From: Dryococelus australis
Lineage: Eukaryota > Arthropoda > Insecta > Phasmatodea > Phasmatidae
DNA length: 64,000 nt
Reading direction: 5' to 3'
Assembly: GCA_029891345.1 (NCBI GenBank)
Contig: CM056993.1
Coordinates: 109,049,800 to 109,113,799 of the forward strand
The notes below the pieces were generated by a model. That model saw only the letters and a list, made by a program, of their open reading frames with translations, did not search any database and was not told the origin of the DNA. The translations under genes and the position numbers were made by a program. This document shows, in pieces, positions 1-64,000 of the stretch. How positions within the stretch are numbered: the stretch's first letter is position 1; every line of letters begins with the position of its first letter.

Positions 1-582
1 TTCATGGTTGGAAGACGGCTAGCCTGCCACAGGAGACCAGCAGCAACAACAGATGAATTTTGGGTGCGCATAAAAACATCACGAACATAGATACTCCGGA
101 CGGACATCCAAAGTCCTTTTCTTTTAATGCCACGTCGTATAGCAGCACAGTCCCATATGCATGTTGCTAAACAAGTTAAAATATACTCGACGCATTAAAA
201 AAAAAACAAAAACCTAATTATACGCCAAAAACAATGTAAGATTTGACGAATGCAAATAAGTTCTAACATATTGTTACACGGACGCCTGAGAGGCATATCC
301 GAGCTCATGAGGGATAAAGGTCTTAATAAAAATAATAGAACTAAATTCAGTAATTATATATTATTCTCAATTCTACAAATGGTCAAACACCTGTGTTATT
401 AACCAGACTGAGCGTCCTATTTTCTCTTATTATTCTTATTGAGTGCCATATTTAATTACTGTATCCATTTAAATTAAAATCTTTATCACAGTCTTTACTC
501 TTGCTAATGCCTTAAGCTGTTCCAATTATTTCCACACGTTTAGTTAAAACTGTCTATTTCCATCGTCCCGAATGTCTTTCAC
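1..582. other. No gene recognised
   Basis: AT-rich sequence with no recognisable coding region. If the leftward promoter at 583-816 is active, this stretch would be its first intron or transcribed leader, but no coding exon can be identified in it. Confidence 0.5.
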
Positions 583-816
583 TCACACATCCATCCCACA
601 GTCCCGCAGATCAGTTCCACTCTTCACTGCACACAAGCTCGCCGACGCACTCTCGCAGATCGCTGCAGTCGTCCCTCGCCGCTAAGGAATCGCCCAACTG
701 TCGCACGAGACGCCAAACTCTCAGCTCTTAATAACTCGCTCTTCGGTATGTGGTATTTATACTTGAGGTAGGGGCCGTCTAGAACGTTCTCGGAAATCCA
801 AGATGTTCTAGGAAAA
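583..816 (-). promoter_or_regulatory. Heat-shock-like core promoter directed leftward
   Basis: Read on the minus strand, HSE-like pentamers (AGAACGTTCT at 781-790 and a TTCCTAGAACAT-type block at 803-814) lie just upstream of a TATA box, GTATAAATA (753-761). About 150 bases of more GC-rich, ATG-poor leader follow and run into a GTGAGT that could be a 5' splice site near 583. HSE, TATA and GC-rich leader in this spacing resemble insect hsp70-type promoters. No heat-shock protein coding sequence follows within the window, so the target gene is unknown; a promoter copied within a repeat is an alternative. Transcription would start near 722-732 by spacing. Confidence 0.5.
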
Positions 817-1587
817 GTAATGGGGAGGACGACATTCCTGCGTGATAAATGGAGAAATATGAGCTTCTCAGGGTCAGCGAGGCGCAAACTGCGATAAGTT
901 TATCGGCATGTGCTATGGCGTCCTTTAAGATAGGCCACTCGCTTTCTTTAACACATACGTGGCCACCGGCATATTGCTAGCCTGTTTATTCAAAACAGTC
1001 CTTTAACTTGCTGCCGACACTATCATATAACTGCTGTCCACTTCCACTAGCTCGCGCGGGATGCGAAGCAGCGAGCGCGTAACAATATTGCAATATCATC
1101 AAAATGTAAACGCGAGTTATTTCAATAAAATAAAGAAGAACGAGTGCTGTCTCAATAAAGTTACAACTCGCCTATTCCACATCAACAAGAAGTACAGACG
1201 ACAAGCAGATCCATTTTACTGTGATGGCGTGAATCGGAGGATCACGGAGTACCAGAGGCTGTTCCTAACACTACGTGGACGGGAAACAGTCAATGAGCAA
1301 CACGTCAATTAAAGCAAAGCCAAAACACAAGGCGCAAGGCTGGGATCTGCAGTTCCGTGAGAAAACCTATCAATTAATATGTCAATCGTAATTTCTTTGG
1401 AACGGCAAAATATTGCTCGAATTTTACGTCCACGCCACTACACTACATCCGCTATAAAAAGAATTTTACAACTCTAGAAAGGCTACGGATACGGTACGCC
1501 ATTACTCAACTTGAGACTCGGCGCTGCCGGAGAGGAGAAGTGTGCCGCGGGCGGAAGACCAAAAATTTACTATACCAATACCAACTG
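817..1587. other. No gene recognised
   Basis: Mixed-composition DNA. Open frames in it have no recognisable domain. The part next to 817-1060 would be the upstream region of the leftward promoter. Confidence 0.5.
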
Positions 1588-1999
1588 TAGGCTGTTCACG
1601 GTAAGCTGAGCACTTTTGAAAGCCCTGCTTAAGACCTACTTGCATACCCGTTGTGTATTCTTCCGCCTTAGGTAAAATTAACATTACCAAGGGACTCATT
1701 GCTTTATTCGCGTCGGTCAAGTGAAAATTGGAAATTATTAGAAGATTTTTTACAAACCTGCACATTTTATACTTCCATGCATTAGAAAAAACAACAAAAA
1801 GCTTAAGAAATAATATACGTTATCACAAATGGTTACCTTACACTTTTTATTCGACGTTAGATACATAACTACTTTCCATCCATAGTTGCAAACTTAATGG
1901 GTGCATGCCAATCAGTGCACCCGTTAAAATATATGCAGGTAGTAACAGTGACTTTTCTCTAAGGTTGATTTCAAAAGTGCTTTTACCGTGAACAGCCTA
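1588..1999. mobile_element. Family A MITE, copy 1
   Basis: Small non-coding element with terminal inverted repeats: TAGGCTGTTCACGG at the left and its complement ending CAGCCTA at the right. The right end is followed by TA. The left neighbour is TG instead of TA, presumably a mutation. The interior matches the other family A copies in the window (CTTCCGCCTTA..., ...ATATATGCAGGTAG). TA duplication points to Tc1/mariner-type mobilisation. Confidence 0.85.
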
Positions 2000-2001
2000 T
2001 A

Positions 2002-3023
2002 GCCTACAACGAACTAAAGCGCATGCATCCCAGGAAAATGAACCGGGGGGGGGGGGGGGGGGGAGTGACTATGCAAAGGAATAAGGATCGGGAAAGAAGC
2101 CGAGTGGGTACACAGCGCTGAGAGCTTCAATGACCATTTCGGCACCACCTCGCCATCTTGGATCCATAACGCACATTTAAGAGAGCCTAAAGAAATTTTG
2201 CACACGAGACAGCATAAATAACAGTTTCTTAAACGTAATCAATTTATCATTGTTTGACAAGTGACTGCCGGCAAGAAATAGGTATCTAGTATTTTTATTA
2301 CGGGCGATTACAAATATGATACTAACAATAGTAGTCAAGCAATACAGATTTTAGAAAATGTGCAAAGCAATGCCCTGTGTCATGCCGATGCTTAAAATAT
2401 AATACAAGATCTGCGATGCCGGTTATAGCTAAAATTGAATAGTTTTTCAGAAAATTTCATCGGCACTTTTGTTATTATTACTCTACTGTCGAGTTTTGTA
2501 CATATGTCACAGAAACACGAGAAAAAAACAATTGAAGCTAGCCAAGGTTAAATGAAAACACACATTTAAAAATAATACACGTTTATCTGTTGACAATAGC
2601 TAACCATAGCTCTGTTTAGAGTTTTATAACTCCTTATTTTTGCCATAATCTGGGTTCTCCGCAACATAAGAGCACAACTTTGCAGTGGCGAACGTTCGAA
2701 AAATAGTTAATTCAATCACATATCGCTAATGCGAAATTCACTAAAGTATCACAACAATATTGAAACGCACAGTTTGTCATACATCTTGCCCAGCAAGAAT
2801 AACAGAGAGTAGAAACAAGCAGTTATTTGGCGAGAGTAATATCTCTGTTACATGTGAGCATTTCAAGTAGAGCGCATTTTAGAGAGAAAATGCGGACGTC
2901 CCTGCTCACAGTTTCAGAAAAATCGAGTGCATAGCAATTATTCTGTAGATCAGTAATGGAAAAGACGCTGAGTACTCCCCTACTCCCCCCGACATCATGA
3001 TAAATCTTTGTTGAAGACCAATG
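2002..3023. other. Poly-G tract and degraded dispersed repeat; no gene
   Basis: Contains an uninterrupted run of 19 G at 2045-2063. About 2137-2345 resembles 20715-20940 (shared GCCATCTTGGAT-like start, then a similar interior ending in a TAGTCTAGCAATAC-like motif), so it is a degraded interspersed repeat. No coding region seen. Confidence 0.55.
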
Positions 3024-3025
3024 TA

Positions 3026-3235
3026 TAGGCTATTCACGCTAAAATGAGCACTAAGAAATGTATTTTATTTCAACCTCAGACGTCAGCTTTTGAGAGTTGT
3101 GAAATATATACACTGAGTTTATTGGTTGCATGACAATGTTTACACACAAAAAAAATTGGCGGAAAGATAGAAATTGGCTGAAAGTAAACGTTTAGTGGGG
3201 CCTTAAAAAATGCTCACTTTACCGTGAATAGCCTA
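3026..3235. mobile_element. Family C short MITE
   Basis: A 210-bp element with ends TAGGCTATTCACG and CGTGAATAGCCTA. The outer 25 bases follow family A (TAAAATGAGCAC), but the interior is unrelated to both family A and B. TA lies to the left and TG to the right, an imperfect TA duplication. Confidence 0.75.
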
Positions 3236-3738
3236 TGTATATCCTGCCCTTCTGGCCCTGCGCATCATACTCTCCGGCAGGGCGTATGTCACTTCCAACT
3301 GTACGTTCATGTTTCGAACCTTTACTCGTATTAATTCCAAAAATCGTTTGCGTTGAAAACCAGGCATATCTAAATGACCTGCAGTGCAGATCCTACTCTC
3401 TACGTAGTTAACCAATATGGTTAAGAAGAGTTGTAACGTGGCACATTTATAATAAATATACTAGAAGAAGTAGTCTGTGCCACTATAGAACGTATAATAT
3501 ATAAAATTAGACTCTCCTTGTGTGGGGAACGGTGGTGGATGCCAGTTCAACCGCGCTACCATCCTACTCTGGGCACCACGAACAATCACCAAAGTTTAAA
3601 ACGGATTGGAAATGACAATACACTTAAAAAGTGAAACCTACTTAATAAATAAAAAAAATAAATAAACTAAAAATAACGTAGTCCGGCAGAAAGCCACAGG
3701 CCAAAATAGAAGTGTGAGGAATATCAATGAAAGTTAAA
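3236..3738. other. No gene recognised
   Basis: A short open frame on the minus strand (3233-3415) abuts the family C element but has no recognisable domain. The rest is AT-rich. Confidence 0.45.
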
Positions 3739-3740
3739 TA

Positions 3741-4170
3741 TAGTCTATTCACGGTTCTTCACACTTGTGTCAAACCATTGAAAAATCACCCCATGAATGG
3801 CGTCATTAGTTATTTCCTAACTATGCCATGTATTACAAGCGTTTTATAAGGCCTACCTCTGTTAACATAAACGTATATTGTTTTTGTTAAATTAAAAATT
3901 TACCTATGTTCTATCTATAAATTATAATATTATTTAAAATAAACGTGAATTCAATCGGCGAGGAAACGTTTGTGTTGGTAGCGCCTAGTAAGAAATAATA
4001 CTAATGCATAATATTAATAAAACTGAGTGCGCACGAATTCGGTACGTTTTACTTTGGTGTAATTTTCTAGACTTAGTTTTAAGCTTTGGTTGTATGAGGC
4101 CCTAGGAATATCCTGGAAGTAGAACTTTAGAAGTGCTTTAGAATGGTGTGAAGTAACCGTGAATGGATTA
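3741..4170. mobile_element. Family B MITE, copy 1
   Basis: About 430 bp. Left end TAGTCTATTCACGG preceded by TA; right end an imperfect complement (CCGTGAATGGATTA). The interior (TATTACAAGCGTTTTATA, then AAACGTGAATTC) recurs in the other B copies. No coding capacity. Confidence 0.8.
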
Positions 4171-5588
4171 CATCCAAGGTCAGTTTGAAATGCAGTAACT
4201 CATTCGACTGGCGTAACGTAACTTAGTATGTGTTCAAAGTCTGAGGAGAGGAATGGCTCTAAAATAAGGTAATAAGCATACGACTTTAGTAGCAAAATAA
4301 AATAAAACACACGTGAATCATAATTACAGCTGGATCACTGTTAACTGTAAATTTCTGTAATAAACTATTGAATATACGCTCCCAATACGTAACTACGTTT
4401 GATTTCCCTTGCATAATAGGAGGAGTATTTGCAGTTATGCTGCCACTGAATTATAAAAATTAATTCTAGGTATAAAATATTATAAACGAGTGATGTTCAG
4501 ATTTGTGGCCACAGACATTATTATATACTCATGATACACACTATACACATTGGTGTAGTATTAACATAACTGTTACTAACAATTTATGTGTCAACTTGAG
4601 CAAGCCATATAATATGTTAATCATTTATTAATTCCGCGGCAACATCAATTTTACATGCGATGGAAAAATACACACTGGACAGAGCGAATAAAATAACGAG
4701 GATTTTCGAAAGTTCTCGTGTAACTGTATCAATTATGTCATCCAAATTTCCTCATATATTATATAAAGAAGTTAATAATTACTTAATAAGTATCCTATAT
4801 TTCTTGTTGCAATGTTACATTAGCAAAATCACCCCCCCCCCCCCCCCACACATATTTTACCCACATATTTAACCATCTCCTGCGTTATCTTAGTTCCACG
4901 CAAAAAGACGGAAAATCATTTTGCGCAATAACAGGCCTAACGTATGTTATGTATTAGCGTATGTGTACCAAAATGCGTATTCACTCAGCGTGCACGCTAC
5001 ATCTTGAGTCATGGCCTTGAGATCACAGTTCGCGTGGCTCTCGTATCCCCTAATTACTACCTCAATTACCTAAACCTTGGGGCTCAAGGTCCGCATTACA
5101 ACCTCGCATGAAAGTAGGGGATAACTATCGTCCTTGCATATTTAGTTCACGTATTTCGAGCTACAGGTATTGCAATCTCTAGGCAGCAGTTGGTAAGCTT
5201 GTCGATGCCTGTCACACGCTGTAACGGTGTTTTCGTAGGTTGGTAAGAAAGCTACCATGAATCCAAAAAATAATTATTAACTGTTTTTTTTTAACTTAGA
5301 TATAAGATTTTCACTGTGTTCACTATTTGCAACTGCGGTGTCCTTTTTTTAATATGGCCAGTATTCATTGCCTAAATGGATACGTATCTATTCGTGACAG
5401 AATTACTGGTTGTTAAAGTAGTATTCACTATCATATCACCCGTTTGTCTGCGTAGCTTGCGGAATTAGTTCCCAAAATAAATGCAAATTAATTTTCTATG
5501 ATTACAGATAATTTTCATGTCATATTACGTCTTTATAAATTCTATAATAAGCATAGAAATGACGTATTCCGACTTATTTTACCTTAAT
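4171..5588. other. No gene recognised; poly-C tract
   Basis: AT-rich DNA with a run of 16 C at 4832-4847. No exon, TIR pair or tRNA-like box was recognised. Confidence 0.5.
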
Positions 5589-5590
5589 TA

Positions 5591-5984
5591 AAGGCTGTTC
5601 ACGATAAAGTCAGCCCTTTAGAAATGAACCTTATCTATTTTAATGGACGCACTGAGTGACATTTTCCCGGTAAAATGGTAACGATGGATGGAAAGTAGTT
5701 CCATATCATAACGTCAAATAAAAAGTGTTAGGGAACCATTTGTGATAACTTAATTTTATTTATTTCGCTTTCTGTTTTTTAATGCATCGAAATGTGAAAA
5801 TGAGCCGATTTGTAAAGTATTTACTTTTTTAATAATTTCACAGTTTCATTTGACCAACGCATGAATAAAGTGATGAGGCCCATGACAATGTTAATTTTAC
5901 ATAAGGCGGAGGATTACGCAACGTGTATACAATAACATCTTAAGCAGGGCTTCCAAAAATGCTCATTTTACCGTGAACAGCCTA
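5591..5984. mobile_element. Family A MITE, copy 2
   Basis: 394 bp, flanked on both sides by TA (5589-5590 and 5985-5986). Left end AAGGCTGTTCACGA; right end ACCGTGAACAGCCTA. The orientation of the interior is opposite to copy 1. Confidence 0.88.
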
Positions 5985-6235
5985 TAACGACTATAATGTT
6001 ATTGATTTCTGATTTAAAAAAAAAGTCCCGCCGCTGTTACCAATTGTGTACATAAAATTATCGAGCTCGCAGCTCTAATTTCGCATTAGCTTTCGCGGCG
6101 TGGATAAATTATTAGTCTTTTAATGGCACGTAAAGTAATAGAACATTAAAAATGACAAAGAAATGTTTTTACTAACGAATATTTCTGAATCCAAACTTAT
6201 TATGAACTGGGTGGAATGGAGAGATTCTGGCGGTT

Positions 6236-6400
6236 CTTAACATCGAGGTGTTGAGAGCCTGAATGAAAAGGCGAGGGAAACTTGAGATCCCCGAGAAAGC
6301 CCGGCACTATCTCCGCGTACGAAAGTGAACCCGCAGGGAATCGAATCGAGTTCTCCTTGGTGAGAGACAAGTAGTCTGACCACTACGTCACGTCGGCCCC
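6236..6400 (-). repeat. tRNA-derived SINE
   Basis: On the minus strand the head starts GGGCCGACGTGACGTAG. It has an A-box-like TGACGTAGTGGTCAGA (6375-6390) and a B-box-like GATTCGATTCC (6337-6347), which together make an RNA polymerase III promoter. A body of about 100 bases follows, ending near AACACCTCGATGTTAAG. A second, degraded copy of the body is at 9789-9940. Confidence 0.7.
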
Positions 6401-6422
6401 ATGGACTCGGTGCCTGACGTCC

Positions 6423-6792
6423 TTAAGGCTGATTCCCACCCGCCATATTGGATTTATGGAATTTCTACCATATTCTGGAGATAAAGATTTGTATTATGTT
6501 TTATGGAACCACAGAACACAGCGCATTGTCTAGTGCATTGTCTGAGATCAGTATTTCTTGATTATTTTTTATACCGTTGCATTTGTAACCGTTAGCAAGA
6601 AATAATCTCGCGTTTCGCTTCGACAGTTACTTGCTAAAAATTAATCAATGTAGCGAAGCTGTAACGGTTCAATAATGTTTGGGAAGCTGTTATTTAGGAT
6701 ATGTCATGCGGGAAATTTCAATAAACCTTCTGAAATAAAATCTTTGGCGAAAAATCGATAAATCCAAGATGGCGGGTGGAAATTCGCCTTAA
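6423..6792. mobile_element. TTAA-flanked MITE (piggyBac-type target)
   Basis: Inverted ends GGCTGATTCCCACCCGCCAT (from 6427) and its counterpart reading GGCGAATTTCCACCCGCCAT on the minus strand (from 6788 inward), each bordered outside by TTAA (6423-6426 and 6789-6792). The TTAA duplication is typical of piggyBac-superfamily elements. Interior is non-coding. Confidence 0.72.
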
Positions 6793-7979
6793 AGAAGAAG
6801 TGGACTCTCTGGCAGGTGGTCAACCCAGTTACAATCCAAGTGGCAAAGTATGTAGCAAAACCGGAGTACGTTTAACGCGCGCCTACGAGGCAGCTTGTAT
6901 GTACATACACAGCAAATTTAATCGCATGTAAGACAAGACGTTCCGTAAACGCACACTGGACCATGCAGCCACAGAATCATAGCCAAGATTTGTTGTCGAT
7001 GTCACATGCTGTATCTGCACGGTACGGAATGCCAGTCACCAATTTTCTATATTTGTACATCGGCAAGAAATTCGTATACTTCTTTGCCCACTTTTTTATA
7101 TGAGTGATAACATTAAACGTTATGTTCTTCCTTGACAAGTATAGCTTGTTTTACCAGTTCCGTAATACGCTAAATTCCCACAATCCTCCCTGAATGAACA
7201 TAAACTGCTATTGAAGTTCTCAGGGTCAGTCACTTCGTTAAAACTTGAAATCCGCGGGACTTCATGTTTTGCATTATCTCTATAAATTCTAGTGTTGATT
7301 CCTGACTTTCTGTAAAGAAATTTCATTCTCGGATGACATTTCACACGCTGAATGTTGGTTTACACTCACGCACTCTTAATCCGTTTGCACAAACTAACAG
7401 GGAGGCACGGTTTAAGACCCTTACACAATTGAAAACTTTAATATTTTACTCTACGTTTGCTTTCCGACATGTTGTTTCTTATGGAGCTTTACATAATGAA
7501 ACTGTCAAAGGTAAAGTCAAGCACTCTTGACTACGATTTCGAAAAGTTGAAATTTAAAGTCAAAGTCAAGCAGCCATTTTGCCGAGAATTTAACAGAGGT
7601 TATGTAAAAAGTGCGTTATTTTATTGTAAGGGTGATTTTAATCTCGGTATGCTAAACAAAGCTCATCTTAAATTAAATAAATGGCAAACAAATATAATGT
7701 GAAGAGGAAATTAATAAATTGGCATATTTTAATAAAGTAAACAAATTAGATTTTTGTTCTGAAATAAACTTTTAATATAAATTTTAAGCCTGTTATTTTT
7801 TAAATGGTACTTAAAATGTATTCCTGGATAATATAAAAATTACTTACACAACAAGATACGCATTTTTACGAAGCTCGCAGAATCGTCTAATTTAATCGTC
7901 TAAACTCTGACTTTACAATTAGTTAGTGATTAGTGGTTTTTTCGTAGGGAAGGAAACGTAAAGTCAAATGCTAAAGTTT
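6793..7979. other. No gene recognised
   Basis: AT-rich DNA with a few short open frames that show no domain. GTCAAAGTCAAG-type short repeats occur near 7505-7570. Confidence 0.45.
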
Positions 7980-8275
7980 TCTATTGTGTAAGGATTTTTA
8001 GGCTCGCGCTCGAAAAGACGAAGGATGATCTTCCCGCCAGCCAAGCGAACAAGAGCGTTGACGCACGCGTCGCCAAATTCTGCGAAGAAGCGTATGCTTC
8101 ACGCACGTGGATCGCGCGCGTCATTAAGCGCAAGGCGACGAAGTCTGGCCGCGCCTTTGTGACCTTCAGCGCCTCGACAATAGACTGAAGGTGAGATGGA
8201 CCGATTTTCGCCTCCTCGGCATGTCTCCAACATTTATTCACCCGTCACCAATACAACTACCAAAACCACATGATT
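7980..8275. repeat. GC-rich segment joined to dispersed repeat R3 (left part)
   Basis: 7980-8200 is locally GC-rich with no recognisable protein. From about 8215 the sequence (AACATTTATTCACCCGTCACC...) matches 11806 onward and 16664 onward. This third copy of repeat R3 is split by a family A element at 8277. Confidence 0.55.
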
Positions 8276-8276
8276 A

Positions 8277-8697
8277 TAGGTTGTTCACGGTAAAATGAGC
8301 ACTTTTGAAAGCCCTGATAAAGATCTACTTGTATGCACGTTGTGTATTCTTCCGCCTTATGCGAAATTATCATTGCCGTCACCTCGTCACTGTATCCATG
8401 CGTCGGTCATGTGAAACGGTGAAATTATTACTAAAGGAAATGTTTTGCAAATCTGCCCATTTTTACACTTCGATGCATAAAAAAACCCAAAATCGAAAGA
8501 AATAATTTTAAAAATACCACAAATGGTTACCTGAAACTATTTATTCGACGTTAAGATATGGAACTACTATCCATTCATCGTTACCAACTTCGCTGGGAGC
8601 ACGTCACTCAGTTCGCCCGTTAAAATATATGCAGGTAGGGATAATTACTTTTTTCTAAGGCTGATTTCAAAAAGCTCACTTTATCGTGAACAGCATT
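8277..8697. mobile_element. Family A MITE, copy 3, inside repeat R3
   Basis: 421 bp, ends TAGGTTGTTCACGG and TATCGTGAACAGCATT, with TA on both sides (8275-8276 and 8698-8699). Repeat R3 sequence continues to the right (compare 8700-8815 with 16740-16850), so the insertion split an older repeat. Confidence 0.85.
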
Positions 8698-8950
8698 TAA
8701 CAGAGATGGAAGGGTTTCTTTAAGTCTGAATTTTTCATCAGCCCCACCCTTTTCAATTAACAAAATATTTCGAACTTTAATATATTCTATTTCCATTAAA
8801 ACTAGGTTAGAGGAAGTCCCAGAGCACCTGCGAACATAAATAGTTCCTAGCCTCGACTTCTATCCACGTTGTTTTTGTTTTGATAGTGATTTTGATAAAA
8901 GAGCATTCGGAAAGTCTTTACTGCGCAGCTGGCATGCCCACCCTACCTAA
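8698..8950. repeat. Dispersed repeat R3 (right part)
   Basis: Continues repeat R3 after the family A insertion: the TTTAATATATTCTA... AGGTTAGAGG stretch aligns with 16800-16850 and 11935-11990. Non-coding. Confidence 0.5.
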
Positions 8951-9788
8951 TGTTTTTTCTATAGTATAAACAGTGCAAAGTAGCTCCAGGCAGACGGAGC
9001 CAATGGCATCGTTCATTTCCGGCGTGCCCAGATCAAAATGTCACTATCGAGAAATTTTGCCGATATAATCCAGAGTGACAAAAACACGCTTTTTTTTTTT
9101 TTTTTTTCCGAAGTTCAAGAAACATGGTTGGGGGGGGGGGGGGAATGCGGCAGATTACGTTATTTGATAATACGGAGCGTGATGTTACGACGCAGTTCTC
9201 TTTCCCGGAAGACAGCCAAGTCGCGGACAGACGAAACTGCGACGAACACGCTGCGTGATAGCGGATACTGGTGGCGCCAAGGAGAACTTGGCGTCGCGCG
9301 AGCTGCGACGTGGTTTCCAACAAGAAATTCTGCGACGAAACTACGATCACGCGAACACCTATACGTTTCGCAGAAGAATCGGGGGAAAATACATTTGTAA
9401 TTTCGTTGCCATATCACGGACGTATACATTTTAGAGGGAGGGTGGGGTGGGTGGAATCGCTTCTCAATATTGGCACGGTTTCACTCGAAGCAGCCGTCAG
9501 GCAAGTTTTATGTTTCAGATGACAAGATTACATACAATAATGGTCTTTATTTTCCAAGCAACAGGAAAGCTCCCCTAACGCTCTGCGTTGGCACAAGTAC
9601 ATGAACTGCTATGGAAATTTAGACGTATTATTTCAATCTGTCAAATTAAATACGGAACCATCGCAGCTGTGGTGAAGATTATGGTTCACACGGTTCGTAG
9701 TGCCACGCGAACAAGGAATCAGTGTGCAGACTACTGGGGATATCGTGTGTACCGCAGACAACAGTTCAGACGTAGAGTTGAGTTGAGA
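8951..9788. other. GC-rich island with homopolymers; no gene recognised
   Basis: Holds a poly-T run (9090-9107) and a run of 14 G (9130-9143), then a GC-rich block (9160-9330) open in several frames on both strands. None of the frames shows a recognisable domain, so the openness is probably compositional. Confidence 0.45.
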
Positions 9789-9940
9789 GATTTGAGCGTC
9801 TCTTAACAACGAGGTCTTGAGAGCCGATGAGGGTGAAACGAGGTGGGAATGGTGCAGCGCCGGAATTCAAGGGTGGTAAATTATTTTTTTTCTGGGAAAA
9901 GACAAGTTACTCTAAGCTCTGAGACGCCCTTTTCCCCGTT
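9789..9940 (-). repeat. Degraded SINE body
   Basis: Shares the AACAACGAGGTCTTGAGAGC-like segment and following sequence with the body of the SINE at 6236-6400. A tRNA-like head is not clear here. Confidence 0.5.
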
Positions 9941-11640
9941 GGGGTGCAGGCTACTCAAAAATACCTCACTCGTGCAATAACCACAAATACTCTTACACCT
10001 AATCACGGGGCAAAAGCGATCTCGGCTTCAAAACTGTTGAGCACAAATTTCACGGCTAGTTCCCAATAGAAACATTATACTTCGTATTCACGAAATATTA
10101 AGTAGCAGAGTCTTATGAGAGGTTAACACTACGTAACATGAGTCTTTTCAAGGTTACCATTTATTGAGAAAATATTTGCTTTGGGTTACACTCATTTTTC
10201 AACAAAGTTAAATGCATACTATACGCCAAACAGTATCTGGCCGCAATGTTACTGTTCCGTTCCATTCATTTGTATGGCGATTCCAAGATTTTTTTTTTAC
10301 ACAGCACAATAATTGCCGCAATACCTACAACAGTTAAAAACATTACACGTAAATGGTAACCACAATTAATGCCGGGCATGTTACTTTATGTTACAACACT
10401 TTAATTATCACTTGGCTCCGGTTCTTACAATTCGAGTCGCCTCTGGACTGGGCCTCGAACGGGCGGTGACAATTGTTATGTGCACGGGGAAGTTCGCTGA
10501 CGGAAACGCCCACAAAAATTAACGGGCGTAAAACGTTTCGTCTACTCATGCCTAGTGGAAATTTGGCCCAGCCAAAATACGACTTCTCTGAAGAAAACCT
10601 CCAGCTGAGAACTGCTGGCAACGGCGATGATCGCTACCCAGACGCACCTCTTCAAATGCAGCAATTAAATCGGTCCCCGGATGGCAGCGGTAACACTTTG
10701 CGACTCATAAAAAATGTCAATTCTTCGGGTATGCAAGATATTTTGAATTAACTGCACACGTCCGATATTGGCAGTTTTCAAAGTTTACCGCGCCGGCACC
10801 AGTCAAACGACTCATGGGCATCGGCGCAATTTTAAAGTGAACATCGTTCCACTAGGCAAACAAACTCTCACTAAATTTGCCCGTGCAACCCGTCGACTTT
10901 ACGATCACAAAGTTTGCATATTTTCTCCAGGGCCGTTCTATTTTAACACCGGCGATTTTTCTACTCCATGGCAAACAACGTAAAAAGTTACTTTCCTTAG
11001 CCCGCTCATAGTCAAGTCACTTTCAGAAACGGTGTTAGAATATTACCACAATAAACCATTAGCTGGGTGCGCACCCAGGACGCCTTCTCATTAAAATCGT
11101 CTCCGTCATATTTGCAGACACTTCTAGCCGTCCCAGCGGACACTTCTAGCCATCCCAACAGACAATTCCAGTCATCCCAGCAGTGCAAAGGCCTTGGCTG
11201 AGAGAGAGTTTCTGGGGGAAAGAAAGTTCAATTTTAGGCTGCCCCTTGTGTTGTTAGCCAACATTGAAAGTAATTTTACAAAGCACAGATATAGTATACA
11301 CATTAATATAATATAATAAATCAATATAATAAACAAAATATAATTAAGGGTAGTGAAATTTCGCGCAATCTTAATTGGCTGAATTAATATTTGGCACGTG
11401 TTAACTGCCTACGCACGAATCAAGTAGGAGACTATGCAGATGTTGCCGAATTCTGAGTGGTCCGGTCAAATATGAAAACACCCTCTCAAGCAGATAGCAA
11501 CCTATGCCAATAGACATGCTGCTGTTGGATGCTTAAAGTATTGAAGCCTATCATGTAGTCAAATTTTTTTTGCGAAAAATAACTAGCTCTCAATATAATG
11601 TAATATATAAATAAATATAATATACCAATGAATATAATAT
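9941..11640. other. No gene recognised
   Basis: Contains several open frames of 70-90 codons around 10391-10983 without recognisable domains. A short triplicated motif (ACACTTCTAGCCGTCCCAGC-like) lies at 11118-11182, and AT-rich TATAATATAA repeats flank the SINE at the right end. Confidence 0.45.
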
Positions 11641-11787
11641 AACCCAACCCCCGAGAAAACCTGTCGACCAGCATCATCGTCCGGCACGATTCCCACTTGC
11701 GAGAATCCGGGAACGACCCGGCCGGGGATTGAACTCCGTTTGCCGTGGTAGGACGCAAGCGGATTAACCTCTCAGCCACCACGGCCC
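11641..11787 (-). repeat. tRNA-derived SINE
   Basis: On the minus strand it starts GGGCCGTGGTGGCTGAGAGG, a tRNA(Ser/Leu)-like head with an A box at 11761-11779 and a B box GAGTTCAATCC at 11726-11736. A body of about 80 bases runs into an AT-rich TATAAT-type tail. Intact pol III boxes suggest relatively recent origin. Confidence 0.82.
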
Positions 11788-11799
11788 CAACAATTTTTG

Positions 11800-12115
11800 T
11801 CTTCTGCGCATGCCCCCAATATTGACTCGGCCATTACCAGTACAACCGCAGTCACATGGTCAGCACTGACGAACGTGTTCGTTTGTATTTGACTTTTTCA
11901 AAAGCCTCGCCATTGTAAGTGAATAAAATTCTTTTTAAATATAAAGTAGCTGCACTAAAATAGGTTACCGGAAACGTATGAACCTACAAGTATTCTAACC
12001 CCAAATCCTATCCACGGTGTTTTAAATGTGCTATCGGTAGGCAAGCAGGCCAATGTTGAAACATAGAGGGTCTGCTGCGCATCTCGCATGCGCACTCTAC
12101 CTCTATGTTTCTTCT
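11800..12115. repeat. Dispersed repeat R3, copy 2
   Basis: Shares GCATGC-CCCAATATTGACTC..., TCACATGGTCA and GACGAACGTGTTCGTTT with the copies near 8215 and 16664. Ends just before a family A element. No coding potential recognised. Confidence 0.55.
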
Positions 12116-12117
12116 TA

Positions 12118-12529
12118 TTCGCTGTTCACAGTAAAATGAGCACTTTCAAGAGCCCTGCTTAAGATCTACTTGTATGCACACTCTGTATTCTTCCCCCTTA
12201 TATAAAATTAATATTGCAATGGGCCACATCACTTTATACACGTGAAACTGAAATTATTAGAAAAGTAAATATTGTACAAATCAGCTCATTTTTACACTTC
12301 GATGCATAAAAAAAAAAAACAGAAAACCAAAGAAATAGTTTTAAGTTTTCACAAATGGTTACCTTACACTTTTTTTCGACGTTAAGATATGGAACTACTT
12401 TCCATCCATCATAACCAACTTTACTGGGCGAATTTCACTCAATGCGCCCATTTAAATTTATGCATGCAGGGGCAGTGATTTTTTTCTAAGGCTCATTTCT
12501 AAAGTGTTCATTTTATCGTGAACATCCTT
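12118..12529. mobile_element. Family A MITE, copy 4
   Basis: 412 bp bordered by TA on both sides (12116-12117 and 12530-12531). Ends are somewhat mutated (TTCGCTGTTCACAG and ATCGTGAACATCCTT). Interior as in copies 1 and 3. Confidence 0.83.
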
Positions 12530-12967
12530 TACTGGTATGTACCAGGAAGGCGAGTGGGGCGACACTGAATGTGCCCTACACTGGCTTTACTGAAAATCCT
12601 GTACTCACTCTACATTCACATGAACATAGCTCTATCAAATGTTTATTTGTCATATGAAGTAAATTTCAGTGACAACAATTGTTTACCAAAATAATGAAAA
12701 TCTTAATTATTCTCCTTATTTTAACGAGTTGAGTTGATGTCGCGTCTGATTTTTTAAATTAACTATTTGCGCCTATATTAGTGAGGTTTTATTTCGTTTC
12801 GCTGGCATAACTGGTTGACGACGTTTATATATTGTTCGTTGGTGAATGCTTCATGTAAATTTCGAAAAAAATACAATGGATAAAATAGGACAACAGAAAT
12901 ATAATCTACGGAATATCCTTTCTTTTACAACTTGGTGGCAAAAGGTACTACGTGCTTTGCCATTTTA

Positions 12968-15487
12968 TTCTATTTGTGGTGTATTCACACTTTTGGAATC
13001 AAACCTTTGAAAAATTACTAGGGATAGGCTGATACGACACTTGGCCGATGTCAACGATACTGATTCTCAACTGTCGATGCCGATACCAGTTGTGATAACT
13101 ACAATCGTAATTTCCAGTCCCCGAAATTTGGAAATACTTTTTACTGCTTAAATTTAAATATTCAGTTTTATGAACACTTTAAGCACTTCGTATTAGGTAT
13201 CTACTGCATGGAAATGAAATACAACACTAATTTTAATAATAAAATGAAGATAGACAATTTCACTGGGCAAATAAGTAACTTAAAAGTCAAGGAAATAATG
13301 TTAAGCCTACCAGACAATACAGCATTAATTACAAACCGAATTCATAAAAGACTTGGATTTTAGATCTGGTAATTTTAATACACGCAATTCTAATTTATTA
13401 TTTGAAATAATTGAATTTTTTTAACTACCGCTCCCTCAATGATTTATTTTTCTCTGTCCGTTAGAAAATAATTATATCCTTGCTGTATTATGTAAATGCA
13501 TCTTGCAAATAATTACATCTCAGCCCTAGTCATCTTACACAAGTAGTGGAAAACACACACGTTGTGCAACATAGGTCTAAAAATCAAATAACGAAGGAAA
13601 AAAAATAAAGCTGCTAGGTTCGTTTCTGCTATTTGAGGTTAGGTTCAATGCAGCTTGTAGGTATATTCACTGGGACTACTACACTGAAAAGCAAAATGTT
13701 TACTGCCACGGAAAACGTGCATGGAATTTTATGCTAAACTCAGTTTGAACTTATTTTTCTAGCCAGTTTCTCATGCCTGGGATTGTCGGCTTTTTCCAGG
13801 GGAATGTTGGATGATACCATCATATCCACAAAATCACACATGGATTTTAGTTTGTTTTTCTGCAAACTGATCACTAATAGAAACTTTTTTCGTAGACAGT
13901 GTGGATTGACGATCTTAGTGTTGTTTGTGTGTGCCATTGGACACATGTTTTGTGCATGTGTTTTTGCGCATCCAATCAAAGCGCACACTGCAAAACCTAC
14001 ACATCATTATTTCGTGTTTTCTATTAAAAAAAAGTAAAATCCATTACTTTTGTACTCCCTTTCACGATTTTTGATTGACGAAATCTTTGTCATTTCGTGG
14101 GCTTTAGGCAACGCACAATTTAATTTCAAAAACTTTACAGTATAGCCATACAACCATCAAAATAGAATACATGAAACATCCAAAACTATAAAAATGTGAT
14201 TAAACACGGCAGAAAATCATCAAAACTGATAGAATGCAAAATTCGAAGGTCCATTAAACTCGCAAGAACGTCAAACAGCACACACACACGTCGTAGCGTC
14301 TCGATCCCGATTCCGAGGTTCAAAATACGAACTGTAGATGACAGTGGATACACACAATCAAAACATTTCAGTTCGGAATGCAATGCCCGAAGACTACACG
14401 AGATATATTTTGTTATTGCGAGAAAACGAGTACGAATTGCTTGTGCTGCTCTCTTTCGGGTCATGATCCATCCAAATAACTATCGATATATGTCGTATGG
14501 ACACTCATTTATCGAATTTACTGCCCTATTTTGGATATTTGAGAAAATAACGTCCACTATCTATTAAGATTACTGTCGATTCTAATAACATTCGCTAGGC
14601 GACGTCTCGAATGTAATGTAAACAAATGGGAAGATAGGTTTTTTTGGGGGTAAAACTTCGTGTTTTGAAAACAAATAGTGAAAATTCGCATAAAACAGTT
14701 AAGAATGGCAAATTTCGTCGTTTTTCGCACTTCACAATTTTTCGGTGACCCTAAGTCGCGTTGTTTTGCATTCACATAGTGTCCAAAAACGAATGCTGCA
14801 CACAATCTTTGGCGAATGAACTAACATTAAATGCCGTAAAATGAAAACAAAAGGAGCATATCATCGGAAAACAATTGCTCCGAATATGTTTTGGGTTATG
14901 GACAGGATATCTGGTTGAGGGATGTGGTAAATTAACACTTTACGAGATGCTATTTAACATTGTATTAAATAAATTAGTGCTACTAATCGGTGAATAATAA
15001 TCGGCAAATAATGTTCCGATGCCACCGATGCCAATGGTCATGGTATCGGCCGGTTAATCGGTATCGGTATCGGCATCGGTCTATCCCTAAAAATTACCCC
15101 ATATATTTTATGTGTTTAGATATTTACTAAATATGTCTTCTATCATAAACGTTTTATACTTCTGTTTTATACTTCTGTTAATATAAAATGACCTTATTTC
15201 TAGTTAAAGTGAACTTTTACTTATAATTAATATATACATTTAAATGTATATCTCATAATTAATATGATTAAAAACAGGGATAAAAAAGGGTGTGTTGGCA
15301 ACACCTTGTACGAAATAGTTCTAATTCAAAATATTATTACACATAGTGTGCACGAATGTGGTACGTTGTCCCTTTGGTGTAATTTGAAACACTTTGTTAA
15401 ATTTTGTTTGAATGAGGCGGATGAATATACTGGAAGTAGAACACTAGCATGGCTTCAGAAAAGTTGGAAGTAACCATGAATGATCTA
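12968..15487. mobile_element. Family B MITE, copy 2, interrupted by a hAT-type element
   Basis: Outer TA duplication at 12966-12967 and 15488-15489. The left part (12968-13018) and right part (15090-15487) together give a 441-bp family B element matching 3741-4170. They are separated by 2.08 kb of inserted DNA at 13019-15089. Confidence 0.85.
13019..15089. mobile_element. Non-autonomous hAT-type element with 8-bp target duplication
   Basis: The ends TAGGGATAG and CTATCCCTA are perfectly inverted. Subterminal inverted copies of GATGCCGATACC lie at 13076-13087 and near 15062-15080. The insertion is bordered by AAAATTAC on both sides (13011-13018 and 15090-15097), and the same site is unoccupied in other family B copies. 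An 8-bp duplication with TA-ending TIRs is the hAT signature. Open frames inside (about 13740-14810, up to 123 codons, both strands) show no BED finger, DDE or dimerisation region, so it is probably non-autonomous. Confidence 0.85.
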
Positions 15488-15489
15488 TA

Positions 15490-15851
15490 ACTACCTATTT
15501 ATACGTTTTAAATCTGAAACACTGTCACGGCAATAGTAACTGCCGCCTCGTATTAAAAAAAGACAGTTTAATTCAAATTAGCAAACAAGCTTAAGAGAAG
15601 GCAAAAGCTGTGAATTTTAGGCAAACAAGATTAAAGCAGGCCAAGGAATCAATTTTCAAGCTCAAAAATTTATTTACAACAATTAAAGGAGCGTAGTCAT
15701 CTTTATAGGGTGATGTGGTCGGTAGAACGATCTTAAGATTCTTTCCCTCCCCCCCCCCTTTTTTTTCTCATCATCAAAAAGATACCATAGCAAATAAGGA
15801 GGACAGTGTAACGTAAAAGTGCAGTCTCATTTTGTACGGCGTGTACGAGAC
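15490..15851. other. No gene recognised
   Basis: AT-rich, with a CT-rich stretch including a C run at 15749-15758 followed by a T run. No element boundary recognised. Confidence 0.45.
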
Positions 15852-15853
15852 TA

Positions 15854-16268
15854 TAGTCTATTCGTGGTATCTTCCAACTTTTCTGAAGGACTACTTAAAT
15901 TTTTCTTATAGGATATTCCTCAGCCTCGTGCAAACAAAGCTAGAAAATTACACCAAAGGGACAACGCACCGCATTCGTACGCACTCGGGGTAATACTACT
16001 TTGCATAAGAACTATTTACTACTCGTCATTACCAACGTACGTATTTTGTCACTGTTTTTATTCATATTACTTAAAAATATAATATAATAATTTATAAACA
16101 ATATCTAAGTAAAGGTCCAATTTAACCAAAATTCAAATACGACCATGTTAATAGAAGAATAAAACGCTTGTGGCATATTACATATTAAGGAAACAACCAA
16201 ACATGTATTATATGGGACGATTTTCAAATGTGGGGTTCAAAAAGTGCGAAGATACCGTGAATAGACTA
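15854..16268. mobile_element. Family B MITE, copy 3
   Basis: 415 bp, inverted orientation relative to copy 1. Left end TAGTCTATTCGTGG preceded by TA (15852-15853); right end ACCGTGAATAGACTA. The right neighbour is CA instead of TA. Confidence 0.82.
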
Positions 16269-16663
16269 CAATAAAAGAGCCGACGCTGTCTATGGTTAAG
16301 TCTTAAAAAAAACTGCACAGCGTGATAACGCTTCTGCTGGAATCGCAAACGGGCTCGACGAAACGTCAGCGGCAAGACTGGCGACGAAGCTCTTCCTTTC
16401 ACCCGACGATTGCAAACGCCCACAGACGATCGTGACGTCGGGAACCACGGAAGGAAAGCTAGCTGGGTGTCTTTCGTGCGACCACAGAAGAACCAGCGGG
16501 TCAGCAGGAGTGTCACGCCTCCTTGCAGCCCTCGTTGTTCCTGTCACCATGTCCCACTTTAGGGGTGCAGCATCGGTGCGTCGACTCTCGTACTCGAGTA
16601 CTCTACCGTCCTTGCTATAGCGTCTCGCTCACGCCGTAGAATAAAGATGAGGTAGACCGTCTT
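16269..16663. other. GC-rich segment, no gene recognised
   Basis: GC-rich and open on both strands (frames of 60-100 codons) but with no domain recognised. Like the GC-rich block at 7980-8200, it sits immediately left of a copy of repeat R3, so the two may belong to one longer repeat. Confidence 0.4.
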
Positions 16664-16850
16664 CTGCGAAATGTACGCAACATTGGCTCACCCATCGACA
16701 ATATAACTGACAAATCACATGGACAACAGTGATTGACGTGTTCGTTTACATTTGAATTCTTCAACAGATCCGTCTTTTTATATGAATAAAATACTTTTCA
16801 CTAACTTGAATATATTCTAGTTGCATCAAAAGTAGGTCAGATTAAGTCTG
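16664..16850. repeat. Dispersed repeat R3, copy 3
   Basis: Uninterrupted copy covering the CAACATTGGCTCACCCATC..., AATCACATGG and GACGTGTTCGTTT blocks and the TATGAATAAAATACTTTT region. It is the reference for recognising the split copy at 8215-8815. Confidence 0.55.
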
Positions 16851-17858
16851 CAAACCTCTCAAAGCGCTTACTATATACACTGTTCTAACCTCATTTTTCA
16901 TCTACGGCTCATGTGGCTATAGATGAAGGCTGACAAGACACCATTTTACCTTAAAAGTTATACATAATACGAAATTGTGTTTGGCTTCAACTTGAACTGG
17001 AAATCTCTTTTGTCGCAGAGTGGTGTGAAGAACTTATCATTCTGTTCAAGTTATACACGACTAAGAATATTTTTAAAAAAGTTTTTGGCGTTGGAATTAT
17101 GGCAGTGTTCAACAACCACATCAAATCTCATTTCTGGTGGTGAATGGTCAAGAACATCTCTCGAAAATATCGCCAGTAAAATATTTTCTTATTAGCTCAT
17201 GAATCTAATGGTACGTATTCAAATGCAAATACTAATTCATTTTTTGTGGTATTGACAATGAGACAGAGACACGTTATTCCGCCAATAATTTGTGCCTTAT
17301 GTTTATGCATTAACATTATTTTCCATCTAACTGATACGTGGTGACAGTATTTCATGATAAAATTATTGTATTTTACAGGACAGGAATGTTTCAACCCCTT
17401 CCAAAGAACCGTAAGGAACAGTTTCAACAGAGGTACTCAAGTTGACAACAGGTCTTCACATGGTTCTATGATATTTTGAAATATCGCAGTTGATAAAAAA
17501 TTTCTGAAATACTGCATCCACGGTACGGCTGAAAATGTTAGGTAAGGTATCTTTAAATATGATGGCCAAAATACTCTGATATTCCTGTACTGACGATTTC
17601 GTCGTATTGACGGTTTCGTGTTAGACACAGATTTGCTTTACATGCTCTTTTCCAGACAGTCACTCGAGTACTTGCGAACACAAATACTTGCTGCCGTATT
17701 GATTTTTGCTACCCATTTTTATTGCATTGCAGGTGCAACTGTTTGATTGACATGGATCGAGACGATTCTAATCAGTAAACATAGTTCAGCTCTAGATTCC
17801 GGATGAACGATAAATGCACATAGAATAAACTTTCAATTTGTTAAGAGGTGATGCAACA
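16851..17858. other. No gene recognised
   Basis: AT-rich DNA with short open frames without recognisable domains. Confidence 0.45.
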
Positions 17859-17860
17859 TA

Positions 17861-18417
17861 CACTATCTATCAAAAAGTAATTGGGCACCCGTGAAGACAG
17901 GTAATTCAGCATGTCAGTTGACTTGTGTTTCACGGCCTTCGGCGTAGGACCACTGGTGTTTGTCCGTGGTAGCATGAACAGAGAGGCCTATTGTAACATT
18001 CTGGATAATGAAATGCTCCAACATTGTGGCGATTTTACGGAATGGACCCGTGTTACTTCCAAGATGACAATGCCAGGTGCCATGTTTCAAGAGCTACTAT
18101 GCAGTGGTACGCCGACAACATTGTTCGCCTATTGGACTGGCCCGCCCAGAGCCCCGACCTCAACCCTATAGAACATATTTGGGACGAATTGGATCGCCGG
18201 GTGAGGGCTCGTCAGGCGTGGCCAAAATCCATTGCTCAACTCATGGAATGGTTGCAAGAGGAATAGCGAGAATGTCCTGCAAACACTCGTAGAGAGCATG
18301 CCAGACAGGGTGGCTGCTGTTACAGCCACAAGAGGTGGCCCTACGAGATTCTAACGGGGTGACAACCACCAAGCAAACATTGTGGATAGGTGCCCAATTA
18401 CTTTTTGGTAGATAGTG
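17861..18417 (+). mobile_element. Internally deleted Tc1-like DNA transposon
   Basis: A 557-bp element with 29-bp inverted ends (CACTATCTATCAAAAAGTAA at the left, complementary at the right) and TA on each side (17859-17860, 18418-18419). Full Tc1-like elements are about 1.3-1.7 kb. Here the terminal repeats are kept but the first part of the transposase gene is missing, so the copy is defective and could move only in trans. Confidence 0.93.
17911..18266 (+). pseudogene. Tc1-like DD34E transposase, C-terminal part
   Basis: Cut-and-paste transposase remnant. The first half (about 17911-18020) is in one frame and the catalytic second half (18024-18266) in another, so there is at least one frameshift near 18020. 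Visible are the FQDDNARCH motif with the second catalytic Asp and SPDLNPIEHIWDEL with the catalytic Glu; exactly 34 residues separate them, the DD34E spacing of Tc1. The N-terminal HTH DNA-binding domains and the first catalytic Asp are missing because of the internal deletion. Non-functional. Confidence 0.92.
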
Positions 18418-18419
18418 TA

Positions 18420-20194
18420 TTTTAGTGTTTTATTAATAGATGTCGGCAACAGACACAAAATTTCAGAGGGAAGCATTTTCAAAAAAGGCATATTTTTGGC
18501 TAAATAAGTCTTTGTCCTACATATTAATTTATTATATTGTATTGGATTGCAGTAAAACGTACGCATGTATGGATGAAGAAATATTTCCACAAAATGCACC
18601 ACTTTGTCAAATTTTTTTTTACAAAGTTGTAAAAACCCGTGATGTAGTATTTACATGTCTCAGATTTTATAAATTGGCTTAAAAACCCTGTTTTCTTCAG
18701 GTAGGTTTTATTCTACTAAGGTTTGGAATACTTATCATGCACACCCTACAATGGTTCTTATGATCGTAAGCAGTAAAAATACAATCGTGTTTGGCACTGA
18801 ACTTTCGTAAAAAAAAAAAAAAAAATGTAATAAAGATAACTGTACTTAAAAGGAATTTATAGATCCTGTTTAAATTAAGTAATTTTGTAATCCGAAATTT
18901 TGATAGATCCTGTTTTACTTCTGAATGTCAAACAACACTTTGTGAACATATTTAATAAAATTTTAAATCTCGTGTGAAGAAGGTCTTTATGTAGATTGTA
19001 ACAACAAGAATCGGAACATTTTACACAATTATATTTATTTGATGAAAATCGTAATCGCCTCGTTTGTTCAAATACAAAACAATGCAATTCCAATACGCAT
19101 GCAGCACGAGCAGTATTGTGGCGGCGAAGATGCTCATTTGCTAAAATATTAGCATTGAACTTCCCAACCTGAGTAGAGCAGACCTTACTTCAGGTAACAT
19201 GTTTAAAATTAATGTATAAACCACTAGCCCTTATGCGTTTTGAAGATATTAAAATCATTTTCAATTTTTTTATTTTTGGAAATGTCATTATTTTTCTGTG
19301 TGGTAAGAACTAGTAATCTGGCAACGGAAGAACATTAATTTAAAAATTAATTAATTCTAGGAATTTTAGGTTTTTATCTTTTTTCGCACAAGTCTCAAAA
19401 TGGTGCAAAAGTAACACGTTTAGCTGCAGATCAAAATAATTATTTTATAAGAATTCCAAGAAGAATATTTATTGGAAATTTGTTACGCGTTCGGGGATAA
19501 AATTTAAAGTCAAAATAGTTTAAACTTAAACCTTTACGGAAGGTGAACCAAGCATCGGATTTCAAATAAATCGTGACATTCCATCCCTGTTGCGACTTCA
19601 ATGAACACTAGCGGAAACTAAAATTTGTATTAAAAAAAACTTTTTTTCGGAAATTTCTTTAAAGAAAAGATTATTTAAGTTAAATGTCTTATATTTACGC
19701 TAGAAAAAAAATTATAAACATTGAATTTTTCAATTCATGTGGTATTTTTTTTTTATCAAGATGCCACGAATTCGTTCCATAAAACTATAAATTTTCCTGA
19801 AAACCCAGAAAAAAAAAATTTTTGCCCTTGAACAGTTTTAAGAGCACTATGAACTAAAATATTTTCTGTGAAATCGCTGTTTGCTCGAATACGCGTATTT
19901 CAGTAAATGAATGTTCTGGGAATACAACTTTTCGCCAGACAAGGTAAATATCAGCTATATAAGCGTATTTTTCTTTTACTTTTATCATACTAAGTGTATT
20001 AAAAGAAAAATTAATGAAAATAGTACAAAAATCGCCCTTTTAGAGCTCACCTGCGCAGTTTCTTGAAGACGTAGGAGTAAAGTACGATCATTGTTTAATC
20101 TGTGGGCTTTTATCGCATGTAAAAGGCTCTCACTGTTAGAAGTATAATTCACAAAGTACAGCGCACTGACGGAAACACTTGCACGCCTTGCGCG
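18420..20194. other. No gene recognised
   Basis: Very AT-rich with many homopolymer A/T runs (for example 18810-18825). Short open frames show no domain. Confidence 0.5.
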
Positions 20195-20196
20195 TA

Positions 20197-20607
20197 AAGG
20201 CTTTTCACCATAAAGTGAGCACTTTCGAAATCAACCTTATAAAAAAGTTACTGTTCCTACCTGCATATATTTTAACGGCGCACTGAGTAACATGCGCCCA
20301 GTAAAGTTAGTCACGATGGAGACAAAGTAGTTCCATATAACTACGTCGAATAAAAAGTGTTAGGTTACCATTTGTGACGACTTAAATAATTATTTCGCTT
20401 TTTGGTTCTTTTAATGCATGAAAGTGTAAAATGAGCAGATTTGGAAAGTATTATTTTTTCTAATAATTTCACTGGGCCAAAGCATTAATAAAGTGATGAG
20501 GCCCATGATAATGTTAATTTTACATAAAGCGTAAGACTACACAACGTTCGTAAAAGTAGATCTGAAGCAGGGCTTTCAAATGTGCTTGTTTGACAGTGAA
20601 CAGCCTG
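20197..20607. mobile_element. Family A MITE, copy 5
   Basis: 411 bp bordered by TA (20195-20196 and 20608-20609). Ends AAGGCTTTTCACCA and CAGTGAACAGCCTG. Same interior orientation as copy 2. Confidence 0.85.
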
Positions 20608-20689
20608 TAGGAGAGATGAGGCTCTAGGCATGAGTGGTAACATCGCCCGTATCGCTCCCTCGCTTCTTAACCTTGGACGCACAGCTACA

Positions 20690-21188
20690 TAGCCCCCTTA
20701 ATGTGGATCAGTCCCCGCCATCTAGGATTTTCACTGTTTTTGTCATAAATTCAATTTAAAAACATTTAATGAAATTTTTCGCACAGCATGACACAAATAA
20801 TAGCTCCTTAAACTAAATCAGAATATTACATGTCTATATAATTTATTATTTTTTTCACTAGTGATTAAAGGCAAGAAGTTAATAATTTTTTCTTGCTTTC
20901 GGTTACAGAAATGGACCTGGCAACAATAGTCTAGCAATACAAGTGAAGGATCGTGCTCGGCGGGTCAACGAGCGCCGTTGTAGGGGCCCCCGCCCCGCTT
21001 CAGCGAGCTCGGGCGCATGCTGCGTCAAGGCAAACGAGTCTTCTCTAACCTCCACGTCGCCACGACAGGCTCTCGGAACTTGATCCTGCGACCTGGGGCA
21101 AGTTTTTTTTTCGCGTTCCAAACCTCGGAAGGAATGGGGCGATAAGGGCGACGTTAAGGTGGATCAGTCACCGCCATGTTGGATTTTG
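20690..21188. repeat. Two direct copies of a TTAA-type element end, with degraded interior
   Basis: TTAATGTGGATCAGTC (20698 onward) and TTAAGGTGGATCAGTC (about 21154 onward) are followed in each case by a CCGCCAT-GGATTTT block like the end of the 6423-6792 element. They are direct, not inverted, and about 456 bp apart. The segment between resembles 2137-2345. Two truncated copies are the simplest reading. Confidence 0.5.
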
Positions 21189-24100
21189 GATAACGAAGTT
21201 CCAACTGATCTGGTTGATACGGCTAACGTGTCACAAATCGTACGTAGTAATGCACGTTGCAGCGGGCACCTGGGACGTGACTGTTTGGAGCAGTCCAGGA
21301 AGTGCTTCCGATGCGGAACGACGGGACACGTGCGTGCTTCCTATAAATCGTCGTGAAACGATTGATGGCTGAGAATAAATGCGGGGTTCTCAGTCGCCAT
21401 TCGTTTAGTAAAAAAAACTCCGCTTTCCGCGTGCGTGGTGCAGGTAGCCTGTGCTTTGATTGACACCGGCGCTACTCACTGTATTGCCAGTTGGCAATTT
21501 ATTATACACTTAATAAACACCAAGGTTTATTTTAAGGTGCGTGTGCTTCCTGATGGGGATTGCTAATGTAGAAGTTGTCATGGCGTCACATGTAGTTAAC
21601 CTACATTTTAAGATTGGGTGATTTTCGTGGAATTTTCCGTTTGGGATATTGCCTGCCTTAAATCACCAACTTATTTTAGGATTCGAGTTTCTAAGTCATA
21701 CAAGGGCCTTAATTGATTTCCAAGACCTTACGTTGTTGTACTTTGGTTTCGCACCGAAAACCAAAGTGCGTTTGGAAGCTCTGGAGTTTAATTCTTTAAA
21801 ATATGCTAATCTTAACAATACCTTGGTTGTAAACGGAAAGGTTAGTGAGGCGGAAGATGCCTTGACACAACTTCGTGAGGAGTTTGGGGATGTGATTACC
21901 CCTAAAATTGGAAAGTGTAACAAGCTTCCTTAACGGTTTACGTTAATTGATGACGTACCGGTTCGGGACAGTCACTGTAGATGCCCGCCTCTGAAATTGA
22001 AAGCCTTTCGTGAAATTATTGAAAAATTGTTGCAGGCGGGTGTCATCGTTCCGTCAACATCTGATTATTGTTCTCCGAGGTTTTTAGTTCGAAAAAAGGA
22101 TAGCGATAAATATAGGCTTGTGATAAACCATATGTTAGTAAACAGCAAAATTCATAAAGATCCGTTTCTCCTTCCTGCTGTGGATTGAGCGTTGCAGCAT
22201 TTAGAGCATGCTAAAATGTATTCTGTTTTAGACTTGAATCATAGTTTTCATCAGTGTCTTTTAGATCCCTCTCGCCATAAATTCATCGCGCTTAGCTCCC
22301 CATGGAATCAATATGAATTTACACGGATTTCTGTGGGGGCTAATTTTGGCAGTCAAGTTTTGTATAGGGTTTTGGACCATGTACTTTCAGATTGAAAATT
22401 AAAATTTGTTTTCAATTATGTTGACGATGTCAGCGTATACAGTGAAAGTTTTGAGGAGCACCTGGACCGCTTACGTAAAGTGTTACAGAGATTCGGGGAC
22501 GTTGGTTTGACAATGAACTAAGATAAAGTGACATTAGCTACTAATAAAGTAAACTTTCTCGGGTATGTCATTAGTGAGGGCAAATTATTACTAGACCCTG
22601 ATCGAGTAGTCCCGATAGTAAATTTTCCCCGCCCACATTCTGTTAAATAGGTTCAAAAATGTTTAGGTCTGATGGGGTATACTCATGCTTTATAGAACAT
22701 TACTTGGAGATTGCAGCTTCCCTGAATCGATTAAAGAAAAAGGGAGTAGAATTTAATATGTGACCTCGAGTGGGAACGGAGTTTTAATTCATTACCGAAA
22801 ATACTTAGTTCATTACTGGTATTGGTATTGCCAAATTTTGAAAATCGTTTTGTGGTTGTGGGGGGTGCCTCTGCCTTAGCCTTAAGTATGGTGTTGGGTC
22901 AGTTACGCGAAGGCCACATTACCCCAGTGGCTTTTGCGAGTTGGACATTGACTGAGTCTGAGTGAGCTTTAGATATTTATGAAAAAGAAACTCTTGCTTG
23001 TTTGTTTGGACTGGAAAAATTCACCCCTTACATTGAAAACGACGAGTGCGATTTGTACACCAATAATCAGGCCCTTGGTTGGGTTCTGAATCATCCCCAC
23101 CAATTAGGGAAATTGAAAAGATGGGTTTTGTGCGTATCTCGATTAAAATTTAAGGTACACCATGTAAGGGGTTCGGATAATCCAATGGCTGATGATTTGT
23201 CCCACATATATGATTCGGCAGATTTTGTAGAACTTCCCGCTGAACCAACAGTTTAGTCTCGGATTAAATCAGGGGTTTCCCGAAATATTCGTTCAACTCC
23301 GTCAAGTGCAAAGTTCTGACAGCTGCTGTCAACAAATAAAGAAAAATTTGAATTCTGGTGTTTAATGCCCATTTTTTGAAAATGATGGTCTACTTTATTT
23401 TTCGGGGATATCAGGACGGGCTAAAACTGTTGTGGTTCCGGAAGCACTAAGGCCTATGTTCTTAAGCTATTTTCATGATTCGTTGTATGGCGGACATTTA
23501 GGTATTAACAAAATCATAGAGAAATTTTCTGTTCATTTTGGTTGGACCACATTAAGGCAGGATGTAACTCAGTATGTCAGGACATGCGATGGCTGTCAAC
23601 GTTGAAAGTAGGCATCCCAAACCAATTTCGGTAAAATGCAAATTAAAGTTCCTTATTGTCCCTGGCATATTGTTCACTTGGATATTTTTGGTCCGTTAGT
23701 TAAGTCTAAGAAAGGGAATGTTTGTATATTGATAGTATTGGACACCTTACTAAATTTGTGATCTTGTTACCGTTGCGAAATATGAAAGCTCCCACTGTTG
23801 TTAAAATCTTGGAGCAGCAGGTGTGGGTAATTTTTGGTGCTCCTGCGGAATTAGTTACTGATAATTCCCGGTATTATCAATCCACGTGTTTTAAGGACAT
23901 GTGTTTTAAGTGGGCTGTGAAATTTTACATCTCGAACCCCTACTTCCCTAAGGACAACCAGGTCAAACACTTCAATAAGAACTTGAAGGCGTGTCTCACT
24001 ATATTTTATAATCAATATCATACCCAGGGGGATCGTGATTTGGATTTTATAAATATTGGCTTTAATTCTGCCGTTCGTGATTCAATTGACTCGCCTCCCT

Positions 24101-24477
24101 CCCTCCCCTTTCTGGGACGTCCGTTACTACATTATTTGGTTAATTTATGGAATCTCCCTCTTCCATTTACTCTTGACTCTACCGCCATGAGCCGTCTCCT
24201 CGGCAGGGTTTCGCAGCGCCTTCTTGACGCGAAAAAGGAAGTAGCTGCGCGTTTAGCACCGGGTCCCATTGGGGACCTAGTGCTGTGTTAGAACGTTGTT
24301 TTATCAGATAGTGATAGGGACATCGGGTCCAAATTTATACCTAAATTCGTTGGCCCTTTTCGGATTTCAAAGTTTATAAATAATAATACGGTAATGTTAT
24401 ATCTTGAGGGGGTTTCGCGTGAGTTTCGTAAAGCTCACGCGAGTCACCTTAAGAAATATTTCCCCAGGGTTTTAGTG
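21159..24477 (+). pseudogene. Ty3/gypsy LTR retrotransposon gag-pol, 5'-truncated and decayed
   Basis: Domains appear in the standard Ty3/gypsy order: gag zinc knuckles (21230-21356, KCFRCGTTGH), aspartic protease (LIDTGAT, active Asp codon 21462-21464), reverse transcriptase (21997-22660, YVDD at 22417-22428), RNase H (about 22842-23235) and integrase (about 23440-24477, with an HHCC-like zinc region near 23490-23605). Reverse transcription and integration would be its roles, but it is dead. Stop codons fall inside RT (22186 and 22393 areas), several more stops and frame changes follow, the RNase H TDAS and TDN aspartates read G and N, and the integrase Glu position reads Lys in QVKHFNKNLK. 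Most of gag and the 5' LTR are absent. Confidence 0.93.
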
Positions 24478-25082
24478 TAATTTTGTTAGTAATTTATTTG
24501 AGTGTTTCTTGATTCTTTGATTTTGTAATGCGCTTGTGTATCCCTTCCCTAGTTCCTTTCCTTGGTTTTTGTTTTTGAAAAAAATTTCCCCTTTTACATT
24601 GTGCGATGCTCGTTTGTTTATATTACTCGGCGGTAAGGACGAAGAGATGTTGGCCTTTGATGAAGTCGATGTTGTAGCAGTGCTGTTAGGTGGATGATGA
24701 TCCTGTGCGTTCGCGGCTGTGGTGCCTGTTAACCCGCAAACCCCCTGGACTGTGTGCTGTGCTGGTTGCGTTGTGCAGGCGCTAGGAAGAGCGCTGTTAC
24801 CAAGTCCCCCAGTTGTGGACGCCGACACATTTCCCCTGGGAGGAGACGAGCGATCTCTAGCCGAGGTGTGCCAAATAGAAGATTGCATTGGTGTGGAGTG
24901 TGTTGATTTTCTGACGGACAGTTTTCATCGTGTTTTGCTCAAGAGTGATTTTACTTCTAAAAATGTTGTTTTCTTCTCCTATGATTTGGTGTTCTACAGT
25001 GTTGTACATGTTGTCGTCTATTCTGAAAATAAAGCTGTGCTGAAGAGTGATTTAGCCCGGAAGGGCGGGGGGGGGGGAGGAT
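24478..25082 (+). other. Gypsy element 3' non-coding region with purine tract
   Basis: Follows the integrase stop. It ends in a purine-rich stretch (GGAAGGGCGG then a G run, 25059-25081) placed where a polypurine tract for plus-strand priming would be. Two overlapping opposite-strand open frames here (24472-25096) show no domain and are probably chance. Confidence 0.5.
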
Positions 25083-26160
25083 TGCACAGTATGTGACTGC
25101 TAGGTATATAATTTTATAGTGGGCGCATTCAAAAATGATGCGTGAACAGTGACTCTCCCGTCTTGAGTGCTTTGGTTACTCTTCCCCTCCTTTTTCCTTC
25201 CATTCTCTATGTAATCCCCACTCTCCATGCATGCGCGATAATGATACCTTCTGATTGATTGCGACGCAATTCGGAGTGGACGGCCTTTGTATCAGCGCTG
25301 GGCTGGCCCACTTCTACCGTACCCTTCTGCTTGGAAACACCCTTCAGGTGTGGTGATGCTTGAGTTCCCCATGGGAGGACTCTGTAGAGGAAGTCAGCAT
25401 GCCAGGCGCTTAGGGTAACATTCTAAATTATTGTCTCGGTAGTTGGTGACACTTTAAATGAAATTCAGTTTCATGTAACTTGTTCACTGAGGAGCCCTAT
25501 TACATTTCGGGACTTTGCATTAAGACTGAGGTTATGTTACAGTGTTGCGAACGGGGTAGCCTGAAAAGTTTATGACTAGTTGAAAGGGCCCACATACTCT
25601 CGCATTCATTTGTACAGTTTTCTGCTTGTTACCCACCTTATATTGCGCCATTTAAGTTAATTATGTTCTGGTGCTAATTTTTAGCTATTTAGTTAACTCA
25701 CGTTTTGAGAACAGTCTTAGATGTTTGTGAAGTTGTAATTTTAGCAGGGTCGGGCTTTGGATAGGTCCGTTAGGATGCCCTGACCCATGCAGGAGTTTTA
25801 ATCTGTTGAAAGTAATGTGTTTCATATTATATTCAAGTTCTCCATTTTCTTAGCCTAATTTTATTTTATTTATTTTTTAATTTGTAGTTAATTTAATAAT
25901 GAGGCAGGTTTAATTTTATCAGCGTCGGAAGCAAACGAAATATTGGAGAAAATATAGTAAAGTTTAATGTTTCAAAATGGTTTTATTTGAATTCCGTCTA
26001 ATGGTCCTACGGGATGCGCGGAAGTTCATTTTAATATGTATTATTTTAATTAAAAAATGTTTTTATAAACATTGTGATCCTCCAGAGTTCCTAGAAATAA
26101 AATACAGTTTATAAATTGCATTTTTGTGTGTCTGATTAATCTTGCGGTGATAATTACGCC
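25083..26160 (+). repeat. Putative 3' LTR of the gypsy element
   Basis: Begins just after the purine tract and contains an AATAAA signal near 26097. No 5' partner exists in the window because the element is truncated, so neither border can be confirmed by repeat comparison. Limits are approximate. Confidence 0.35.
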
Positions 26161-26177
26161 ACAAATCTATGAATAAT

Positions 26178-26385
26178 AATCACCCAATATATGACAAATT
26201 TGGTTGTTACCTAAATATACCATGTATTACAAGCGTTTTATACTTTTGTTAACATAAAGGTATCTTATTTTTTGGTTAAGTGGAACTTTTTTCCAATACT
26301 TAATTGATAAATTGTAATATATTTATTCATAATTAATATGAATGAAAATAGGTGGTAATTCCTGGTATAAAATAGTTCTTGTGCC
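26178..26385. mobile_element. Family B MITE fragment
   Basis: Matches the interior of family B copy 1 from the AATCACCC block through TACCATGTATTACAAGCGTTTTATA. Both terminal repeats are missing. It stops just before the 33-bp minisatellite. Confidence 0.7.
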
Positions 26386-26397
26386 AAACACGCAACG

Positions 26398-26822
26398 GCA
26401 CGCAACGGCTGGATGGCGGCAAGACGCCGGGCCTGTAGGAGCTGGATGAGGGCAAGACGCCAGGCCTGCGGCGGCTGGATGGCGGCAAGACGCCAGGCAT
26501 GCGGCGGCTGGATGGCGGCAAAACGCGGGGCCTGCGGCAGCTGGATGGCGGCAAGACGCCAGGCCTGCGGCAGCTGGATGGTGGCAAGACGCCAGGCCTG
26601 CGGCGGCTGGATGGCGGCGAGACGCCAGGCTTGCGGTGGCTGGATGGTAGCAAGACGCCGGGACTGCAGCAGGTGGATGATGGCAAGACGCCGGGCCTGC
26701 AGCGGCTGGATTGCGACTAGACGCCTGGCCTGCGGCAGCTGGGTGGTGGCAAGACGCCAGGCCTGCGGCGGCTGAATGGCGGCGAGACGCCAGGCTTGCG
26801 GTGGCTGTATGGTGGCAAGACC
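26398..26822. repeat. GC-rich 33-bp minisatellite, array 1
   Basis: Twelve consecutive units plus a partial, starting at 26409 and repeating every 33 bases exactly to 26805 (unit CTGGATGGCGGCAAGACGCC then AGGCCTGCGGCGG). Units differ by substitutions only; no indel disturbs the period. Because 33 is a multiple of three and stops are few, long frames are open on both strands (for example 26413-26775 plus, 26265-26864 minus), with an 11-residue period such as LDGGKTPGLRR. No start context, signal or known domain supports a real protein. Confidence 0.95.
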
Positions 26823-27289
26823 TGATGTAACTGGTGACTTTTGAACCTGGGAGGGTTGTGACAATGGTAACTCAGATAATAAAAAATATATATTTTTTAA
26901 AATAGGGACAGTGATAAATAAATTGTGTGAACAGGCTTATGTGAGTGTGGCTTATGTAGTTAAATACAGAAATTAAATGTGGTTGTTGGAAGAAAAATTG
27001 CGATACTCGATTTTTAATGGTCAATACAACGTGGCCACTGGTCTAATCACTAGCACAGATATTGGATTGTTTTAATTTTGTGTAGGTTTATATGCCTTCC
27101 AACCAGTAGACTACCTAGGTGGTGTGGTACATTACATGAGAGATAAGATAATAATACTAATTCTACTATACTAATGATAATGATAACTTAAATATACTAG
27201 AACAAATAATTTTATACCAAATATTAGTCTACATACAGTAATTAAAAATCGTATGTCAAATTTAAGTTAGAGGATGATGGTAGCATACC
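26823..27289. other. No gene recognised
   Basis: AT-rich spacer between the minisatellite and the 3' end of the hAT-like pseudogene. It may include the element's non-coding end, but no terminal inverted repeat could be fixed. Confidence 0.4.
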
Positions 27290-29217
27290 TTAATTAAAAT
27301 GTTTGTAAATAAAATCCATTCTTCGTTCCATTTGCTCAGAAAAATGGTCGAAGACTAGCTTTTTAAAGTTTGGCTTTTTTAACATGTTCTTATCGATGCT
27401 GCACATCGCCAAAGCATTAAGCCTTTCTTCTTTCACAGTATTTCTTGTAAATGTCTTAATTCTTTTCAAAGTTGAGAAGCACCTTTCACTTTCAGAAATT
27501 GTCATGAGAATGGTGCAAATAATTCTCAAAAGTTTGACAGGTTTCTGGTAAAACAGTAGCTAAATTATTTTCGTATAGGCAGTTTAGAAGAGTTAGCGCA
27601 CCTGATGTACTTTTAAAATCATCACGTGCATAAAGAACAAGCAATTCCTGGCGAAGCCTATTTTGGTTAACATTAAATAATGTAAATACAGTTTTGAACT
27701 GCACCTCGGGAAAAACTATCCGGTGTTGTGTAAACAAATCTGGCTGAAACAGAGTTGCTACAGAAAGGTGATCGTTGAAGGCAAACCTGTCATCGATACA
27801 CGTCAAAATAACATCACAGACCTCCTTCGCAATGAGTTTTTTAGCATCACTGAAACGTACCCTTTTTTTTTTATTTGTGTTTCCGAGTCAACATTTTCGC
27901 CACTAAACCAGTAGTGGTCAATATCTAACGAATTCCTAACACTCTGAACGATTGTCTTTAATTCAGATACAATTTTTTGTGCCTTGAGGCAATCGATATT
28001 CCTTTTCTGAAGTTGGTTGTACAGAACATCACAGTGCGGCATGATTTTACTAAAAAAACTGAAGGAAGAAAATTAAGTCATTACTGTTTAGCACATTTTG
28101 TTAAGTCCTACAGCTTTAGCGGTAGTTGAATAGTCAGATGAAAGCTCATCAGTAATATTTTCAAGGCAGGCATCAATGTCGTTTATGTGTTCCAGAATTA
28201 TGGCCACGCTGTGTGCCTTATAATTCCACCTGGTTGTTGAACTTTTGGGCAAACGTTTTTTCACAATTTCATCTAGTATCGCTGTACGTTTAGTTGATTT
28301 GGAAAAAAATTAACAGAAACTTTCCAAATTACTAAAAAATATTTCACGGGTTTGTTTTGAGTTGCGCGCCTCTCAGTAATAAGGTTTAGCTGATGAGCAT
28401 AGCAATGCACGAAATGAGCGTCCTTGTAAATTTCTTTAACTCTAGCCTGCACCTCAGTGTTTTGCCACTCATAACTGAAGCACCGTCGTAGCTTTGCGCA
28501 ACTAATTTTTCAGGTGTTTCACTTATTTTCATTTTTATGAGCTCATCAAAAATGGCACAAGTGATTCCCTCTGCAGTTTGGTTATTCGGGATGATGTAAG
28601 AAACAAATCTTCCATGTATGTTTCCATTTAGTTCATACCTTTTTACAAATACTAACTGTGATAATATTGCGCAATCTGTTGTCTCATCTGCTTCAGTTGA
28701 TACAAACGCAGTTTCAGCGATTTCGTTACGAATTAATTGAAGACACACGGCATAAATAGAGTCTAGCAATTCATTCTGGATTGTTTTGGAAAGTCCTAAA
28801 AACACCCTGTTATCAGTCCTTTCTATGTGTTGCTTCAGCGTGCTATCAAGCTCAGCCATTAAATTTACTAAGCCAAGAAAAATGCCTGGATTTTCGGAAG
28901 TTTCTGACTCATCATGTCCCTTCAGTGCCAATTCAAATATACCACAGAATTGTATGCAGTCAATTAGCTTACTGAGAATGTAGCCATTTTTTTTCTACTT
29001 GTTCGTTGTTCTTTTAAATTTTCAACCTGTACGCATTATCTAACTGGCAATGAATATTCACCTTACCGATCACTGAAAACTCCATGGCATTGTTTATGTG
29101 CTGTGAGCTTGATTCAGATCGTTTAACTTTATCTCCCAAATGTTTCAAATAGTTTACCCTATTGACAGTCCATGCAAGGGCATTAGGTTTTACTAGTAAA
29201 CAAATTAAACAGAACAA
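27290..29217 (-). pseudogene. hAT-type transposase, ZMYM1-like (DUF4371 plus dimerisation domain)
   Basis: Decayed transposase gene read right to left in at least five frame-shifted pieces: 29217-29014, 28931-28386, 28042-27803, 27806-27492 and 27529-27290. The second piece carries the DUF4371-like core with GHDESETSENPGIF, the first catalytic-type Asp in EADETTD (residues 80-86 of that piece) and AQSYDGASVMSG (Asp about 149). The last piece has the hAT C-terminal dimerisation motif SERCFSTLKRIKTFTRN. The first piece resembles the segment after the TTF-type zinc finger of ZMYM1-like proteins. Internal stops (for example after RLKI near 29014) and frameshifts make it non-functional. Terminal repeats were not found. 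Confidence 0.9.
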
Positions 29218-30165
29218 CGCATTCCTAACATCACACCCGCATAGTCAGTCCACGAAATTGTATGTAATTAAGTTGAATTTTCGCGTATACGAACCACTGC
29301 GTTCACCACCTTGGCTTTTTTGTTGTGTTATATTTAACTGTGGCTTTGCTGGTCCCAAATTCTTAAGCTATAGTTTTTTCTGGTATTTCAAATGGTTTGT
29401 TGTAATAAGGCTTAACATGTTACTCACCGAATTTTCCATTATTTACAAGCTTACTCAACACGACATTAACCACAATTAAACCTTGCTTCTGACCAATGCT
29501 CACATCTCATCTTGTTCCTAGAGTTCCTGGAGTCTCAAAATTAACTACAACTTATTCAGAATATTACACACTATTTAAAGCACACGCGAATTTGGACTTT
29601 AACTATAAATGAATAACCATTTCAAATAAATACAAACATTTTTAAGAAATGTGTTTACAACTGCAAAAGAGCGAAGCGCGAAAGTGTACCCACAACACAT
29701 GTAGTATAAAACAGTAGAACACATTCTGTTAAACAGTGGAATTCGAAGTTCCAGTTTTGGTAGCCCTGTCGAGTTCCAGGAAGCCGTTTTTGTGTGAAAG
29801 CAGGGGTGCACTCAGCTCTCTCCGATTTACAGCATGCGATTGGCTGAAAAGGGACGAGCCCCTGAAGTTTTCCCTCCCTCCTGTAGCACCCCTCGTCAAT
29901 TGTTACTGCCATCTCTCTCTACTCGCACCACCCACTTCCGGGCGAAGAATCTGTAGCCCCACCACTTGATATTTCCAAAAACATTTCTCACGTGACGAGA
30001 GTCTCGTCTATCTCAAAAACATTGGTTGCGAAATAACCACCATATTCGTAAGCAGTATTATTTGCTGAGTAACAGATAAGAATAGGGGTCTTGTGTTCTG
30101 AAATTTTATTAGGATGGCTGCGCCCCGTAGCCCTTCCTCAGCAACTGCCACTGGGCAAGTCGCTG
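29218..30165. other. 5' side of the hAT-like element; no other gene
   Basis: Contains a CAGGGGTGCACTCAGC motif at about 29800 and a GTGGTGGGGCTACAG-like motif (minus strand) near 29950-29968. Either might be a hAT terminus, but no matching partner near 26.9-27.2 kb was found. Open frames at 29599-29969 on both strands show no domain. Confidence 0.35.
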
Positions 30166-30336
30166 GGCCCGCGGTGGCTGGATGGCGGCAAGACGCCGGG
30201 CCTGCGGCAGCTGGATGACGGCAAGACGCCAGGCCTGCGGCTGGATGGCGGCGAGATGCTGGGCCTGCAGTGGCTGGATGGTGGCAAGATGCCGTCAGCG
30301 ATGACTAGATGTCATTCTGATGCTGGGTCTGCAGCG
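30166..30336. repeat. 33-bp minisatellite, array 2
   Basis: Same unit and same orientation as array 1, in four to five units (CTGGATG at 30178, 30211, 30241, 30274). One spacing is 30 instead of 33, a 3-base deletion that keeps frame. It lies 3.4 kb from array 1, on the other side of the hAT-like pseudogene. Confidence 0.9.
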
Positions 30337-30481
30337 GCATGATGTACATAAATAAGCAGTATTAACTTGAAAAAACCTCAACTTTTCGATTAAAAATTTC
30401 CGTAGTTGTTATTTCCTCTTTACATATATTCGTTTCATTTACTTCTCAACACATTTATGATGTTAAAGCCATTTACTTGCC

Positions 30482-30550
30482 GAGTGCAGGATTCGATCCT
30501 ATGACCCTTGAGGTGACAGTCTTGCACGCTAACCTATACACCACGGGGTA
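30482..30550 (-). repeat. tRNA-like sequence (SINE head or tRNA pseudogene)
   Basis: Minus strand: A-box-like TGGTGTATAGGTTAGCG (30527-30543) and B box GGATCGAATCC (30489-30499) at tRNA spacing, starting CCCCGTGGTG. No clean acceptor-stem pairing, so a tRNA-derived SINE head or pseudogene is more likely than a functional tRNA. Confidence 0.55.
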
Positions 30551-30831
30551 AATTGCTGATACTTACCAGTAATTTCAAATTTATCACAACACAATTTTTT
30601 ATAAGTGAATGTATAAATTCCATGACATTATAACAAATAATTTTTTAACACTGATTATTTAAAAACTGTTTCTTCGTTTCTTCAAAGGCTTGCAAACAAC
30701 ATATTTCTGTTAGTTTTTAATATATCTGTCGGATGGTTGCACAAATGAAAATGTTTCAAAGAAAAAAATGTCATGGGCTACCACGTGACACATATATAAT
30801 CATGAAAAAGAATGCCAACGGTTAACACATG

Positions 30832-31520
30832 GTCTCAAAAAATACATCATGCCATTAACAGCTATCTAACATCTTGCCTATTCAAAAACACTTTCAAAAG
30901 GCTTGTCGGCAAAAAGACATCATATTTGTATTTCTATTGTGATAAAGAGCCATGTCTCGAAAACGTTAGCGAGCCGGAATAAATAACATGATGGCCAGCT
31001 TACCGAAAAAATAAATATGCTATATTGGAATCGGGCCGGAATATTATTTTTGCTATTGGCGACATGTTGGCTGTGAGATATCACGCTGACATAATATAGG
31101 TGATATCAATCTGTTACCCTAAAAAATACAGTGGGCCGTTGTCTTTTTTCTAACAGCAATCATACTGTCTCAAAAAGGTGTCATGCCGTTAACAGTTTGC
31201 TAACATCTTGTCTATTCAAAAAACACTTTCAAAAGGTTTGTCGGCAAAAATACATCATATTTGTATCGTTACTGTGATAAAGAGCCATGTCTCTAAAATG
31301 TTGCTGCCCAGAATAAATAAGATTACGGCGAGTTTACCAAAGAATAAAGATGCAATATCGGAATCGGGCCAGAATATTATTTTTGCTATTGGCGACATGT
31401 TGGTTGGAAGATATTAAGCTGACATCATTTAGATGATATCCATATGTTATCCTAAAAATACAGTGGGCCATTGTTTTTTTCTAACGGCAAACATACTGTC
31501 TCAAAAAAGACGTCACGCCA
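30832..31520. repeat. Tandem repeat, about 333-bp unit, two copies
   Basis: The segment from GTCTCAAAAAATACATCATG at 30832 recurs from 31167 and begins a third time at about 31498 (periods 335 and 331). Shared blocks include TTCAAAAACACTTTCAAAAG, AAAGAGCCATGTCTC, GAATCGGGCC and ACAGTGGGCC. Non-coding satellite-like duplication. Confidence 0.88.
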
Positions 31521-32065
31521 TTGTGAGATGGCTATCTTCTGGCATTGAAATGACAGTTGCCGACAGTAAAGGTATCGGGGCAACAATTTGACGACACTTT
31601 GCCGACAGGCTGTGTTTGCTGGGAATCTACGTGTATTACTTTTATGGAAGTGTGACTTGTGGTAATTGTCACACGTGGTTGCAATCAGTTAGCCCAATGC
31701 TTACCGAATGGAAATTTTGTATATGTATTGGATACACAGTTAGCAGCATAGTTTAGACTTTAATTTTATGATTTAAGTGATATTGCCTAATAAGGGCATA
31801 AGTCTTGTTTGTAATCCCAAGGCTTGCGGCCCTTGGATTTCAAGATTTAATCACGAAAGTGATCACTCTTAACACATCTTCATGATCACGCCCAGAGTTC
31901 CTGAACAGAATACCTTACTCTCAACTTTTCAGCCTTACATATTGCCCTACAAATATTACACCTAATCACTGTGATCACACACAGATCACGATCACATCAC
32001 TCAAAATTCGGTCTTCATTTCAAAAAATTGTATTTTCACCTGATGAATAGAGATCACTTGATCCC
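31521..32065. other. No gene recognised; clustered GTGATCAC motifs
   Basis: Between about 31835 and 32000 the palindromic core TGATCA recurs several times (CACGAAAGTGATCACTC, CTGTGATCACACACAG, ATCACGATCACATCAC). No coding region. Confidence 0.4.
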
Positions 32066-32701
32066 TTGTGCCATTTCCCATTATCAGTAAGGCAAACGAT
32101 GTTGCCACCACTCCAATACAAGGCACAAAGCCTCAATTGTGTCCGAAATCATCAGCATCGCAATCGAGGTGAACACTGGTCATCAGTGGAACCGCTCCAC
32201 CAAAACAAAATCATTGATTTAATCGATCATTTCACTCAAAGAAAAAACAGGATAAATCCAAAAATACCACCAACAGCGATTTTACTTATGTCTAAGACAC
32301 TACGGACAAAATGCAACGTATCTCCCCTATCATCAAAAAGTTTAATCAGAAGTAAGTTCAAGCTTAGCACGTCTTCCAACACATGCTCTCTGACTACCAC
32401 TACCACTACCACGATCACAATACACTGTCATCCATCATTCGCAACTAGTTTCAATTCATTGTCATTGTGGCAACCCAACGAGACCTCCCAGCAATTACTC
32501 CCAGAGTCCAACATAAATACTGACCAAACACTTCACAATTCAAGAGTATATATAGGCATTCACCAGAACACTTGTTGGCACCTCCCTGGCCTTTACCCCA
32601 AACCTCTCCACTCATCATCATGTGTGAAAGCCGAGTGCTCGACCACGACTATATTGACCACCTATGCTACCAAAACTAGTGTATCAACCTTCACACCATA
32701 A
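32066..32701 (+). CDS. Unrecognised open reading frame, 211 codons
   Basis: Longest uninterrupted plus-strand frame in the window outside minisatellites. The predicted product is rich in Ser, Thr, His, Asn and Gln, with a TTTTTTT run (codons from a CCACTACCA microsatellite near 32395-32415). It has no signal peptide, membrane segment or domain that I recognise. No Kozak, intron or neighbouring gene supports it. It may be an exon of an unknown gene or a chance frame in C/A-rich repeat DNA; the latter seems more likely. Confidence 0.2.
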   Translation: MCHFPLSVRQTMLPPLQYKAQSLNCVRNHQHRNRGEHWSSVEPLHQNKIIDLIDHFTQRKNRINPKIPPTAILLMSKTLRTKCNVSPLSSKSLIRSKFKLSTSSNTCSLTTTTTTTITIHCHPSFATSFNSLSLWQPNETSQQLLPESNINTDQTLHNSRVYIGIHQNTCWHLPGLYPKPLHSSSCVKAECSTTTILTTYATKTSVSTFTP

Positions 32702-34794
32702 ATACCTCGCCAACTACATCATACCCCAAGCTCCTGCCACCAGACATCACCGTCACTTCTGAGCTATTTACGCTGAACGAAAGTGCAATCCACGACGGGT
32801 TTCAATTTATGACTACAAAGATTCTAATTTTATTAACTATTACAATAGTAAAAATATATTTTAGCAGTAGGAGAACTATATATTTCTAAGGTATCAGTGA
32901 TGTGAGTTTTGTTGTATTTTAGTTTCCTGATCGAAGGTTACGTGTTTTAATGGAAAAGAATTCTGCTAACCTTTCGCCTCTATCATTGAAAACGATATAA
33001 TGAAATGTAATATTTCTGCTCTACTTTCCAAATGCTTAATTATAAAATGTAGAAAATTGAAGCTCGTTCAGCTACTTTTTGGCTTTGAAATATACTGTGA
33101 GCATTATTATAAAACACGAATAAAATAAATGAATGCTATTAAAATAAATAATACAATGCATTAATTATTTAAACTTAAGTTTAGCATTCAAACTGGAATG
33201 AACTATAAAAATAATTAAGCAGCAAATATCATTCTATCATTTAAGCAACCGAAGATGAAAATCTTCAAGTAGTTATATATGAGTAATTTTGGAGCTGCTG
33301 CAATACATTTCAGTTCAAACAAAGACTGTAGAGAACGACCGTACACATGTTATGGAGGAAAGTATGCAGAAAGTTTTTTCAGATCTATTTATTTTATATA
33401 TGTTACGGCAAAAATTGTCGTATTAGTAACACAATGATGTTTGTGAAATTTCCACAGTGTCACAATATTCCCACACAAATACTAGTCGCAATGTCCATGA
33501 AATTTTAACCTTTAAAACTGGCGGAAGGCTACTCAGTAGGACAAGGAAAAACGCAAAGCTTCAAGAAATTCGTACTATGTGGATTGCTCAAAAGACAATA
33601 CATATTTCAAGAATTTACTTTAAAGAAAATATAAAAAACTGTTTACCTTATTTTCTAATGCATTTTATGATGTTTTAAACAATGTGCGGGGTAACACACA
33701 CTGTTCAGTACTCGTAGCTTACATATTATGTGTAATTAAGTACCGTAGTTAGTAATATGGACATCATTTACAAATTAGTCGTTTAAATAGCCTCAAATCG
33801 TTTCTGTTTACTAGATATATAATATATTAGGCTATGTAACCTTCCATTAATAAGTAATTTAGTAAATAAAACACTTAAGTAATCCCTATAGGCGATATTT
33901 TTAAAACGGAATTAAATAAAACGATGTGAAGAATTTTTTCCTCCCTGTGCACCCATAGGATTATTGAATATTCTGTCTTCTAAATGACTAATCGCTAAAT
34001 ACACCAGAAAATATAAGAGAAAGTAAAATATAACACTATTAAAACAGTTTAAGTTTAATGTGTATTGTTTCACTGTATGAAAATAAATAATAAAAATGCT
34101 ACAGTATTTTTCTTTTTGACTATTTGTAGTATTTTATCCGACGTAGGGAAAATCTCTGGGCGCTACTAAATGAGGCTGTACTAAGAAAATCATAATCATA
34201 TTACAGATTGTGCCTTAACTGTTAACAGATATTAATTACTGCACATACGAAATAATGGTTTGTAATGTTTATGTTATTTTACCCCTAAGAAACATTTAAA
34301 TCACCTACTACTTTGGGTTAGTGTAGGTCAAGTCAAACCATACAATTAAACTTTCAGCCCAATATTATAGAGCTAAACTGTAGCAGTACATACGATTAGC
34401 TGGTTCTGGCGTAGTTCTGGCAAAAACCGCTAAAGTTTTATAAGTTAGCAAAAAGTAATTTATACTTCGCAAAAAAACAACTAATACATTTATTATTTAT
34501 ATACATAACATAAGAAAAAATATAAAAAAATCTCATTTAGCGCATTGAGAAAAAAAGTGGCGAAAAAATGTCTACAAGTTATAAAAACGGGAAAAACTGC
34601 GTATTTTTCTCAGTAAAAAAGAAAATAGTATTATTTCTTTCAAAAAATGCTAGAAAAATGCGCTGTTTCTTAAAAATCGCCATTTTTAAAATCCAAAATG
34701 TAAGCAGTTTACCTTAAAAATATAGCGGCACGCATGAACATAGCGCAACTTTGCACATATATTGACATTATAATAATATAGGTTCTATTGCCTT
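32702..34794. other. AT-rich intergenic or intronic DNA
   Basis: About 2 kb of AT-rich DNA without recognisable exons, terminal repeats or tRNA boxes. Homopurine A runs are common at 34440-34650. Confidence 0.5.
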
Positions 34795-36310
34795 ACACAA
34801 TATCTATGCATAAAATGAAGTTTCGAAGTTTCCAGCTCTAACTTGCCTCTCACATTAACGCACAACCAAAACCGCCGAATACAAAAGCATTAAAATTGAA
34901 GGATGGGTTCCCCTTAGGTTGCAGGTACCCACTAAGAAGAATTTGTTCTAAATTTAACCTTTAAGTGGGTGAAAAGTGTTAAATGTGTTTTAGAGGACTG
35001 CTCAATAGCTCATTAACCTCATGAGATATCGTCGTGGTCTTAGCTTCAAAAGGTAGCCTATTTAAAAGTGCCTTCAAACGAATGTCAAAATTTTTTGAAA
35101 TTCAACACCTAAATGGGTGGGAATCGGTCAAATGTGTTTTCCGGGACTTCCCAATACTGTCATCGTTCGACAGAACACGTGTATATAGGTTATGTTTAGG
35201 TCATGCAAATTAGCTACAGAAGTGTTGGGGACTGTGTTATTTATTTATATCACATGTTATTTTGATTCGAATATTAATTTTCACACATTTCTTATATGTA
35301 ATTGTAACACATTTAAATCACGTAATTTATGATTTACTAGCTGATCTCGTCGAACGTTGTTCTGCCTCTTTCACATTCTATTTTGCCTTCTCAATGCGTC
35401 ATCTTTATTACGTCTGGTACGTCGACCGATGTTTGACCATGGTATCGCTGGCATTTTTCTCTTTTATATCAACAAACATTTTATGCAATTATGAGCAAAA
35501 TTTGCCCCTAAATTAATATAGAAGTTAGACTCCAGCGCCACCTATCGGAACCTAACCCACCTAATACAAACCACAATAACAAACATTTCCTGCAAATATG
35601 AGCAAAATCGGTCCATAAATATAGAAGTTAGACTTCAGAACAACGAATCGAAATCTAACTTACCAAATGGAAAGCACAATAAAACAATTTATTTTAGATC
35701 AACAAACATGTCATGCAAGTATGAGCAAAATCGGCCCATAAATATAGGCGTTAGGTTCCAGTGCCACCTATCGTAATGAAACATAACTAAAAACTTTACT
35801 CGCTATCTCAGTCACATAAGTTGTGAATACGGTCTCAATATATCAACAAACATTTCCTTCAAGCATGAGCAAAATCGAGCCATAAATATAGAAGTTAGAC
35901 TCCAGTGCCACCTATCGGAATGAAACATAACTAAAAACCTCACTCGCCATCTCAATAACATATGGTGTGAATATGATCTCAATATATCAACAAACATTTC
36001 ATGCAAGTATGAGCAAAATCGGCCCATAAATATAGAAGTTAAATTCCAGTGCCACCTATTGGAACCTAACCTACAGAATGCAAAGCACAATAAAGCAATT
36101 TATTTTAGATCAACAAACATTTCCTTCGAGTATGAGCAAAATCGGCCCATAAATATGGAAGTTGACTCTAGTGTCACCTATCGGAATGAAACATAACTAA
36201 AAACCTTACTCGCCACCTAAATAACATATGGTGTGAATATGGTCTCAATTGGTCCAGTGGTTTGTCAGTGATGATGCGGTTTAGTTACGCACAAAGGATT
36301 TTATATACAA
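34795..36310. repeat. Composite dispersed repeat with internal tandem array
   Basis: 34862-34935 (AACCAAAACCGCCG... GAAGGATGGGTTCC) and TTTACTAGCTGATCTCGTCG at about 35332 resemble widespread arthropod interspersed repeats. Inside, TCAACAAACATTTC..., GAGCAAAATCGGCCCATAAA and CCAGTGCCACCTATCGGAA recur about six times, with starts near 35468, 35578, 35699, 35842, 35987 and 36109 (period 110-145). The end, TTTTATATACAAAGAAGA, looks like a retroposon tail. Class uncertain (LINE-derived or SINE). Confidence 0.6.
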
Positions 36311-36514
36311 AGAAGACGTAAACCACCATTCCAGATAATTTCAGCATTCTATGGTGTTTTCACACATTATTCTGAGATTTGGCATATTGTTATTTTAATA
36401 TTACGTTTACATGTAAATTTTTGTTCTCTGAAATTATTTTGTGACTTTTAAATCTTGATTATTTATTTTCTTTTCTTATTTAGAATATATTTAATTTCTT
36501 GTTTATTTCATTTT

Positions 36515-37705
36515 ATGAGGTATAACCGGAAGTAGGGCGTGATTGGTTAGTTGGTAGTGGAGGTGCCGGAAGACGATTCTTCTGGGAGGGACCTTTAACA
36601 CGGACGGATGATTTGAAAATCGCAGGGATTTCTATCAAGAGAATCCCCAACGCCAGCCTGAGTACAGGTTTGGCATAGTTCCCAGAAATAGAGTTTAGGT
36701 TGCTGCATCTACCGATTTAAAAAGAGGGTTGATGTCCGGCGTCCAATTTGTTTATGAGTCAGTTTTGCTGAGACGCCGAGGACGCCGATCCCTAGGCGCC
36801 AGGCGCCATGTCTGCTATGTTAGCGCCGCAGCGATATCCAAGTGACGCCATGTATTTTGTGAGTCTGGGTGCAGATATCTACGAGTAACTTCACTTGGTA
36901 TTTGTTTCTACATAGCTGTAATATATTAACTAGAGAAATTAATTTTTCTTATCCATATGGTGTGTTGAACCAGTAGTCCCGCTCTATCTTGTAAGCTATT
37001 ACGCAGGAGCATATTAATATTAAAATTATTGAACTTAGTCTGAGTTCTTTTGACCACGAATCTGCGATTAGGTTGAAAGTGAGGTGGAATTTTCTGGAGT
37101 ATTAAATAAATCTACATTTTCAAGTAAATTTTGGATTGTGAGAACTTAACTACAACTAGATATTTGGGAGCTTAATCAGTTTCTCTGATCAGATAGGAAT
37201 TGAGGAGAGCTACCTCAGATTAAGAACTACTAATTTTAAAACAACATAAGACTAATATTTTATTTCAATCTTTTAAATTTTATAATTCCTTAATTGTTTT
37301 AACGCTATTCTTCTATTCTTTGTTAGGATGGTGGTACTTCGTTTTTGGTAATTACATGTAATTTTTATTTTTGAGTAAAGGAATTTCCGCTACACACACA
37401 TTTGAAGTTTAATCAATATTTCTTAGTTAATTTTACATTTGTCTGATTTAGTAACATATTTTATCTGGTTTTATTTAGTTTACATTTCAGTAATAAATTA
37501 TTTCTCAAGATTCTACATGTTTTATTTTCATACAGTGCTGTAGATATACGCTTGAGTGTTCTACGCATGTCATTTTCAGTGTTCCGGAGAACCTCAGTTT
37601 CTTATGGTAAGCAAAGTGTTGCAAAACTATAAAAGTTGTATTTTTCCATGTGTATCTCTGCACTTGAACACCTATTCCACTCGCAGTTAATCCAACCTAT
37701 ACTTG
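36515..37705 (+). repeat. Putative LTR and leader of a gypsy-type retrotransposon
   Basis: Lies upstream of a gag-like frame and ends at TGGCGCCC (37706-37713), which matches the first bases of a tRNA-Lys primer binding site. The region has GTGATTGG (inverted CCAAT) and promoter-like GC content near 36530-36620. No second LTR was found in the window, so the left border is a guess. Confidence 0.35.
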
Positions 37706-37869
37706 TGGCGCCCACATCTATATGCAAATACTTCAGATACAAAAATACTCTGTTACACCTCAGCATAAACCTTGATATTTTGGCATCGTAACATGGCGGC
37801 TATAGAATATACACTCTGTAATGGATCAGTTTAGTCGATATAGTTATTTTCTAAGAAGTCTCAGTATGG

Positions 37870-38930
37870 ATGGGGAACACTACAGACACTAATGAGGCAG
37901 AGTTTCAACCTAATGAACTAAACACTTTAGATAAGATTAAAGTGGAACTACATAACAGTGAGGTGTCCTCTGAACGAACTGAAACTGCATCAAGTGAGAA
38001 AACCCCTGGTGTGATCACGCCTATCATCCCTGGCACACCCACACACCAAGCAGAAACATATCAAACTAATTTACACACTACACCGCAATTGAGTGTGATG
38101 ATAAAGTTGATGCAACACATGTGGGGGGACATGAAACGATTGAATCATGACATGAAACAGAGAATGAGTCAGAAAATGGATCAGCAGAACCAGAATTTCA
38201 GTCAGGACATGAAACAACAGATTTGAATTAGGACACGAAACAGCAAATTGGTGAGGTAAAACAACAAAATCATTACATGAGACAGGAAATAAATGAGGTT
38301 AACCAGAGAATAGGTGATCTTCCGGAAAGCTTAGAATCTTGTTTGGCACAGTTTAAAGAGGAGGTCCAAGAGCAAAACCCAAATTTAATCCATAATTTCA
38401 GCAGACAGTTTAATCAGTTGCAGACAGAAACAAATACACGATTTCATGAGACAGGAGAAAAACTGCACAGTCAAAGGTCCGAGGTGAGTGAAACCTGTAA
38501 TCTCGTAGAGACAATACGAGAGGAGGTAACACTACAGTTCACAGTCTTAGAAAGTAGAATTGAGCAGGTAGAACGCAGGCCTATTGCGATTGAAACACGA
38601 GAGCAGGAGGAGGTGTTAAGAACCATGGAAAACAGACTGCCTGAAGAGCTGGAACAGTTCAGCCGCCATGTCGACGATAAGATTTCCTTATCCAGCAAGG
38701 CCCAAGAAAAACAGTTGAAAGTTCTGTCAGACGGACTAGAACACAGGCAGACACCTAGTGTGAGCGAAGTGAGAAACCCAGTACCAACAATACACATTTG
38801 CTACCCGAATTACCCATCGCAACTTTTGCCAGATAATTTCAACTTCAAAAATCGGGTGACAGTTTCAACTTCAGCAATACTGTCAATTAACTATAACTTC
38901 GGAACTTTTTTTTACAAATTTGACCGATAG
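37870..38930 (+). pseudogene. Coiled-coil gag-like remnant of an LTR retrotransposon
   Basis: Two pieces in different frames (37870-38226, then 38277-38930) encode a hydrophilic, Gln/Glu-rich protein of about 330 residues with long coiled-coil stretches (for example MKRLNHDMKQRMSQKMDQQ and VTLQFTVLESRIEQVE). This is the usual character of the N-terminal part of arthropod gypsy-type Gag. The conserved capsid core, zinc knuckle and all of pol are absent: after about residue 180 of the second piece the sequence becomes AT-rich and unrelated. A stop (TGA at about 38224) and a frameshift split it. A coiled-coil host protein is a weaker alternative. Confidence 0.6.
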
Positions 38931-39357
38931 CATTTTTATTAACCTTAGCCCTCAAATATTTTATGCAACTTTATTTTATAATTCGTTAGTAATTGTATTA
39001 AAATTTCAAAACAAATTTAACTGTAAAATTATTTGTGGAAAAACCGACGGTGCAAAATATTGTAACTGATTACAATCCTGAAAAAAAAATCTGCCTATTG
39101 AACCGTTTCTTTTTACTTGTGATTAACGTATTCACTGAAATTTAATTGATGTCCTATTGTTTTTAAGTAAGAGACTATTTTGCCTCAGGTGATCCATTTT
39201 TTTCTGTATTAACGATAATGGAAAGCGTTGGCATCACTTCGTCTGTAATTTCTCGAGAGTGCAAAGAGAACTGCTGTGCTACACCGTCAGTGAACTAGTG
39301 ACGGTAGTTCAGACAGTTTTCTGTGTATGCCAACAAAGCATTCAGCTGCATACTCAC
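38931..39357. other. Intron or 3' flank of the CRAL-TRIO gene
   Basis: AT-rich. If the GTGAGT after exon 39358-39460 is used, this is the start of the next intron; the remaining C-terminal exon was not found to the left. Confidence 0.45.
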
Positions 39358-39460
39358 TGTAGATAGCGACTGAGGGGCCAGCCTTCCCACCGTACTCTTC
39401 GGGCAGAACATCCAATGGCAGGTAATCAGTCAGGGTGTCTACTGTCGCGTGGAAGTGCAT
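39358..39460 (-). CDS. CRAL-TRIO lipid-binding protein, exon (C-terminal part of domain)
   Basis: Encodes MHFHATVDTLTDYLPLDVLP then EEYGGKAGPS, which matches the end of CRAL-TRIO domains: a His-containing strand, a short helix, and the conserved LP-EYGG signature. The minus-strand acceptor TTTTATCAACAG precedes 39460, and the donor ACA|GTGAGT follows 39358, leaving phase 1. Exon length is 103 bp. The previous exon at 47992-48102 ends in phase 0, so the reading frame joins without adjustment. Proteins of this class carry hydrophobic ligands (retinoids, tocopherol, phosphoinositides) in the cytosol. Reading through the donor gives about 23 residues unlike the family before a stop, so splicing is favoured. 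Confidence 0.85.
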
Positions 39461-40142
39461 CTGTTGATAAAATAAATACACACTTTCAACCCTTGCAAAT
39501 TGTTAATAACCAATAATACTCGTTAGCAATTTGTATCAAGAATTCGTTCGGATTTTGGTAAACTCATACGAAATATCTACAATGAAACCTACCAGTAAAG
39601 GACATGCTGTAATTTATTAAATTTTAACACATTTGGTTTGACGAAGAACGCACTATTCTACTTCCATTGAAGTAACCTTGGTCACGATCACTTTCTATGA
39701 ACAATGGGGACACCTGAGCTGAATGTCTCGTTATTACTTGGCCAAGCTTCGGTAGAGCACTAATAAAAACTTTTGCACTGTAGGCTTTTGTGCAAAGATT
39801 ATTAATTACATTACGGGATCCACTCAAAATATTACTCGCCACCCTACAAATTTATAGTTTTGGAAATTGTTAACCGGAAACATACTTTTCACTTGCGGGC
39901 ATTTGCGATGTTCTGTGGACGCTTCTAGAAAGCACCATTTTACCAATATTGCTCAGCACAATTCTTGGTCCTATTCTACACACTATCAAACTTTTTGTCT
40001 ATAATTTGTATAACACGAATATTGAGGGAGGCGGTAAATTAAAACCGCAGGTACCAAATATCGACCTTGTGTCGAAAGTAGTAGGCAAATGAGGGTATGA
40101 ACACAGGGGCTGGGGCAATAGGCACGAGGCGAAAAGGGGCTC
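39461..40142. other. Intron sequence of the CRAL-TRIO gene
   Basis: Between the exon acceptor and the outer end of the inverted repeat. AT-rich to mixed; no element recognised. Confidence 0.5.
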
Positions 40143-40805
40143 GGCCGCCATCTTGGATTCCCGAACTTCCTGCTCTGTCAACCCGGTCATACGACCACAA
40201 TATTGTATTCTGTCATGATTGTAGCATTGCGCCGCCATCTTTGTAGCCAGTACATCGTCATTTTTGTAACCAGTATACCACCATGTTTTTAACCAGTATG
40301 CCACCCTCTTGGACCACCATTTTGGTCACCAGTATGTGATTTTTTTCAGGCTCTATTATTCCAAGGGTGCTCCCATTTTTCTTTATTGCATTCTTTCTTT
40401 ATATTTATTTCTTCCGTTCTCTCTTCTTCTTTCTTTCCTTCTTTTTTCTTTCTTCCCCATTCATTTGTCATTTGTTTACATCGGCTGTTGCTGTAGGATG
40501 CCATTTTGTTGGTTTTTCGTTTGTCATTTATCTCTCGCTTTCATTCTGTTAATCGTATTCGCTCCACTGCCATCTATGTTTACATTGAGAATGCCATCTT
40601 GGTTTTTGTCTGTCATTTGTATATACGTTGCTGGAAGCTGCCATCTTAGTTTTATCGTTCGTAATTTATTTCTCGTCTTTGTTCTAGAGTTGACTGCTTG
40701 GTGGCACACCAGTCGCGCTGCTGTTTACTCACCTTTGTTCGACCACCATGTTCGTTCTAGATTTGGCTACCTGAGGTGCTGATTTTTTTAGAACTCAAAA
40801 TATCA

Positions 40806-40882
40806 GCTGGAATGGCGTGGGATCGAACTGCCGGGCCTTTGAACGCCAGACTAACGCCATAGACCGTATGGCTATCCCGACA
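40806..40882 (-). repeat. tRNA-like module in left arm (outer)
   Basis: Minus strand: A-box-like ATAGCCATACGGTCTATGG (40857-40875) and B box GCAGTTCGATCCC (40819-40831). The counterpart in the right arm is at 46246-46316. Could be a SINE captured before the arms duplicated. Confidence 0.6.
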
Positions 40883-41968
40883 TGCACTGGAAAAAAAGGG
40901 TTTATAAGATGTATATAGCTTGTGGACCAATAAATTATCTCGTCTCCCATTAAAAACAGTAAATTTATGTTTTTTTTAAATTCAGATTTTAATTATATTA
41001 TTTTTTAGTATAGATATTTTTTAATTGTTTGTATTTACTTATGCTATTTTATAGGCATTTATTTCAATTATTTATTTGAAGTTTCACATTTTAAGTATTT
41101 ATATTCAGTAAATTTTTTATTATTCATATACTACTTATATAATTTTTAAGTGTTTTATTTACATACAACATTTTTTCATATAGTCATTATTATTTATTAA
41201 GTTTGTTTACTATTTCAGACCTACTATTTTTTTCACATAGTCATAGACGTGCAATATGTTTTTTTCATATAGGCATATTGGTTTTTAAGTTTTTTTACTA
41301 TCCCAGATTTAGGATTTTTTATTACATTTTTGTGAAACGCCAGTGTGTATATTTATGTAAGATTTTAAAGATGTAATTTTCCATATATGAGAAGTTATAT
41401 AAAATTTATTGTAATGTACATTCCAGGCAGGGCCTTATAAATTGCATTCGAATAAAATTCTTTATTTAAAAAAAAATCAGATTTTTCTATGTTTACTTTA
41501 TTCAATTAGTTTTTACTGTTGTACGAAAATTAAGTCGCCTAGCCTTGTAAACACACACACACACACGTACGCCAACAGGCCCGCGAGGCAGGTGTGCCTG
41601 TTGTGACATGTTAAAAGGGCAATGTCGTTGGGGGGCACCGCATGGGGAAGAGGAGTCGAGTGTCGGCGACCTCCGAGCCAACTGCACATGAACTTAGTGA
41701 TCACTCGCACTACTATGTGGCCTTGTCAGATCAATCAAGGATCTATGAATCGATACATTTATAAATAATTAGAATTATTTTATTAAAAAATTTATTGTAT
41801 TTGTCATTTGAAAAATGCCGAAAAAATCTTTAGAAAATACAATAAAATGTATCTGAAATGTATTTTTAATGTAAAATCGATTTACATGATTTAAATTATG
41901 CAAATTCAACACTTTGCCATGGCAGCTGCTAACATTTAAAAACAATGATAAAATTCTCATGTATCTGA

Positions 41969-42034
41969 AGGATTCTAACCCGAGACATTTGGGTTAGGAG
42001 TCGGGCATATTAGCCACTAGGCTACAGTGTGCCC
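41969..42034 (-). repeat. tRNA-like module in left arm (inner)
   Basis: Minus strand: starts GGGCACACTGTAGCCTAGTG, with A box TAGCCTAGTGGCTAA (42010-42024) and B box GGGTTAGAATCC (41970-41981); the loop sequence GACTCCTAACC would place a CCU anticodon. The counterpart is at 45113-45181. tRNA(Arg)-like, probably not functional. Confidence 0.6.
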
Positions 42035-43479
42035 ACACAAGCAACAGTGCTTAAAAGTTACATATAGCACCTAAATCAAGAAGCTGCAATTCCCTCATAC
42101 AATTACAGAAATATTTTTACTGTTTAAAATGTTTTGTTATATTTCTTTTCAATCAGTGCATATATGGCTCATGACCACATTTTTTGGAGAGCTATTTTTG
42201 TGTAAATTCGTCGTATTTGCTATTTAAAAACGTTTTAAAGCCAAATGTATTAAAAATCTCACTATTTTTATTCGGGGTCTGAATCATATGTGCCTATGTT
42301 CACATTAATTGTTTTAATATATTATTTCAAAATAATTATGTAGCAAGTCAGGTTTGTAAGCATGCGAATATGTGCAGAAATTTAGGTAGGCAAATGTAAT
42401 TTGCTAACTCTAAGGAGATGGACAGGCTCGTAAAATTCACTTTTGGAAGCATAATTTGTAACCTCCAGAATTCACTTGTTTAAGCCCTTTATAAGCATAG
42501 CGCTTAGCTTAAAATAACATTTGCTTCATAGTACTGTTTTTTAAAGAGATATGTTTACAACAGTCTGGTTACGGTACAGGATTAAAATAAGAAAATAAAA
42601 AATACTCAAATAATTTTTTTTTTATTTTTTAAATTTTTAATTTATTTATTTTTAAGTTGTACTGAAAACGTACATAGAGTATAGCAAACAGTTATCTCTA
42701 CTTCATTTCATGGTCTCCTCTCTTCAAGACTAAATACTACACGATGTTAATTATTCACTGCCTCGACTATTTTTATAGGCACAACTAACCTACTCGGATT
42801 TTATTAAATGTATGTATATGTGAACAAACCAAGCCCATCATATTCTCTGTATCAGGGGAAGTAGGCACGGTATAACACCAGCGATAAATTAAAGACTTTT
42901 TTTTATTTATATCATATGTGTGTTTACATACTACGGACTACAAACATAAAAACCTAATTCTTAAATTTTCCAGGCCATGCACGTAGTATCATTACAGTAG
43001 CATGCTCAATTTCACATAAATATAATCTGCTTATACACAGCTCAAGACAGTCTAAGCTAGCAAACGCCCAACCAAAACCCTTGGCCATATAGTCTTCTTC
43101 TTCTTCATGACAAAGTTTCACGAATGCCACTGTCAAACAGCTCCATAAAATGAACCCAACTACTTAATTACTCGAAAGCAGGCACCTTAACATTCAATAT
43201 TCCACCCACTGTAACTCATGCATGCTATATGCTCTACTGACCAACACCAGACTTACATAGGCCAGTAATAGGTGTTTATTTTCAAGTTTAACTTTTTAGG
43301 TTTTTTTTTTTTTTTACTTTCATTTTATTTTTCTATCCCAGACTTGTTTCGGAATTATTGTTTTATTTATTATTCAGATTTAACTCATGCAATTTTTTAG
43401 TATTTTATCTATATGCAGGAGATTTGTTACTCACACTGACCTTATCAAAAAAATTACTTACTGCTCATACTTTCTGTTC

Positions 43480-44170
43480 TACTGGTTGACACCAGCCAAA
43501 TATAAACTAGTAACTATACCATCATACCAACCATTATGACCCAAGACACACCAGCTCACCCAACACCCCCATCTGCTATAAACAAAGAAAAATTCAATCC
43601 AACCACACCGCACAATACACCAAACACAATATCCATCAAAACTCGAGTAACTATACAGCTGAGGCCAGTCCATAACCTAACACCCATTATACTTGTTCTA
43701 CCAACCAATACTGCTTATACCTACTAACCATACCACCCAATATAACTCTAGCATAACCATACAAGCAAACTAACTGTACAACCAAGTCATACCACTAGGT
43801 TATACCATCAAGATGAACCAGCCATAAAAATACCAAACCATATAGATGGCCCACACCGACAGACAATACCATCATCTTACTCCATCATCCATTTCAGCTA
43901 TTCCAAGAGACCATACCAAACAAAACATACTAGTAAAACATACCAACCAAACATATTACCAAAACAAGCTACCTATTACAACCATGCAGAGAGCTCATAG
44001 AGTACAAACATTCTAAAACACCTTTATCGATGATGAGCTTACATACAATTCATATTATCAGACTGACCAACATAATATTCGAGCCATACATTTTGACCTT
44101 CTATACTAACCATCACACCTGCCATCATACCTCCTGTGCTTCTGTTTAACAGCCATGCAATAATGTCAAA
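43480..44170. repeat. Strand-asymmetric A/C-rich low-complexity region
   Basis: Dense CCATACCAACCA-like words with very little G on the plus strand over nearly 700 bases. Open frames in it reflect composition. No fixed period could be measured by eye. Confidence 0.6.
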
Positions 44171-44227
44171 CCGCGAGACTAACTAACCATAGTAACCTAC
44201 CAGCAATATCGGTCTTTTCCTCTGTTA

Positions 44228-44551
44228 CTAGTACAGGAATACGAATGTCTTGTTTGATGATCTGTATGTTACCACTACTGTCTTGCGAAGGCGGAGGAGG
44301 AGGCGGAGGCGGAGGCAGAGGCAGTGCCAACTGTAGTTGCTGAGAACCACTGCTACAATTTCAGAACGCCTCTTCAAAATATCACTTCGTGTAAACTGCC
44401 TCTGGCAGAATTTGCATTCTAACCTGGGAGAGGTCTCGCTCAAGATAGGAAAAACTGCTGGGTCGCCCTTATCAACCGACATTGGGTACATTTGTTCAAC
44501 CTGGGAGAGGATCCTAGGGCTGGGGTGGGGTGGCGCACCTGATATATACAC
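44228..44551 (-). pseudogene. C2H2/C2HC zinc-finger protein remnant
   Basis: A 107-codon frame whose residues 44-66 read LECKFCQRQFTRSDILKRRS: Cys46-x2-Cys49, then 12 residues to position 62, where a zinc-binding His is expected but Arg is found. The expected last Cys/His is also lost. After the finger the frame runs through a low-complexity LCLRLRLLLRLR segment made by the purine microsatellite, so the original gene is broken here. Its finger layout resembles that of the gene in the arms of large inverted repeat 2 (Cys-x2-Cys-x12-His-x4-Cys). Function unknown; nucleic-acid binding is inferred only. Confidence 0.45.
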
Positions 44552-44565
44552 GCGAGATGCACATT

Positions 44566-44990
44566 ATTTTTCGATTATCGAGTTCGAGTCTCGGTCAGGG
44601 CACCTAATATTATTTTATTTTCGAATTTAACAAAACTTTATTTTAAAGTTGGTTACCTGCTAGGGGTAATTAATGTAAATGTAATGTCATTTTTGAATTA
44701 TCGAGTTCGAGTATCAGTCAGGGCACCAAATATTGTATTTTTTTTTATTTAAGAAACATTAATTTTTTGTTATGTAACTGCTAGAGGTAATTAATGTAAT
44801 GTTATCTTTGGATTATCAATTTCAAGTCTTGGTCAAGGCACCTATTATTTCATTGTCGAATTGAATAAAAATTTATGTTTGTGTTGGGTACCTGCTAGGG
44901 GTAGTTAATGTAATATAATTTTGGATTATCATGTTCGAGTCTCGGTCAGGGCACCTAATATTATTTTATTTTCGAATTTACCAAAAAAAA
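44566..44990 (+). repeat. Tandem repeat of a tRNA 3'-half-like unit, four copies
   Basis: GAGTTCGAGTCTCGGTCAGG-like segments start near 44580, 44703, 44818 and 44931 (periods 123, 115, 113). Each is followed by GCACCTAATATTATTTTATT and preceded by GCTAGGGGTAATTAATGTAA. The first half of each core is a perfect or near-perfect pol III B box; no A box accompanies it. Confidence 0.8.
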
Positions 44991-45112
44991 ATATTTTTCA
45001 GTTCGATACCAATTAAACTTTAATTACATGAAAATATTTCTGTAATTGTACAGGATAATAGCAGCTTCTTCAATTAGGCAGGTATATAATATTTTAAAAC
45101 TTCTGCTTGTGT

Positions 45113-45181
45113 GAGTATGTTGTAGTCTAGTTGCTAGTTTGCCTGACTCCTGATCCAATGAACTCGAGTTCGAGTCCTGCA
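45113..45181 (+). repeat. tRNA-like module in right arm (inner)
   Basis: A box TAGTCTAGTTGCTAG (45123-45137) and B box GAGTTCGAGTCC (45166-45177), with GACTCCTGATCC in the anticodon position, like its partner at 41969-42034. Confidence 0.6.
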
Positions 45182-46245
45182 GTTACATGACAATATTTTT
45201 ATTTTTTTTAATTGGTAGCGGCTGTCATGGCAAAATGTAAAATTTACATAATTTAAATCATTTTAATCAATTTTGCGTTATAAATTCATTTTATATACAT
45301 TTTTGTAAATTTTTAAAGATTTTTCAGCAATTTTTTTTTCAAATGGCATATAAAATTAATTTTTAAATAAAATAATTCTAATTATTTATAAATGTATCGA
45401 TTCCTAGATGCTTGACTGATATGACAAGGCCACGTAGCAGTGCGAGTTATCACTTAAAGTTCACGTGCACTTGGCTCGGAGATCGTCAACACTCGACCCC
45501 TCTTCTCTTTCCGGTGCCTACCGATGTCACTTCTCTCTTCACATGTCACAACTGCCACACCTGCCTCGCGGACATGTCGGCGAGTGTGCGTGTTGTGTGT
45601 GTGTGTGGTTACAAGACTAGATGACTTAATTTTCGTACAACAGTGAAAACAAACATAATAAAGAAAATATTTTAAATATATAGATTTAATAAGAATGTAA
45701 GTATTGAAATTCGAATACTTTTTAATAAGTCCTGCCTGCAGTGTACTTTACAATATTATTTTATATACATTTTCCTAAGGAAAATAAAATCTTCAATTTC
45801 TTAAAAAAATATGCACACTGGCTATTCGCAGAATATACATATAAATAATCTTAAGTCGTGGGATAGTAAAAAAACAATAGTGAATTAAGCCTATATGAAA
45901 AAATAATCATATTGCATGTCTATGACTATATGAAAAAAAAATATTTAGTCTGGCATAATCAATAAACATAATAAATAATAATGCCTATATGAAAAAATTA
46001 TTATATATAAATAAAAAACTTAGAAGTTATATGAGTAAAATCTGAATAGCAAAAAAAAAATATTGAAATTAAACACATAAAATGTAAAACTTAAAATGCA
46101 TTCTTATGAAATTTACTTAAAAAGTATATAAGTTAAATGTGAATAATAAAAACAATACTTAAATAATGTAATGTTTTTAATGAGAGACAAGATAATTTAT
46201 TCGTCTACAAGCTATATATTTCTTATAAACTTTTGTCCCAGGGCA

Positions 46246-46316
46246 TATTGCGATAGCCGAGCTGTCTAAGGTGTTAGTCTGACGACCCAAGGTCCAGCAG
46301 TTCGATACCGCACAAT
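46246..46316 (+). repeat. tRNA-like module in right arm (outer)
   Basis: A-box-like TAGCCGAGCTGTCTAAGG (46254-46271) and B box GCAGTTCGATACC (46297-46309). Partner of 40806-40882. Confidence 0.6.
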
Positions 46317-46909
46317 TCCAGATGGTATTTTGAGCTCTAAATGTAGCAATGCCCCTAGCGGCAAACTCTAGAACTAATATGGCAGCGTTACTAGCAGCCA
46401 GAACTAAGATGGCGGTAGAACATATGTGAGTAAACAGCCAAGTGAGTGGTGAACCACCTAGCAGTCAACTCTACAACTAATCGAACAAAGGTGAATAACG
46501 AACGATAAAACCATTATGGTGGCCTCTAGCAACATATAAACAAATGACGAATGAAAAACCAAGATGGCGTCCTCAATGTAAACAAAAATAGTAGTGGAGC
46601 GAATGCGACTAATCGAACGAACAGGAGAGATACGATGAACGAATAAAAAAAAAAAATAGAATAGACATCCTCCAGCAACGGCCGATGTAAACAAATGAAT
46701 AACGAATGGAAGAGAAATTAAAGAAAGAATGAGATAGAAGTAAAAAAAGAGGAAGAAATAATGCAAGAGAGAAGAAGGGAGCCTGCGGCATTATAGAGCA
46801 TGAAATACTGATTACCAGAGATACCGGCGTAATAGCTACAAATGTGGCGGCATACTGGCTACCAATATGGCCACATTTACAGGAAGTCCGGCAATCCAAG
46901 ATGGTGGCA

Positions 46910-47991
46910 GATGGTGGCCACCTCCAGCCGCTGTGACAATAGTCCCATATGGCTACTACTGTCGAAAATTACTATGCGAAAGTTTCTTGTAGGGGAGTAC
47001 TGCTGCGCATGGGTTTTTGCCGTGAAGTTATGCATATAAATGTTAAACGCCAAAACCATCAATAGCAATTATAACAAAACTTACTAGAAAAGCGAACTTT
47101 AACGTACCAGATGTCAATGACATAAGTAATTGTGGGACCGACCACTTTGTGGTTTTCATCCGTATCAGAATCCAGTTATAAAATTATTTTATTTTGTACT
47201 ATACGCAATGTAACGGACGTTTCAGGGATATTCTTTAATTACGCGATATTTAACGCAAAATTACTTTTTACAGCATGAAGTTTATTACAGACTTCGATTT
47301 GTCACAAAAAATACTTTTGTCGAAGTAAATTTAAAAAATATTATAGCTTAGTTCACTTTTGATTTGGCCAAACAGCATGGAAATTGCTGACGTACGATAC
47401 CATATCTAATAAATCAAATAAAGAAATCGTTTTGTATGCAGACGTCAGCTAGTGATGAAAAAATGCAGTGAAGAACATACTTTTTTCAACTATAAACAAC
47501 TGTTATTAATTACAAGCCGTTAGGTTGCAGATATTATTTTACTGTCGTACTACGCCAAACTTTCAGACAGTGTGAAACAAAATGTTATTGTGAATTTTGC
47601 ATTAGATTGATTGTTAGTCCTAAAACCCACTTACAAAGAAAATGTTATAATGTAAACAAGACACTGCAACTAAGCTTGCGAAGCTTCCGTTGTTAGTTCA
47701 TGTAAGGTCTTACTTAATACTTCAATCGTTACTTGTCAATTCTATAACGTGCTGTTCAATGAAACTATATATTATTAACTACCCTGGATTTGAATTCAAA
47801 TGCCACTATGGTATGTTGCGTTAATTGAGTATAAGTTGTTAATTTTCTATCAGAAGCAAGTTACGTGTTAAGGAATACCATGGAAGCATCAGCCGTCTTT
47901 AAATTCATTTTAGGATGTATTAGTATGTAAACCAAACCCTAGTTAGTGGAAACGTTATTAATACCAATTAATTGTTTATGTATCTCTTTAC
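46910..47991. other. Intron sequence of the CRAL-TRIO gene
   Basis: Between inverted repeat 1 and exon 47992-48102. AT-rich, no element or exon recognised. Confidence 0.5.
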
Positions 47992-48102
47992 CATATCAGC
48001 CAATTCCCTATTGATGAAAGGTTTCATCAACATCATCAGCTTCTCTATTATCGTTCCCGTGTTAATGATGTGAACACCCTTCAGTTTGATGGCCATGCAC
48101 TC
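47992..48102 (-). CDS. CRAL-TRIO lipid-binding protein, middle exon
   Basis: A 111-bp exon of exactly 37 codons, phase 0 at both ends. It encodes ECMAIKLKGVHIINTGTIIE followed by KLMMLMKPFINRELADM. This matches the central CRAL-TRIO segment in which the peptide after the YVQ strand leads into a KGVHIIN beta strand and the KPF helix lining the ligand pocket. The acceptor is TTGTTTCAG before 48102; the donor is ATG|GTAAAG after 47992. It joins exon 58894-59149 (ending ...YVQ) upstream and 39358-39460 downstream. A long (TG)n/(TA)n tract on the transcript strand sits just upstream of the acceptor. Confidence 0.93.
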
Positions 48103-48122
48103 CTGAAACAACAGGCAAGCGC

Positions 48123-48167
48123 TTAACATACACACATACACACACACACATACACACACACACACAC

Positions 48168-48229
<62 letters not shown>

Positions 48230-48270
48230 GTGTATATATATATTGTTATATATATATATATATATATATA
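48123..48270. repeat. (CA)n/(TA)n compound microsatellite beside a splice acceptor
   Basis: CA-type repeats at 48128-48169 and TA-type repeats at 48170-48228 and 48232-48270. In the CRAL-TRIO transcript they read UG then UA repeats, with the UG part ending about 20-25 nt upstream of the 3' splice site of exon 47992-48102. Confidence 0.97.
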
Positions 48271-48759
48271 ACAAGGCGAGTATACAAAAGTTATACAAAA
48301 AAATTCTTGCTAGAAAATAACATGGTGCAAAATTTGTAGTAAAATTAAGAAATTAATTTAATTATGTGTCAGTAGACTTATTATAATGGATTTGGCACAA
48401 GGGACGGAGGGCCAGAGCATGAAGCTATTCATGCTCTGTCATTCCGGTACCCGACGCCCATTTTTCCTTAAAAATCCCCATCTTTTCCCTCAAATCGACC
48501 ATTTTCCCTCGAAATTTCCCTTTTTCATAAATATGTCCCTTTTCCCCTTAAAAGTTCCCGTTTTTCCCTCAAAGATCGCCGAGCCTTCCGCTTGCAGAAA
48601 TAAGCTTCAGAAAGGCAACTTTCGATCCGTCGGAAGTATTTGGTAAGCCCCGCTTCTCGAGGGCATAACATTGACGGCCATACTGGTTTTTTAGGCATAA
48701 GGTTACCAAATAGATAAATAGGGTCAAGAGTCCGGAGTCAGACCTAACCATCAGACATC
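48271..48759. other. Intron sequence; short TTTTCCCT-type repeats
   Basis: 48460-48580 has repeated (C/T)-rich words (CCCTTTTTC, CCCTCAAA) on the plus strand. No exon recognised. Confidence 0.4.
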
Positions 48760-49690
48760 TTGGTTGTAAGCCATCTTGTTTACCATGTTGGATGTACGTG
48801 ACCTTGATATTGAACTTTGACCTTGACATCAGTGACCTTTGAACTTGAACCCAAAAATTCCCAAAAAATTAAAAAAATACGAAAAATTAAAAAATCCCAA
48901 ATATCTATAAAAATTATTTAAAAGTTTATTTAAAAAATTACATAGATTTATATTTTTTTATGTTTGGGCTTAGAGGGAACGAGGGTATGCAATTTATAAA
49001 ACAAAGTGTAATGATGCCACCCAACCTGCATTGTGGACCCGGGTGACATTGACTTTAATCCTATAACCTTGACCTTGGATGACCTTGCAAAATTCTAAGA
49101 ACAATTAATCGAAATCTGATAAATTCATAACAGCCAGCGAGTATATTACATTTGTGGCTACTGCCGCTATCTTGGATGCAGGTGACGACCTTTGACTTTA
49201 AACATTTTATCTTTGACCTTGAATCCAAAAATTCTCAAAAAATATCAAAAATTCCAAAAATTATAATATTTATAAAAAGAATATTTAGAATGTAAAAATA
49301 TAAAATTAGAATAATTTTTAATTGTTGGGTTTAGAGAGAATGAGGGGCTGGAACCATCCAGCCACCATCTTATGACGTCACCCAACCACCATGTTGAACC
49401 CAGGTGACATATACTATGACCCATTACCTTGACCCTATAACCGGAACTTTGGATGACCTTGAAAACAAAAACTCGAGAAAAAATTTTGAAAATTGAATAA
49501 TTTCATAACAGTCAGCGAGCATATTACATTACTGACTACTACCACCATATTGGATCCAGGTGACCTTGACCTTCCACTTTAACCTATGACTTTTGACCTT
49601 GACCCCAAAAATACATCAAAACCACCAAAAATTTCTTAATAATGCATGAAAAATTATTTTTAAATATTATCAGAGATTATCTTTAAAACA
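48760..49690. repeat. Tandem array of about 360-bp units rich in TGACCT/AGGTCA
   Basis: Three related units begin near 48760 (partial), 48959 and 49321. Shared landmarks are GGGTTTAGAGAGAATGAGGG, CACCATGTTGGA, ATAACCTTGACC, GGATGACCTTG, TCATAACAGTCAGCGAG and GGTGACCTTGACC. Each unit contains several TGACCTT hexamers, the complement of the AGGTCA nuclear-receptor half-site. The last unit overlaps the outer end of the left arm of inverted repeat 2. Confidence 0.8.
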
Positions 49691-51725
49691 TTCTTTCAAA
49701 ACCTTACATTCCCGGAGGTTTCCCACAGCACAAATTCCAGCAGACGAGCGACCCCCCTCTAATCAATAACATTGTATTAACGTTGTCCTACCCTACCCAC
49801 TCGCCTTTGCTCATTATGTTGAATGCACTCGACTGACCAACATGTGAGATCTGAATGACCTTCACCTAGACCTCACATCTGCGACCTTAACACCATTCCC
49901 ATGACGTTAAATAACCTTATACCCAAAATTGAATTCTAACAAATTTGATAATATACGAAAAATTCCAAAAATATATTAAAGAATTAAATAGTTAACTAAA
50001 TATTTCCTTCATATAATTCATTTGATCAAAATCGCAATCCTTCCATCGATCAGCACCACACGCTCAATAATCAGTACAACACGCACCACAATCAGCACTT
50101 CACGCCCCCTCCCAATTAACACCGCAATTAGTACTGCAATCAGCACCGCAATTAGCAACATAATCAGCACTGCAATCTTTCCAACAATCTTTTAATCTTT
50201 CCTTCAATCTTTCAATCTTTCCATATAAGTCTTTCGCAATATCTACGTCAATATTTCGCGAACTTTCCATCAATATTTCAATCTTTCCATTAATCTTTCA
50301 ATCTTCCCATCAATCCTTCGCAATTTTTCCATCAATATTTCGCAATATTTCCGTCAATATTTAGCAATATTTCCATCAATCATCAATCCATATTCAATCC
50401 ATGGGTTTATCGTCTGTCTCCATCCATTCATATTAAAAAAAAAAAGATTCACCAGCTGACTCGAAATTTGTACTTGTCGACTTAATTAATGTTTTGTATG
50501 CAATCCGTTTTTTGTATGCAAATTCTTTACTATCAATCTGTATGCAGATATTTCCGTTAATAGTTAACTGCTCATTGCACCACTTTAAAGTGGTGCAAGA
50601 GAAAAGGATACGACACACAAAAATAAAGAAAAATATTTTATAATACTAATTTATTATTATTTTGTAAATACAATTCCAGAAGAAAGCAATTCATCACTTC
50701 ATGTGATCTAGCCCCTCCCCTTCAGTTCTCTAATGATTAAAGATATTTCAACAATATGGGAGAGATCCCCGCATTTTTGCAGGTCAATCAAATATCAGAG
50801 TCTATCAACAAGTTCATTAGGGTCTTCGGGAAATATGTAACGAGCGCTTTTGACATATTCTGCCTTCGTGTCGCTTGTTGCAGCAAATGTGGTGGAAGGG
50901 TGTGTCAGTGCATAGAGAAAATCGTCATCGTCTTTATCCAACACCGTCGTGAGTCATTATCATCACTGCTATCTTCATAATCATATTCACCTCCTTTTTC
51001 ATCTTCAATATCAAGTTAACTCTCCTTTGTAGGAGTCGCATGATCATTATCAGCATTTAAAGCCAAAGACAGCTTTATTGAAGTTCATCAATTTCATGTG
51101 AATGTCTTTCATCTGTACATTCCACACAAACCGACTCTACTGCATTCATTCCATCTTTAGCATTAACTGTCTCGTCACAATCGTCTGTGTAGTCAGTACC
51201 CACCGATGTAGCAGGGGATATGGACTGCATCACTTGCTGGCTCTCAAAAGTCGAATCGTTACAGTTCTTGACGTGGTTTTTTAATGTATCACCTTGCATA
51301 CACGTGTGTGACCAATGTATTGTCGTGACTCTTCCTCGTGCGAAAAGGACTCTTTGTACAGGTGATTCTTTCATGTCGACGAGCATTTCGATTGAAGGTA
51401 AAAACTCGATCGCAGAATTGACGCCGTCGGCAGAAAGGTAGCGATGATGAAGGTCGCGGCTCCATGTTCAAATAGGTCAAAGGCAGACCTTCGTATTCAC
51501 AATTCATATTCACTGTATAGCGAGAGAATGCTTCCAAATCGATGTTCACTTCACAGTGTCAGAACGTCAACTGTCATCTTTTCTATACAAATGTAGTTCT
51601 TTTAACAGTCAAGAGACTAGCTTGTGGTACAAAAGGATTTCAACCATACAATTTATGTGTAAAAATATATGGAACACTCTGAGAAAACCCACATACTTGT
51701 TCGTACCAGACGGAAAACACGCATA
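49350..51725. repeat. Left arm of large inverted repeat 2
   Basis: Pairs in inverted order with 52305-54545 and 56520-56762. Landmarks are GGAACCATCCAGCCACCAT (49355) with GGCTGGTTGGTTCC (56745), GAGGTTTCCCACAGCAC with 54400, CAATCTTTCC repeats (50150-50400) with GAAAGATTG repeats (53660-54060), CACTTTAAAGTGG (50580) with CAACTTTAAAGCGG (53437), the zinc-finger gene, and GTTTTCCGTC-GTATGTGGG near the centre. About 2.38 kb. Confidence 0.92.
50708..51549 (-). pseudogene. C2HC zinc-finger/acidic protein, left-arm copy
   Basis: Decayed copy of a gene also present in the right arm. The N-terminal piece (51549-51289) has a C2HC finger, QFCDRVFTFNRNARRHERIT then Cys64: Cys46-x12-His59-x4-Cys64. The first Cys (position 43) reads Arg here but Cys in the right-arm copy. 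The next piece (51386-51075) has GDTLKNHVKNC, probably a second partial finger, and a CVECTDERHSHEIDELQ segment. An acidic region and a C-terminal tract ending RELKG follow down to about 50708 with stops and frameshifts. No ATG is visible at the start, and the first codon shown is GTG. I do not recognise the family; DNA or RNA binding is inferred from the fingers. Confidence 0.6.
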
Positions 51726-52304
51726 TAATTATATATATACATAAATATAGAAATGCAAATTATTTTTAATATATTTTATACATAATTATATATAGGTATA
51801 TAAATATGTAAATAAAATTATTTTAAATTAATTATATACATTATTTACATATAAATAATGGAGTATGAAATTATTTTAATTTATTTCATACGTAATTATG
51901 TTTAGATATTTAAATATGTATTAATACAAATTACGAAAATAAAAATTATTTATAATTAATTTTATACATTAGGGCTATTATGTACGTATAAATATGGGAA
52001 TACAAAATTATTTCCAATTAATTTTATACATAATTACGTTTAGGTATATACATATCTAATTGAAAATTATTTTAAATTAATTTTATACATAATAATATAT
52101 AAATAGGGGAATATCAAATTATTTATAATTTATTTATACACTATTATGTATATGTATAGGTATATAAATATCTATAAAAAATTAATTAATTTTATACATA
52201 ATTATGTATATGTAAATATGGGAATATAAAATTATTTTATGTTTTTATATTTAAACGTACATGTGCCCACAAGCATATTTAAAAATCATATTATTACGTG
52301 AGTA
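51726..52304. repeat. AT-rich tandem repeat at the centre of inverted repeat 2
   Basis: Imperfect units of about 60-75 bp built from AAATTATTTTAAATTAATTT, TATACATAATTATGTA and GGTATATAAATATG, about eight in number. It separates the two arms by under 0.6 kb. Confidence 0.75.
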
Positions 52305-52499
52305 TCTTCGTGTTTTCTTCTGGGGCGAATGAGTATGTGAGTTTTCCCAGAGTTCTCCCATATTTTTCTACATATGCATCTTATAGTGGAAGTCCTTTTA
52401 TGGGCACAATCTAGGCTCTTTACTGTTTAAAAAAAACCCGCATTTATATAGAAAAAATGGCACTTGATGTTCTGACACCGTGAGGTGAACATCGATTTG

Positions 52500-53336
52500 G
52501 AGGCATTCTCTTGATATACAGTGAATATGAATTGTGAATACAAAGGTCTGGCTTTGACCTAATCGAACATGGATCCGCTACCTGCATCATCGTTGCCTGA
52601 TTGCCGACTGTGTCAATTCTGCGATCGAGTTTTTTACTACGGTCAAAATTCTTGATGAAATGAAAGAATCACCTGTACGAAGAGTCCTTTTCGCGTGAGG
52701 AATAATTACGACAATGGTCACACACAGTTTATGCAAGGTGATACGTTAAAGAACATCAATAACTGTAACGATTCGAATTTTTTGAGAGCCAGCTAATAAT
52801 GCCGTCCAATCCCTGCTACATCGGTGGGTACTATTACACAGACGATTGTGACGAGACAGTAATGCTAAAGATGGAATGAGTGCAGTAGAGTCGGGTTGTG
52901 TGGAATGTACACTTGCAAGATTGCAAGACTTTCACGTGAAATCTATGAACTTCAAAATAAGCTGCCGTTGGCTTTAAATACTGATGGTGAACATGCGAAC
53001 CCTACAAAGGAAAGTAAACTTAATACTGAGGATGAAACAGGAGGTGAAGATGATCATGAATATAGCATTGATGATAATGACTATGACGACGGTGTTGATG
53101 AAACCGATAACGATTTTCTCGATGCACTGACACACCCCTCCACCACATTTGCTGCTTCAAGCGGCATGAAGCAAGCAGAAGATGTCAAGAACGCTCGTTA
53201 CATATTTTCCGAAGATCCGAATGAACTTGATAGACTCAGAAATTTGATTGACTTGCAAAAAAGCGAGGATCTCTCATGCATTGTTGCAATATCTTCAATT
53301 ATTAGAGAACTGAAGGGGAAAGGTTATATGACATGA
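52500..53336 (+). pseudogene. C2HC zinc-finger/acidic protein, right-arm copy
   Basis: Mirror copy of 50708-51549. The 5' part (52500-52890) is broken by stops but keeps CRLCQFCDRVF, with the Cys lost in the left copy. The 3' part is open for 146 codons (52896-53336). It has an acidic tract rich in D/E (DETGGEDDHEYSIDDNDYDD), then FLDALTHPSTTFAASS, and a C-terminal EDPNELDRLRNLIDLQKSED segment with SIIRELKGKG. Comparison of the two copies shows shared codon order and different lesions, so both descend from one intact gene. Role unknown; acidic plus finger architecture suggests a chromatin- or nucleic-acid-associated protein. Confidence 0.6.
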
Positions 53337-53649
53337 TATGGTGAACTGCTTTTTCCTGAAATCGTAAATAAAATATAATAAATAAGTATTATAGTATTTT
53401 TTTCTTTTTTTTTTCTGCCGTATCCTATTTCCCTCGCAACTTTAAAGCGGTGCTATGAGCAATCGACTCACGGAAAGATCTGCATACAGAATGATAGTAA
53501 AGACTTTCCGTATAAAAAAACCGCATGAATTGTCGGATTGCATACAAAACATTAATTTGAACAAATTTGGGGACGGCTGGAGAATTTTTTTTTTTATTTT
53601 TTTTTTTATACTATGAATGGATAGAGACAGATGACCAACTCGTGGATTA

Positions 53650-54062
53650 AATGTTCATTGATGGAAATATTTTGAAAGATTGACGGAAAGATTGCCAAAG
53701 ATTGACGGAAAGATTGCGAAAGATTAATGGAAATAATGCGAAAGACTGATGGAAAGAATGTGAAAGATATATGGTAAAATTGCGAAATATTGATGGGAAG
53801 ATTGAAAGATTGATGGAAAGTTTACGAAAGATTGATGGGAAGATTGAAATATTAATGGAAAGTTTGCGAAAGAGTGATGGAAAGATTGCGGTGCTGATTG
53901 GAGTGCTTATTGTAGTACTGATTGCAGTGCTTATTGTGGTACATGTAGTGATGATTTTTTTGCATATGATGCTTATTGTGGCGTGTGTGGTGTTGCTTGT
54001 GGTGGGTGTGGTGCTGATTTATGGAAAGATTGCGAGATTAATCAAACGATTGATGAAAATAA
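53650..54062. repeat. GAAAGATTG(AT)GG short tandem repeats
   Basis: Words such as GAAAGATTGATGGAAAG recur every 20-30 bases, then GTGCTTATTGTAGTACTGATTG units. The same repeats appear in inverted orientation at 50040-50420 (CAATCTTTCC, CAGCACCGCAATTAG). They give an artificial 100-codon frame (53771-54073) with a hydrophobic VLIVVLIAVLIVV run that I do not believe is a gene. Confidence 0.75.
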
Positions 54063-54545
54063 TCATTAAATAATTTCTTAATATTTTTGGAATTTTTTGG
54101 AATTTATAAATATTTTTAGAATTTATTTTTTGGTGGAAGGTTATCCAAAGTCATGGGCACAGGGTGAATATCACAGATGTGAGGTTAAGGTGAAGGTCAT
54201 CCAGATTTAACATGTTGGTCGGAGTCGTCAGTGCCACTTAGGTGTCGAAAATGTAAGCAAATGACAAACGAAGAAACCCAATATGGCAGGTGGAGTGAAT
54301 TCGGCAGAATGAGCAAAGGTGGGTAGGTGTTGGCGCGGAATGTTAATACAATGTGATTGATTGGAGGGGGGTTTGTCGTTTGCAGGACGTGGTGCTGTGG
54401 GAGACCTCCGGATGTAAGTTTTTAAAAATCATATTAAAATGTAATTTATAATAAAATTATTTATTAATTGTTAAAATTCTTAAAAAAAATTTTGGGAGTT
54501 TTGATAAATTTTTGGGTTCAAGGTCAATGGTCACCAGGTTGTAAA

Positions 54546-56519
54546 GTCTGCTTCTTACATTATTTATGTTCACCAGGAAACTTTATTTTGATATGCAAAT
54601 CATGGATATAAGTTAAAGACTAATTATTTGCATATTATATTTGGCATAATTTAAATGTTTTTCTCAAACTACTGTTTATCGGAATATTCGTTTTACCAGT
54701 TGTGTTGTCATATGTAATAGTTTCTACCATTTATAATTTTATAAGTATTTCTGTTTTATTTGATTTGTTTTTGTTTACGTCACGTGGTCGTACTTTGGAA
54801 ACTATTTGCTAATGGTTATCAGGGGCAACGAGGTGACGTCAGCCTCGTTGGAGTAGCCGCCCCGTGATTGGTCGCTAAAGTAAGCGCCAGGTTAAGACTT
54901 AGTGGAGGATTTTTTGCCCATTTTGTCTTCTTCTGCCGTAAGGGGGACGCGACGTGTGTCGCGGGGCCCAGTAGAAATTTTTATTTTTGATAGGGGCATT
55001 GGTTGGAGTTCCGCTTAGTGATAGCAGACCGCCGGAGGATGAAGCTGGGACATAAAGACAGGAAGGGTTACGTCTGCTTGCGCTGCCTACACGTTTATTA
55101 GATTACTTTTAATTCGCTACCGTCGGGTGTCAGACTGGTACATAAGAGACTTTAAGCGCACGTACGCAGGTCCATGAACCTTAGTAGGGAAGGCATCAAG
55201 GACGAAGCAGAGAGGTCCTAGCATCGCAGAACTTCAGGATCCAGCAACTTTTAAGTATTGTGCGTGAGCTACACGAGATAAATCATTCTAAAGGCTGTTC
55301 ACGATAAAGTGAGCACTTTTGAAATCAACCTTATAAAAAGGTCACTGCTCCTACCTGCATATATTTTAACGGGCGCACTGAGTGAATGCGCCCAGTAAAG
55401 TTGGTCATAATGGAGAGGAAAGTAGTTCCATATCTTAACGTCGAATAAAAAGTGTTAGGCAACCATTTGTGATAACTTAAAATTAGTTCTGTTACTTTCT
55501 GTTTTTTTTTTTTTTTTTTATGCATTTAAGTGTAAGAATGAGCAGATTTTTAAAATGCTAGTTTTTATAATAATTTTACAGTTTCACTTGACCGACGCAT
55601 GAATAAAGCGATGAGGCCCATGCCAATGTTAATTTTACATAAGGTGGAAGAACACACAACGTGCGTACAAGGAGATCTTAAGCAGGGCTTTCAAAAGTGC
55701 TCACTTTATCGTGAACAGCCTATATTTGTAATAACTTCGTACGATGGCCAGAGATTAATGTTTATATAGAAGTTAGCCAACCACGCCATTTTGAGAAAGT
55801 GTATAATTAATTTTCAAGTATCCAAGTTTACGCAAACAATGAGGATACATGGTTTCATTCTTCCAATTAGCAATGGTGTGAGCTTTATGAATATAATAAA
55901 TGAAGAATTTTATTTGTGTGATCTTTAACATAACTGGCGTCAATCACTGGCCTAGGCTACATAGTTACGGTCACTTTAATGCACGCAACCTCAACACACT
56001 CTAAACATTTCTGCATCACAAATCTATTGAAATATGAATGTTATTGTGTCATCTCAAAGAATTCAAAACTTTTGTTCAGAATAATTCATGATTTCAATAA
56101 ACCGCAAATTGATACTTTTCCAAAACGAAATTGTCATTTCCAGTAGTAAACTTGTAGAGGTTTTTACTGTTTTCAGAGGAATATTTTGGTATGTTATGTC
56201 CTAACAGCTACTTCCAGATACTCTGTATCTCTCTCACTGGGTAAGTTTGGAGCAAGAGAATAATGAAACAACTGTTGCTGCCCTGCTGTGATCCAGATCA
56301 ATGGTACGTCCTCTGATATTGTAAGTGTTCTGTTAAGAGTTTGATATTACGTGTCACGACTACATTATATTCGTATATTACAAGGGAAGTTCTCAGTGTG
56401 CTGTTTCAACTACATATGCCAATGCCATACTTATGTCACAATTTGGTTCATTCAGCTCGCACCAATCACACCACACACATTCTATAATTTATGTAACATC
56501 TAACATACTACGAGAGTCG
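54546..56519. mobile_element. Insertion of about 2 kb in the right arm, with LTR/promoter-like part
   Basis: This DNA has no partner in the left arm. The first 750 bases include a perfect CRE (TGACGTCA, 54834-54841), an inverted CCAAT (ATTGG, 54867-54871) and a GC-rich transcribed-leader-like region to about 55285, reminiscent of an LTR or promoter. A family A element follows at 55291. No target duplication could be fixed, so it may be more than one insertion. Confidence 0.5.
55291..55722. mobile_element. Family A MITE, copy 6
   Basis: 432 bp, the longest copy because of a T run at 55502-55520. TA on both sides (55289-55290, 55723-55724). Well-preserved ends AAGGCTGTTCACGATAAAG and CTTTATCGTGAACAGCCTA. 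Confidence 0.93.
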
Positions 56520-56762
56520 TTACAAGGTTAAGGTCAAAGGTCAAGGTGACCTGGATCCAAGATGGAAGTAGTAGTCAGTTATGTAATATGCTCTTTGGAT
56601 GTTGAATTTGCCCAATTTTTACACATTTTTCTTGAGTTTTTGTTTCCAAGATCATCCAAGGTCACGGTTATAGAGTCAAGGTCATGGGACAAGTTCAAGG
56701 TCACCTGATTCAAACATGGTGGTTGAGTGATATCATAACATGGTGGCTGGTTGGTTCCAGTG
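56520..56762. repeat. Right arm of large inverted repeat 2, outer part
   Basis: Resumes the arm. GGTCAAGGTGACCTGGATCC, TAGTCAGT-ATGTAATATGCTC, CATCCAAGGTCACGG and CATGGTGGCTGGTTGGTTCC pair with 49350-49590. Similarity stops at about 56762. Confidence 0.85.
56525..56549 (+). promoter_or_regulatory. Cluster of AGGTCA half-sites including a perfect DR1
   Basis: Reads AGGTTA, AGGTCA, A, AGGTCA, AGGTGA. AGGTCAAAGGTCA at 56531-56543 is an exact direct repeat with one-base spacing, the site bound by HNF4- or RXR-type nuclear receptors. It is part of the transposon-like arm, so its use by the host is only a possibility. Confidence 0.6.
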
Positions 56763-57832
56763 AAGTGACGTTTGTACAAATGGTAGGTAACTTGTGTAGC
56801 CACTTTATAAAACTGAATTCATGTCATCGTCATTACAGCAATATGAAAATAATAACCGTTTTGCAGTAGTTATGTCTCGTCCAGATATTCGTCACGACCT
56901 TGAGTTTAAAAATTATAGTGTACTACTTAACCTAATGCCTGCTACTAGGAAAAATACTAAATACTTTAGTATTTCCGATTAGGCATAAAATAATGATAAT
57001 CGGTAATGAGCAGACTTCGACGGCAAAAATATGAAAACACAGAATACAGAAGTTGCTATATATATACAAACGTGAAGGAATCTCAAGGGCTGATGATTTA
57101 CGTGTCACTTGATAATATTAAATGTGATGTTTATTAATTAAAAAATTATTAAAGCATATTTTCATATTTTGCTGAATAATTTGGCACTGCAAATTTTGTC
57201 AACTTCTCAGTGTCAAGGCAGAAATGCGGAAAATCTGCGTTTTGATCAAAATTTAATTTAATTTTGTTAAACACTGCCGACCTGACGGTTGTGCACCGCT
57301 AGTTTATACGTTAACAATTCTACTTTAGGAGTGAGAGATAGAAACAGTCGCGATAATACCAGTTCCAGAGCTATAAAGTGTATTCGGCATTCGTTATTGC
57401 CTTTTCTTCCTTGACAAGGCATTGTATATCATTCAGATGACTGAATAACTGCAAAATCAATGGAACACCTTTATTTGTTTACCAAGTGGAAGAAATGAAA
57501 ATTCGTTATTTATTACCTTCTGAGAGTGAGTACAGAAGCGATAGTAGTACAAAAAGTTTAAAATCGTCTCTAAACGTAATCAAGTAATGTTCTATGCTCT
57601 AACAAAGTCACATTTAAAAATAATCGCCAGAGACCCGGGAATTCCGCGAATTCATTTCAGGACCAGCTAGACTTCACACACGTGTACATTCAACTTTGTT
57701 TTCAAATTTATCGGCAGTTTGTAAGTCACGACATGGACGAATGTAAGCTGATAACTAACCTGCAAGAAAAAAAGAACTGAATCCTGTGCTGCCTAGTCTG
57801 GGCTAAAACAGGAGTATCAACCAATGAACAAT
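56763..57832. other. Intron sequence of the CRAL-TRIO gene
   Basis: AT-rich to mixed DNA without recognised elements or exons. Confidence 0.5.
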
Positions 57833-57834
57833 TA

Positions 57835-58683
57835 TAGTCTATTCGTGGTTTCTTCACGCTTTTTAAATTTAACCTTTGTAAAAGCACCCCCATGTTTGAG
57901 GTGTTTGGTTGTTTCCTAAAAGCTATTCACGATAACGTGAGCACTTTTGAAATGAACCTTGCAAAAGAATTCCCTGCTCCTACCTGCATACATTTTAACG
58001 GACGCACTGGGTGACATGCATCCAGTAAAGTTGGTAACGGTGGAGAAAAGGTAGTTCCATATATTAACGTCGAAAAAAAGACTTAGGTAACCATACCAAA
58101 TAACTTAAATAATTTCTTTCGCATTCTGTTTTTTAATGCATATAAGTGTAAAAATTAGCCGCTTTGTAAAATAATTACTTATATAAAAATTTCAAAGTTT
58201 TACTTGACTGACACATGAATAAAGTGAAGAGGTCCGTGACAATTCTAATTTTACATAAGGTGGAAGATTACACAACGTGTAGACAAATAGTTTTTAAGCA
58301 GGGGTTTCAAAAGTTCCCATTTTACCGTGAACAGCCTATAGTTACGTTATGTATCGCAAGGGTTTTATTCTTGAGTTAACATTGACGTACTTAATTTTAT
58401 GGTAAAATTGAAATTTTATTCAATTTTATATATAAACTATAATATTTCAATTTTTATAATACGAATAAAAACGGCGAGAAAATAGGTGTTTTGGTAATGC
58501 CTAGTAAGCAATAGTTCTTCTGCAAAATATTTCTACACTATGTGCGCACGAATGCGGTGAGTTGCCTCACTCGTGTAACTTTCTAGACACAGTTAGGCTT
58601 AGTTTACATGAGGTGGAAGAATATCGGGTTAATAGAACTTTGGCAGGGCTTCAGAAAAGTGTGAAGTAACGGTGAATGGACTA
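57835..58683. mobile_element. Family B MITE, copy 4, interrupted by a family A element
   Basis: Outer ends TAGTCTATTCGTGG and GGTGAATGGACTA, with TA at 57833-57834 and 58684-58685. Removing the family A element (57919-58338 and one TA) restores TTTCCTAGTTACGTTATG, which matches TTTCCTAACTATGCCATG in family B copy 1. Confidence 0.9.
57919..58338. mobile_element. Family A MITE, copy 7, nested in family B
   Basis: 420 bp, TA at 57917-57918 and 58339-58340. Ends AAAGCTATTCACGA and CCGTGAACAGCCTA. Confidence 0.92.
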
Positions 58684-58893
58684 TAACTAGCTCTTGAGTG
58701 CACAAAGAATTCTAGAGTCTAGCTTGTCGCCAAATGAATACGCGAGATTTCCGGGTCTCTAATAATAACAATTAAAAAAAAAGTATTTGCAAAAAGTATA
58801 TAAATCCACGAAGGCATCCAAATTACTCCCTTAGCATGAGAACATTTGCTGTAATAATGAAATGTGAGGTGATAGTTATTGTCGGCGACTGAC

Positions 58894-59149
58894 CTGCACG
58901 TAGAATAAGGGCTTCCGGAGCAAGCTGATGGGGTAGCATTTGGCTAGGTGGCTCAGCGTGACTCCGTGGATGTCAAACATAATGACGCAGCCCTTGGACA
59001 GCGGGAACTCTGACAAGTATAAGTCGATGGCGATGAAGAATGCCTTCAGGGCGTCCACGAACACGAACTTGGAGGCGTCGTAGTTCGTGTACCGGAAGAC
59101 AGCCACGTCGTAGCCTTCAGGGGTGGGTCGCGGCACCACCATAAGCTCG
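58894..59149 (-). CDS. CRAL-TRIO lipid-binding protein, exon (N-terminal part of domain)
   Basis: A 256-bp exon preceded by the acceptor GTGCCGTTTCCAG and followed by the donor CAG|GTCAGT. It opens with one base completing a split codon, then ELMVVPRPTPEGYDVAVFRY, and continues through SKGCVIMFDIHGVTLSHLAK to LRKPLFYVQ. This is the first half of the CRAL-TRIO domain: the strand after the N-terminal helical lid, the G-x-x-x-x-DxxG-xxxxH core (FDIHGVTLSH), and the strand ending in YVQ. It joins in phase 0 to exon 47992-48102. The CRAL-TRIO N-terminal helical exon and start codon must lie farther right, and I did not find them in 59150-64000. Higher GC than its surroundings, as expected for an exon. 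Confidence 0.94.
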
Positions 59150-60988
59150 CTGGAAACGGCACGAGCACACCCTCAGAAGCTGCACACGTGATTTCAGCGA
59201 GCAATCATTCTATATACTAAAGGTGAAGGATCACTCAAGTATACACAGCTGATTCACGGCTATGAAAACCGTAAAGTGAGTATCAGGTAGAGTACGCACG
59301 TCGAAGGCGCAAAACAACTCCCCGATTTTCCAACACCGAGCTGTTTTTTTTTTTTTCTGTGTCAACGGCACTATAAAAATCGACGTGGACAGGATTTGAG
59401 AAAATAACACTGTTCATACAGTGTCTTTAACCAAGGCAGTGCAACTTGAACAAACCCTAGTTAGTCAACGCAGTGTCTTGAATACTAGGAAAAAAAACAT
59501 ACTGCCACTTTCAACCTAAAGTCATTATTAAGGGCGCCACCTACCTGAAACACAACGTGCGTTTCAGTGTGTTTGAAATCCGCATTTTTTTTTTAATACG
59601 AAACCACTGCACATATCCCCACTATACCATTGTACGAAAACAAAATTCATTTCAGAATAGGTACCTACTTATAATACTTCCAGTACATAACACAAATCAT
59701 AAATGCTATTCCCAAGCCCTCCAACATAGCTAAAGACGGAATTTTCAGTCCTGTATCTCATAATATACTGGTCGGAAACGTGCGAAGTTATTATAGGGAC
59801 CTGCATTGAACTATGCTCCAGAACTTCCACCAATAAAATGATAGGGTCACAGCTTGAAGTCCCATAGGTACACGCAGCACAACGGAAACACTGCACGACA
59901 GTTCAGCGCCTTGCGCGTTAGTCAGCCATCTGTCGGTTTTTTCTTCCGTCAATCGAAAGCGACTCACAACAGTCCGTCATTCGTTGATCCATCTGGCCAG
60001 ACAATGTTCAGTGCGACCACCCAACAACACGAACTTTCTCGCGCAGAAACAAATGTTTTTAATGAATGTCATAAATATATTTTCTTTCCCTAACATAATT
60101 TACCAGCATTTCATCTGAAAATCTACAAGTCGTCTTCAGCTCAATTCAAAGGTGAAACGTAAAAAAGTAAACAATTTCACTGCCTTGTGTGCCAAAAAGA
60201 AAAATATTCGGACAAATAAACAAGTAACTGTTTTCCGACAGCCATGTTCAAGAAACGATATTGCAAGGCGGTGGACCATCCGTCGGTCCGTCGAAAGTTG
60301 AAGTTTGAGATATATTTGACGGATTTACATATTAAAAAAAAGTTGCCCTGCGATTGGTTGAACATCAAGTGACCTACGGACGGACGGGCGACTGACAGAT
60401 AAAACGGATAGTTGTCAGTCCAGCTTAATGAAATGGTATACTTGCCGTTTATGCCTTAAATCGATAGAGATAAACGAGATATTTCGTTTGGCACCAAAAT
60501 TAACGCACCTGCGCATCGAAAGAGCGAGATATACTGCCCGGAAATTCTCGCCCACACCCAAAAATGCCGCCACTTGATGCCTCGCACAACCGCGGCACAA
60601 ACACCAGGTCATCATCGTATCGTAATCGTGTACCCGATCGAAGGAGATCACATTTATTTCAATAGCGAAATTATTCACGATGTAATAATGTTCGAATGGC
60701 TAACCCTGCAAACGTTACATTGCCGTTTCCGTCCTGGTGCCCCATGTGTCGGAATTATCCTACACTGTAAAAATGTTCTCGTAAACTTCCTAAACTGCAA
60801 TGAAAGTTTTTAACCTACACGCTGTATGGTAATAATACCACACATAAAGTTGCAGATATAGCAATGTTTAGCAGCGCTACTATACAAAGTTGGGAACTTC
60901 CCCAAATATTTGACTGTTTCCTGAGCAAATGTAGGAACGCTACAATCAATTTATAGGGGGAAACATTACCAATCCTGTTTTCTCACTA
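59150..60988. other. Upstream intron; no further exon recognised
   Basis: Contains a region (59935-60410) with ATCTGTCGGTTTTTTCTTCC at the left and an inverted-looking GACTGACAGAT at the right, possibly a degraded small element, but the match is short. Open frames here have no domain. Confidence 0.4.
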
Positions 60989-61407
60989 TAAGCTGTACAC
61001 GGTAAAGTGAGCACTTCTGACAGCCCTGTTTAAGATCTACTTGTATGCACGTTGTGTATTCTTCCGCCTTATGTAAAATTAACATTGCCATGCGCCTCAT
61101 CACTTTGTTCATGCATCGGTCAAATGATACTGTGCAGTTTTTAGAAAAATAAATATGTCACAAATCTGCACATTTTTCACTTCGGAGTATGAAATAAAAC
61201 AGAAAGCGAAAGACATAATTAGAGTTTTCACTAACGGTTAGCGAACAACAATTTTAATTCGATGTTATCACATGGAACTACTCCATCGTTATCAACATTA
61301 CTAGCTGAATGTCACTCAGTGTGCCCCATTAAAATATATGTACGTAGGAGCAGTGACTTTTTTCTAAGGTTGATTTAAAAAGTGTTCACTTTATCGTGAA
61401 CAGCCGT
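60989..61407. mobile_element. Family A MITE, copy 8
   Basis: 419 bp, TA at 60987-60988 and 61408-61409. Ends TAAGCTGTACACGG and ATCGTGAACAGCCGT. Interior orientation as copies 1, 3 and 4. Confidence 0.9.
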
Positions 61408-62317
61408 TAAGCATATATACTGGTGTAGTAAATTTCCGAATTATTTCTTAGAGTGTATACACGTCAATACAGGCTGCCACGTTATTACTGTAAACTGAAA
61501 TGTTTTTCGTGATCGCTATAAATATGAATTATTATACCTAAATGAATAGAAAAGTTTGCCTTGGCGTTAACACTCTCAGGCGCATGGTTCTCAAGAAAAC
61601 AACTGCGAAGTTTAAGACGGTGGATTTTTTCCTGCCAGCTAGGCAACCTGTGAGGCAGCGTTTTATTATCTTGATTAAAGAAAATCGTTTGTCCATAAAA
61701 CTATTAGAAAAGTTAGATTTCAATTTAATGGTTCGCTATTCTAAACTCAAAATATGTTGTTTCATTACAAGTAGTTTCTAACTGGATTAAATTATAAATA
61801 TCTTGTAAATAATGATTTTTAATGCACGTACTACTATTAATAATAATTGTAAGTTATGAGTCGTTTTTATGTTTTATTTCTTATTTTCAATAAAGAATTA
61901 TATCACTCAGTTTTCACCTGGCGATAAGAATAACCATGAATATTACGTTACTGGCTAAAACACATATTAAAATTAATTTGTTTCAGATATCATTAGGGGC
62001 GCCTGTCTTTTACGACTCTATTCCACAGCTAGTTGAACATCAAAATACTAGTTGATAACCACGTCGTGATTGGATGATGTGTCACGCTTCCTAGATGTGT
62101 CTGCTCACGAATCACGGACGTTCGGTATCGGAGCAACTTAATTCTCATTGGCCCAGTCAGATAACAAAAGTTTTCTCACGGATACAATCGGCCGTTCGGC
62201 GAATGACCAAAATCAGGAAAATTAAATATTGTGATAAATTTTAAATGCGAGTTATTTAGTTCAGTCATTCTATCTGTATTGCTGTGTAAGTTCAACAGCT
62301 AGTTGGGTAAGAAGGTT

Positions 62318-62320
<3 letters not shown>
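61408..62320. other. No gene recognised
   Basis: AT-rich, with an 80-codon plus-strand frame at 61542-61781 lacking any known domain. 62040-62160 has GTGATTGG and CATTGGCCC (CCAAT-type) words, possibly promoter-like. Confidence 0.4.

Positions 62321-62404
<84 letters not shown>
62321..62404. repeat. (AT)n microsatellite with CA tail
   Basis: About 37 uninterrupted AT dinucleotides followed by ACACACAC. Confidence 0.98.
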
Positions 62405-64000
62405 GCTGTAAAAACCCAGATCCATGGCAGGGGCGAGGGTCGCTCTCAAATGCTGAATGTCTGAACTTAAGTAGTTACTTCACTTACTCATCCTGAATGT
62501 ATATAATTTCCCTGTTCGGTTCTGTACAATAAATAAAGATTCCCTGTGACGGGATATGGGTAGGGAATTCTCAGACTAGGTGGTTTTCTCCCTGGATCTG
62601 CTCCTGGCCGTATATTGAAGGTTTTCTTGAACACCGACCTCGCGAGCCAAGTAGAAACACGTTAGAGCTCAATATAGAATATCTGCTGAGTAACCGACAA
62701 GACGGATGTCTGCATGAGATCAGCACATACAAATCCTGTAAGGTCAGGGAATATCGCTAAGAAGATATGAGGAGGAGAGAGTAGGGGGAGTTCTATAAAA
62801 ACAAGAAACCCGACAGGATAGGTCAAACGTCACACTGATTCACAACAAAACTAAGACGAAAGAATTCCATTTCAATGTTGCCACGAACACTTTTTTAGAG
62901 GGGTTTTATTGGGGAGATATCATATAAAGATTGTTTCGGTTTTACAGAAATATAGTTTACAAAAGAACGTAAAATTTGTGTGGCTAAATTAAAACGCAAA
63001 TATTGGTGAGAGTTCAACATCTCTTGTTTAAAGCCTTGGATGGCCTCTACACGATGATTTCCTATTTAGCGACGAGGGCTTAGGAGGTAAATCTGGTACT
63101 TTCTTGGATTAATATATTTTTCTTCGGTGATTACACTCCAGGATTTTTATTTCCTGGCCATTTTCTTATGATGTACTGCCGTTTCGCTCACTCGTTCGCC
63201 CTCCGTACTCGCTCCACGCGGCTCTTTAGTTGCTGCGCGTTATGTGACATATGACATGGCTCTCATTGGAAGCAGTCTTAAGTCTTTATTGAAGCTCATA
63301 TCCTAGAAACATTTGGACAAACTTTCATAACTGAAAGTAGGGAAAAGCATTGAATATTCACAGTGCATCTGAGAAACTACTCCAAGTCAGCCGTACATCC
63401 AAAATCAGTAATGGATAATCAAGAGCTTCACACGGTGATGCGCGAATTGTCAGCAGTTGCGGGCTGAGTTAGGCAGAGTATGTTCTATAAACTGAATTAT
63501 ATTTATATTAAAGTACTCAAAACCTATCGGAATAAAATTGGGAGGGCCTACTTCGCGTAAGAAATACTCGAATCAAGAACTGGAAATGTTGCATAATCAA
63601 GGATTAAAGCAAATTATTTGGATTAAGAGCGGGATGGACCCTCGTGGGAACCCCACGTCCAAGGTCAAGAAGCGAGGGAACGATACGGGCGACACGAACA
63701 CGCACGCCTAGTGCCTCATCGCTCTTACGCGCAAGGCGTGCAGTATTTCCACCGTAACACTGTACTGTGCAAACTAGATTTTTATTTGCCGGGATACGTG
63801 TATTCACACGAACAAATATTTCACAAAAAACACGCTGGTCCGTCCCACTCTTAAGTTCACGGAATATGGACAATACAGACACTGTCCAACTAATATAATA
63901 CTTGCCAAGGGCTCTCTAAGCCGTGGTAACACGCCCGTGGTTTCCCGGTCATCCCTGAATTGCGACGCGGAAGAAAAATAATTCTAAGATGAAGCGTCGC
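62405..64000. other. No gene confirmed; GC-rich end with an open frame
   Basis: 62405-63600 has no recognised feature apart from an AATAAATAAA at about 62529. At 63604-63882 (minus) a 92-codon frame reads GVRVRVARIVPSLLDLGRGV near its end. It has no catalytic or structural motif that I can name and may be part of an interspersed repeat. Confidence 0.3.

What the first reader, a model, noticed from the sequence alone, without database searches (positions are those of the whole stretch)
48760..56762. 8-kb palindromic element carrying the same zinc-finger gene in both arms
Seen: the left arm (49350-51725) and right arm (52305-54545 plus 56520-56762) mirror each other around an AT-rich centre. 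Each has a decayed copy of one gene: a C2HC finger, a GDTLKNHVKNC segment, an acidic tract and a DPNEL...RELKG tail. The lesions differ between copies. I do not recognise this protein family. A mobile element whose terminal repeats contain its own gene would be unusual and possibly undescribed.
Basis: partly seen in the sequence, partly recalled or inferred. Interest (0 to 1): 0.85.

Follow-up and report, generated by a model that had tools for sequence, protein, structure and literature searches.

The report
Palindromic Maverick-like element with doubled gene
This stretch is an old, broken copy of an abundant jumping element that is almost a mirror image of itself, carries the same zinc-finger-like gene in both halves, and has the ends of the virus-like Maverick transposons without any recognised gene for moving itself.

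Summary
The palindrome is real: left arm 48371-51729, AT-rich centre, right arm 52300-54547 plus 56525-56761; 1,865 of 2,299 aligned bases agree, and each arm holds a decayed copy of one gene. The host genome (3.4 Gb) holds at least hundreds, probably thousands, of relatives. It is a mobile family: in 5 of 7 palindromes tested the two arms are sister; two separate loci share an unpaired centre; of 6 elements whose two flanks could be read, 4 have exact 6-bp target duplications (others 5/6 and 4/6). A sister subfamily ends in ACTACT (8 of 14 copies exactly, 4 more one base off), which is the published vertebrate Maverick end motif 5'-(AGT)2//(ACT)2-3'; the window copy starts AGTAGA. Matched ends lie 2.8-8.7 kb apart. 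No polymerase, integrase or capsid gene was recognised in the two copies scanned. The same genome has an AGT-ended family with end pairs of 15.6-19.1 kb; one copy holds polymerase-B-like frames. Best reading: a non-autonomous, Maverick-ended foldback element, moved in trans, whose long arms carry a finger/acidic protein gene. Snap-back origin is inferred. The gene's function, its place in a full Maverick and selection on it are not shown.

The parts
48371..51729 (-). Left inverted arm; 5' end AGTAGACTTATT at 48371 (gene reads leftward)
   Evidence: Arm alignment; end shared with C2-207 and C2-255 loci
48785..49633 (.). Two ~384-bp sub-repeats rich in GTGACC in the outer left arm
   Evidence: Self-BLAST, 68%
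50172..50384 (.). Short tandem repeats (minisatellite) of the left arm
   Evidence: Repeat finder
50699..51558 (-). Left copy of the gene, decayed
51730..52299 (.). AT-rich centre with tandem repeats
52300..54547 (+). Right inverted arm, inner part
52476..53336 (+). Right copy of the gene; open for 155 codons at 52869-53333
53650..53890 (.). Minisatellite of the right arm, mostly 22-bp spacing
54541..56524 (.). Later insertion in the right arm, between AGGTT copies (54536-54540 and 56525-56529); not part of the element
56525..56761 (+). Right arm, outer part, truncated at 56761
   Evidence: 81% to 49348-49585

Best explanation
The window holds an old, decayed copy of an abundant non-autonomous element: a foldback palindrome with Maverick-type ends and a finger-like/acidic protein gene in each long inverted arm. 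Shown: palindromic unit, shared ends, 6-bp target duplications, end motif, high copy number, no core Maverick gene recognised in the two copies scanned, and an AGT-ended family of Maverick size in the same genome. Inferred: (1) it is integrated by a Maverick-type integrase and copied by a Maverick protein-primed polymerase B, both supplied in trans; (2) it arose when one Maverick end, with an accessory gene near it, was copied back on itself (snap-back during strand-displacement replication), giving a palindrome with a working end on both sides; (3) the protein binds DNA, possibly the short tandem repeats in the same arm, and acts as a regulator or end-binding factor.
For: Palindrome and gene in both arms. 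Arms of one palindrome are sister in a 47-copy tree in 5 of 7 cases. C4-180 and C9-24 centres align, 65.6% over 932 columns. Of 14 aligned subfamily-ii ends 8 read ACTACT, 4 differ at one base, 2 do not show it. End patterns: 50 sites, 0 control; 636 sites, 15 control, 6 facing pairs 2,816-8,651 bp among the 100 listed. Target duplications: TTTGAT and CACCAC, TGCTGG, AGTAAA exact; GTTGGT/GTCGGT 5/6; TCCGCC/TCCGTT 4/6. Published Maverick ends and 6-bp duplications (PMC8097293). Second AGT-ended family: 217 sites, 1 control, pairs 19,139, 17,694, 15,626, 6,686 and 391 bp among 100 listed (recounted). DNA_pol_B_2 in the genome (54 matches from 91 scored), one of them 625 bp upstream of a relative of the C17-75 frame.
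Against: No gene-bearing palindrome was seen inside, or derived from, a full-length Maverick; the helper is inferred. The window copy has one end only, AGTAGA rather than AGTAGT, and no testable duplication; the only element of its own type with both ends has 4/6. Arms of C17-75 and C1-313 are not sister, and in C4-180 and C6-90 some comparisons with other copies (8 and 2) are as close as arm to arm. C15-72 has microsatellites at both ends and no readable motif. The polymerase-bearing copy in C17-75 shows no clear target duplication and its left end reads AGCAGTA. One polymerase frame lies inside and one outside the listed ends on C1-C3 within 25 kb, 0.18 expected inside: not informative. Selection on the gene is not significant (Fisher p = 0.14). 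Pfam did not call the C17-75 polymerase frames.
Confidence: 0.68

Rival explanations
1. A Maverick lineage with unusually long terminal repeats in which the gene is a normal TIR-borne gene; the palindromes are simple internal deletions of it.
For: Sister arms, a shared centre, Maverick-type ends. C2-58 has a gene-bearing left arm with an AGTAGT start and another gene hit 19 kb away.
Against: No full-length copy seen. No right arm near C2-58 among the 40 scored hits. The six facing end pairs listed are 2.8-8.7 kb, none of Maverick size. The C17-75 polymerase element has 1.8-kb repeats without the gene.
Confidence: 0.3
2. An unrelated DNA transposon with 6-bp duplications whose own transposase is the finger protein.
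For: The gene is the only recurrent one found; the family is mobile.
Against: No catalytic domain by Pfam in the frames scanned; the ends match the Maverick motif.
Confidence: 0.1
3. A host gene caught in a one-off segmental inversion, or an assembly artefact.
For: The window copy is decayed and truncated on one side.
Against: 150 of 150 scored protein hits match, the weakest at E 4.5e-32; palindromes on several chromosomes; shared ends and target duplications.
Confidence: 0.02

Closest known systems
Maverick/Polinton elements
   Same: 5'-(AGT)2//(ACT)2-3' ends and 6-bp target duplications (PMC8097293, passages and section 7 read; here)
   Different: Published vertebrate ones are 12.7-24.6 kb with eight core genes and TIRs of 46-1,447 bp; here ends 2.8-8.7 kb apart, arms of 2.4 kb or more with a gene in each, no core gene recognised
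Foldback-type elements such as Drosophila FB, Galileo and Tetris (PMC4079207 and PMC3573991 seen as search listings with the start of the abstract only; FB recalled)
   Same: Long inverted arms with internal tandem repeats and a short centre
   Different: Target duplication is 6 bp here (those families: 7-9 bp, recalled); Maverick-type ends; a gene inside both arms
Palindromic defective genomes of protein-primed linear viruses such as adenovirus (recalled; Daniell 1976 seen only as a reference in passages of PMC12090768)
   Same: One genome end duplicated in inverted orientation, dependent on a helper: the proposed way of origin
   Different: Those are replication by-products; this is a family integrated in many copies in an animal genome

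Membership tests
Maverick/Polinton | 6-bp target duplication | tested here: met
   4 of 6 readable elements exact, 5/6 and 4/6 in the others; not testable for the window copy, which has one end
Maverick/Polinton | (AGT)2//(ACT)2 or related end motif | tested here: met
   8 of 14 subfamily-ii ends exact, 4 one base off, 2 not; window copy AGTAGA
Maverick/Polinton | Full size, about 13-25 kb | tested here: not met
   Six facing end pairs of 2,816-8,651 bp among 100 of 636 sites listed; C4-180 about 6.8 kb
Maverick/Polinton | Polymerase B, integrase, ATPase, protease and capsid genes | tested here: not met
   No Pfam match above cut-off in 10 frames of the C9-24 copy or 13 window frames; centres examined are about 0.7 kb or less unless other repeats sit in them; not all frames were scanned
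Foldback/Galileo type | Long inverted arms with internal tandem repeats | tested here: met
Foldback/Galileo type | 7-9 bp target duplication (recalled) | tested here: not met
   Duplications are 6 bp
Foldback/Galileo type | P- or Mutator-like transposase in complete members (recalled) | tested here: inconclusive
   No transposase domain in the frames scanned, but these copies may be non-autonomous

The most novel reading that the evidence does not exclude
A satellite of Mavericks: a palindromic element born by snap-back copying of one Maverick end, which kept that end's finger-protein gene in both arms, borrows the replication and integration machinery of full Mavericks, and has spread to thousands of copies in one animal genome, as defective viral genomes or virophages parasitise their helpers.
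Probability: 0.35. Interest if true: 0.78.

Novelty: new variant of a known kind. Interest (0 to 1): 0.62.

Why it matters
Mavericks are usually described as large self-sufficient elements. A high-copy, gene-bearing palindromic derivative with Maverick ends would mean that they have small parasites of their own. It would give many natural junctions for studying how their ends are recognised, and make it testable whether protein-primed replication creates heritable palindromes in animal genomes. Searches that might have named such an element: non-autonomous or foldback Polinton phrases (0 papers); foldback plus zinc finger (3 papers); Maverick, Polinton, cockroach (58 papers, 20 listed); defective or palindromic Mavericks (14 papers, 12 listed); foldbacks with 6-bp targets (7 papers). 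No title or abstract beginning in these listings names one; the papers themselves were not read for this, and subscription journals are mostly not held.

Tried and rejected
Host gene or single inversion: rejected by copy number, ends and duplications. An intron in the B-subfamily gene: first thought likely from L046, then dropped, because the extra stretch itself reads as further finger-like coding sequence in pieces. C17-75 as a 36-kb intact element with the gene in both arms: not accepted, because the space between holds a second pair of inverted repeats with polymerase-like frames and a stretch that reads by eye like mitochondrial DNA, and the outer arms are not sister. C2-58 as a gene-bearing Maverick of about 21 kb: not supported (40 scored). 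Relatives of the protein outside this genome: none in viral contigs or prokaryote genomes, none significant in PDB (best E 0.58); no eukaryote protein collection was available. Structure prediction of the 155-aa frame: mean pLDDT 45, not usable, so no fold search was run. Selection: nearly equal change at the three codon positions inside subfamily A (0.229, 0.197, 0.208); between A and B majority differences 9/138, 12/137, 16/131, p = 0.14: inconclusive. Linkage of polymerase frames to AGT ends: one inside, one outside, 0.18 expected inside: not informative.

Full report
What was checked. Aligned outward from the centre, 1,865 of 2,299 bases match. Each arm has, from the inside out: an AT-rich inner stretch, the gene (reading outward), a short 3' region, a minisatellite (mostly 22-bp spacing on the right) and an outer block rich in GTGACC. 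The left arm goes on through ~384-bp sub-repeats to 48371, where homology with two other loci stops at 5'-AGTAGA. The right arm was split by an insertion at 54541-56524 and lost its outer end.

The gene. In the window the right copy is open for 155 codons. Across 43 other copies that frame has far fewer stops than the other frames, but the middle stretch 52716-52904 favours no frame, so the older reading frame there is unsure. The product has finger-like CxxC...HxxxxC stretches, a coiled and lysine-rich part, an acidic tract and a tail EDPNELVDRLR...EISSIIxELKxRGY (the finger reading is by eye). Pfam, PDB, viral and prokaryote searches gave no relative. Divergence inside subfamily A is nearly equal over codon positions, as expected of decaying copies; the signal for selection between subfamilies is not significant.

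It is mobile. The DNA search scored 40 of 12,639 first-look candidates, the protein search 150 of 12,861; all 150 match, the weakest at E 4.5e-32. The true number is not known; at least hundreds, probably thousands. In one search, 36 loci include 8 with both strands, 7 of them outward and one convergent, 38 loci include 10, all outward (recounted). These are lower bounds: C15-72 appears on one strand only and is a palindrome when read. In a tree of 47 gene copies the two arms of a palindrome are sister in 5 of 7 cases (window, C4-180, C6-90, C2-253, C15-72; not C17-75, C1-313). C4-180 and C9-24 share an unpaired centre in the same orientation (65.6% over 932 columns), so a palindrome with its centre moved as one unit. 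L046 is a palindrome with a loop of about 13 bases, so centres vary.

Ends. Of 14 aligned ends of subfamily ii, 8 read ACTACT, 4 differ at one base and 2 do not show it. A 26-base end pattern found 50 sites and no control site, a 22-base one 636 against 15. Facing end pairs among the 100 listed places give 2,816, 3,072, 3,757, 4,516, 5,559 and 8,651 bp. Six elements could be read on both flanks: C4-180 TTTGAT, C9-24 CACCAC, C15-40 TGCTGG and C17-141 AGTAAA exact; C7-112 GTTGGT/GTCGGT; C2-207 TCCGCC/TCCGTT. The gene is confirmed inside C4-180, C9-24, C15-40 and C2-207; C7-112 and C17-141 were not examined for it. The window subfamily is tied to subfamily ii by gene, arm plan and the AGTA start, and by C2-207, the one element of its type with both ends.

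Maverick link. PMC8097293 (passages and section 7 read) reports 5'-(AGT)2//(ACT)2-3' ends, 6-bp duplications, sizes of 12.7-24.6 kb and TIRs of 46-1,447 bp for vertebrate Mavericks. Ends and duplications fit; size and gene content do not. The same genome has a second AGT-ended family (217 sites, 1 control; pairs of 19.1, 17.7, 15.6, 6.7 and 0.4 kb among 100 listed). Its copy inside C17-75 holds frames that look like polymerase B (motifs recalled; 1.8-kb inverted repeats), though its left end reads AGCAGTA and no clear duplication is seen. Pfam did not call those frames, but at C17:42.5 Mb a relative of one lies 625 bp downstream of a DNA_pol_B_2 match on the same strand. Whether polymerase frames lie inside the listed end pairs is not shown: one lies inside a listed end, one outside.

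How it probably works. The palindromes carry ends but no recognised machinery, so integration and copying are most simply supplied in trans by Mavericks. A palindrome with the same terminal gene on both sides is what copy-back of one end during protein-primed strand displacement would give. This is inference; the rival, internal deletion of a Maverick with long gene-bearing TIRs, stays open at about 0.3. The protein may bind the repeats of its own arm; this is untested. The window copy itself is a fossil: both gene copies are broken or incomplete and one end is lost.

Host. 

Noticed in passing
window 55288-55728 and 1582-2002, 5589-5986, 8275-8699, 12116-12531, 20195-20609, 57916-58343, 60987-61428: A dispersed ~440-bp repeat, 8 copies in the window at 77-81% identity, with 36-base inverted ends (97%): MITE-like.
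   Followed up: partly
window 58876-59172 (-): A frame with a weak CRAL-TRIO match (E 0.0036, 17.6 bits, below the cut-off of 22.6), perhaps a host exon.
   Followed up: no
L011:1920-4880 (C17:75441920-75444880): Frames that read by eye like insect mitochondrial genes, i.e. a possible nuclear copy of mitochondrial DNA inside the C17-75 locus; not tested.
   Followed up: no
L012:3305-7131 (C17:75453305-75457131): Polymerase-B-like frames in a copy flanked by 1.8-kb inverted repeats; relatives number 150 of 150 scored (first look 11,829 and 11,497), so Maverick-like polymerases are abundant in this genome.
   Followed up: partly
L046, L054: Subfamily B of the gene has extra finger-like coding stretches between the two halves that are contiguous in the window type.
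   Followed up: partly
L015:1070-1932 (C2:253847070-253847932): Frames resembling a hAT-type transposase by eye inside the centre of another palindrome; Pfam did not confirm it.
   Followed up: no
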